A stretch of 36,818 bases of DNA from an uncultured Lachnospiraceae bacterium. GTDB taxonomy: Bacteria; Bacillota; Clostridia; Lachnospirales; Anaerotignaceae. The stretch lies in NCBI GenBank assembly GCA_944380405.1, contig CALWHO010000050.1, positions 1 through 36,818 of the forward strand. Reading direction: 5' to 3'. How positions within the stretch are numbered: the stretch's first letter is position 1; the number at the start of each line of letters is the position of its first letter. This document shows, piece after piece, positions 1-36,818 of this stretch. Under the pieces are notes generated by a model. It was not told where the DNA came from. It searched no databases and worked only from the letters and a program-made list of their open reading frames with translations. Position numbers and translations under genes: made by a program.

Positions 1-23
1 AAATCATCGTAAAGGATTCTCAT
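1..23 (-). CDS. 5' end of an unidentified gene (partial)
   Basis: An ATG on the minus strand at 23-21 is followed by an open frame reading M-R-I-L-Y-D-D before the window ends. A GGGAGG ribosome binding site at 34-29 lies five bases upstream, which is why I accept it as a real start. Seven residues are too few to name a family. It is divergent from mutS2, so 24-214 is a shared upstream region. Confidence 0.6.
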
Positions 24-53
24 TTTTTCCTCCCATTAATTTTTCTTTGCTAT

Positions 54-81
54 ATAGTATGTAGAGTATTGAAAATGGCAA
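54..81 (-). promoter_or_regulatory. possible promoter for the leftward partial gene
   Basis: On the minus strand TTGCCA (81-76) and TACTAT (59-54) are separated by 16 bases and lie about 30 bases upstream of the GGGAGG-ATG start at 23. It fits a sigma-A promoter moderately well. No comparably good promoter was seen for mutS2 on the plus strand. Confidence 0.4.
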
Positions 82-214
82 CTTGTACTTTTGTTAACAC
101 AATGTTAAATCTTTAATTATGGAAAAAAACAATAAAAGGTGGTAATATTATTAGAAAATACTAATTTTTGTTTTATGGGAAATATTAAAAATAAATAGAT
201 TTAAGGCAGGTATT

Positions 215-2605
215 ATGATGAACGAAAAAGTGTTCAAAACCTTGGAATTTGATAAAATACTTACTAAGCTTAAAGGCTACGCTGTTTCTCCTATGGGTAA
301 GGAAATGGCAGAAAATTTAAAGCCAAGCAGCGAAGTTTATGAAATACGTAAATGGCAGAATGAAACAAGCGACGCCTACGCTATGATAATGCGAAAAGGC
401 ACTATTCCTCTTGGTGGTTTAAAAGAAATCCGTCCTCAGCTTAAAAGGGTTTCAATGGGCGGTAATCTAAATGTTGAGGAGCTTATGAACATAGGGGAAT
501 TTCTTTATGTATGCCGTAAGGTTAAAAACTATTCTGTAAACGAAAACAAAGGTGAAACTTACGAGTATATAGGCGAGCTTTTTGACCTTATAGAGCATAT
601 ACCAAGGCTTGAAAAAGAGATAACAAGGGTTATAATTTCTGAAACTGAAATTTCAGACGATGCTTCTAATGACCTTCGTGCCATAAGAAGAGAAATAAAG
701 GTGTCAAACGACAGAATCAGAGACCAGTTAAATAGTATTATAAATTCAACTGCATACAGAAATATGCTTCAGGACTACGTCATTACAATACGTAACGACA
801 GATACTGCGTGCCAGTTAAAAGCGAGTACAGAAACAGCTTTAACGGTATGATTCACGACCAGTCAAACACAGGCTCCACACTTTTTATAGAGCCTATGAG
901 CGTTGTTCAGCTTAATAACAAAATTAAAGAGCTGAGAATAAAAGAAAAGGCTGAAATAGAAAAAATACTTCAGCACCTTTCAGACATGGTCAGGGAAAAC
1001 ATTGACCCGTTAATGGCTGATTTAAACGTACTTACAGAGCTGGATTTTATATTTGCAAAAGGTAATCTTGCCGTTGAAATGAATGCAACAAAGCCTGTAT
1101 TTAACACAAGAGGCTATGTAAACATTAAAAAAGGCAGACACCCTCTTTTGGACAGCAAAACTGTTGTGCCTATTGACATATATGTAGGTGATAAATTTAC
1201 AACACTTCTTATTACAGGCCCTAACACAGGCGGTAAAACAGTTTCACTTAAAACAATAGGTCTTTTAACAATTATGGGTCAGTCAGGTCTTCATATACCT
1301 GCATTTGATAACTCAGACCTTGCTGTATTTGACGAAGTTTTTGCAGATATTGGTGATGAGCAGAGCATAGAGCAGAACCTTTCAACATTTTCTGCTCACA
1401 TGAGAAATACTGTTTCAATACTTGAAAACGTAACTAATAACTCACTTGTGCTTTTTGACGAGCTGGGAGCAGGTACAGACCCTATTGAAGGTGCTGCTCT
1501 TGCCATGGCTGTTATACAAAGCCTTAAAAAGCGTAACATAAGAACAGTTGTTACAACTCACTACAGCGAACTTAAGGTATATGCTCTTTCAACAGAAGGC
1601 GTTGAAAATGCTGGATGCGAGTTTGATGTGGAAAGTTTAAGGCCTACTTATAAACTTCTTATAGGCATGATTGGTAAAAGTAACGCCTTTGCTATTTCAA
1701 AACGTCTTGGACTTAAAGATGACATAATTGAAAGTGCAAAAAGTTTTATAGAACAGGAAAACGTAAAGTTTGAAGACGTTATAGCAGACCTTGAAACAAG
1801 CAAAAAGAATGTAATTTACGAGCAGGAAAGAGCAGAGCAGTTTAGAAAAGAAGCTGAAAGCCTTAAAAAAGAAGTTGAAAAACAGAAAAAGAAAATAGAA
1901 GACCAGAAAGAAAAAATGCTTGCAAAGGCGAGAGAAGAAGCCAAAATGATTTACCAGAAGGCTAAAGAAGAGGCAGACGCAATTATTAAAGAAATTAATA
2001 AAGAAGCACGAGAAAGTGCCAACAGAAATAAGCTTAACGCCAGCAGACAAAAGCTCAAAGAGTCTTTGGCTAATACAGACAGCGAAATTAACAAAATGCT
2101 TGCTAAAAGAAGAAAAACATATAAAGCTGCCGATAAGCTTGAAGTTGGTGACAGCGTATATGTTGTTTCATTTGATACTCATGCAAAGGTGCTTTCACTT
2201 CCTGATGAAAACAAGGAAGTATTTGTTCAGGCAGGAATCATGAAGTTTAAAGTGCCTATGGCAGAACTTGTTTTGGATGATAAGGCACAAAGCGAAAATG
2301 CAGCTCAAAAGAAAAGCTCAAGGGGTATTTCAAGCAAAGTACGAGCAGGCAAGAGCATGGCAATAAGCCCTGAAATAGACTGCCGTGGTCAGCTTGTGGA
2401 AGAGGCTCTTGGAAACATAGATAAGTATATTGATGATGCATATCTTGCAGGATTAAAACAGATTATGATTATTCATGGTAAAGGCACAGGCGCTTTAAGA
2501 AGTGCCGTTCAGGAATATTTAAGGAAAAATCCTCATGTTAAATCATATCGCCCTGGAACTTATGGCGAAGGCGAAATGGGTGTAACAGTTGTAGAGCTTA
2601 AATAA
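215..2605 (+). CDS. mutS2: MutS2 family ATPase/endonuclease
   Basis: This 796-residue protein has the usual MutS2 length and order: an N-terminal core/lever region, a MutS-type ATPase (Walker A GPNTGGKT at 335-342, Walker B LVLFDE at 411-416), a long charged coiled coil at roughly 515-640, and a C-terminal Smr domain from about 715 with IDCRG and HGKGTGALR (H754). In Bacillus subtilis, MutS2 acts on collided ribosomes in translation quality control. Other homologues suppress recombination, and the Smr domain carries nuclease activity in some. Unlike MutS it lacks the mismatch-recognition domain. Two adjacent ATGs (215, 218) follow AAGGCAGG; either could be used. A two-component pair follows 23 bases downstream in the same direction and may be co-transcribed. 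Identification is firm; which activity dominates here is unknown. Confidence 0.96.
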   Translation: MMNEKVFKTLEFDKILTKLKGYAVSPMGKEMAENLKPSSEVYEIRKWQNETSDAYAMIMRKGTIPLGGLKEIRPQLKRVSMGGNLNVEELMNIGEFLYVCRKVKNYSVNENKGETYEYIGELFDLIEHIPRLEKEITRVIISETEISDDASNDLRAIRREIKVSNDRIRDQLNSIINSTAYRNMLQDYVITIRNDRYCVPVKSEYRNSFNGMIHDQSNTGSTLFIEPMSVVQLNNKIKELRIKEKAEIEKILQHLSDMVRENIDPLMADLNVLTELDFIFAKGNLAVEMNATKPVFNTRGYVNIKKGRHPLLDSKTVVPIDIYVGDKFTTLLITGPNTGGKTVSLKTIGLLTIMGQSGLHIPAFDNSDLAVFDEVFADIGDEQSIEQNLSTFSAHMRNTVSILENVTNNSLVLFDELGAGTDPIEGAALAMAVIQSLKKRNIRTVVTTHYSELKVYALSTEGVENAGCEFDVESLRPTYKLLIGMIGKSNAFAISKRLGLKDDIIESAKSFIEQENVKFEDVIADLETSKKNVIYEQERAEQFRKEAESLKKEVEKQKKKIEDQKEKMLAKAREEAKMIYQKAKEEADAIIKEINKEARESANRNKLNASRQKLKESLANTDSEINKMLAKRRKTYKAADKLEVGDSVYVVSFDTHAKVLSLPDENKEVFVQAGIMKFKVPMAELVLDDKAQSENAAQKKSSRGISSKVRAGKSMAISPEIDCRGQLVEEALGNIDKYIDDAYLAGLKQIMIIHGKGTGALRSAVQEYLRKNPHVKSYRPGTYGEGEMGVTVVELK

Positions 2606-2628
2606 AAAAATTTATGTGGGGGGATATT

Positions 2629-3318
2629 ATGTCCGATAAACAGAAAATACTTGTTGTTGATGATGATGAGCATATAGCAGAGCTTATTAGTCTTTATCTT
2701 ATAAGAGAAGGCTATGAAACAAAAGAAATTTATAACGGCACTGATGCAGTTAAGGCAGCAGAAGATTTTAAGCCAGACCTTATAATGCTTGATATAATGC
2801 TTCCTGGTATGGATGGTTATGGCGTATGCAGAGAAATACGAAAAACAAGCAACGTGCCTATTATAATGCTTACTGCAAAGGGCGATACAATAGATAAGGT
2901 TCTTGGTCTTGAGCTGGGTGCAGATGACTATATTGTTAAGCCTTTTGACCCAAAAGAGCTTACAGCAAGGGTAAAGGCTGTTTTAAGGCGATATGAAAAA
3001 ACAGACTCTCCTAAAGACGGCAACATACTTGAGTTTGATAACCTTGAAATTAACCTTAATAACTACACAGTTAAGTATTACGGTGAATACTTAAACTTCC
3101 CGCCTAAGGAGTTTGAGCTTTTATACTTTTTGGCAAAAAGACCTAATCAGGTTTTCACAAGAGACCAGCTTCTTGATAAAATATGGGGCTATGAATATAT
3201 AGGCGATACAAGAACAGTTGATGTTCATATAAAGAGAATAAGGGAAAAGTTTGACAAGAAAAACAAATGGAGCGTAAAAACCGTTTGGGGAGTAGGCTAT
3301 AAATTTGAAGTGGAGTAA
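2629..3318 (+). CDS. OmpR/PhoB-family response regulator
   Basis: A 229-residue two-domain regulator. The N-terminal receiver has the acidic cluster in ILVVDDDEH, the phospho-acceptor Asp in MLDIMLPG, the Thr of LTAKG and the Lys of IVKPF. The C-terminal winged helix matches Trans_reg_C, including GYEYIGDTRTVDVHIKRIREK and the GVGYKFE ending. I start it at 2629 because the run of six G at 2618-2623 sits five bases before that ATG; an in-frame ATG at 2614 lies upstream of this binding site. The kinase begins seven bases after the stop, so the two are almost certainly partners. It resembles the PhoB/ResD type of regulator, but neither signal nor target can be read from the sequence. Confidence 0.95.
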   Translation: MSDKQKILVVDDDEHIAELISLYLIREGYETKEIYNGTDAVKAAEDFKPDLIMLDIMLPGMDGYGVCREIRKTSNVPIIMLTAKGDTIDKVLGLELGADDYIVKPFDPKELTARVKAVLRRYEKTDSPKDGNILEFDNLEINLNNYTVKYYGEYLNFPPKEFELLYFLAKRPNQVFTRDQLLDKIWGYEYIGDTRTVDVHIKRIREKFDKKNKWSVKTVWGVGYKFEVE

Positions 3319-3324
3319 TGGCTT

Positions 3325-4746
3325 ATGATTAAAAAAAGTCTTGTAAAAAAACAGATGTTTTTATATCTGGGTATATTGCTTATTACATTTGGCGCATTTG
3401 GCTTTGGTGTGGCTACTGTTTATACAAAAAACTACATGGAAGAACAGGAGCAGCAGTTTATACTTCAAGGTGAGCGTTTTAAAGAAAGCATGAATACTCT
3501 TTATTTCACAGGTGTTGTGGACACAAGCCGTGTTAATTTTGAGCTTCAGATTATAGAGCAGTATATGGGTGCCAGTGTGTTTTTTATGAGCAGTGAAGGA
3601 AAAATAACAATGGTTTCGCCAGGTATTGACCAGGAATGGATAGGCCAGACTATTACAGACGAAGCCGTAAATATTGTTTTAAGCGGTAATGTGGCAACTG
3701 TAAAGGGCAAGGTTGGAGGCATGTTTGACGAGGTTGCGTTAACAGTTGGATACCCAATTACAATTGGCAATAAACTTGTAGGCGGTATATTTATGTGTAA
3801 GTCTGTTTCTGTAATGCAGGAAACGGCAAACGACATTAATAATGTTATATTTGGTCTTACAGTGCCTGCCATAATAGTAAGCTTCCTGCTTATATATATA
3901 CTTACAAGCACTATTGTTAAGCCACTACTTGATATGAGTGAGGCAGCAAAAATAATTGCTGACGGAAACTTTGACAGAAGAATAGAGTATACGGCAAATG
4001 ACGAAATAGGTCAGCTGGCAGAAAGTTTTAACAATATGGCTCAAAGCCTTGAGGAAAATGAAAAGGTACGCCGTGAGTTTATAGCTAATATTTCCCATGA
4101 CCTGCGTTCGCCTTTAACAAGTATACAGGGCTTTATAGGAGCCATAGAAGACGGCACAATACCAGAAGAAAAGCAGAAACACTATCTTAATATAGTTCTT
4201 GAAGAAACAGGCAGACTTTCAAAACTTGCCAATGACATGGTTGATTTAAGTCGTGCAGAAGCAGGAGCGACTGTTATAGAAAGATGCGATTTTGATATAA
4301 ACGACCTTATTCGTGATAGCCTTGATGCTATGGAGCATAGGTTCAGACAGAAAAACATAGAGGCAGACGCTGTTTTTGAAGAAGAATTTACAGAGGTTAA
4401 TGCTGACCCTAACAAAATTCAAAGGGTACTTCAAAACCTTCTTGATAATGCCATAAAATTTACACCGCCTAATGGTAAAATTACCGTTGAAACATCAGTA
4501 AAAGGCAAAAAAGTATATGTAAGTGTTAAAGACACAGGCATAGGCATTAAAGAAGAGGAAAAGAAAAAGGTATTTGAAAGATTTTTCAAAGCCGATACAT
4601 CAAGAGGTCTTGATAAAACAGGCGTTGGTCTTGGTCTTTCAATAGTTAAGGAGTTTATAAAGGCCCATGATGAAAAAATTGAGGTTAGAAGCGTTGAAGG
4701 ACAGGGAACGGAATTTGTATTTACTTTAACAAAAATTGATGATTAA
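3325..4746 (+). CDS. membrane sensor histidine kinase, partner of the upstream regulator
   Basis: A 473-residue class I histidine kinase. A membrane segment at about 10-30 and a second at about 185-205 enclose an extracytoplasmic sensor of roughly 150 residues that looks like a Cache/PAS-type fold. HAMP follows at about 205-260. The phospho-acceptor is H258 in NISHDLRSPLTS. The ATP-binding domain has the N box NLLDNAIKF (N371, N375), DTGIGI (D403) and GVGLGLSIV (G433). It should autophosphorylate at H258 and transfer to the receiver encoded immediately upstream. General architecture is like ResE/PhoR kinases, but the ligand is unknown. The start at 3325 uses the GTGGAG at the end of the regulator gene, so translation may be coupled. 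A terminator follows at 4795. Confidence 0.95.
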   Translation: MIKKSLVKKQMFLYLGILLITFGAFGFGVATVYTKNYMEEQEQQFILQGERFKESMNTLYFTGVVDTSRVNFELQIIEQYMGASVFFMSSEGKITMVSPGIDQEWIGQTITDEAVNIVLSGNVATVKGKVGGMFDEVALTVGYPITIGNKLVGGIFMCKSVSVMQETANDINNVIFGLTVPAIIVSFLLIYILTSTIVKPLLDMSEAAKIIADGNFDRRIEYTANDEIGQLAESFNNMAQSLEENEKVRREFIANISHDLRSPLTSIQGFIGAIEDGTIPEEKQKHYLNIVLEETGRLSKLANDMVDLSRAEAGATVIERCDFDINDLIRDSLDAMEHRFRQKNIEADAVFEEEFTEVNADPNKIQRVLQNLLDNAIKFTPPNGKITVETSVKGKKVYVSVKDTGIGIKEEEKKKVFERFFKADTSRGLDKTGVGLGLSIVKEFIKAHDEKIEVRSVEGQGTEFVFTLTKIDD

Positions 4747-4785
4747 TTGATAAGCTATAAAATTTATTGATATAATTAACTTTAG

Positions 4786-4815
4786 TTGACAGATAACACC
4801 TGCACAACATATTAT
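4786..4815 (+). promoter_or_regulatory. promoter nested in the terminator before the permease
   Basis: TTGACA (4786-4791) and TATTAT (4810-4815) are 18 bases apart. The -10 lies in the loop of the terminator hairpin at 4795-4830, so transcription would start near 4822, past most of the stem. A second candidate, TTGATA (4747-4752) with TATAAT (4771-4776), also spaced by 18, lies upstream; transcripts from it would run into the hairpin. Which one is used cannot be decided from sequence. Confidence 0.5.
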
Positions 4816-4834
4816 TTATGTGCGGGTGTTTTTG
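4795..4834 (+). terminator. intrinsic terminator between kinase and permease genes
   Basis: AACACCTGCACA (4795-4806) pairs with TGTGCGGGTGTT (4819-4830), a 12-pair stem with one T-G wobble and a 12-base loop, followed by a short T tract. It probably ends the mutS2/two-component transcript. It may also attenuate transcripts from the upstream TTGATA/TATAAT promoter. Confidence 0.8.
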
Positions 4835-4870
4835 GTTTTGAAAACATTAAATTTTTCAGGAGGTTTAAAA

Positions 4871-6208
4871 ATGGGGTTTTTAGAAAAGCATTTTAAGCTG
4901 CAGGAAAACGGGACAACCATAAAAACGGAAGTTATGGCTGGTGTTATAACATTTATGACAATGGCATATATACTTATTGTTAACCCAAGCATACTTTCGT
5001 CTACAGGAATGGATTCAGGTGCCGTTTTAACAGCTACAGCTATATCTGCTGCAATAGCAACAGTATGTATGGCGTTTTTTGCCAACTATCCTTTTGTTCT
5101 TGCACCAGGTATGGGGCTTAATGCGTATTTTGCTTACACTGTTGTACTTAAAAATGGATATTCCTGGGAAACAGCTTTAGCGGCAGTATTTGTTGAGGGT
5201 ATTATATTTATACTCCTTTCTGCTGCAAATGTAAGAGAGGCAATATTTAATTCAATACCTCTTAACCTTAAAAAAGCCATAAGCGTAGGCGTAGGTTTTT
5301 ATATTGCATTTATTGGTATGCAAAATGCAGGTATTATTGTTGATGAAAGCTCAACACTTGTTACACTTGGCAGTATAACAAATCCTTCTGCATATCTTGC
5401 TATTATAGGCACATTTATAACGCTGTTTCTTGTAATAAAAAATGTACGAGGTGCTGTTCTTTATGGCATAGTTATAACATATGTTTTGGGAATAATATGC
5501 CAGCTTACAGGGTTATATGTTGTTGATGTGGAAAATGGGGTATATTCAATTCTACCAAGCGGCATAATTTCTGCTCCGCCTTCAATAGCTCCTGTATTTG
5601 GTAAAATGGATTTTTCAAATGTGTTATCACTTGATTTTGTTGTTGTTGTATGCTCATTCCTTTTTGTTGATATATTCGACACATTAGGCACAATAATAGG
5701 CGTATCATCAAAGGCTGGCATGCTTGATAAGGATAATAAACTGCCAAGAATAAAAGGCGCTCTTTTGGCTGATGCTGTAGGTACAACAGCAGGTGCTGTT
5801 TTAGGTACATCTACAGTAACTACATTTGTAGAGTCTTCAACAGGTGCAGCAGCAGGCGGCAGAACAGGTCTTACAGCCCTTACAGCAGCGGCTCTTTTCC
5901 TCTTGTCACTTGTATTTTCACCTGTTATTACTGCTATACCGTCATTTGCCACAACTCCAGCACTTATTGTAGTTGGTCTTTTTATGGTTGAGCAGGTTAC
6001 AGACATTAATTTTAAGGACTACACAGAAGGACTTCCTGCTTTTATGGCAATTTTAATGATGGTTGTTGCATACAGCATTTCAGAAGGTCTTGTGTTCTCT
6101 GTAATAAGCTATGTAGTGCTTAAATTTGTAAGCGGCAGAAAAAATGAACTTAATCCAGTAATTGTTATAATCGCTGTTTTATTCCTTTTAAAACTTATAT
6201 CAGGATAA
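4871..6208 (+). CDS. NCS2/AzgA-like purine permease
   Basis: A 445-residue polytopic membrane protein of the nucleobase:cation symporter-2 family, AzgA/PbuG-like branch, which imports adenine, guanine or hypoxanthine. Family features visible are EVMAGVITFMTMAYILIVNPSIL near the N-terminus, APGMGLNAYFAY, the DIFDTLGT segment mid-protein and SSTGAAAGGRTGL. About 12-14 membrane segments are expected. I choose the ATG at 4871 because AGGAGG at 4858-4863 is seven bases upstream; the frame extends back to a GTG at 4820, but that lies inside the terminator stem. Purine uptake fits the neighbouring purH gene, yet I found no purine riboswitch in its leader. The exact base transported is not predictable. 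Confidence 0.9.
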   Translation: MGFLEKHFKLQENGTTIKTEVMAGVITFMTMAYILIVNPSILSSTGMDSGAVLTATAISAAIATVCMAFFANYPFVLAPGMGLNAYFAYTVVLKNGYSWETALAAVFVEGIIFILLSAANVREAIFNSIPLNLKKAISVGVGFYIAFIGMQNAGIIVDESSTLVTLGSITNPSAYLAIIGTFITLFLVIKNVRGAVLYGIVITYVLGIICQLTGLYVVDVENGVYSILPSGIISAPPSIAPVFGKMDFSNVLSLDFVVVVCSFLFVDIFDTLGTIIGVSSKAGMLDKDNKLPRIKGALLADAVGTTAGAVLGTSTVTTFVESSTGAAAGGRTGLTALTAAALFLLSLVFSPVITAIPSFATTPALIVVGLFMVEQVTDINFKDYTEGLPAFMAILMMVVAYSISEGLVFSVISYVVLKFVSGRKNELNPVIVIIAVLFLLKLISG

Positions 6209-6216
6209 ATTTTGTA

Positions 6217-6246
6217 TTGACTAAAAGTTAAGTGTTATATTACAAT
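6217..6246 (+). promoter_or_regulatory. promoter of the ZTP riboswitch-purH unit
   Basis: TTGACT (6217-6222) and TACAAT (6241-6246) are 18 bases apart, nine bases after the permease stop codon. Transcription would start near 6253, just ahead of the riboswitch. Confidence 0.7.
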
Positions 6247-6267
6247 AACATGGTAAAAAGAATTTAA

Positions 6268-6381
6268 AGTACCTGTATGACCGGCGGAAGTGGAGTTTAC
6301 CACAGGGAGTATGGGTGTTGTGTTAAAAAGCCGACCGCCTGGGCAGAAAAAATTTGTGTCCAAGGGTGTTCGGCTTTTTTT
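6268..6381 (+). ncRNA. ZTP (pfl) riboswitch with overlapping terminator
   Basis: The two conserved pfl-motif blocks are present: GACCGGCGGAAGTGGAG followed by ACCACAGGGAG (6279-6309), then AAGCCGACCGCCTGGGCA (6328-6344) after a linker. The aptamer senses ZMP/ZTP (AICAR nucleotides), which build up when formyl-folate is short. The second block can instead pair with CCAAGGGTGTTCGGC (6360-6374), which is followed by seven T, forming a terminator. Ligand binding would hold the block in the aptamer and permit read-through. This is a genetic ON switch, and it fits the downstream gene, whose enzyme consumes AICAR. Confidence 0.93.
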
Positions 6382-6407
6382 AATTTAAAGAAACGGAGGA
6401 TTTCAAA

Positions 6408-7964
6408 ATGAAACGTGCATTGTTAAGCGTATCCGACAAAACAGGTATTATTGAATTTGCAAAGGAACTTTCTTCTTTAGGTTGGGAAATTATATCAACA
6501 GGAGGTACACATAAGGCTCTTGAAGATGCAGGATTAAAAGTAACAGGCATTTCAGATGTAACAGGCTTTCCAGAATGCCTTGACGGCAGAGTAAAAACTC
6601 TTCACCCAGCTATTCATGCAGGTGTACTTGCTATGAGAAGCAACCCAGAACACATGAAACAGCTTGAAGAACTTAAAATAGACACAATAGATATGGTTGT
6701 TGTAAACCTCTACCCATTTAAGCAGACAATACTTAAAGACGGCGTAACAAGAGCAGAGGCTATTGAAAATATCGATATTGGTGGCCCAACAATGATCAGA
6801 GCTGCTGCTAAAAACTATCAGGACGTAGCAGTTATTGTAGACCCAGAAGACTATGGTAAAATTATAGCTGAGATTAAGGAAAATGGCGAAGTATCACTTG
6901 ATACAAAGTTCTACCTTAGTGCAAAGGTATTTATGCATACAGCAAACTACGACAGCCTTATAGCAAACTATATGAAAAAACAGGCTGGTATTGATACATT
7001 CAGCGATACACTTACACTTACATACGAAAAAGTACAGGATATGCGTTATGGCGAAAATCCTCACCAGAAAGCAGCTTTCTACAAAGAAATCGGCAACACA
7101 AAAGGTCTTCTTACAAATGCAAAACAGCTTCACGGCAAAGAGCTTTCATTTAACAACATTAACGATATGAATGGTGCTTTAGACCTTCTTAAGGAATTTA
7201 CAGAGCCTACAGTTGTTGCTTGTAAACACGCTAACCCATGCGGTGTTGCCAGTGCAGACAATATCCATGACGCTTATGTAAAGGCTTACACATCAGACCC
7301 TGTTTCAATATTTGGCGGCATTATTACAGCCAACAGAGAAATTGACAAGGCAACAGCAGAAGAAATAAGCAAAATATTTGTTGAAATAGTTGTTGCACCT
7401 TCATTTACAAATGAAGCTCTTGAAATACTTGAAAAGAAAAAGAACATACGAATTATGGTTCTTGAAAACATACTTGAAAAACAGGCAGACGATGCCCTTG
7501 ATATCAAGAAAGTTTCAGGTGGTATACTCGTTCAGACAATAGACAACGCACTTTATAACGAAGAAGACCTCAAAGTTGTAACAAAGAAGGCTCCAACAGA
7601 AAAAGAAATGGAAGACCTTATATTTGCTCTTAAAATGGTTAAATTTACAAAGTCAAACGGTATTGCAATAGCTAAGGATAAACGCTCAATAGGTATAGGA
7701 CCTGGTCAGGTAAACAGAATCTGGGCTTGCCAGCAGGCTATTGACCACGGCACAAAAGAACTTGGTGCTGACAGTGTAAAAGGCGCTTGCCTTGCTTCTG
7801 ATGCTTTCTTCCCATTCCCTGACTGTGTTGAGGAATGTGCAAAGGCAGGAATTACAGCTATTGTAACTCCTGGTGGTTCAGTAAATGACCAGCTTTCAAT
7901 AGATGCATGCGATAAATACGGCATTGCTATGGTATTTACAGGAATGAGACATTTTAAACACTAA
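6408..7964 (+). CDS. purH: bifunctional AICAR transformylase/IMP cyclohydrolase
   Basis: PurH catalyses the last two steps of IMP synthesis: formylation of AICAR with 10-formyl-tetrahydrofolate, then ring closure. The 518 residues match the family. The N-terminal MGS-like cyclohydrolase domain starts [14 protein letters not shown] and contains STGGTHKAL and [20 protein letters not shown]. The transformylase domain starts near 200 with the conserved Lys-His pair K273/H274 in [12 protein letters not shown]. The C-terminus has SDAFFPFPD and the usual GMRHFKH ending. GGAGG at 6395-6399 precedes the ATG. It is a single-gene unit between a ZTP riboswitch and a bidirectional terminator, so other purine genes must lie elsewhere. 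Confidence 0.98.
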
Positions 7965-8061
7965 ATAAAAAAAGTGCCGTAGTGCTTTTTGTCAAAGACG
8001 TATTTCAAAATTAAACAGAAAAAAGTCAGTTAAAACTTTTTAGATACGCTAAAATAAAAAA

Positions 8062-8088
8062 ATGAACCCATTTAGGGTTCATTTTTTT
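8062..8088. terminator. bidirectional terminator after purH
   Basis: ATGAACCC (8062-8069) pairs with GGGTTCAT (8075-8082) around a five-base loop, with A-rich sequence before and seven T after. It serves purH on the plus strand and, read from the other side, the flavin-binding gene that ends at 8087. Confidence 0.85.
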
Positions 8089-8554
8089 ATTTCCTCATTT
8101 TTCCTGTTATATGCTCAGGTGTTATTTTGTAAATAGCAGTGCCTTTTATGGCTCTATTCATAAATGCAATTGCCGCATCTAAATTATCAGGGCAGTATTT
8201 TTTCAAAAGCTCTGTCATGGCAAAAACTTTTTCGTTATCATCTGTTATTTTCTGGCATTTACCGAAAGCTATTGCCGAGCGGAACTGTACCGAAAATTTA
8301 TCCTGAAGTGTATCGCTTTGAGCTACTGCTGTAAAGCAAACATTGTTATTATGCTCTATGTTTTCTAATTTATGTCCCTTTAAAGCACAATGAAAATAAA
8401 TTACGTCGTTTACATAAATATAGCTTAAAGGCACGCCATAAGGTGTATTATCTTCTGAAATTGTTGAAAGTATGCCATATGTACATTCTTTTAAGAAAGA
8501 AATGGCTTCGTCTTTTTCAACAGCTCTGTCTTTTCTTCGCATTTCCTTGAACAT
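8087..8554 (-). CDS. pyridoxamine 5'-phosphate oxidase-family (NimA-like) protein
   Basis: A 155-residue protein resembling the FMN-binding split-barrel proteins of the PNPOx/NimA group: an N-terminal MRRKDRAVEKDEAISFLKEC, then GILSTISEDNTPYGVPLSYIY, VIYFHCALKGHKLENIEHN, and a C-terminal AIYKITPEHITGK. Such proteins bind flavin and are often annotated as nitroimidazole-resistance or general flavin reductases; true substrates are mostly unknown. I use the ATG at 8554, six bases after AGAGGTG. A GTG at 8563 is in frame but overlaps that binding site. It follows argH by 12 bases and is presumably co-transcribed, though no role in arginine synthesis is obvious. It ends at the terminator shared with purH. 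Confidence 0.85.
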   Translation of the reverse strand: MFKEMRRKDRAVEKDEAISFLKECTYGILSTISEDNTPYGVPLSYIYVNDVIYFHCALKGHKLENIEHNNNVCFTAVAQSDTLQDKFSVQFRSAIAFGKCQKITDDNEKVFAMTELLKKYCPDNLDAAIAFMNRAIKGTAIYKITPEHITGKMRK

Positions 8555-8566
8555 ATGTATCACCTC

Positions 8567-9949
8567 TTATTTAAGGTTTTCAAAGTATTTTTTGTTGTCT
8601 GCTATAAGTTTGCTTGTGTATTCCTTAGAAGGACCACCAACTACGTTTCTTGCTTCAACGCATTTTTCTACTCTTATGGCGTCATATACGCTTTCATCAA
8701 ATACAGGAGAAATTGCCTTATATTCTTCAAGTGAAAGGTCATCAAGGCTTGTGTTATTGTTTATGCAGTAAAGCACAAGCTGACCTATTATTGCGTGAGC
8801 ATCTCTAAATGGTACGCCCTGTTTTACAAGCCAGTCAGCAGCATCTGTTGCATTTGTAAAGCCGCCCTTTGTAGCTTCGTACATGTTCTGTTTGCGTACA
8901 GTCATTGTGGCAACCATGTTTGTGAAAACAGGAAGGCACATTTTAACTGTGTCGATAGCTGCAAATACGCCTTCTTTATCTTCCTGCATATCTTTGTTAT
9001 ATGCAAGAGGAAGACCTTTCATAGTTGTAAGAAGTCCCATAAGGTAACCGTAAACTCTACCTGTTTTACCTCTTATAAGTTCTGCCATGTCTGGGTTTTT
9101 CTTCTGTGGCATAATGCTTGAGCCTGTTGAGTATGCGTCATCAAGCTCTACAAACTTAAATTCGTGGCTGCTCCAAAGTATTATTTCTTCGCAGAAACGG
9201 CTAAGGTGCATCATAAGTATTGAAAGGCTGTTAAGAAGCTCTATACAAAAATCTCTGTCTGATACACCGTCAAGGCTGTTAAGTGTTACGCCATCAAAGC
9301 CAAGCTCTTTTGCAACCATAAATCTGTCAAGAGGATATGTTGTTGTTGCAAGAGCACCACTGCCTAAAGGAAGCACATTTGTTCTTTTATATGTGTCTGA
9401 AAGACGGTCATAATCTCTTTTGAACATTTCAACATATGCAAGAACATGGTGAGCAAATGTAATAGGCTGTGCTCTCTGAAGATGAGTATAGCCAGGCATA
9501 ATTGTTTCTGTGTTCTTTTCTGCTATATTATTTAATGTTTCTTCAAGGTTTAATAAAAGGTGCTGTATGTCTGTAATAGCTTCTTTAACATACATTCTTA
9601 TGTCAAGAGCCACCTGGTCGTTACGGCTTCTGCCTGTATGAAGGCGTTTACCAACATCGCCTATGCGGCTTATAAGTATTGTTTCTATATTCATGTGGAT
9701 ATCTTCGGCTTTTTCGTCAAACTCAACTTTTCCTTCCTCAATATCTGCAAGTATTTCTTTAAGTGTTTTTTGTATAAGCTCTGAGTCTTCGCTAGGTATA
9801 ATACCTTGAGCGCCAAGCATTTTTGCATGAGCAATACTGCCTGTAATGTCTTCTTTATACATTCTCTGGTCAAATGATATTGAAGAATGGAAATGGTCTG
9901 TAAAACTGTCTGTCTGCTTTGTAAAGCGTCCGCCCCAAAGTTTGCTCAT
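8567..9949 (-). CDS. argH: argininosuccinate lyase
   Basis: ArgH splits argininosuccinate into arginine and fumarate, the final step of arginine synthesis. The 460-residue protein has the fumarase/aspartase-superfamily layout and the signature [12 protein letters not shown] (from G276), which carries the flexible catalytic loop. Other conserved blocks are [11 protein letters not shown] at the start, [31 protein letters not shown] and [20 protein letters not shown] lies upstream of the ATG. It is third in a leftward set, argG, small membrane gene, argH, but a terminator-like hairpin lies between the second and third genes (9995-10023), so expression may be uncoupled in part. Confidence 0.98.
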
Positions 9950-9994
9950 ATTAAATTACATTCCTTTCTTGATTTAGTTTAATGATTTTATAAA

Positions 9995-10023
9995 AAGGGG
10001 AAGCAAAAAGTAAGCTTCCCCTT
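9995..10023 (-). terminator. terminator or attenuator hairpin upstream of argH
   Basis: AAGGGGAAGC (9995-10004) pairs perfectly with GCTTCCCCTT (10014-10023) around nine bases. Read on the minus strand the stem runs into TTTTTATA, so it acts in the argH direction, 45 bases before the argH start. No clear promoter fits between it and argH. Confidence 0.75.
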
Positions 10024-10081
10024 AAAGTTTTTAAAAGATAAATTACTGTAGTGCAGTATAGTTTTTTTTAAAATGCACTGC

Positions 10082-10273
10082 TTATTTGTTTTTTTCGAAA
10101 TATTGGGTTAAATTTGATATTCCAGATATTATCCAAAAAACTGCAATAACAATTAAAAATATTCTCCAAGGCTTAGAAACATTTACAACAAATATAAATG
10201 TATATAAAGCAAATATACTCAATATTAAAAGAATTATTGTTGTAATTGTTTTTGTCTTTGTACGTCTGTCCAT
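10082..10273 (-). CDS. small two-segment membrane protein
   Basis: A 63-residue protein with a basic N-terminus (MDRRTKTKT) and two hydrophobic segments, about 11-31 and 36-55, ending in a charged tail. AAGAAGG precedes the ATG at good spacing. It sits 36 bases after argG and before a terminator hairpin, so it is the last gene of the argG transcript or between argG and argH in one operon. I recognise no family. A link with arginine or citrulline transport is possible from position only. Confidence 0.7.
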   Translation of the reverse strand: MDRRTKTKTITTIILLILSIFALYTFIFVVNVSKPWRIFLIVIAVFWIISGISNLTQYFEKNK

Positions 10274-10309
10274 TTTAAAAACCTTCTTAAAATTATATGC
10301 ACCAATAAA

Positions 10310-11530
10310 TTATTTGCTGAGGTTCTGTTTCATCATAGCACGAACCTTTAATGGAAGACCGAAGAGGTTGATGAAGCCGTTAGCATCTCTGTGGTCATAA
10401 AGTTCGCCTGTTGTAAAGCTTGCGATTGATTCATTGTATAATGAATATGGGCTTGTTGAACCAGCTGGAATAATGTTGCCTTTGTAAAGTTTAAGTTTAA
10501 CAGTACCTGTTACAACTTCATTTACAGAGTCAAAGTAAGCTGAAAGAGCTTCACGAAGTGGTGTGTACCATTCGCCGCTATATACAAGCTCTGTGAATTT
10601 TGTTGAGCAGATTTCGTTCCAAGCCTGTGTCTGTTTGTCAAGTGTAAGGTATTCAAGTTCACGGTGAGCATAGTAAAGAATTGTACCGCCTGGTGTTTCG
10701 TATACGCCTCTTGACTTCATACCAACAACACGGTTTTCGCAGATGTCAGCAATACCGATACCGTTAGCACCGCCAACTTCGTTAAGTTTTGTAAGAAGTT
10801 CTCTTGGTGTAACTGCTTCGCCGTTAAGTTTTGTACAGATACCTTTTTCAAATTCAAGTGTAACATATGTAGGTTCATCTGGAGCCTTTTCAGGAGAAAC
10901 GCCAAGTTTTAAAAGGTGTTCATAGTTTGGCTCGTTAGCTGGGTCTTCAAGTTCAAGACCTTCATGGCTTATGTGCCAGATGTTTCTGTCACGGCTGTAG
11001 CTGTCACCTTTCTTAACAGGAGCTTCAATGCCTCTTGCTTCAAGATATTTGACTTCGTCTTCACGAGATTCCATTTTCCATGTATCAAGTCTCCAAGGAG
11101 CAATTATTTTAAGGTCTGGAGCAAGTGCTTTAATTGTAAGTTCAAAACGTACCTGGTCGTTACCTTTACCTGTTGCACCGTGGCAGATAGCTGTTGCGCC
11201 TTCCTGACGAGCGATTTCAACAAGTCTTTTTGCAATTATAGGTCTAGCCATTGATGTACCAAGAAGGTATTTGCCTTCGTATACAGCGTTAGCCTTTACA
11301 CATGGGAATACAGCGTCTGTAAGGAATTCATCTGTAAGGTCTTCGATGTAAAGTTTGCTTGCGCCTGTTTTAAGTGCTCTTTCTTCAAGACCATCTGTTT
11401 CTTCACCCTGACCTACGTTACCACATACAGCAATTACTTCTGCATCGTTGTAGTTTTCTTTAAGCCATGGAATTATAACTGTTGTGTCAAGACCGCCTGA
11501 ATAAGCGAGAACGATTTTTTCTTTTGCCAT
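10310..11530 (-). CDS. argG: argininosuccinate synthase
   Basis: ArgG joins citrulline and aspartate using ATP to make argininosuccinate. The 406-residue protein has the N-type ATP pyrophosphatase motif [10 protein letters not shown] at the N-terminus, then [35 protein letters not shown] and [15 protein letters not shown], all typical. The frame contains ATGs at 11536 and 11530. I choose 11530 because GGAGG (11543-11539) is eight bases from it but only two from the other. Codon choice is richer in C-ending codons than in most neighbours, suggesting strong expression. It is transcribed leftward from a promoter at 11607-11635, back to back with argC. Confidence 0.98.
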
Positions 11531-11606
11531 TTTCATTTCCTCCTGAGTATATAAACAATTATTTTAAAAATGTGTTTAAAAAACATCGCTTGTTATGTAC
11601 TATGTA

Positions 11607-11635
11607 ATTATATATGGTATAATATAAAAATTCAA
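11607..11635 (-). promoter_or_regulatory. argG promoter
   Basis: On the minus strand TTGAAT (11635-11630) and TATAAT (11612-11607) are exactly 17 bases apart, giving a start near 11600 and a leader of about 70 bases before argG. Confidence 0.75.
11619..11635. promoter_or_regulatory. possible ArgR operator (ARG box-like)
   Basis: ATAATATAAAAATTCAA overlaps the argG -35 and spacer. Its right 12 bases match the Bacillus-type ARG box as I remember it (CATGAATAAAAATTCAA); the left half does not. No argR gene is in the window. Treat as a candidate only. Confidence 0.3.
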
Positions 11636-11652
11636 TTATTTTTTTAAATTTC

Positions 11653-11681
11653 TTGCATAAATTTTAAAAAGTATGTATAAT
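11653..11681 (+). promoter_or_regulatory. argC operon promoter
   Basis: TTGCAT (11653-11658) and TATAAT (11676-11681) are 17 bases apart, with start near 11688 and argC beginning at 11730. Its -35 lies 17 bases from the -35 of the divergent argG promoter, so one bound repressor could cover both. Confidence 0.8.
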
Positions 11682-11729
11682 TATTAAATGTTTGGAGATT
11701 AGAACAATATTTTTGGGAGGTATATAATA

Positions 11730-12773
11730 ATGATAAAAGCGGGTATCGTTGGTGCTACAGGATATGCTGGAAATGAATTGGTGCGTATACTTATGCAGCA
11801 CCCTGAAGTTGAAATAGTTAAAATGACAGCTCATAGCTATGTTGGAAAGCAGTTTGATGAGGTTTACGAAAACTACAGAGAGATAAACGAAATGGTTCTT
11901 GATGACATGGATATGGAAAAGCTTGCAGAAGAATGTGATGTAATATTTATGGCTCTTCCTCATGGCGTTACAGCAAAGGTTGTAGACGAAAACATACTTT
12001 CAAAAACAAAAATAATTGACTTTGGTGCAGACTTCCGTATTAAAGATGCAGATATTTATGAAGCATGGTACGGCGTAAAGCACGAAGGCAGAGAGCTTTT
12101 AAAGGAAGCTGTATATGGTCTTTGCGAAGTAAACAGGGACATTATAAAAGGAAAGAACCTTATTGCAAACCCTGGCTGCTATACAACATGTTCAATATTA
12201 AGCCTTAGACCTCTTGTGGCAGAAGGTTTAATTGATACATCAACAATTATAGTAGATGCAAAAAGCGGTGTAACAGGTGCAGGCAGAGGTCTTACACTTG
12301 CTAATATGTTTGATGAGTGCAACGAAAGCGTTAAGGCGTATAAACTTGCAAGCCACAGACATACACCAGAAATTGAAGAACAGCTTGGCTATGCAGCAGG
12401 TAAAGATATTACACTTACATTTACACCACACCTTATACCTATGAATAGAGGTATACTTGCTACTTGCTATGCTACTCTTACAAAGAAAGTTTCTTATGAA
12501 GACATTAAGGCAGTATACGAAAAATACTACGGCAAAGAATACTTTGTTCGTCTTACTAAAAAAGGCGTTTTCCCAGAAACAAGATGGGTTAAGGGTTCAA
12601 ACTTTATTGACATAGGGTTTACAATAGATGAGAGAACAAACAGAGTAATTGTTGTAGGTGCTATTGATAACCTTGTAAAGGGTGCAGCAGGACAGGCTGT
12701 TCAGAACATGAACATACTTTTTGGTCTTGATGAAAAAACAGGTCTTACACTTACTCCTGTATTTCCTGCATAA
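11730..12773 (+). CDS. argC: N-acetyl-gamma-glutamyl-phosphate reductase
   Basis: ArgC reduces N-acetylglutamyl phosphate to the semialdehyde with NADPH. The 347 residues match the type 1 family. Visible are the dinucleotide-binding GIVGATGYAGNELVRIL, ALPHGV, the active-site cysteine C150 in NPGCYTT, a glycine-rich SGVTGAGRG, and SHRHTPEIEEQ with the conserved His. GGGAGG at 11715-11720 precedes the ATG. It is first in a seven-gene rightward operon; argJ1 follows after 26 bases. Confidence 0.98.
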   Translation: MIKAGIVGATGYAGNELVRILMQHPEVEIVKMTAHSYVGKQFDEVYENYREINEMVLDDMDMEKLAEECDVIFMALPHGVTAKVVDENILSKTKIIDFGADFRIKDADIYEAWYGVKHEGRELLKEAVYGLCEVNRDIIKGKNLIANPGCYTTCSILSLRPLVAEGLIDTSTIIVDAKSGVTGAGRGLTLANMFDECNESVKAYKLASHRHTPEIEEQLGYAAGKDITLTFTPHLIPMNRGILATCYATLTKKVSYEDIKAVYEKYYGKEYFVRLTKKGVFPETRWVKGSNFIDIGFTIDERTNRVIVVGAIDNLVKGAAGQAVQNMNILFGLDEKTGLTLTPVFPA

Positions 12774-12799
12774 TGTTTTTATAAAAGGAGGAATCTGCT

Positions 12800-14029
12800 T
12801 TGTTTAGGGTTATAGACGGAGGTATTACAGCACCTCAGGGGTTTAAAGCAACAGGCAGACACATAGGAATTAAGAAAGTTAAAAAGGATATGTCACTTAT
12901 TACAAGCGATGTGCCTGCTATTGCAGCAGGTGTTTATACAACAAGCGTTGTAAAGGCTGCTCATATACTTTGGGATAGAGAAATAACAAAAAATGGCGGT
13001 ATGGTAAAAGGTCTTGTTGCCATAAGCGGCAACGCCAATGCCTGTACAGGTGAAAAAGGCATCAGAGATAACGAATTAATGGCAGAGCATTTTGCAAAAT
13101 CCATTGGTGCAAAAAAAGAAGAAATACTTACTGCTGCCACAGGTATAATCGGTCTTGATATGCCTATGGATACAATATTAAAAGGTATTGATGAAACATA
13201 CTCACATCTTTCTCACAAAAGAGAAGAAGCAAAAAATGCAGCATCAGGCATTATAACAACAGACACATTTATAAAGGAAATGGCTCTTCAGCTTAATATA
13301 TGCGGAAAACAGGTTATAATAGGCGGTATGGCAAAGGGCAGCGGTATGATACACCCTAACATGGCAACTGTTCTTTCATTTATAACAACAGATATTAATA
13401 TTTCTCGGGAGCTTTTGCAGAAAGCCCTTTACGAGTCTGTTAAAGATACATATAACATGATTTCAGTTGATGGAGCCACAAGCACAAACGATATGGCTCT
13501 TGTAATAGCCAATAAAATGGCAGGTAACCCTGAAATTACAGAAGAGGACGAGTTTTATGAAGAGTTTAAAAATGCTCTTTGCTTTATAAATGAAAAGTTT
13601 GCAAAAGACGTTGTCCATGATGGCGAAGGTGCAAGCAAACTTATGGAAGTTGAAATAACAGGTGCTGAAACAGAAGTAGATGCAAGACTTCTTGCTAAGT
13701 CAATAGTAAATGACATACTTGTAAAAACAGCGCTTTACGGAGAAGATGCCAACTGGGGCAGAGTTTTGGCTGCCATGGGTGGAAGCGGCGGTAAATTTTC
13801 ACCTGAAAAAATTGATATGTCTTTTGAAAGCGAAGGCGGTAAAATTAAGGTCATGGAAAATGGCGAGATAGTTAAGTTTGATGAAAACGAGGCTCTTGCT
13901 GTACTTGGTGAAAGAGATATATTTATAAAAATAAATCTTCATGACGGCAAGTACTCAGCTAAAAGCTGGGGCTGTGATTTAAGCCATGAATATGTGCGTA
14001 TAAACGGAGAATACAGGTCAAGAACATGA
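12800..14029 (+). CDS. argJ: ArgJ paralogue 1: glutamate/ornithine acetyltransferase family
   Basis: ArgJ moves the acetyl group from N-acetylornithine to glutamate, recycling it; bifunctional forms also use acetyl-CoA. The protein self-cleaves before a Thr that becomes the nucleophile, here in KGSGMIHPNMAT, between A189 and T190. The 409 residues are full length. Translation starts at a TTG (12800), eight bases after AGGAGG at 12786-12791, with no nearby ATG. Compared with the second copy and the family pattern, this one has drifted: AISGNANACTG for NSGNANACTG, VDGATSTNDMA for VDGDTSTNDT (A226 in place of Asp), TTSVVKAAHI near the N-terminus, and SHEYV near the end. The cleavage site is intact, so it may still be an enzyme, perhaps with altered substrate or speed. 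Its last codons overlap the next gene by ATGA. Confidence 0.93.
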   Translation: MFRVIDGGITAPQGFKATGRHIGIKKVKKDMSLITSDVPAIAAGVYTTSVVKAAHILWDREITKNGGMVKGLVAISGNANACTGEKGIRDNELMAEHFAKSIGAKKEEILTAATGIIGLDMPMDTILKGIDETYSHLSHKREEAKNAASGIITTDTFIKEMALQLNICGKQVIIGGMAKGSGMIHPNMATVLSFITTDINISRELLQKALYESVKDTYNMISVDGATSTNDMALVIANKMAGNPEITEEDEFYEEFKNALCFINEKFAKDVVHDGEGASKLMEVEITGAETEVDARLLAKSIVNDILVKTALYGEDANWGRVLAAMGGSGGKFSPEKIDMSFESEGGKIKVMENGEIVKFDENEALAVLGERDIFIKINLHDGKYSAKSWGCDLSHEYVRINGEYRSRT

Positions 14030-14274
14030 GCGATTTAACAAAAATACCTGGTATAGGTAAAAACATGGAAAAGCACCTTTTTGATATAGGTATAAATTCC
14101 ATTGAGGATTTGAAAAATAAAGACCCAGAAGAACTTTATAAGCTTTCCTGTATCAAAAATGGCGGATATATAGATAGATGCGTATTATACGTATACAGGC
14201 TTGCTGTATATTATGCAGAAAATGATGTATATGAAGCAGATAAATTAAAATGGTGGAACTGGAAAGACAAATAA
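14026..14274 (+). CDS. Cdd1-type helix-hairpin-helix protein
   Basis: An 82-residue protein of the family called pathogenicity locus Cdd1, also related to DUF4332-type helix-hairpin-helix proteins. The N-terminal hairpin LTKIPGIGKNMEKHLFDIGI (PGIG at 8-11) resembles DNA-binding HhH motifs. IDRCVLYVYRLAVYYA and the ending KLKWWNWKDK are the family hallmarks. Function is not established. Its ATG overlaps the argJ1 stop (ATGA), so it is likely translated by coupling, and argJ2 follows 16 bases later with its own GGGAGAGG site. It sits between two copies of the same enzyme gene, which is unexpected for a DNA-binding-like protein. The family is named for a locus in Clostridioides difficile, but nothing here indicates virulence. 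Confidence 0.88.
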   Translation: MSDLTKIPGIGKNMEKHLFDIGINSIEDLKNKDPEELYKLSCIKNGGYIDRCVLYVYRLAVYYAENDVYEADKLKWWNWKDK

Positions 14275-14290
14275 AAGGGAGAGGATACAA

Positions 14291-15511
14291 ATGAAGATTA
14301 TAGATGGTTCAGTTACAGCTGCAAAGGGCTTTAATGCCACAGGCGCTGCTGTTGGTATAAAAAAAGGCGTTAAGGACTTAGCTCTTATTTCAAGTGATGT
14401 TCCTGCTGTTGCTGCTGCTGCATTTACAACAAATGTTGTTAAGGCTACAAGCGTAACAAGAAATATGGAAATTATGGATAAAGGCGGTAAAATAAACGGT
14501 GTTGCCATAAACAGCGGTAATGCCAATGCCTGCACAGGCGAGCTTGGTATTAAAAGCAATATAGAAATGGCAGAGGCTTATGCCAAGTGTCTTGGAGTAG
14601 ATAAGGACACTGTTCTTACAGCTTCAACAGGTGTTATTGGTGCCACATTCCCTATTGAAACAGTTGTTGCAGGTATTAAGAGCACATTCCCTAAACTTGG
14701 CAACAAGAGAGAAGACGCTCTTTTAGCAGCAGAGGCTATTATGACTACTGACACATACAGCAAAGAAGTAGCTGTTGAGTTTGAAATAGGCGGTAAGGTA
14801 GTTCGTATGGGTGGTATGGCAAAGGGTAGCGGCATGATTTGCCCTAATATGGCAACAATGCTTGCTTTTGTAACTACTGACGCAGCTATTGACAAAGACC
14901 TTTTAAATAAGGCTCTTAAAGAAGACATTAACTATACATATAACATGGTTTCTGTAGACGGTGACACAAGCACAAACGACACAATAGTTGTTATGGCAAA
15001 TGGTCTTGCAGAAAACCCAGTAATTGACAAAGAAGGCGAAGACTACGAAACATTTAAAGAAGCTCTTCACTATGTAAATGAAAGACTTGCTAAAAATCTC
15101 GTTCGTGATGGCGAAGGTGCAACAAAATTCATTGAAGTAAATGTAAATGGTGCTTTGGATGAAGAAAGTGCCAAAATAATGGCAAAATCTGTTGTTAAAA
15201 GCTCACTTGTAAAGGCTGCTATGTTTGGGGAAGATGCTAACTGGGGTCGTGTACTTTGTGCTATGGGCTACAGCGGTGTTAACTTTGACCCTAAGAAAGT
15301 TGACATTGTATTTGAAAGTGCAAAGGGCAGCATACTTCTTATGGATAACGGTACACCTATTGTATTTGACGAAGAAAAGGCAGCTACAATATTAAGTGAA
15401 AAAGAAATTACAGTTAACATCAAAATTACAGAAGGCGATGCAAAGGCAACAGCTTGGGGCTGTGACTTAAGCTATGATTATGTAAAGATTAACGGTGACT
15501 ACCGTTCATAA
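14291..15511 (+). CDS. argJ: ArgJ paralogue 2: bifunctional ornithine acetyltransferase/N-acetylglutamate synthase
   Basis: This 406-residue copy keeps the standard ArgJ residues: FTTNVVKA, INSGNANACTG, STGVIG, MTTDTYSKE, the self-cleavage block KGSGMICPNMATML (A188/T189), VDGDTSTNDT, DGEGATK, GEDANWGRV and the AWGCDLSYDYVKINGDYRS end. It is therefore the better candidate for the main ornithine acetyltransferase of the arginine pathway. GGGAGAGG ends six bases before the ATG. By eye it agrees with argJ1 at roughly half its positions, so the duplication is old rather than recent. No argA or argE is present here, consistent with the cyclic, ArgJ-based pathway. Confidence 0.96.
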   Translation: MKIIDGSVTAAKGFNATGAAVGIKKGVKDLALISSDVPAVAAAAFTTNVVKATSVTRNMEIMDKGGKINGVAINSGNANACTGELGIKSNIEMAEAYAKCLGVDKDTVLTASTGVIGATFPIETVVAGIKSTFPKLGNKREDALLAAEAIMTTDTYSKEVAVEFEIGGKVVRMGGMAKGSGMICPNMATMLAFVTTDAAIDKDLLNKALKEDINYTYNMVSVDGDTSTNDTIVVMANGLAENPVIDKEGEDYETFKEALHYVNERLAKNLVRDGEGATKFIEVNVNGALDEESAKIMAKSVVKSSLVKAAMFGEDANWGRVLCAMGYSGVNFDPKKVDIVFESAKGSILLMDNGTPIVFDEEKAATILSEKEITVNIKITEGDAKATAWGCDLSYDYVKINGDYRS

Positions 15512-15555
15512 TAAATTTTTTTATAAAGGAAACAAAAGAAAGAAGGATTATTAAA

Positions 15556-16434
15556 ATGGTTGACGAAAATATGCTTGAAAGCTATATAAATAAGGCTCAT
15601 ATACTTACAGAAGCTCTTCCTTTCATAAGAGACTTCAACGACAAAACAATAGTTATTAAATACGGCGGCAGTGCTCTTGTAAACCCAGAAATTAAAGAAA
15701 CTATAATTAAAGACATAGCTCTTATGAAGTTTGTAGGCATGCACCCTGTAATTGTTCATGGTGGCGGTCCTGAAATTAACTCTTTCCTCAAAAAACTTCA
15801 GATAGAGTCTAAGTTTATAAACGGTTTAAGAGTTACAGACGAACAGACTATGGAAGTTGTTGAAATGGTTCTTGCAGGAAAGGTAAATAAGCAGATAGTA
15901 ACAGACATAGAGCTTAACGGTGTTAAGGCTGTTGGTCTTTCTGGTAAAGACGGCGGTACTGTTATAGCAAGAAAGGTTGAGTCTGATGTTGATTATGGCT
16001 GTGTAGGCGTAGTTGACCATGTAGACCCTACAATGCTTAAATCTCTTATTAAAAGCGACATTATACCTGTAATTGCACCAATAGGCAAAGACGAAGAGGG
16101 TAATACATATAACATAAATGCCGATTATATGGCAGTTGCCATAGCAGGCGCACTTAATGCTCAAAAGCTTGTATACCTTACAGATGTACCTGGTGTAATG
16201 AAAGATGTAAATGACCCAGCATCTCTTATGAGCTTTATAAAGGCTAAAGATGTACCATCACTTATTGATGACGGTACAATTTCAGGCGGTATGATACCAA
16301 AGGTAGAGTGCTGTCTTGAGGCTGTAAAAGAAGGCGTAAACAATGTTCATATTCTTGACGGAAGAATTAAGCACTGTCTTATACTTGAGTTATTTACAGT
16401 TAACGGTATTGGTACTATGATAGAAAGAGAATAA
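15556..16434 (+). CDS. argB: N-acetylglutamate kinase
   Basis: ArgB phosphorylates N-acetylglutamate with ATP, normally the committed and, in cyclic pathways, arginine-inhibited step. The 292-residue protein of the amino-acid kinase family shows IVIKYGGSALVN, PVIVHGGGPEIN, NGLRVTD, VGLSGKDGG, YNINADYMAVAIAGAL, LVYLTDVPGV and GGMIPKVECC. The N-terminal extension (LESYINKAHILTEALPFIRDF) resembles the helix that, in arginine-sensitive hexameric NAGKs, links dimers and helps bind arginine, so feedback inhibition is likely. AGAAGG precedes the ATG. It lies between argJ2 and argD. Confidence 0.97.
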   Translation: MVDENMLESYINKAHILTEALPFIRDFNDKTIVIKYGGSALVNPEIKETIIKDIALMKFVGMHPVIVHGGGPEINSFLKKLQIESKFINGLRVTDEQTMEVVEMVLAGKVNKQIVTDIELNGVKAVGLSGKDGGTVIARKVESDVDYGCVGVVDHVDPTMLKSLIKSDIIPVIAPIGKDEEGNTYNINADYMAVAIAGALNAQKLVYLTDVPGVMKDVNDPASLMSFIKAKDVPSLIDDGTISGGMIPKVECCLEAVKEGVNNVHILDGRIKHCLILELFTVNGIGTMIERE

Positions 16435-16464
16435 TAATTTTTTAAATTGAAGGGATTGATATAA

Positions 16465-17661
16465 ATGACAAAAACACAGGAACTTGCTGCTCGTGGAGCA
16501 GAGGTTGTAATGAATACATATAGCAGATTTCCAATAGCATTTGACCATGGCGAAGGCGTTTATATTTGGGATATGGACGGCAAAAAATACATTGACTTTG
16601 TTGCAGGTATTGCCGTAAACTCCCTTGGCTACAGCCACAAAAAGCTCTGCGAAAAAATAGCAGACCAGTGCCAGAAGCTTATTCATGTTTCTAACCTTTA
16701 CTACACAGAACCACAGATTGAGCTTGCTGAAATGCTTTGCAAAAACAGCTGCTTTGATAAAGTTTTCTTCTGCAACAGTGGTGCTGAAAGTATTGAGTCT
16801 ATGCTTAAGCTTGCAAGAAAATATGCAGACATGAAAAATAAGCCAGGCAGAGACATTATTACAATGGAAAAATCATTCCACGGCAGAACATACGGTGCTG
16901 TTACAGCAACAGGTCAGGACAAGTACCATAAAGGTCTTTTTCCAATGCTTCCTGGCATTAAGCATGTACCTTTTAATGATTTTGAAGCACTTTTAAATAC
17001 AGTTGATGAAAACACATGTGCAATACTTATGGAGCCGGTTCAGGGTGAAGGCGGCATTATTCCTGCTGACAAGGACTATCTCCAGAAAGTACGTGCTCTT
17101 TGTGATGAAAAAGATATGCTTCTTCTTTTTGACGAAGTACAGTGTGGTGTAGGTCGTACAGGCGAGCTTTTTGCATATCAGACATATGGCGTTGAGCCAG
17201 ATGCAGCTGCATTTGCAAAAGGTCTTGCAGGCGGTGTACCAATTGGTGCAGTTATGGCAAAAGACAGTGCAGCTATTGCATTTAAGCCAGGTGACCATGC
17301 TTCAACATTTGGCGGTAACAGCCTTGCAACAGCAGCAGGCACAGTTGTTGTTGATGAACTTATTAATAATGGTCTTCTTGAAAATGTTAAAAAACAAGGT
17401 GCACTTCTTACAAAGAAATTACTTGAGCTTAAAGAAAAATATGGTATTATTAAAGATGTAAGGGGCGTTGGTCTTATGCAGGGTATAGAGCTTACAATTC
17501 CTGCAGGCCCAGTAATTGCAGATGCCATAGATAAAGGTCTTCTCCTTGTTGGTGCAGGTGCAAATGTAATCAGATTTGTTCCAGCTCTTATTATAACAAG
17601 TGAAGAAATTGAAGAAGCTATTGCAATATTAGACAAGGCCCTTGCTAATGCCAATAAATAA
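16465..17661 (+). CDS. argD: acetylornithine aminotransferase
   Basis: A class III PLP aminotransferase that converts N-acetylglutamate semialdehyde to N-acetylornithine using glutamate. Of 398 residues, the PLP-binding lysine is K252 in AFAKGLAGGVPIG. Also visible are FCNSGAESIESMLKLAR, SFHGRTYGAVTATGQ, EPVQGEGGI, LLFDEVQCGVGRTG and STFGGNSLA. Length and N-terminus (ATG at 16465) fit the family. It could also serve as succinyldiaminopimelate aminotransferase, as in other bacteria, but the operon makes the arginine role primary. Thirty bases separate it from argB and from the following gene. Confidence 0.97.
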   Translation: MTKTQELAARGAEVVMNTYSRFPIAFDHGEGVYIWDMDGKKYIDFVAGIAVNSLGYSHKKLCEKIADQCQKLIHVSNLYYTEPQIELAEMLCKNSCFDKVFFCNSGAESIESMLKLARKYADMKNKPGRDIITMEKSFHGRTYGAVTATGQDKYHKGLFPMLPGIKHVPFNDFEALLNTVDENTCAILMEPVQGEGGIIPADKDYLQKVRALCDEKDMLLLFDEVQCGVGRTGELFAYQTYGVEPDAAAFAKGLAGGVPIGAVMAKDSAAIAFKPGDHASTFGGNSLATAAGTVVVDELINNGLLENVKKQGALLTKKLLELKEKYGIIKDVRGVGLMQGIELTIPAGPVIADAIDKGLLLVGAGANVIRFVPALIITSEEIEEAIAILDKALANANK

Positions 17662-17691
17662 TATAAGTTTATTGTTTTCGGAGGTAGTGTT

Positions 17692-18570
17692 ATGAAGCTT
17701 GCAAGCTGCAGCAAAGACGGTAAAGAATTTGTGTGTGTAATAACAAATGACAACAAAGCAGTGCCACTTGTTGAAAATGGGTTTAATTATAGATCTATGA
17801 ATGAGCTTATTGAAAAAGCAGATGAAAAAGAGCTTATGGAGATTTCAAAGCTTTCTGATGGCGGTAAGGCTCAAATGAGTCTTATGGATATAAAACTTGA
17901 AGCTCCTATTCCAGAGCCAAAACAGGATATAATCTGTCTTGGTATAAATTATATGGAACATGCTGTTGAGTCTGTAAGGTATAAAAAAGAAGCTTTTGAC
18001 GGCACAAGGGAATTTCCTGTTTATTTCTCAAAAAGAGTAAACAGAGCTGTTGCAGACGGTGACTACATAGAAAGCCACGACGATATAATTTCAACTCTTG
18101 ACTATGAAGCAGAGCTTGCCGTAATAATAGGCAAGGACGCTAAAAATGTATCTAAGGAAGACGCTTTTAAATATGTTTTTGGCTACACAATTATAAATGA
18201 TGTAACTGCAAGAGAGCTTCAGACAAGACATAAGCAGTGGTATTTCGGAAAAGGTCTTGACGGCTTTACACCTATGGGATCTTGGATTGTTACAGCAGAT
18301 GAAATACCTGCACCTCCTGTGCTTAACATAAAAAGCTATGTAAACGGTGAACTTAGACAAAACTCAAAGACAGACCTTTTTATACACGACATACCTTATG
18401 TTATAAGTGAGCTTAGTAAGGGCATGACCCTTAAAGCCGGAACTATTATTTCTACAGGTACACCAGCAGGTGTTGGTATGGGCTTTGTTCCTCCTAAGTT
18501 CCTTTCAAAAGGTGACGAAGTAGTTTGTGAAATTGAAAAAATCGGAAAAATAACTAATATTGTTAAATAA
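17692..18570 (+). CDS. fumarylacetoacetate hydrolase-family protein
   Basis: A 292-residue protein with the FAH fold, covering hydratases, hydrolases and decarboxylases that use a divalent metal on 2-oxo acids. Features: IICLGINYMEHAVE opening the catalytic domain, FSKRVNRAV, the metal-binding acidic pair in LDYEAELAVIIGK, FGYTIINDVTARELQ, GKGLDGFTPMGSW and ISTGTPAGVGMG. The first ~70 residues are a short N-terminal domain. GGAGG precedes the ATG. It is the last gene of the argC operon, 30 bases after argD and before a terminator. No reaction of arginine synthesis needs it. Oxaloacetate decarboxylase or acylpyruvase activity is common in relatives and would fit metabolite clean-up. The specific substrate is unknown. 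Confidence 0.88.
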   Translation: MKLASCSKDGKEFVCVITNDNKAVPLVENGFNYRSMNELIEKADEKELMEISKLSDGGKAQMSLMDIKLEAPIPEPKQDIICLGINYMEHAVESVRYKKEAFDGTREFPVYFSKRVNRAVADGDYIESHDDIISTLDYEAELAVIIGKDAKNVSKEDAFKYVFGYTIINDVTARELQTRHKQWYFGKGLDGFTPMGSWIVTADEIPAPPVLNIKSYVNGELRQNSKTDLFIHDIPYVISELSKGMTLKAGTIISTGTPAGVGMGFVPPKFLSKGDEVVCEIEKIGKITNIVK

Positions 18571-18584
18571 TTGATTGGTAGTGA

Positions 18585-18627
18585 ATGCGGTATTAAAACT
18601 GAATATTTTTTAATGCCGCATTTATTG
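18585..18627 (+). terminator. terminator of the argC operon
   Basis: Positions 18585-18598 (ATGCGGTATTAAAA) pair with 18608-18621 (TTTTAATGCCGCAT), a 14-pair stem with one wobble, followed by a weak T tract. It lies 15 bases after the FAH-family stop and just before the MATE gene. Confidence 0.75.
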
Positions 18628-18644
18628 CGGAAAGAGAGATTGTT

Positions 18645-19967
18645 ATGAGGGAAGAATCTATTTTAAAGCCACTTGTTAAGCTTTCGCTTCCGGTTATGTT
18701 TGCTCTTTTAATACAGTCTTTCTATAATATAGCAGACAGTTTTTTTGTAGCAAAGGTAAGCGAAAACGCACTTACAGCACTTTCAATTATTTATCCACTT
18801 CAGCTTCTTTTAAATGCCATAGCCAACGGAACGGCAATAGGCATAAATACCCTTGTATCAAGGTATTTTGGTATGGGCAGGAAAAAGAAGGTTAAAAGTC
18901 CTTTAAGAACAGGGCTTATGCTTATGGTTATAAGCTATGTTGTATTTGCTGTTATAACAGTAGGTACACTTAAATTATTTTTTCAGTTTTCAACAGACGT
19001 ACCAGAAACAGTTAGTTATGGACTAGAGTATGGCTATATAGTTTTTGCATTTTCAATATTTGTATTTTTGGAAAGTATGTTTACAAAGGTGCTTCAGGCA
19101 AAAGAGGACATGGTAACTCCTATGAAAGGTCAGGTAGCAGGAGCCATTGTAAACATAGTTCTTGACCCTATACTTATATTTGTACTGGGATTTGGAGTAA
19201 AGGGTGCTGCTATAGCTACTATATTAGGTCAGGCAGTAGCAGCCATAATAGTTGCTTTAAAGGCTAAAAAAGTATTTGAATGGAACGGCAAAGTTACAAT
19301 AAGAGCCGTAAAGGACATATACTATGCAGCTATACCACAGATTATACTTCAGTCACTTTACACTGTGTATATTATGGGTCTTAACATAATACTTGTTGAC
19401 TTTGGCGAAGAAGCCGTAACAGTATTAGGTATATATTATAAACTTCAGACATTTTTCTTTATACCTGAAACAGCTTTTATGCAGGTATTGATACCTGTTG
19501 TAAGCTATCACTATGGAGCAGGTAATAAAGACATGATATTAAATATGTGTAAGACATCAATATTTATGGTTGGCGGATTTATGTTTGCGGTAATGTGTAT
19601 ATTTATGGCTATTCCAGAAACACTTATAGGTATATTCTCTCAAAATAATGAGGTAAAAGAAATTGGCTCTGTTGCTTTAAGAGTTATATCCATAAGCTTT
19701 GTGCCAAGTGCCATAGTATTTATGCTTATGACATTTTTACAGGCAACAGATAACGGAATTAAAAGTATTGTTCTTGCAGTTTTAAGACAGCTTTTACTTC
19801 TTGTGCCTTTAGCTTGGGTATTTAGCCATGCAGGTCTTAACTATACATGGTGCACATTCCCTGTTACAGAAATAATAGTTATGACAACTGCCATAGTTAT
19901 GTATTTTATGGTTAAAAAAGAGCTTACAGAGCGATTTAAAAACAGGGTTAAAAAAGCAGCGGTATAA
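18645..19967 (+). CDS. MATE-family multidrug exporter
   Basis: A 440-residue integral membrane protein of the multidrug and toxic compound extrusion family, in the MOP superfamily. The N-terminus (MREESILKPLVKLSLPVMFALLIQSFYNIADSFFVAK) and NGTAIGINTLVSRYFG are typical, and KEDMVTPMKGQVAGAIVNIVLDPILIF is the conserved segment of the first half. Twelve hydrophobic segments in two six-helix halves are expected. Such proteins use a sodium or proton gradient to export cationic compounds, and the substrate cannot be predicted. AAAGAGAG precedes the ATG; the gene begins right after the argC operon terminator. A small membrane gene follows 18 bases downstream. Confidence 0.93.
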   Translation: MREESILKPLVKLSLPVMFALLIQSFYNIADSFFVAKVSENALTALSIIYPLQLLLNAIANGTAIGINTLVSRYFGMGRKKKVKSPLRTGLMLMVISYVVFAVITVGTLKLFFQFSTDVPETVSYGLEYGYIVFAFSIFVFLESMFTKVLQAKEDMVTPMKGQVAGAIVNIVLDPILIFVLGFGVKGAAIATILGQAVAAIIVALKAKKVFEWNGKVTIRAVKDIYYAAIPQIILQSLYTVYIMGLNIILVDFGEEAVTVLGIYYKLQTFFFIPETAFMQVLIPVVSYHYGAGNKDMILNMCKTSIFMVGGFMFAVMCIFMAIPETLIGIFSQNNEVKEIGSVALRVISISFVPSAIVFMLMTFLQATDNGIKSIVLAVLRQLLLLVPLAWVFSHAGLNYTWCTFPVTEIIVMTTAIVMYFMVKKELTERFKNRVKKAAV

Positions 19968-19985
19968 TATTTAGGTGGTGTATAT

Positions 19986-20159
19986 ATGAATAGTTCAATA
20001 AAAAGAGCTTTAATATCTTTGGCAGTATTTGCTGTAATTTTTGCTTTGTCAGATGTTTTAATAAGCTATAAAAGCTATGATGTATATGTAGAAGCCATTA
20101 GATTTTTAGCTGCTGTTATAGGTGCAGGATGTTACTATATAGGAAGCAATAAATATTAA
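19986..20159 (+). CDS. 57-residue small membrane protein
   Basis: A short frame starts at ATG 19986, six bases after AGGTGGTG (19972-19979), and ends with TAA at 20157-20159. The protein starts MNSSIKRALISLAVFAVIFA, and has two hydrophobic segments (about 8-27 and 37-53) separated by SYKSYDVYVEA, with a short polar tail. It follows the MATE gene by 18 bases and precedes a strong terminator, so it is the second gene of that transcript. A role as an accessory peptide to the exporter is conceivable from position only. I recognise no family. Confidence 0.7.
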   Translation: MNSSIKRALISLAVFAVIFALSDVLISYKSYDVYVEAIRFLAAVIGAGCYYIGSNKY

Positions 20160-20174
20160 ATATTAAAAAATAAA

Positions 20175-20205
20175 AAAGCACAGAATATTAATTCTGTGCT
20201 TTAAA
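20175..20205. terminator. terminator after the MATE operon
   Basis: AAAGCACAGAAT (20175-20186) pairs perfectly with ATTCTGTGCTTT (20191-20202) around a four-base loop. A-rich sequence upstream makes it look bidirectional. Confidence 0.85.
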
Positions 20206-20230
20206 ATATTTATAAAATTTTAAATATAGC

Positions 20231-20461
20231 TGAAAGGTTTGGAAAACAAATTGTCAGTAAGTTTGCTAAAGCAAACTCCAGCCACAAGCGGCTGTCCGCC
20301 TGTCTTGGCGGTACTTAGTTTTCCAACCAAAATCCGCAGGAAAGCACCCGATGAACAAGGGCAGCGAAGCTGTTTTGCGTAAGCAAAATGCCGACTGAAT
20401 TTACTTCCGACGAGGAAAAAAGGGAGTTTCGAGGCATTTATGCTGATGGAACTCCCTTTTT
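20231..20461. other. compact multibranched structured element, non-coding RNA or repeat
   Basis: This 353-base gap (20160-20512) contains a GC-richer block packed with inverted repeats. An outer stem, 20236-20247 with 20318-20328 (one bulge), encloses three hairpins: 20260-20266/20271-20277, 20279-20283/20290-20294 and 20296-20300/20307-20311. This makes a cloverleaf-like four-way junction. A second part has 20362-20365/20369-20372, TTTTGC-GTAA-GCAAAA (20373-20388, a GNRA loop) and TTCC/GGAA (20405-20417). It ends in a 12-pair hairpin, 20417-20428/20450-20461, followed by T on the plus strand and by six T on the other. The minus strand is open for 79 codons (20459-20223) but has no start codon with a ribosome site. 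It could be a structured RNA or a MITE/REP-like repeat. I recognise no Rfam family. Confidence 0.6.
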
Positions 20462-20478
20462 ATACTTCTGTCTTCTCG

Positions 20479-20507
20479 TCAAAGACTTGAATGGAATGAG
20501 TCTTTGA
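20479..20507 (-). terminator. hairpin after the DUF1015 gene, possible weak terminator
   Basis: TCAAAGACT (20479-20487) pairs with AGTCTTTGA (20499-20507) around 11 bases, six bases beyond the DUF1015 stop codon on the minus strand. No T tract follows directly. The next hairpin with a T tract is the 20417-20461 stem of the structured element, which may be the real stop. Confidence 0.4.
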
Positions 20508-20512
20508 TGAAG

Positions 20513-21757
20513 TTAATTAAATTTGTGTATAAAAAGACCGCTTCTGAGCTTTGGCTCAAACCATGTTGATTTTGGAGGCATTAAAAGACCACTATCTGCA
20601 ACATTTATAAGCTCCTCTATTGATGTTGGATACATTGAAAATGCAATTTTTGCTCTGCCAAGTATAACAGCTCTTTCAAGCTCACTAAGACCTCGTATGC
20701 CGCCTATATAGTCAATTCTGTCATCTGTTCTTGGGTTACCGATGCCCAAAACAGGGTTTAAAAGATTATCATAAAGGAGTGATACGTCAAGGCTGCCTAT
20801 TGGGTCATCTGGTATTGTGCTTTCATCAACTGTAACCATGTACCATTTATTGCCTAAATACATACCAAACTGGTGCTTCATAAATGGACGGAAGCTGCCT
20901 ATTCTTGTGTAAGGACGTATAAAGAAATGGTCAGAAATTTTCTGAAGAAAATCGTCTTCTGTAAGACCATTAAGGTCTTTTACTATTCTGTTGTAGTCCA
21001 TTATTTCAAGCTCATCTGAAGGGAATATGACAGAAAGACAGTAGTTAAATTCTTCTTCACCTGTGTAATCTGGGTTCTGTTTTCTCATTTCAATAGCTGC
21101 ATTGGCAGCAGAAGCATTTCTGTGGTGTCCGTCGGCTATATAAAGAGAAGGTATATTCTTGAAGTATGAAACTATTTTTTCTATTTCGCTGTCATCATCA
21201 ATTATCCAAACAGTGTGTCCTATGCCGTCTTCTGAAGTAAAATCGTATAAAGGCTCTTTTTCAGAAACTATATTTTCAACGTCATTAAATTTATTTTCTG
21301 CCTTATATGTAAGGAATATAGGGCTTGTATTTGCATTACAGCTAAGTATATAGTTTGTTCTGTCCTTTTCCTTATCTTCTTTTGTAAGCTCATGCTTTTT
21401 AATAACGCCATTTAAATAATCGTCAATAGATGTACAGCAAACTATACCTGTTTGGCTGTGACCATTTCTTGTAAGGCGGTAAATATAAAGACATGGTTTT
21501 TCTTCGGTTATAAGTATTCCATCTTCTTCAAGTTTTTTAAGGTTTTGGGCTGCCTTATTATAAACTTCGCTGCTGTATATATCTGCGTCTTTATCAAGGT
21601 CTATTTCTGCCTTTTCTACATGTATAAATGAAAGTGGATTGTTTTTTGCTGCTTCCATAGCCTCCTGACTGTTCATTACATCATAAGGAAGTGCTGACAC
21701 AAGCTCAGCTTTTTCCTGTACAGGTCGGAGAGCTTTAAAAGGGCGTATTATTGCCAT
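20513..21757 (-). CDS. DUF1015 family protein of the serine operon
   Basis: A 414-residue cytoplasmic protein of DUF1015, begun MAIIRPFKALRPV with ALPYDVMN soon after, both family hallmarks. The most conserved block is YIADGHHRNASAA (D209, H211, H212, R213), followed by GEEEFNYCLSVIFPSDELEIMDYNRIVKDL and later DPIGSLDVSLLYDNLLNPVLGIGNPRTDDRIDYIGG. Function is not established. The gene often accompanies serC and serA in Firmicutes, as here: it is third in the operon, 100 bases after serA behind a long-loop hairpin. The DGHHR block resembles the DGxHR motif of ParB/sulfiredoxin-fold proteins, a fold that includes free-serine kinases, so a role in serine/phosphoserine conversion is possible. GAGGTG precedes the ATG. 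Confidence 0.9.
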   Translation of the reverse strand: MAIIRPFKALRPVQEKAELVSALPYDVMNSQEAMEAAKNNPLSFIHVEKAEIDLDKDADIYSSEVYNKAAQNLKKLEEDGILITEEKPCLYIYRLTRNGHSQTGIVCCTSIDDYLNGVIKKHELTKEDKEKDRTNYILSCNANTSPIFLTYKAENKFNDVENIVSEKEPLYDFTSEDGIGHTVWIIDDDSEIEKIVSYFKNIPSLYIADGHHRNASAANAAIEMRKQNPDYTGEEEFNYCLSVIFPSDELEIMDYNRIVKDLNGLTEDDFLQKISDHFFIRPYTRIGSFRPFMKHQFGMYLGNKWYMVTVDESTIPDDPIGSLDVSLLYDNLLNPVLGIGNPRTDDRIDYIGGIRGLSELERAVILGRAKIAFSMYPTSIEELINVADSGLLMPPKSTWFEPKLRSGLFIHKFN

Positions 21758-21785
21758 TTATTATTCACCTCGTTTTATTTTTTAA

Positions 21786-21837
21786 AAAAGGGCAAAATTT
21801 ATTGCCTTTGTAAATAGGTTTTAATTTCTGCCCTTTT
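21786..21837 (-). terminator. long-loop hairpin between serA and DUF1015
   Basis: On the minus strand AAAAGGGCA (21837-21829) pairs with TGCCCTTTT (21794-21786) across a loop of 34 bases, the 3' arm ending in a T run. It looks like a terminator or partial terminator that would lower DUF1015 expression relative to serA. The long loop makes it weaker than others here. Confidence 0.5.
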
Positions 21838-21857
21838 ATTGGTTTTTGTATTTTTAA

Positions 21858-23036
21858 TTAGCTTTCACGAACAATTCTTACATTAATAACAAAATCAAGA
21901 GCTGTAACGTCTTTAATTATCTGTTCGTTTTTGCCGTAAAGTGAGTCAAAGTCAAATATTGAATATGCAATAGCTCCGCGGCTTTTATTAATCATACCGT
22001 CAATATTAAGGTTTTCTTTTGCAAATATAGCTGTTAAAGTACCAACAACATTAGGTATGTTCTGGTGTGCTATTGTAATTCTTGCCTTTCCTGGTGTATA
22101 AGGAGCTATACATGTAGGGAAGTTAACTGAGTTTTTAATATTGCCGTATCTAAGGAAATGTTTAAGTTCTTTTGCTGCCATTTCAGCACAGTTTTCTTCT
22201 GCTTCTGGTGTTGAAGCTCCAAGATGAGGAAGAACTATAACATTTTCAATGCCAAGAAGGTCTTCTGATGGGAAATCGCATATATATTTTGCAATCTTGC
22301 CTGTTTTAAGTGCTTCTTTAACTGCTTCATCATCAACAAGACCTGCACGTGCAAAGTTTAATATACGAGCACCATCTTTCATAATAGAAATTATGTCTTT
22401 GCTTATTATGTTTCTTGTGCTGTCAAGAAGAGGTACATGAACTGTTATATAATCACATTCTCTTGCTATTTCTTCAACACTTGAAGCAAGCTTAACCTGA
22501 CTTAAAATACTCCATGCACTTGTAACTGAAAGATAAGGGTCATAGCCTATTACGTTCATGCCAAGAGCAACAGCTGCATTGGCTACAAGTACGCCTATAG
22601 CTCCAAGACCGATTACGCCGATTGTTTTACCGAATAATTCAGGGCCTGCAAACTGTTTTTTGCCGCTTTCAACAAGCTTTGAAATGTCTTCTTTGCCTTT
22701 AAGACCCTGTGACCAGTCAGCAGCTTCAACTATTTTTCTTGATGAAAGAAGAAGACCTGCTATAACAAGTTCTTTAACGGCGTTTGCATTAGCACCTGGT
22801 GAGTTAAATACAACAATACCTTTATCTGTGCATTTATCAAGAGGAATGTTGTTTGTGCCTGCACCTGCACGAGCAATAGCAAGAAGGTTATCTGAAAATT
22901 CCATTTGGTGCATATCAGCACTTCTTACTATAATACCATTGGCTTCGTCTATGTTTTCTATTAACTGAAATTCCTCTTCAGGAAGCTGAGCAAGGCCCTT
23001 CTGGGCTATTTTATTTAATGTGGCTACTTTATACAT
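21858..23036 (-). CDS. serA: D-3-phosphoglycerate dehydrogenase
   Basis: SerA oxidises 3-phosphoglycerate to 3-phosphohydroxypyruvate with NAD, the first step of serine synthesis. The 392 residues include the substrate-binding start (MYKVATLNKIAQ), AIARAGAGTNNIPLD, the NAD-binding GKTIGVIGLGAIGVLVANAA, the catalytic Arg in LNFARAGLVDD and the catalytic His in VLPHLGAST. An ACT-type C-terminal domain of about 80 residues (ARITIAHQNIPNVVGTLTAIF) probably binds serine for feedback inhibition. There is no extra ASB domain, so it is the short type. It lies 19 bases after serC and is controlled by the same T-box. Confidence 0.96.
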   Translation of the reverse strand: MYKVATLNKIAQKGLAQLPEEEFQLIENIDEANGIIVRSADMHQMEFSDNLLAIARAGAGTNNIPLDKCTDKGIVVFNSPGANANAVKELVIAGLLLSSRKIVEAADWSQGLKGKEDISKLVESGKKQFAGPELFGKTIGVIGLGAIGVLVANAAVALGMNVIGYDPYLSVTSAWSILSQVKLASSVEEIARECDYITVHVPLLDSTRNIISKDIISIMKDGARILNFARAGLVDDEAVKEALKTGKIAKYICDFPSEDLLGIENVIVLPHLGASTPEAEENCAEMAAKELKHFLRYGNIKNSVNFPTCIAPYTPGKARITIAHQNIPNVVGTLTAIFAKENLNIDGMINKSRGAIAYSIFDFDSLYGKNEQIIKDVTALDFVINVRIVRES

Positions 23037-23055
23037 ATTATTATCTCCTTATTAA

Positions 23056-24150
23056 TTACTTATTTTCAACTTCAAATTTACCCATAAATTCAACAAGGGC
23101 TTTAACACCTTCAACAGGCATTGCATTATATATAGAAGCTCTCATACCGCCAACTGTTCTATGGCCCTTAAGATTTACAAAGCCTTTAGCTTTAGCTTCT
23201 GCAATAAATTTCTGGTTAAGTTCTTCTGTAGGAAGTACGAAAGGTACATTCATAAGTGAACGGTCTTCTTTAACTACTGTGCCTTTGAAAAGCTTTGAGT
23301 TATCAAGGAAGTCGTAAAGTATTGCTGCCTTTTCCTTATTTATTTTTTCCATAGCTTCTACGCCGCCCATTTTCTTAACCCAGTCAAATACAAGACCTGC
23401 AAAATAAATTGAATATGTTGGAGGTGTGTTATAAAGTGACTGATTTTTAGCATGAATGTCGTATTTAAGCATTGTAGGTGTTATATCCATGGCGTTACCC
23501 ATAAGGTCATTTCTTACTATTGCAATTGTAAGACCTGCTGGGCCAAGGTTTTTCTGAGCACCTGCAAATATAAGACCAAATTTTGAAATATCGTATTTTT
23601 CAGCAAGTATGTTTGAGCTCATGTCACCAACTACTGGTATACCATTTGTGTCAGGTATTTTACTGTCTGGAATATGTGTACCATAGATAGTGTTATTTAA
23701 TGTCATATAGAAATAGTCAGCATCTTTAGAAAATGTAGCTGGGTCAAGCTTTGGTATATAGCTGTACATTTTATCTTCTGATGAAGCTACTATATTTACT
23801 GTGCCGTATTTCTGAGCTTCTTCAATGGCTTTTTTAGCCCACTGACCTGTTTTAACATAGTCAGCTTTTTTGTTTTTGTTCATAAGGTTAAGAGGAACCA
23901 TTGCAAACTGTGTAGAACCGCCACCCTGAAGGAAAAGTATTGAGTAGTTATCAGGCACATTCATAAGCTCTCTTAATGTTTTTTCTGCACCAAATATAAT
24001 TTCTTCGTAGTCCTTTGAACGATGGCTCATTTCCATTACAGACATGCCTGAATCTTTATATACAACAAATTCTTTCTGTGCTTTTTCAAGTACTTCAACA
24101 GGAAGCATTGAAGGGCCTGCTGAAAAGTTATAAACTCTGTTTAATTCCAT
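23056..24150 (-). CDS. serC: phosphoserine aminotransferase
   Basis: SerC transaminates 3-phosphohydroxypyruvate to phosphoserine; it can also serve pyridoxal phosphate synthesis in some bacteria. The 364-residue class V PLP enzyme has RVYNFSAGPSMLPVEVLEKAQ at the start, MSHRSKDYE, LFLQGGGSTQFAMVPLNL, the PLP lysine K200 in FAGAQKNLGPAGL and a C-terminal GHRTVGGMRASIYNAMP. AAGGAGG precedes the ATG. It is first in serC-serA-DUF1015, behind a serine T-box. No phosphoserine phosphatase gene (serB) is in the operon or window. Confidence 0.97.
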   Translation of the reverse strand: MELNRVYNFSAGPSMLPVEVLEKAQKEFVVYKDSGMSVMEMSHRSKDYEEIIFGAEKTLRELMNVPDNYSILFLQGGGSTQFAMVPLNLMNKNKKADYVKTGQWAKKAIEEAQKYGTVNIVASSEDKMYSYIPKLDPATFSKDADYFYMTLNNTIYGTHIPDSKIPDTNGIPVVGDMSSNILAEKYDISKFGLIFAGAQKNLGPAGLTIAIVRNDLMGNAMDITPTMLKYDIHAKNQSLYNTPPTYSIYFAGLVFDWVKKMGGVEAMEKINKEKAAILYDFLDNSKLFKGTVVKEDRSLMNVPFVLPTEELNQKFIAEAKAKGFVNLKGHRTVGGMRASIYNAMPVEGVKALVEFMGKFEVENK

Positions 24151-24207
24151 TATATAAAACCTCCTTAAATGTACAAATAGATTAAATTACGTTTTTTTGA
24201 AATAAAA

Positions 24208-24460
24208 AAATCCCGTCCCAAAACAATAATAGTTTGGGACGGGACATTAACCCGCGTTGCCACCCAGATTGCCATTTTTTAAAATAAAAAATGACCTCTT
24301 AATTTAGTAAGCTGTAAAGGGCTTTCCCTTCCGATTCATCACCGGCAGCTGCAAAAGTGGAACACCTTATACACATATCGGTTTGCACCAAACACCGACT
24401 CTCTGAAAAGCTTTTAAGGCTTATTTTTTGTAAAACGCTTATTTTTCTCTATAAAATTGA
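24208..24460 (-). ncRNA. T-box riboswitch for tRNA-Ser, upstream of serC
   Basis: On the minus strand the leader has the stem I elements AGAGAGTCGG and TTTGGTGCAAACCGA (about 24405-24380). A TTCCAC stretch follows at 24362-24357, in which TCC (24361-24359), a serine codon, sits in the specifier position. The T-box GGGTGGCAACGCGGG (24267-24253) follows. TGGC fits tRNA-Ser, whose discriminator base is G. The alternative terminator is a 12-pair GC-rich stem, 24244-24233 with 24222-24211, followed by seven T. Uncharged tRNA-Ser would stabilise the antiterminator and switch on serC, serA and DUF1015. This element fills most of the 512-base gap 24151-24662. Confidence 0.95.
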
Positions 24461-24471
24461 AATTAAAGACA

Positions 24472-24499
24472 ATTATAGCACACAAAAAAAATAATTCAA
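24472..24499 (-). promoter_or_regulatory. promoter of the T-box/serC operon
   Basis: On the minus strand TTGAAT (24499-24494) and TATAAT (24477-24472) are 16 bases apart, and the -10 is extended (TGCTATAAT). Start near 24465 lies just ahead of the T-box. Confidence 0.75.
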
Positions 24500-24662
24500 T
24501 ACCCAATTTTTAAAAATTTATCCATTTTTATTTATTATATGCCTTTAAAAATTATATTGCCATATACTTACGGATATGATTTTAAATAAAAATTATGATT
24601 AAAACAAATAATATCTGTAACCGAAGCAAAAGTTTCGGACAAAGTATAAGGAGGGTAAAAAA

Positions 24663-24830
24663 ATGAAAAAATTTATGGCTGGAATGCTTGCTGGTACAGC
24701 ACTTTTAATTGCAGGTGCTGAGTATATGGATATGAACAAAAGTACAAAACGAAAGATTATGAAAAAGGGCAAAGCCATTGCAAATAAGGCAGAAAATATC
24801 CTTGAGGACATGAGCGAAGATGTGTTTTAA
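24663..24830 (+). CDS. 55-residue small protein with N-terminal hydrophobic segment
   Basis: A short frame opens at ATG 24663 after a strong AAGGAGGG (24649-24656) and ends with TAA at 24828-24830, just before a good terminator. The protein starts MKKFMAGMLAGTALLIAGAE, one hydrophobic segment (about 4-19), followed by a basic helix (NKSTKRKIMKKGKAIANKAE) and an acidic end (ILEDMSEDVF). This layout resembles small YtxH-like membrane-tethered helical proteins, but the match is only in style. It stands alone between the divergent serC promoter and the SLH gene. A small hairpin CCGAA/TTCGG lies in its leader at about 24620-24637. Function unknown. Confidence 0.75.
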   Translation: MKKFMAGMLAGTALLIAGAEYMDMNKSTKRKIMKKGKAIANKAENILEDMSEDVF

Positions 24831-24845
24831 AAATTGTTAATTGTC

Positions 24846-24878
24846 AAAAGGTGTCGATTATTTCGGCACCTTTTTTAT
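24846..24878 (+). terminator. terminator after the 55-residue gene
   Basis: AAAAGGTGTCGA (24846-24857) pairs with TCGGCACCTTTT (24863-24874), one wobble, five-base loop, then further T. Confidence 0.85.
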
Positions 24879-25004
24879 GTATAATTTAAATAACTTTTAT
24901 TAATATATTTGTAAGAATTAAAGGTGCTGTTTTTGTATAAAATAAATTTAATTTATGGTAAAATAAAGTAGTAAAAGTATATTTTGCAAAGGAGAATGAT
25001 GGAG

Positions 25005-27335
25005 ATGAAGAAAAGAGTATTCACATTATTAACAGCAGCAGCTGTACTTTCTGCTTCTGTATATGCTTCTGCGGCAGTTGTGTTTTCAGATATAAATAAT
25101 GTTCCATGGGAAGGGGCAAAAACATACATACAAAATGTAGCAGACCTTGGTCTTATGGTTGGCGAAAAAGACGAACAGGGTACTAATATATTCAGAGCAA
25201 AAGACAGGGTTACATACTGCGAAACATTGCAGCTTGTTTATAACCTTCTTAAAAATGCAGGAGTTGCTACTCCTTCTACAGCAGTTACAAGCAAATGGCA
25301 AAGCATACTTGCAGGATATGATGTTCCAAAGTGGAACTACGAGGCAGCAGCTTATGCCCTTGAAAACGGCATTATATCCACAAGTGAAGTACGTGCTTTT
25401 ATGTCAGGCTCAGGCGGTAAGAGCATAGATGCCACAAGACAGGACGTTGCAATAATGTTTGGACGTGGTCTTTCAGCTGTTTATGATATTGAAAAATCAC
25501 CTACACTTACATTTAATGATAGTGACGATATTACATCTGTTGCAGCACCTTATGTTAAACTTCTTTCAGACCTTAATATACTTGTTGGTGATGACAACAA
25601 GAATTTTAATCCTAAGACATATATAAACAGGGCTGAAATGGCTGTTATGGTTTCAAAAACAAATACAATTCTTGGCGGTGGAGAAATTCCTAAATCTGCA
25701 ACTTCTATAACAGGCACAATTATTGATGTAAGCGTAAATACATCAGGAGTTAAAACAATTACACTTAAAGACAGCAACGGCAGCACAAAGCAGTTTAAAG
25801 GCACAGCTTCAACACCTGTTTCATATAATGGAGCTTCAGCAAGCTTTATGGACCTTACAGCAGGTGATAACGTAACAGTAACATATAGCGGCAGTGATGT
25901 AACAGGTGTAGTGCTTAATTTTGACTTTATAGAAAAAACTGACGAATATGTAACAGGTACTATCAACTATATGTCAAGTGGCAGAATTACTGTAAATCAC
26001 TCTGACGGCACAAGCGGTTTATATGACATTATAGGAACTACATATATTACTCTTAACGGAAAAGCTGCTGAAATAGGCGAAATTACATCTATAATTGATA
26101 ATGGTGTTCCTGTAAGCGTTAAAATACTTACAAACGGCAGCACAACAGCTCTTTCAATAGAGGCAACAGGTGAAGCTGGTACTGTTATGGGTACAATAAG
26201 CGATATATCAAGAACATCTATTGATATTAAGCGTACAGGCGGCAATGTTAAGACATATAAATATGCTAAAGATATAGCCGTAAGATATGACGGAAACCGT
26301 GTTACAATTCCTGTTCTTATGGAAGCTCATCAGGACGGAAAAGATATTGATATTACAGCAAAACTTAATAGTGAAGGCGATATAAGCGAACTTACAGCAA
26401 CAATAAATGTTGAAGGCGGTACAACTTGGGGCATTGTTAAAGGTGTTTCTGATGAAAAAATAAATATGTACTCAGGTTCAAGCACAGTTTCTTATTACTA
26501 TGCTGATGGCGTTGAGGCTACTCTTGACGGTGACAGTGTTTCAATTTCTCAGCTTGACAAAATTAATGAAAGCGGAAAAGAATTTACAGCTACTCTTTAC
26601 CTTAACACAAAGGGTAAAGTTACAAAAATTGAAGCTGTGCTGGAAGACAGTTCATCAGGTAAAATAACAAACCTTACAGACAGCTACATTGAAATAGAAA
26701 CAAGCTATGGAAAGGCTTATAAATACTACCTTGATGATTCAGCAACAGTTAAATTCAGCGGCAGCACAAACGAGGATATTGAAGACCTTATGGCTGTATA
26801 TGAAAAAGGCAAAACAGAAGTTAAACTTGAGTTTAACTCAAAAGACCTTGTATCAAGAATAGTTGCATATGTTGACTGGAGTAACTTTAAAACAGTTTAT
26901 GGTGATATAGACAAGGCTTCTTCAACATCTATTACAATAGATGGCACAGAGCTTACAATGGATAACAACACAACTGTTTATATAGATGGCGTTAAGGCAG
27001 TTAATGCTGATGTGGCTTCAAACTATGTAAATGGTATTTGGATGGATGCAGAAGCAACAGCCGTTGACAGTTATATTAAAAAACTTGATGTAACTATTGA
27101 AGGCGCAGAAGGTACAATAAGTGGTATGGAAAACGGCTACATTACAATTAAGGGTGCTTCAAAAACAACAAAATTCCCAGTTGCTAAATCAGAAGACCTT
27201 ACTGTAAAGGTAGACTCTGTTAATTCCTCATTTAATGAGCTTTATGACAAGTGGAATAACCTTGGTATAGATTATAAGGTTACACTTAATGTTAAAGACG
27301 GAACTGTAACAAGAATAATTGCAGAAAGAATATAA
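25005..27335 (+). CDS. S-layer-homology protein with seven tandem beta-rich repeats
   Basis: A secreted 776-residue protein. The signal peptide is MKKRVFTLLTAAAVLSASVYASA. Three SLH-like domains fill about 25-225: VVFSDINNVPWEGAKTYIQ, then WNYEAAAYALENGI, then PYVKLLSDLNILVGDDNKNF with INRAEMAVMVSK. These should bind secondary cell-wall polymer. The remainder is seven copies of one module starting at the Gly of G-x-I at 237, 318, 396, 476, 552, 633 and 703, each 70-81 residues. The pattern is roughly GTI-x(6-8)-ITI, then a polar strand, then a Tyr/Val-rich strand ending near DG. I recognise no Pfam family for this module. There is no LPXTG or C-terminal anchor. Start choice: ATG 25005 is ten bases after AAAGGAG; ATGs at 24996 and 24999 are too close to it. 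It is a single-gene unit. Confidence 0.9.
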   Translation: MKKRVFTLLTAAAVLSASVYASAAVVFSDINNVPWEGAKTYIQNVADLGLMVGEKDEQGTNIFRAKDRVTYCETLQLVYNLLKNAGVATPSTAVTSKWQSILAGYDVPKWNYEAAAYALENGIISTSEVRAFMSGSGGKSIDATRQDVAIMFGRGLSAVYDIEKSPTLTFNDSDDITSVAAPYVKLLSDLNILVGDDNKNFNPKTYINRAEMAVMVSKTNTILGGGEIPKSATSITGTIIDVSVNTSGVKTITLKDSNGSTKQFKGTASTPVSYNGASASFMDLTAGDNVTVTYSGSDVTGVVLNFDFIEKTDEYVTGTINYMSSGRITVNHSDGTSGLYDIIGTTYITLNGKAAEIGEITSIIDNGVPVSVKILTNGSTTALSIEATGEAGTVMGTISDISRTSIDIKRTGGNVKTYKYAKDIAVRYDGNRVTIPVLMEAHQDGKDIDITAKLNSEGDISELTATINVEGGTTWGIVKGVSDEKINMYSGSSTVSYYYADGVEATLDGDSVSISQLDKINESGKEFTATLYLNTKGKVTKIEAVLEDSSSGKITNLTDSYIEIETSYGKAYKYYLDDSATVKFSGSTNEDIEDLMAVYEKGKTEVKLEFNSKDLVSRIVAYVDWSNFKTVYGDIDKASSTSITIDGTELTMDNNTTVYIDGVKAVNADVASNYVNGIWMDAEATAVDSYIKKLDVTIEGAEGTISGMENGYITIKGASKTTKFPVAKSEDLTVKVDSVNSSFNELYDKWNNLGIDYKVTLNVKDGTVTRIIAERI

Positions 27336-27371
27336 TATTTTTAAATTTTAAGTTCAAAATAATATAGTTAT

Positions 27372-27406
27372 AAAAGACCTTGAGATTTTATCTTAAGGTC
27401 TTTTTG
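27372..27406 (+). terminator. terminator after the SLH gene
   Basis: Positions 27372-27386 pair with 27390-27404 (AAAAGACCTT with AAGGTCTTTT, continued by AGAT/ATCT), a near-complete 15-pair hairpin with a three-base loop and T tract. Confidence 0.88.
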
Positions 27407-27506
27407 TAAAAAATCATATAAAATTGCTGTGCAAATTTATATTGATAAAATTACACACAAATTCTATAATATGTACTATAGAAAAAAAGAAAGAGGTAAA
27501 TTTATA

Positions 27507-28379
27507 ATGAGATATGAAGGTACTGTATATAGACCACCTAGTGAGGCAGGCAGTCTTATAATTCAGCTTACAATAGGCTGCGCAAGAAACACATGCACAT
27601 TTTGTGCAATGTTTAAAGATAAGAAATTTAGAATAAGAAAACTTGATGATGTTGTGGAAGACCTTTTAATGGCTAGACAGTATTACAGCCGCATAAAGGT
27701 AAGAAGAATATTCCTTGCAGATGGTGATGCTCTTATAGTTAAAACAAAAGACCTTCTTTATATTATAGAGAAGATTAAAGAAATTTTCCCAGAGGTTGAA
27801 AGAATTTCTGCATACGGCACACCGGCAGACATTAATTTTAAATCAGACGAAGAACTTAAAACACTTAGAGAAGCTGGTCTTGAAATGATTTACATGGGTG
27901 CTGAAAGCGGCGATGATGTTGTGCTTAAAGACGTTAAAAAAGGCGTTACAGCAGCAGAAATAATTGAAGCTGGCCAGAAGCTTAAAAGAGCTGGCATGGT
28001 TTCTTCAATTACTCTTATTTCAGGTCTTGGCGGAAAGAAAAGACTTAAAGAACACGCTATTAACTCTGCAAAGGTAATAAGTGCTATTAAGCCAGAATAC
28101 CTTGGTTTCTTAACACTTATGGTTGAGCCAGGCACAGAGCTTTACACACAGTATAAAGCAGGCGAGTTTGAGCTTTTAGGACCTCACGAAGTTTTAGAGG
28201 AAATGAAGCTTTTTATTGAAAATGTAGACTCAGAAGGAACAGTTTTCAGAGCTAACCATGCTTCAAACTATGTTCCTCTTAAAGGAACTTTCAATAAGGA
28301 TAACGCTCTTATGCTTAAGCAGATAGAGGCTGCTGAAAAGGCAGGAAACTTCAGACCTGAAATGTTCAGAGGTATCTGA
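27507..28379 (+). CDS. radical SAM protein with C-x4-C-x2-C cluster motif
   Basis: A 290-residue protein with a radical SAM fold: LTIGCARNTCTFCAMF holds cysteines C25, C30 and C33. The spacing is x4/x2 rather than the usual x3/x2. The rest follows the class: FLADGDALIV on beta-2, ISAYGTPADI, MIYMGAESGDDVVLKDVKKGVT with the SAM-contacting Glu, and SSITLISGLGG. There is no B12-binding or SPASM domain and no second obvious cluster. I start at 27507 because AAGAGG (27491-27496) is ten bases upstream; the frame extends to 27429 without a binding site. It is followed by a membrane-protein gene 12 bases later. Substrate and product are unknown. Confidence 0.9.
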   Translation: MRYEGTVYRPPSEAGSLIIQLTIGCARNTCTFCAMFKDKKFRIRKLDDVVEDLLMARQYYSRIKVRRIFLADGDALIVKTKDLLYIIEKIKEIFPEVERISAYGTPADINFKSDEELKTLREAGLEMIYMGAESGDDVVLKDVKKGVTAAEIIEAGQKLKRAGMVSSITLISGLGGKKRLKEHAINSAKVISAIKPEYLGFLTLMVEPGTELYTQYKAGEFELLGPHEVLEEMKLFIENVDSEGTVFRANHASNYVPLKGTFNKDNALMLKQIEAAEKAGNFRPEMFRGI

Positions 28380-28391
28380 TAGGGGGATAAT

Positions 28392-29228
28392 ATGGCTGTA
28401 TTGGGTATAATTATAATAATACTTGCCCTATACTGCACTGTTAGCTGGGCTGTTACAGGAAGAATAATTTATTTAGCATCATGGATTTGGCTGCTGCCTA
28501 TAAGTGTAATGGTATTTGGCGGCATCAAAGATGTAAACGGTCTTGTAGTACTTATTGGGGCAGTGTATATATTTGAAATGCTGTACTTGACGGCAGGAGT
28601 GCGTCTTTGGAACAGTGAAAAACTGCGCTGCAATAAGATACTTTTTGCAATTACAATAATTATAAATTTAGCAGCTTCTCTTTATTTTGCTATGGAAAGC
28701 TATGTTTTGGGATATATGCCTGTTTTAAATGTGTTTGGAAAATTTGGCGTATATATCAGTATTTTATGGGGAATTATTTCTACAGCTGTAGCTGTAAACA
28801 TAGGCATAAGTGTTTTTGATAAATACTTTTCAAAAAAAGAGAAATTTGTAATTATTAAATGCTCCTCATACAGAGGAAAAACAAAATTTAACACAAAAAT
28901 ACGAGCTATAAAAGGCGTTCAAAATGGGAATGAATATATATTCAGAGCCACAAACAAATGCCACTACATGCTTAAAAATGAAAAGTCATTAGTAATGAAC
29001 ATAAAAAAAGGCGTGCTTGGTGGAATGTATGTTTATGCAAAGGACTTAATGGAAAATAAACCACGTCTTCAGCGAAGAATAAATAAAATTCTTATAAGAC
29101 GAGGTATTTTTACATTTATTGCACTTACAGCACTTGTGCTTTTTGTATTTAGAGTGCTTCTTGGCATGAGCTTTGAAGAAATTTATAGTTCGTTTATAAA
29201 CGTAATTTCATTTAAAAAACCAATTTAA
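28392..29228 (+). CDS. integral membrane protein of unknown family
   Basis: A 278-residue protein. The N-terminal 145 residues contain about five hydrophobic segments (near 2-22, 26-45, 48-68, 84-103 and 118-140). A basic soluble stretch of about 90 residues follows (FSKKEKFVIIKCSSYRGKTKFNTKIRAIKG through NKPRLQRRINKIL), then one more membrane segment near 235-258 and a short tail. AGGGGG precedes the ATG at 28392. It lies 12 bases after the radical SAM gene and 20 bases before the next gene, so the three form one transcription unit. I recognise no homologue. Confidence 0.75.
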   Translation: MAVLGIIIIILALYCTVSWAVTGRIIYLASWIWLLPISVMVFGGIKDVNGLVVLIGAVYIFEMLYLTAGVRLWNSEKLRCNKILFAITIIINLAASLYFAMESYVLGYMPVLNVFGKFGVYISILWGIISTAVAVNIGISVFDKYFSKKEKFVIIKCSSYRGKTKFNTKIRAIKGVQNGNEYIFRATNKCHYMLKNEKSLVMNIKKGVLGGMYVYAKDLMENKPRLQRRINKILIRRGIFTFIALTALVLFVFRVLLGMSFEEIYSSFINVISFKKPI

Positions 29229-29248
29229 AATAAAAGGGGGTTTTAACC

Positions 29249-29773
29249 ATGAAAGAAGAAAGAATGGCTATATTATCAATGGTTGAAAAAGGCATTATAA
29301 CAGTAGATGAGGCAGAAAGACTTTTTGCTGCTATAAAGGGCGGCTCAAAAAGAGCTAAAGTTGAAGAGATTATGTCAAAGGCAGGAGATAAATTAAATAT
29401 CCTTGCAAAAAACGTAAACAAAAAAACAGAAAAAATAATGAATGACGCTAAGCCTGCACTTAAAACAGCAGGAGAAAAAATGGAAAAAGTTGTAGAAGAC
29501 GTTAAACCACAGGTTAAAAAGGCAGCGGAAACTTTTTCTGAAAAGGCAGAAGAAATAAAAGACAAAATCAAAGAACGCAGACAAAAAGACGACGAATGTG
29601 TTTATGACTATGACTGCTGTGAAGACTGGGACGATGAAGAATGTGAAAGGAATATGGAAGCAGTTAAAGACAGCGATTTTGAAAAAGATGTAACAATTAT
29701 ACCTTTTGAAGAGTCAACTTTCCAGGAAAAGACAGAAGAAAATACAGCTGAGGAAGATAAAAAAGAGGACTAA
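29249..29773 (+). CDS. SHOCT-like (YvlB/LiaX N-terminal-type) protein
   Basis: A 174-residue soluble, highly charged protein. The first 32 residues, MKEERMAILSMVEKG then IITVDEAERLFAAI, match the short helical domain found at the N-terminus of YvlB and LiaX-like envelope stress proteins. Residues about 35-115 are a Lys/Glu/Ala-rich run of predicted amphipathic helix with several K-x-x-x-K/E spacings and VKPQVKKAAETFSEKAEEI, like apolipoprotein- or YtxH-type helices. The last 55 residues are strongly acidic with DYDCCEDWDDEECE. It lacks the beta-rich C-terminal domain of full YvlB. AAAGGGGG precedes the ATG. Its place after a membrane protein suggests a membrane-associated role; none is demonstrated. 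Confidence 0.75.
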   Translation: MKEERMAILSMVEKGIITVDEAERLFAAIKGGSKRAKVEEIMSKAGDKLNILAKNVNKKTEKIMNDAKPALKTAGEKMEKVVEDVKPQVKKAAETFSEKAEEIKDKIKERRQKDDECVYDYDCCEDWDDEECERNMEAVKDSDFEKDVTIIPFEESTFQEKTEENTAEEDKKED

Positions 29774-29805
29774 AAAATATAGATGTTTTAATGTTTAGTT
29801 TTTTA

Positions 29806-29839
29806 TAAGCCGTATTTTTATATACGGCTTAGTTTTTTT
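29806..29839 (+). terminator. terminator after the SHOCT-like gene
   Basis: TAAGCCGTAT (29806-29815) pairs perfectly with ATACGGCTTA (29822-29831), six-base loop, followed by G and seven T. Confidence 0.9.
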
Positions 29840-29868
29840 ATTTTTATCTGTTATAAAACATATATATA

Positions 29869-29877
29869 TGGTATAAT
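29869..29877 (+). promoter_or_regulatory. extended -10 promoter of lepB
   Basis: TGGTATAAT, an extended -10 with a perfect hexamer, lies 39 bases before the lepB start. No good -35 is visible, as is common for extended -10 promoters. Confidence 0.5.
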
Positions 29878-29915
29878 TACTTAGTCAATAAGTAAGTATT
29901 GAGAGGTATTCTTTT

Positions 29916-30428
29916 ATGGCAAAAGAAGTTATTAGCTGGATAAAAACAATAGCCCTGGCTTTGGCTTTGGCTTTTTGTATAAATACATTTATAATTGTAA
30001 ATGCAACTGTACCAACAGGTTCTATGGAAAATACAATTATGCCTAATGACAGAATAGTTGCATTAAGGGTTAAATATTGGTTTGACTCACCGGAAAGAGG
30101 CGACATAGTTGTATTTAAGTATCCTGATGATGAGTCTGTGCTGTATGTAAAAAGAGTAATTGGTCTTCCAGGAGAAACGGTTGAAATTATAGACGGCAGA
30201 GTATACATAGATGGAAGCGATGAGCCTTTACCAGATGAGTATGTAAAAGAAACGCCTTACGGCGATTTTGGGCCTTATGAAGTGCCTGAAGGTTGTTACT
30301 TTATGATGGGCGATAACAGAAATGAGTCATTAGACTCAAGATACTGGCAAAATACTTATGTTGAAGAAAATAAAATACTTGGAAAAGTATATTTGAAATA
30401 TTATCCAGGAATAAAATTTTTGGAATAA
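29916..30428 (+). CDS. lepB: signal peptidase I
   Basis: A 170-residue membrane-anchored Ser/Lys protease that removes signal peptides from exported proteins. It has one N-terminal membrane segment (about 9-29), the catalytic serine S36 in PTGSMENTI and the lysine K79 in YVKRVIGLPGE. Family boxes D and E follow as GDIVVFKYP and MMGDNRNESLDSRYW. Size and single anchor are typical of Gram-positive SipS-type enzymes. GAGAGG precedes the ATG. It is monocistronic between two terminators. The nearby SLH protein would be one of its substrates. Confidence 0.95.
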   Translation: MAKEVISWIKTIALALALAFCINTFIIVNATVPTGSMENTIMPNDRIVALRVKYWFDSPERGDIVVFKYPDDESVLYVKRVIGLPGETVEIIDGRVYIDGSDEPLPDEYVKETPYGDFGPYEVPEGCYFMMGDNRNESLDSRYWQNTYVEENKILGKVYLKYYPGIKFLE

Positions 30429-30430
30429 AA

Positions 30431-30466
30431 AATAAGCACGAAATTATTATTAATTTCGTGCTTATT
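30431..30466. terminator. bidirectional terminator between lepB and the DUF1858 gene
   Basis: Perfect 16-pair stem, 30431-30446 with 30451-30466, and a TTAT loop, A-rich before and T-rich after. It ends lepB and the convergent gene whose stop is at 30474. Confidence 0.92.
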
Positions 30467-30473
30467 TTATTTA

Positions 30474-30680
30474 TTATTTGTTTGCAAGATAATCGTTTAT
30501 ATCTTTAACAAGTTTTTCTACGTCCATACCGTGAACAAGACTTGCTTCAGCAAGAGATTCGCCTGCTGATGATGGACAGCCTACACAGTGCATGCCTGAC
30601 TGCATAAGTATTGCTGCAATTCCTCTATCCTGCATAAGAAGTTCGCCAATAATAGAATCTTTTGTAACCTGTAATGCCAT
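30474..30680 (-). CDS. DUF1858 redox-disulfide domain protein
   Basis: A 68-residue protein made of one DUF1858 domain, the family known as hybrid-cluster-protein-associated redox disulfide domain. Residues: ITKDSIIGELL-like opening, IAAILMQSGMHCVGCPSSAGESLAEA with C32 and C35 as a CxxC pair, then HGMDVEKLVKDINDYL. Such proteins are small, cytoplasmic and common in anaerobes, sometimes fused or next to the hybrid cluster protein. Their partner and reaction are not established; a hybrid cluster protein gene is not in this window. AAAAAGGAGG lies upstream of the ATG. Single-gene unit ending at the terminator shared with lepB. Confidence 0.9.
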   Translation of the reverse strand: MALQVTKDSIIGELLMQDRGIAAILMQSGMHCVGCPSSAGESLAEASLVHGMDVEKLVKDINDYLANK

Positions 30681-30867
30681 ATTAAAAGCCTCCTTTTTGT
30701 TAACTTTTGTTTGAATTTAGTATACCCCATTTTAAATTAAAGAGCAATATTTAATACAAAATCAGAATACATGTGTGCTTTTATTAAGGGTGTAACAATT
30801 TAAGAAATATTTAATTTGAAGTTTTATATATGCAATATTAAAATATGAGGTGAAGGAGGCTGGGAAA

Positions 30868-31509
30868 ATGAATGATTTTTTAAATAAGATAAGAATGCCT
30901 GAAAAAAGTAATAGTATTTTAAACGACTTTTTCAGTACATTTTTTGTTATTATATTTGGGCTTTTTATGGGAGTATTTTCAAAATTTCTGGACTGTACAG
31001 CCTCAAATTATCTGCCTTACATATTTCAAGCTTTTGACATAACTAATTTTTTAGGCAGGTTTTCAATATGGATATTTTTTGCTGTTGTTATTTCTTTTTA
31101 CAGCAGGTCACCTTTAAAAAGTGCTTTAAACGTATTTTTGTTTTTTGCGGCAATGCTTTTAGGATATTTTGCATATACAAAATATATAGCTGGATTTTTC
31201 CCTAAAAGCTATATTTTAATTTGGGTTATGTTTACAGCAGCATCCCCTTTTTTGGCGTTTATATGCTGGTATGGAAAAGGTGAAGGAAATATTGCCATTA
31301 TAATCGACGGTTTTATAAGTGGAATGTTTTTAAACCTTACTTTTAACTGGGGCGTATTTTATATTGATATGCCGTATTTTCCAGAGTTTATAATATATAT
31401 TTTATCTAACATACTGCTTTTTAAAGATATAAAAAGTTTTTTTAAAATATTTGTAATTTCAATTTTTGCAGCAATTATTTGGAAGACATTTTTTCCATTT
31501 ATATTTTAG
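30868..31509 (+). CDS. multi-pass membrane protein of unknown family
   Basis: A 213-residue, very hydrophobic, Phe/Ile-rich protein with about six or seven membrane segments (for instance near 22-40, 64-82, 88-106, 115-135, 142-162, 168-185 and 190-210). A short polar N-terminus (MNDFLNKIRMPEKSNS) precedes them. I start at ATG 30868, eight bases after AAGGAGG (30853-30859); the frame extends back to a GTG that overlaps this site. No conserved motif that I recognise. It is 12 bases upstream of the cyclase gene and likely co-transcribed. It may be a transport or sensory membrane component, but nothing shows this. Confidence 0.75.
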   Translation: MNDFLNKIRMPEKSNSILNDFFSTFFVIIFGLFMGVFSKFLDCTASNYLPYIFQAFDITNFLGRFSIWIFFAVVISFYSRSPLKSALNVFLFFAAMLLGYFAYTKYIAGFFPKSYILIWVMFTAASPFLAFICWYGKGEGNIAIIIDGFISGMFLNLTFNWGVFYIDMPYFPEFIIYILSNILLFKDIKSFFKIFVISIFAAIIWKTFFPFIF

Positions 31510-31521
31510 GAGTGAATATTA

Positions 31522-32091
31522 ATGATTGATATAACAAGAAACATAAACAGCCAGATTAAAATATACGACGGTGACCCAGAGCTTGAAATAAAAGAAGTGT
31601 TTTCTGTAGAAAAAGACGGATATAGCGTAAATAAAATTACTTTAGGCAGCCATATGGGAACACATATTGATTTTCCAAGGCATTTTTACAAAAACGGAAA
31701 AACATCTTCTGACTATAATTTAGAATATTTGCAGGGCAGGGCAGTTTTAATAGAGGGCAATTCTAAAGTAATTTTTGGAAAAGAAATATTTGAAAACTAT
31801 GATATAAATAAAGGCGACATAGTTATAATTAAAAATGCAGATAAGGGTATTACAATTGAAGCAGCTGAGTATTTAATTGGCAAAGGCATTAAATTTATTT
31901 GCACAGATGCTATGGATATAGAGGAATATGAGGATTTCAGGGTACACAAAAAGCTTCTTGGAAACGATGTACTTATAATTGAAAATGCATTTTTAGAAAA
32001 CATAGAAGAAGGGGAGTATAATATTTTTATTTTTCCTTTAAAAATAGACAAAATGGAGGCTCTTCCAGTAAGGGCTGTGCTTACTAAATAA
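31522..32091 (+). CDS. cyclase-family (kynurenine formamidase-like) hydrolase
   Basis: A 189-residue protein of the cyclase family (PF04199), metal-dependent amidohydrolases including bacterial kynurenine formamidase and isatin hydrolase. The metal-binding signature is SHMGTHIDFPRHF, with H44, H48, D50 and H54. Later KGDIVIIKNADKG, KFICTDAMDIE and the LGNDVLIIENAFLENIEEGEYNIFIFPLKI segment fit the fold. It is slightly shorter than average for the family. AGGAGTG precedes the ATG at 31522. No tryptophan-degradation genes are nearby, so kynurenine is only one possible substrate class. Confidence 0.88.
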   Translation: MIDITRNINSQIKIYDGDPELEIKEVFSVEKDGYSVNKITLGSHMGTHIDFPRHFYKNGKTSSDYNLEYLQGRAVLIEGNSKVIFGKEIFENYDINKGDIVIIKNADKGITIEAAEYLIGKGIKFICTDAMDIEEYEDFRVHKKLLGNDVLIIENAFLENIEEGEYNIFIFPLKIDKMEALPVRAVLTK

Positions 32092-32092
32092 A

Positions 32093-32120
32093 AAAAGGTG
32101 TGGAATAATCCACACCTTTT
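32093..32120. terminator. bidirectional terminator between the cyclase gene and ilvD
   Basis: AAAAGGTGTGGA (32093-32104) pairs perfectly with TCCACACCTTTT (32109-32120), ATAA loop. It ends the cyclase gene and ilvD, which converge here. Confidence 0.92.
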
Positions 32121-32142
32121 AATTTTATAATTATTTATTGAA

Positions 32143-33819
32143 TTAGCATTCAATAACAGCACCCTTAGCAGCTGATGCAGCAACTCTTGAGTAGAGTCTG
32201 AGGTAGCCTTCTGGGATTTTCTTTTCTGGTCTCTTCCAGTGTTTAAGTCTTTCAGCGATTTCTTCGTCGCTTACCTTAAGTTCGAGGATACCTTCGTTTA
32301 CGTTAAGGTAGATTTCGTCGCCATCCTGAACGATAGCAAGTGGGCCACCGTCAGCAGCTTCTGGAGAAATATGACCAACGAAGCAGCCGTTGTTTGTACC
32401 TGAGAAACGACCGTCTGTAATAAGAGCTGTTGAAAGGTTAAGACCCTGACCATAGAGGTATTTCATAGCTTTGTACATTTCTCTCATACCTGGGCCACCT
32501 TTAGGACCTTCGTATCTAACAACAACAACGTGACCTGGTTTAACTTTACCAGCAAGGATAGCTTCTTCAGCATCTTCTTCACAGTCGAAGCAGATAGCTT
32601 TACCTGTGAATTCATATAATGATGGGTCGAATGCACCTGGTTTTGTAATACCTGTTTCAGGAGCAAGGTTACCTTTAAGAACTGCGATACCACCTGTTGG
32701 AGCAAATGGGTTTTCTCTTGTTTTGATAAGTTCTGGGTTTTCTGGGTAGATGAACTTAGCCTGTGAAAGAGCTTCGCCAAGAGTGCAAGCGTTAACTGTC
32801 ATAACGTCTGTATCAAGAAGATCGCCAAGGTTCTGCATTACTCTCTGCATACCGCCTGCTTTGTAGAAGTCTTCAAGTGACCAGTTAGAAGCAGGGTAAA
32901 TTCTTGCAAGCTGTGGTGTAACTTTGTTAAGTCTACCAAATTCTTCAACAACGTTCCAGTCTTTGATGCCAGCTTCCATAGCGATAGCTGGAAGGTGGAG
33001 ACATGCGTTTGTAGAACCACAAACAGCCATTGTAGCGATAATTGAGTTTCTGATTGAAGCTTTTGTAATGATATCTCTTGGTCTGATATCTTTAATTGTA
33101 AGTTCAACGATCTTACGACCTGTTTCGTATGAATATCTTAATCTGTCTGCATATACAGCAGGAACTACTGCACTGCCTGAAAGTGACATACCAAGAGCTT
33201 CGATAGCACATGCCATTGTGTTAGCTGTACCGAAGAATGAACATGAACCACAACCTGGGCAAGCAGCGTCGATAAGTTTATCAACGTCTTCACGTGTGAT
33301 CTTGCCAGCTGAAAGCATACCCATAGCTTCGTCTGCTGCTGTACCGTCTGACTTTCTGCCGTCAAATTCAATACCGCCAAGCATTGGACCGCCGTTGATG
33401 AGGATAGCTGGTACATTTAGTCTTGCAGCAGCCATGATCATACCAGGAATGATTTTGTCACATGAAGCAAGAAGAACAACAGCGTCAAGCTGATGAGCCT
33501 GAACCATAAGTTCAACTGAGTTACAGATAATTTCTCTTGATGGAAGGATATAGCTCATACCAACATGACCCTGAGCGATACCGTCACAGCAAGCCATTAC
33601 GCCAAATTCACAAGCTGTACCGCCTGCAGCGTAAATACCTCTTTTAACATATTCTGCAACCTGATTAAGGTTGTAGTGACCAGGTACAAGCTGGTTCCAT
33701 GAGTTAGCAATACCGATTCTTGGTTTTTTGTCTGAAAGTTCGTCTTCAGAGTAACCCATAGCTTTGAAGTAACCTTTGTAGGATAAATCCATTAATTCTG
33801 CACTTCTGAACTGTTTCAT
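32143..33819 (-). CDS. ilvD: dihydroxy-acid dehydratase
   Basis: IlvD dehydrates 2,3-dihydroxy-isovalerate and -3-methylvalerate to the 2-oxo acids for valine, isoleucine, leucine and pantothenate. The 558 residues match the IlvD/Edd family. Iron-sulfur cysteines are visible: C77/C78 in ACCDGIAQGH, C120 in ASCDKIIPGM and C193 in CPGCGSCSFFGTANTM. Other blocks are GIANSWNQLVPGHYNL, GGPMLGG, TDGRFSG and GHISPEAADGGPLA. AGAGGGG precedes the ATG. The gene uses ATC, AAC, TTC and GGC far more than its neighbours and few ATA codons, as expected of a highly expressed gene. It stands alone, without ilvC, ilvBN or leu genes, behind a leader of about 260 bases. Confidence 0.97.
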   Translation of the reverse strand: MKQFRSAELMDLSYKGYFKAMGYSEDELSDKKPRIGIANSWNQLVPGHYNLNQVAEYVKRGIYAAGGTACEFGVMACCDGIAQGHVGMSYILPSREIICNSVELMVQAHQLDAVVLLASCDKIIPGMIMAAARLNVPAILINGGPMLGGIEFDGRKSDGTAADEAMGMLSAGKITREDVDKLIDAACPGCGSCSFFGTANTMACAIEALGMSLSGSAVVPAVYADRLRYSYETGRKIVELTIKDIRPRDIITKASIRNSIIATMAVCGSTNACLHLPAIAMEAGIKDWNVVEEFGRLNKVTPQLARIYPASNWSLEDFYKAGGMQRVMQNLGDLLDTDVMTVNACTLGEALSQAKFIYPENPELIKTRENPFAPTGGIAVLKGNLAPETGITKPGAFDPSLYEFTGKAICFDCEEDAEEAILAGKVKPGHVVVVRYEGPKGGPGMREMYKAMKYLYGQGLNLSTALITDGRFSGTNNGCFVGHISPEAADGGPLAIVQDGDEIYLNVNEGILELKVSDEEIAERLKHWKRPEKKIPEGYLRLYSRVAASAAKGAVIEC

Positions 33820-34079
33820 TAGTAGTTTCCCCTCTCGTGATTTATAAATTTTAAATGTAGTAGAATATGAAAAAACCTGTCTTTATTGTGGCTGATTTTA
33901 ACACTCCACAAAAAATATATAGGGCCAAGGAATATCATGTATTTCAATAACTCATTGGGGTGAGCTGAAATACTAAAGCAGCCATACAATAAAATACAAG
34001 TAATTTATACCAAATATTGGTTTGACAAATGTGAAAAATAACGTTAAACATTGTATAAAATTCACAAAAACCGGAAATC
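33820..34079 (-). promoter_or_regulatory. long untranslated leader of ilvD
   Basis: About 260 bases separate the predicted start near 34079 from the ilvD ATG. On the minus strand the leader contains a hairpin, GTATTTCA/TGAAATAC (33973-33966 with 33946-33939), with inner CTCA/TGAG. A 13-codon frame, M-A-A-L-V-F-Q-L-T-P-M-S-Y then TGA (33985-33944), has its stop inside that hairpin; it has no clear ribosome site. A second pairing TTGTGG/CCACAA lies nearer the gene (about 33895-33870). No T-box or other riboswitch that I know is present, and no terminator with a T run was found. Confidence 0.45.
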
Positions 34080-34095
34080 ATTAATATTTTAACAA
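34078..34095 (-). promoter_or_regulatory. Rex-like operator over the ilvD -10
   Basis: TTGTTAAAATATTAATGA on the minus strand matches the clostridial Rex operator TTGTTAA-N4-TTAACAA at 12 of 14 fixed positions and covers the -10 hexamer. Rex bound here would block ilvD transcription when NADH is low. Confidence 0.45.
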
Positions 34096-34114
34096 ATGGG
34101 TGGGCAATTGTCAA
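34086..34114 (-). promoter_or_regulatory. ilvD: ilvD promoter
   Basis: On the minus strand TTGACA (34114-34109) and TAAAAT (34091-34086) are 17 bases apart. The -10 lies inside a Rex-like palindrome. Confidence 0.75.
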
Positions 34115-34244
34115 TGATTATAGCAAAGACAATGTTTAATTTTCGAATATATCATAATTTCTGTTAAAAAACATTAAAAAAAACATTAAAATTCATCAAA
34201 TGTCAGACAAATTTTAGGTGGAAAAATAGTTTGCATGCGAAATT

Positions 34245-34263
34245 TTGTTTATTTTTTTAACAA
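34245..34263 (+). promoter_or_regulatory. imperfect Rex-like palindrome
   Basis: TTGTTTATTTTTTTAACAA has a perfect right half-site TTAACAA, but one mismatch in the left half and one extra spacer base. It may be chance in AT-rich DNA. Confidence 0.2.
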
Positions 34264-34284
34264 CATCTTATTATATGCTATAAT
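34257..34284 (+). promoter_or_regulatory. orphan promoter in the ilvD-rex gap
   Basis: TTAACA (34257-34262), 16 bases, then TATAAT (34279-34284) with extended TGC. Start would be near 34291, inside a Rex-like operator, and no gene follows on this strand before rex, which converges. Confidence 0.5.
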
Positions 34285-34301
34285 TGTTAAAAGTATAACA
34301 A
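34284..34301 (+). promoter_or_regulatory. Rex-like operator, best match
   Basis: TTGTTAAAAGTATAACAA matches TTGTTAA-N4-TTAACAA at 13 of 14 fixed positions and sits inside a longer perfect inverted repeat (34282-34289 with 34296-34303). It overlaps the -10 and start of the orphan rightward promoter. Confidence 0.55.
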
Positions 34302-34303
34302 TT

Positions 34304-34633
34304 AAAATAATGTGCTTTTTTTGAGTAAAATAATGCCTTTTATTTTTAGTATTTAATTTATAATTTTAGAATATTTTTTTCTGTTTTTTGTAGGCAGTTA
34401 GCGGCTGTTTACTGGTATAAATATGGCTTTTATAAAACTGAATGAGGTATTTTTTAACTGTTTTTGTAATTTTTTATGCTTTATAAAATAGTAATTAAAT
34501 TACTTATAGAGTGCGAATGGGGTAATTTTAATGGCGAAAATATTTGTATAAAAATTAACAATGTGTGCCTTGAGTGATTTTTTTTACTTTATTTATCATT
34601 GGAAATTATATAATTAAGTTAAATGTAAAAAAA
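34304..34633. other. AT-rich stretch without recognisable gene
   Basis: About 330 very AT-rich bases with only tiny frames; the longest on the plus strand is 22 codons from ATG 34424, without a ribosome site. No strong hairpin or known RNA motif was seen. It would be transcribed if the promoter at 34257 is active. Confidence 0.4.
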
Positions 34634-34660
34634 TAAAACCTGCAATAAATGCAGGTTTTA
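34634..34660 (-). terminator. terminator of rex
   Basis: TAAAACCTGCA (34634-34644) pairs perfectly with TGCAGGTTTTA (34650-34660), ATAAA loop. On the minus strand it is followed by TTTTTTT and lies four bases past the rex stop. Confidence 0.88.
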
Positions 34661-34664
34661 AATA

Positions 34665-35351
34665 TTATTGGTTTGTATTATGTTCGTTATATTCTTCTTC
34701 TGTTTCATGTGTTTCTACTTCGTTTATTTTGTAAAGAAGTGTCATAAGACTGTCTGTAAGATGTACGTTTTCAACTATAACGTCTTCCGGAAGTTTAAGG
34801 TCTACATGAGAGAAGTTCCATATAGCTTTTACACCTAAAGAAGCAAGCTGATTTGCAACTTTACAAGCCTGAGAACGAGGAAGAGTAAGTATTGCCACAT
34901 CAACTTTGTTGTTTGAAATAAATTCTTCTATTTTTTCAATGTCGTAAATCTTAACTCCGCGTATAGTCATGCCTATAAGACGAGGGTTAATGTCAAAAAC
35001 GGCTGTTATAACAAGACCACGACGTTCAAAATTTGTATAGTTTACAAGAGCCTGACCAATGTTTCCACCGCCTATAACTATAAGGTTATAAACTCTGTCA
35101 AGACCAAGTATTTTCTTTATTTCATTATATAAATATTCTACATTATAGCCGTAACCCTGCTGTCCAAAGCCGCCGAAATTATTTAAATCCTGACGTATCT
35201 GAGAAGCAGTAATGTTCATTTTTGCACTAAGTTCTTTTGAAGAAATTCTTGTAATGTCGCTTTCAAGAAGGTCTCCTAAATATCTGTAATAACGTGGCAG
35301 ACGGCTTATAACGGCACTTGATATTTTTTTATCACTATTATTACTATTCAT
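34665..35351 (-). CDS. rex: redox-sensing transcriptional repressor Rex
   Basis: Rex reads the NADH/NAD ratio: bound to DNA when NAD dominates, released by NADH, so fermentation and respiration genes are switched on when reducing power builds up. The 228 residues have the N-terminal winged helix (AVISRLPRYYRYLGDLLESDITRISSKELSAKMNITASQIRQDLNNFGGFGQQGYGYNV) and a Rossmann domain with VIGGGNIGQAL, AVFDINPRLIG, VAILTLPRSQA and the C-terminal swapped-helix region (LTDSLMTLLYKI). A 20-residue acidic tail follows. GGAGTGG precedes the ATG. It is transcribed leftward, divergent from an ABC-F gene. Confidence 0.97.
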   Translation of the reverse strand: MNSNNSDKKISSAVISRLPRYYRYLGDLLESDITRISSKELSAKMNITASQIRQDLNNFGGFGQQGYGYNVEYLYNEIKKILGLDRVYNLIVIGGGNIGQALVNYTNFERRGLVITAVFDINPRLIGMTIRGVKIYDIEKIEEFISNNKVDVAILTLPRSQACKVANQLASLGVKAIWNFSHVDLKLPEDVIVENVHLTDSLMTLLYKINEVETHETEEEYNEHNTNQ

Positions 35352-35376
35352 AAAAAACCACTCCTTAACACAATAA

Positions 35377-35406
35377 AGTATAACATCTGTAACAAAATAT
35401 TGTCAA
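35377..35406 (-). promoter_or_regulatory. rex: rex promoter
   Basis: On the minus strand TTGACA (35406-35401) and TATACT (35382-35377) are 18 bases apart, close to the rex start. The -35 lies in a 15-base stretch identical to one at the ilvD promoter. Confidence 0.7.
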
Positions 35407-35490
35407 TGATTATGTCTTTTATTTGGACACATTTTCTGTTATGATTTAAAGAAATAATTAGATTTTTTTTGGTGATTTGGAGGTAAAAAA

Positions 35491-36818
35491 ATGATACTCT
35501 CCTGTAGAGATATATCAAAATCATACGGAATAGATGTGATTTTGGAAAAAGTTACATTTAATGTGGAAGATAAAGAAAAGATTGCCATTGTTGGTGTAAA
35601 TGGAGCTGGCAAAACAACTCTTTTTAAAATACTTACAAATGAAATATCCCATGACAGTGGCGAAATATATGTAAAAAAGGATATTAAAACAGGCTATCTT
35701 CAACAGGACGTTACAATAGAAAGTGACAAAACAATATTTGAAGAAGCTTTGGAGGTTTTTAGAGAAGTTCTGGAAACAGAAGAAACTTTAAGAACCATGG
35801 AGAAAAAAATGGCAAGCCTTGAAGGTGCTGAGCTTGAGGATTTTATGAAGGAATATGCAGATATTCAGCATAAGTTTGACTTAATGGAAGGCTATGGCTA
35901 TAAAAGCCGTATAAAAGGCGTTTTAAAAGGTCTTGGTTTTAGCGAGGAAGAATTTCATAAGAAAATAAACTCATTAAGCGGCGGACAGAAAACAAGAGTT
36001 TACCTTAGTAAACTGCTTTTATCAAAGCCTGATATACTTCTTTTGGACGAGCCTACAAACCATCTTGATATTGAAAGTGTTTCATGGCTTGAGGACTTTT
36101 TAAAGGGCTATAACGGAGCTGTTATTATAATTTCCCATGACAGATATTTTATGGATAAAGTTGTTACAAAAACAGTTGAGATAGAGAACAAAAAGTCATA
36201 TGTATATGAAGGTAATTATTCTTTTTATGCAAAACAGAAAGAAATAAACAGAGATGTGCAGATGCACCAGTTTATACAGCAGCAAAAAGAAATTAAAAGA
36301 CAGGAAGATGTTATTAAAACACTTCGTTCTTTTAACAGAGAAAAAAGCATTAAAAGGGCAGAAAGCCGTCAAAAGGCTCTTGATAAGGTGGAAAGAATTG
36401 AAAAGCCGGAAAACCTGCCAGAAAAAATGCGTCTTACACTTACACCAAATGTATTAAGCGGAAATGATGTTTTATATGGCGAAAACCTTTCAAAATCTTA
36501 CCCTGACAAAAAGCTTTTTAGAAATGGCTTTATAGACATTAAAAGAGGCGACAAAACAGCTATTGTTGGACCTAATGGCGTTGGAAAAAGTACATTTTTA
36601 AAAATAATACTTGAAAAGGTATTGCCAGATACTGGCTTTTTCCGTTTAGGTACAAATGTACATATAGGATATTATGATCAGGAACAGCAAAACTTTGATG
36701 AAAGCAAAACTGTTTTTCAGGAAATTTCAGACACATATCCAAATATGACAAACGGTGAAATAAGAAATGTTCTGGCTGCTTTCGTATTTATAGGTGACGA
36801 TGTTTTTAAAACAATATC
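35491..36818 (+). CDS. ABC-F family ATPase (3' end beyond window)
   Basis: The first 442 codons of an ABC-F protein: two ATPase domains in one chain and no membrane segments. Domain 1: Walker A GVNGAGKTT (35-43), signature LSGGQKTR (162-169) and LLLDEPTNHLDI. A linker follows at about 235-305 (QKEINRDVQMHQFIQQQKEIKRQ...), the region that reaches the ribosomal peptidyl-transferase centre in antibiotic-resistance and EttA-like proteins. Domain 2: Walker A GPNGVGKST (360-368). It ends in the window before its signature motif. These proteins act on stalled ribosomes; some protect from antibiotics, others are housekeeping. The sequence looks like the housekeeping YdiF type, not a known resistance determinant. 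TTTGGAGG precedes the ATG at 35491. Confidence 0.93.
   Translation, partial: MILSCRDISKSYGIDVILEKVTFNVEDKEKIAIVGVNGAGKTTLFKILTNEISHDSGEIYVKKDIKTGYLQQDVTIESDKTIFEEALEVFREVLETEETLRTMEKKMASLEGAELEDFMKEYADIQHKFDLMEGYGYKSRIKGVLKGLGFSEEEFHKKINSLSGGQKTRVYLSKLLLSKPDILLLDEPTNHLDIESVSWLEDFLKGYNGAVIIISHDRYFMDKVVTKTVEIENKKSYVYEGNYSFYAKQKEINRDVQMHQFIQQQKEIKRQEDVIKTLRSFNREKSIKRAESRQKALDKVERIEKPENLPEKMRLTLTPNVLSGNDVLYGENLSKSYPDKKLFRNGFIDIKRGDKTAIVGPNGVGKSTFLKIILEKVLPDTGFFRLGTNVHIGYYDQEQQNFDESKTVFQEISDTYPNMTNGEIRNVLAAFVFIGDDVFKTI

What the first reader, a model, noticed from the sequence alone, without database searches (positions are those of the whole stretch)
20231..20461. Compact multibranched structured element between the MATE and serine operons
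Seen directly: a cloverleaf-like domain (outer stem 20236-20247/20318-20328 with three inner hairpins), a second domain with a GNRA-capped stem (20373-20388) and a closing 12-pair hairpin with T tracts on both strands. The block is clearly GC-richer than the AT-rich flanks and every hairpin has a short loop. The minus strand also stays open for 79 codons without a usable start. Either a structured regulatory RNA or a non-autonomous repeat is implied; I could not match it to a known RNA class. Peptides from such frames may be annotated as short hypothetical proteins in related genomes, but I cannot verify that here.
Basis: partly seen in the sequence, partly recalled or inferred. Interest (0 to 1): 0.62.

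Follow-up and report, generated by a model that had tools for sequence, protein, structure and literature searches.

The report
Hairpin-built mobile repeat targeting transcription terminators
The block is one of about 70 copies in this Clostridia genome of a short, protein-free jumping DNA element made of interchangeable hairpin modules, which inserts at the stop signals of genes and often duplicates the stop-signal hairpin; it matters because no enzyme that moves it, and no described element with this landing habit, was found.

Summary
The block is real and folds far better than chance (z = -6.3). It is one of about 70 dispersed copies in this genome: 42 full-length cloverleaf copies plus about 25 short ones. 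The family occurs in 29 of 58 genomes of the same GTDB family; no Rfam family matches. Structure is maintained: 25 of 33 pairs in the 5' domain and 14 of 30 in the 3' part show two-sided compensatory changes. It is mobile: five insertions present in one species are absent at the orthologous place in a sister species. Insertions sit at intrinsic terminators, and in 18 to 22 of 89 copies the terminator hairpin (17 to 43 bp) is duplicated on both sides. The cloverleaf is an optional module, present 0, 1, 2 or 4 times at orthologous insertions. No open frame or autonomous copy was found, and none of four tested mobilising enzyme families fits by distribution. Best reading: a BOX-like, non-autonomous modular element, new as a family, with an unusual terminator-hairpin target. 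The mobilising enzyme and any regulatory role remain unknown.

The parts
20175..20202 (.). Bidirectional intrinsic terminator hairpin AAAGCACAGAAT..ATTCTGTGCTTT, read as the left remnant of the target; the right-hand copy seen in other insertions is missing here
   Evidence: one search finds it as a minus-strand terminator (12 pairs); compare duplicated hairpins
20203..20228 (+). AT-rich leader of the element, shortened here; in G008 it is about 40 nt, approximately TCAGACTGTAGAAAAACTAGATTTTATACTTTTTTCAAGAAC
   Evidence: direct repeats of other copies end 39-42 nt upstream of GCGG
20229..20339 (+). 5' domain (model R1): outer stem 20239-20247/20318-20326 enclosing three hairpins, 20261-20276, 20279-20294 and 20296-20311. 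The three-hairpin block is an optional module
   Evidence: R1 match G000:C50:20229-20339, 124.9 bits, E 8.5e-28; covariation
20340..20394 (+). Optional two-hairpin module, with the GNRA-capped stem 20373-20388; present, absent or replaced by related modules in other copies
20395..20411 (+). Small hairpin, here degenerate; typical form in other copies CGGAATTCATTTCCG followed by ACGAGGAAAA
   Evidence: copies compared by eye
20412..20461 (+). Long A-tract/T-tract hairpin GAGGAAAAAAGGGAGTTTC..GGAACTCCCTTTTT; pairing kept while sequence varies (GC, CG, AU and UA at the same positions); near-invariant U-G pair
20475..20510 (+). Terminal hairpin CTCGTCAAAGACTTG..; in many other copies a 27-nt hairpin (GGGTGTCGA..TCGACACCC) and the second terminator copy follow, both missing here

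Best explanation
It is a non-autonomous, modular mobile DNA element of roughly 150 to 460 bp that encodes no protein and spreads by inserting at intrinsic transcription terminators. Shown: a multicopy family; species-specific insertions at orthologous loci; insertion at or inside terminator hairpins; duplication of the terminator hairpin in a fifth to a quarter of copies; gain and loss of the three-hairpin module within a fixed insertion; base pairing kept by compensatory changes. Inferred: an enzyme supplied in trans recognises the folded plus strand (RNA or single-stranded DNA) and joins the element at the base of a terminator hairpin. If the two strands are cut on opposite sides of the hairpin, gap filling duplicates it, giving a target-site duplication as long as the hairpin. 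Landing beside terminators is presumably tolerated because it lies outside coding sequence and leaves or adds terminator-like stems. The window copy is an older, eroded member, with its right-hand terminator copy and 3' end hairpin lost, between the MATE operon and the convergent DUF1015-serA-serC operon.
For: Copies: 76 BLAST matches and 71 model matches in the 2.03 Mb genome; 29 of 58 genomes of the family, several with 26 to 42 or more copies; 4 of about 240 genomes of other families in the order, all weak; 0 matches in 536 kb of other, mostly Clostridia, DNA as control. Empty sites: G006 lacks the 300-nt insertion shared by G005 and G002 inside the loop of GCCTGTA..TACAGGC, and a second insertion present in G005; G005 has the single hairpin AGCTGGAATCCCTAGGATTCCAGCT where G002 has two copies flanking the element; two more sites empty in G005. 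Flanking direct repeats: 18 of 89 exceed every one of 1068 mismatched-flank controls, at nearly fixed distances to the element ends, mostly 39-42 nt and 25-29 nt; both repeat ends lie within a few nt of the hairpin ends in most of 21 cases. The same terminators carry the element in opposite orientation in sister species. Covariation: 152 two-sided cells against 34 expected in the 5' domain, 90 against 21 in the 3' part. Module number 0 and 1 at one orthologous insertion, 1, 1 and 4 at another, 0 and 2 at a third.
Against: No mobilising enzyme identified and no copy with an open frame found. Three quarters of copies show no clear duplication, and three empty-site pairs show insertion without a whole-hairpin repeat. 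Correlation between repeat length and automatically called hairpin length is weak (rho 0.35, p 0.12, n 21). Some presence/absence differences could be deletions in the sister species. Flank genes were called by a simple open-frame rule; 11 of 90 copies appear between divergent genes.
Confidence: 0.78

Rival explanations
1. A structured regulatory or 3'-UTR RNA (terminator, stabiliser or small RNA), kept in many copies because it serves the neighbouring genes; mobility is incidental or ancient.
For: Strong covariation and a plus-strand bias (own genome 5' stems G-U 18 vs A-C 6; outer stem 15 vs 1; near-invariant U-G in the long hairpin); position directly at gene 3' ends, median 39 nt from the end of a downstream gene facing it; one ortholog pair shows a compensated stem change.
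Against: Insertions differ between sister species, orientation at the same terminator is not conserved, modules come and go at one locus; other ortholog pairs show pair-breaking changes; no family-wide conserved locus seen.
Confidence: 0.2
2. A group II intron-like or other reverse-transcribed element (bacterial SINE) that uses an RNA intermediate, as group IIC introns do at terminators.
For: Terminator stem-loop targeting is established for group IIC introns (PMC7161350, citing Robart 2007); folded plus strand; variable-length duplications.
Against: No reverse transcriptase (PF00078) in G000, G038, G041 or G043, all carriers with 11 to 71 model matches; no group II intron match in Rfam; group II introns do not duplicate their target (general knowledge).
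Confidence: 0.08
3. A REP/MITE-type element mobilised by an IS200/IS605 Y1 transposase or an IS110 transposase.
For: Hairpin-rich ends; strand-specific folding; Y1 genes present in 38 of 58 genomes.
Against: Y1 transposase not found in G008, G038 and G041, all rich in copies; IS110 above cut-off absent from most carriers; IS200/605 insertion makes no target duplication (general knowledge).
Confidence: 0.1
4. A Cas1-like integrase, which duplicates a palindromic repeat when it integrates a spacer.
For: Formal analogy: duplication of a 20-40 bp hairpin around an insert; Cas1 present in G000.
Against: Cas1 not found in G002, G005, G006 and G008, the genomes with the clearest hairpin duplications.
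Confidence: 0.03

Closest known systems
BOX elements of Streptococcus pneumoniae and relatives (boxA-boxB(n)-boxC)
   Same: Short, non-coding, dozens to over a hundred copies, composite of end modules and a middle module present in variable number at the same locus, predicted stem-loop RNA, target duplications reported (PMC3049150)
   Different: No sequence kinship shown (not compared directly); middle module here is a 63-nt three-hairpin cloverleaf nested inside a stem; insertion at terminator hairpins with whole-hairpin duplication; different host lineage
SPRITE of S. pneumoniae
   Same: Small repeat enriched at gene 3' ends, terminator-like (PMC3049150)
   Different: SPRITE is itself a terminator-like hairpin; here the element lands on existing terminators. 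No target duplication could be established for SPRITE
Group IIC introns
   Same: Recognise terminator stem-loops as target (PMC7161350)
   Different: No ribozyme family match and no reverse transcriptase in several carriers; duplications present here
REP elements with RAYT transposases; bcr1 of Bacillus cereus (from memory)
   Same: Small intergenic palindromic repeats moved in trans or of unknown mobility (PMC3733652 for REPs)
   Different: Larger and multi-module; Y1 transposases absent from several copy-rich genomes; a GTAG or CGTC tag was not tested formally

Membership tests
BOX-type modular repeat (as a kind) | Composite of end modules and a repeatable middle module varying in number at one locus | tested here: met
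   0, 1, 2 and 4 cloverleaf modules at orthologous insertions
BOX-type modular repeat (as a kind) | Structured, compensatory base pairing | tested here: met
Pneumococcal BOX family proper | boxA/boxB/boxC sequence homology | not tested
   No BOX reference sequence was compared; only Rfam, phage and plasmid collections were searched
MITE | Non-coding, dispersed, short | tested here: met
MITE | Terminal inverted repeats shared with an autonomous transposon | tested here: inconclusive
   Ends TCAG..CTGA give only a 4-bp inverted match; no autonomous copy seen among roughly 100 loci
MITE | Fixed-length target-site duplication | tested here: not met
   Duplications range from 17 to 43 bp and follow a hairpin
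Rfam RNA family | Score above gathering threshold | tested here: not met
Group II intron | Conserved ribozyme domains and co-occurring reverse transcriptase | tested here: not met
IS200/605 derivative | Co-occurring Y1 transposase | tested here: not met
   not found in G008, G038, G041

The most novel reading that the evidence does not exclude
A class of bacterial mobile element whose integrase chooses targets by structure, the terminator hairpin, and whose target-site duplication is the hairpin itself, with the element's own folded strand as the recognised substrate and an unknown enzyme.
Probability: 0.4. Interest if true: 0.78.

Novelty: new variant of a known kind. Interest (0 to 1): 0.6.

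Why it matters
BOX-like modular repeats have been known for decades without an identified mobilising enzyme (general knowledge). A family with species-specific insertions, clean empty sites and hairpin-length duplications offers a tractable system for finding one. It would also show how bacterial 3' ends and terminators are remodelled by mobile DNA. Terminator-hairpin targeting is a rare, potentially structure-guided target choice.

Tried and rejected
Coding on the minus strand: rejected, since the copies vary by non-coding modules and compensated stems. Known RNA class: rejected. Autonomous longer version: none among fetched loci, including the copy-rich G043 and G120. Reverse transcriptase, Y1 transposase, Cas1 and IS110 transposase as drivers: distributions do not fit. 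Internal sigma-70 promoter in the leader: a TATACT-like box is seen in the G008 leaders, but the window copy has no plus-strand promoter match and promoter-like sites are no more frequent than in shuffles; not claimed. Exact-pattern scans of genome contigs and viral contigs and phage and plasmid searches found nothing; the patterns were built on this species and may be too strict, and the window's near relatives may be left out of the contig scans. Strict proportionality of duplication length to hairpin length: not established. Ortholog pairs as a test of post-insertion selection on structure: inconclusive, three pairs only. In one search one pair was written one column off (13/46 instead of 13/45); this lowers, not raises, the score.

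Full report
What was claimed and what is there. All described features are present. The plus strand folds to -91.4 kcal/mol, 6.3 standard deviations below dinucleotide shuffles; the minus strand reaches z -3.3. Pfam confirms the neighbours: MatE to the left; DUF1015, a 2-hydroxyacid dehydrogenase and a class-V aminotransferase, convergent, to the right. The block should be read as about 20175-20510: it starts at a terminator hairpin and ends 2 nt before the DUF1015 stop codon.

Copy number and range. BLAST of the block against its own genome gives dozens of places at 80-90% identity. A covariance model of the 5' domain (R1) gives 71 matches: 42 full-length with the cloverleaf, most of the rest a 46-nt short form in which the outer stem closes a small loop. 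In the GTDB family, 29 of 58 genomes have matches, for example G043 42, G008 40, G002 27 and G038 26. Outside the family, 4 of about 240 genomes of the order have weak matches. 536 kb of other, mostly Clostridia, DNA gives none, a useful negative control. Rfam has no matching family.

Structure is conserved. In 36 copies of this genome, 23 cells of the 5' domain show changes on both sides against 4.4 in shuffles. Across genomes it is 152 against 34, with 25 of 33 pairs affected. In the 3' part it is 14 of 30 pairs and 90 cells against 21, with GC, CG, AU and UA all used at one position. Shuffles ignore relatedness, but the slid controls, which keep it, are far lower. G-U outnumbers A-C in the stems read on the plus strand: outer stem in this genome 15 to 1 (from the per-pair list), 5' stems in this genome 18 to 6, long hairpin 10 to 3 plus a near-invariant U-G. 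The terminal hairpin shows no clear bias (3 to 2). This points to a folded plus strand, RNA or single-stranded DNA; it does not tell which.

Mobility. Sister species G002, G005 and G006 share gene order at about 92-95% identity, so insertions can be compared site by site. (a) G005 and G002 carry a 300-nt element in the loop of a GCCTGTA..TACAGGC terminator; G006 has the intact terminator. (b) G005 has another insertion absent from G006. (c) G002 has an element between two copies of AGCTGGAATCCTAGGATTCCAGCT; G005 has one copy and no element. (d, e) Two more G002 sites are empty in G005. At two further terminators G002 has the element in the opposite orientation to G005 and G006, which suggests repeated use of the same target, though inversion is not excluded.

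Target and duplication. Aligning left and right flanks of 89 copies, 18 exceed all of 1068 mismatched-flank controls and 22 exceed the 99th percentile. The repeats mostly end 39-42 nt before GCGG and begin 25-29 nt after the terminal hairpin, which fixes the element's ends. The repeated sequence is a terminator hairpin; its ends agree with the folded hairpin within a few nt in most of 21 cases, but a rank correlation of lengths is weak (rho 0.35, p 0.12). Other insertions lie beside or inside a hairpin without repeating it. Duplication is therefore frequent, not universal.

Modules. At one orthologous insertion G005 has no cloverleaf and G006 has one. At another G005 and G006 have one and G002 has four exact 63-nt copies. 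At a third G006 has none and G002 two. The cloverleaf also occurs in tandem in G038 and in another context in G043. This is the behaviour of boxB in pneumococcal BOX elements (PMC3049150).

Mechanism. Shown: copies differ in presence between close relatives, lie at terminators, keep their fold, and carry no gene. Inferred: an enzyme in trans acts on the folded strand and on a hairpin target, and strand cuts on opposite sides of the hairpin produce its duplication. Reverse transcriptase, Y1 transposase, Cas1 and IS110 transposase were checked across 58 genomes and each is missing from some copy-rich genomes. Absence today does not exclude a lost enzyme, and some genomes are incomplete.

Relation to known kinds. 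It works like a BOX element or MITE. It is not filed as a member of the pneumococcal BOX family, whose sequences were not compared, nor as a classical MITE, since a fixed-length duplication and long terminal inverted repeats were not found. Terminator targeting has a precedent in group IIC introns (PMC7161350), from which it differs by lacking a ribozyme family match and a reverse transcriptase. A limited literature search found no description of this family; most subscription papers are not in that library.

The window copy. It has a shortened leader, the left terminator hairpin, one cloverleaf, one two-hairpin module and the terminal hairpin with one mismatch. It lacks the 27-nt end hairpin and the right terminator copy, so it looks like an older, eroded insertion.

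Noticed in passing
L201:13795-13973 (G002 C87) and dozens of places in G002, G005, G006 and G007: A second high-copy repeat of about 180 nt beginning near CCCCTTAAGAAAACA and lying next to a terminator-like hairpin; MITE-like.
   Followed up: no
window 24232-24444 (-): T-box leader upstream of the serC-serA-DUF1015 operon (Rfam RF00230, 96.7 bits).
   Followed up: no
window 6267-6351 (+): ZMP/ZTP riboswitch (Rfam RF01750, 58.7 bits).
   Followed up: no
L237:1997-2100 (G154, another family of the order): A weak match to the cloverleaf module in sequence whose downstream translation by eye looks like an Rhs-type repeat protein.
   Followed up: no
L231 (G038 C14), around 1986-2221: Head-to-tail array of the three-hairpin module without the usual element ends, suggesting the module can multiply on its own.
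   Followed up: partly
window 19986-20159 (+): 57-residue open frame after the MATE gene, hydrophobic by eye; no Pfam match.
   Followed up: partly
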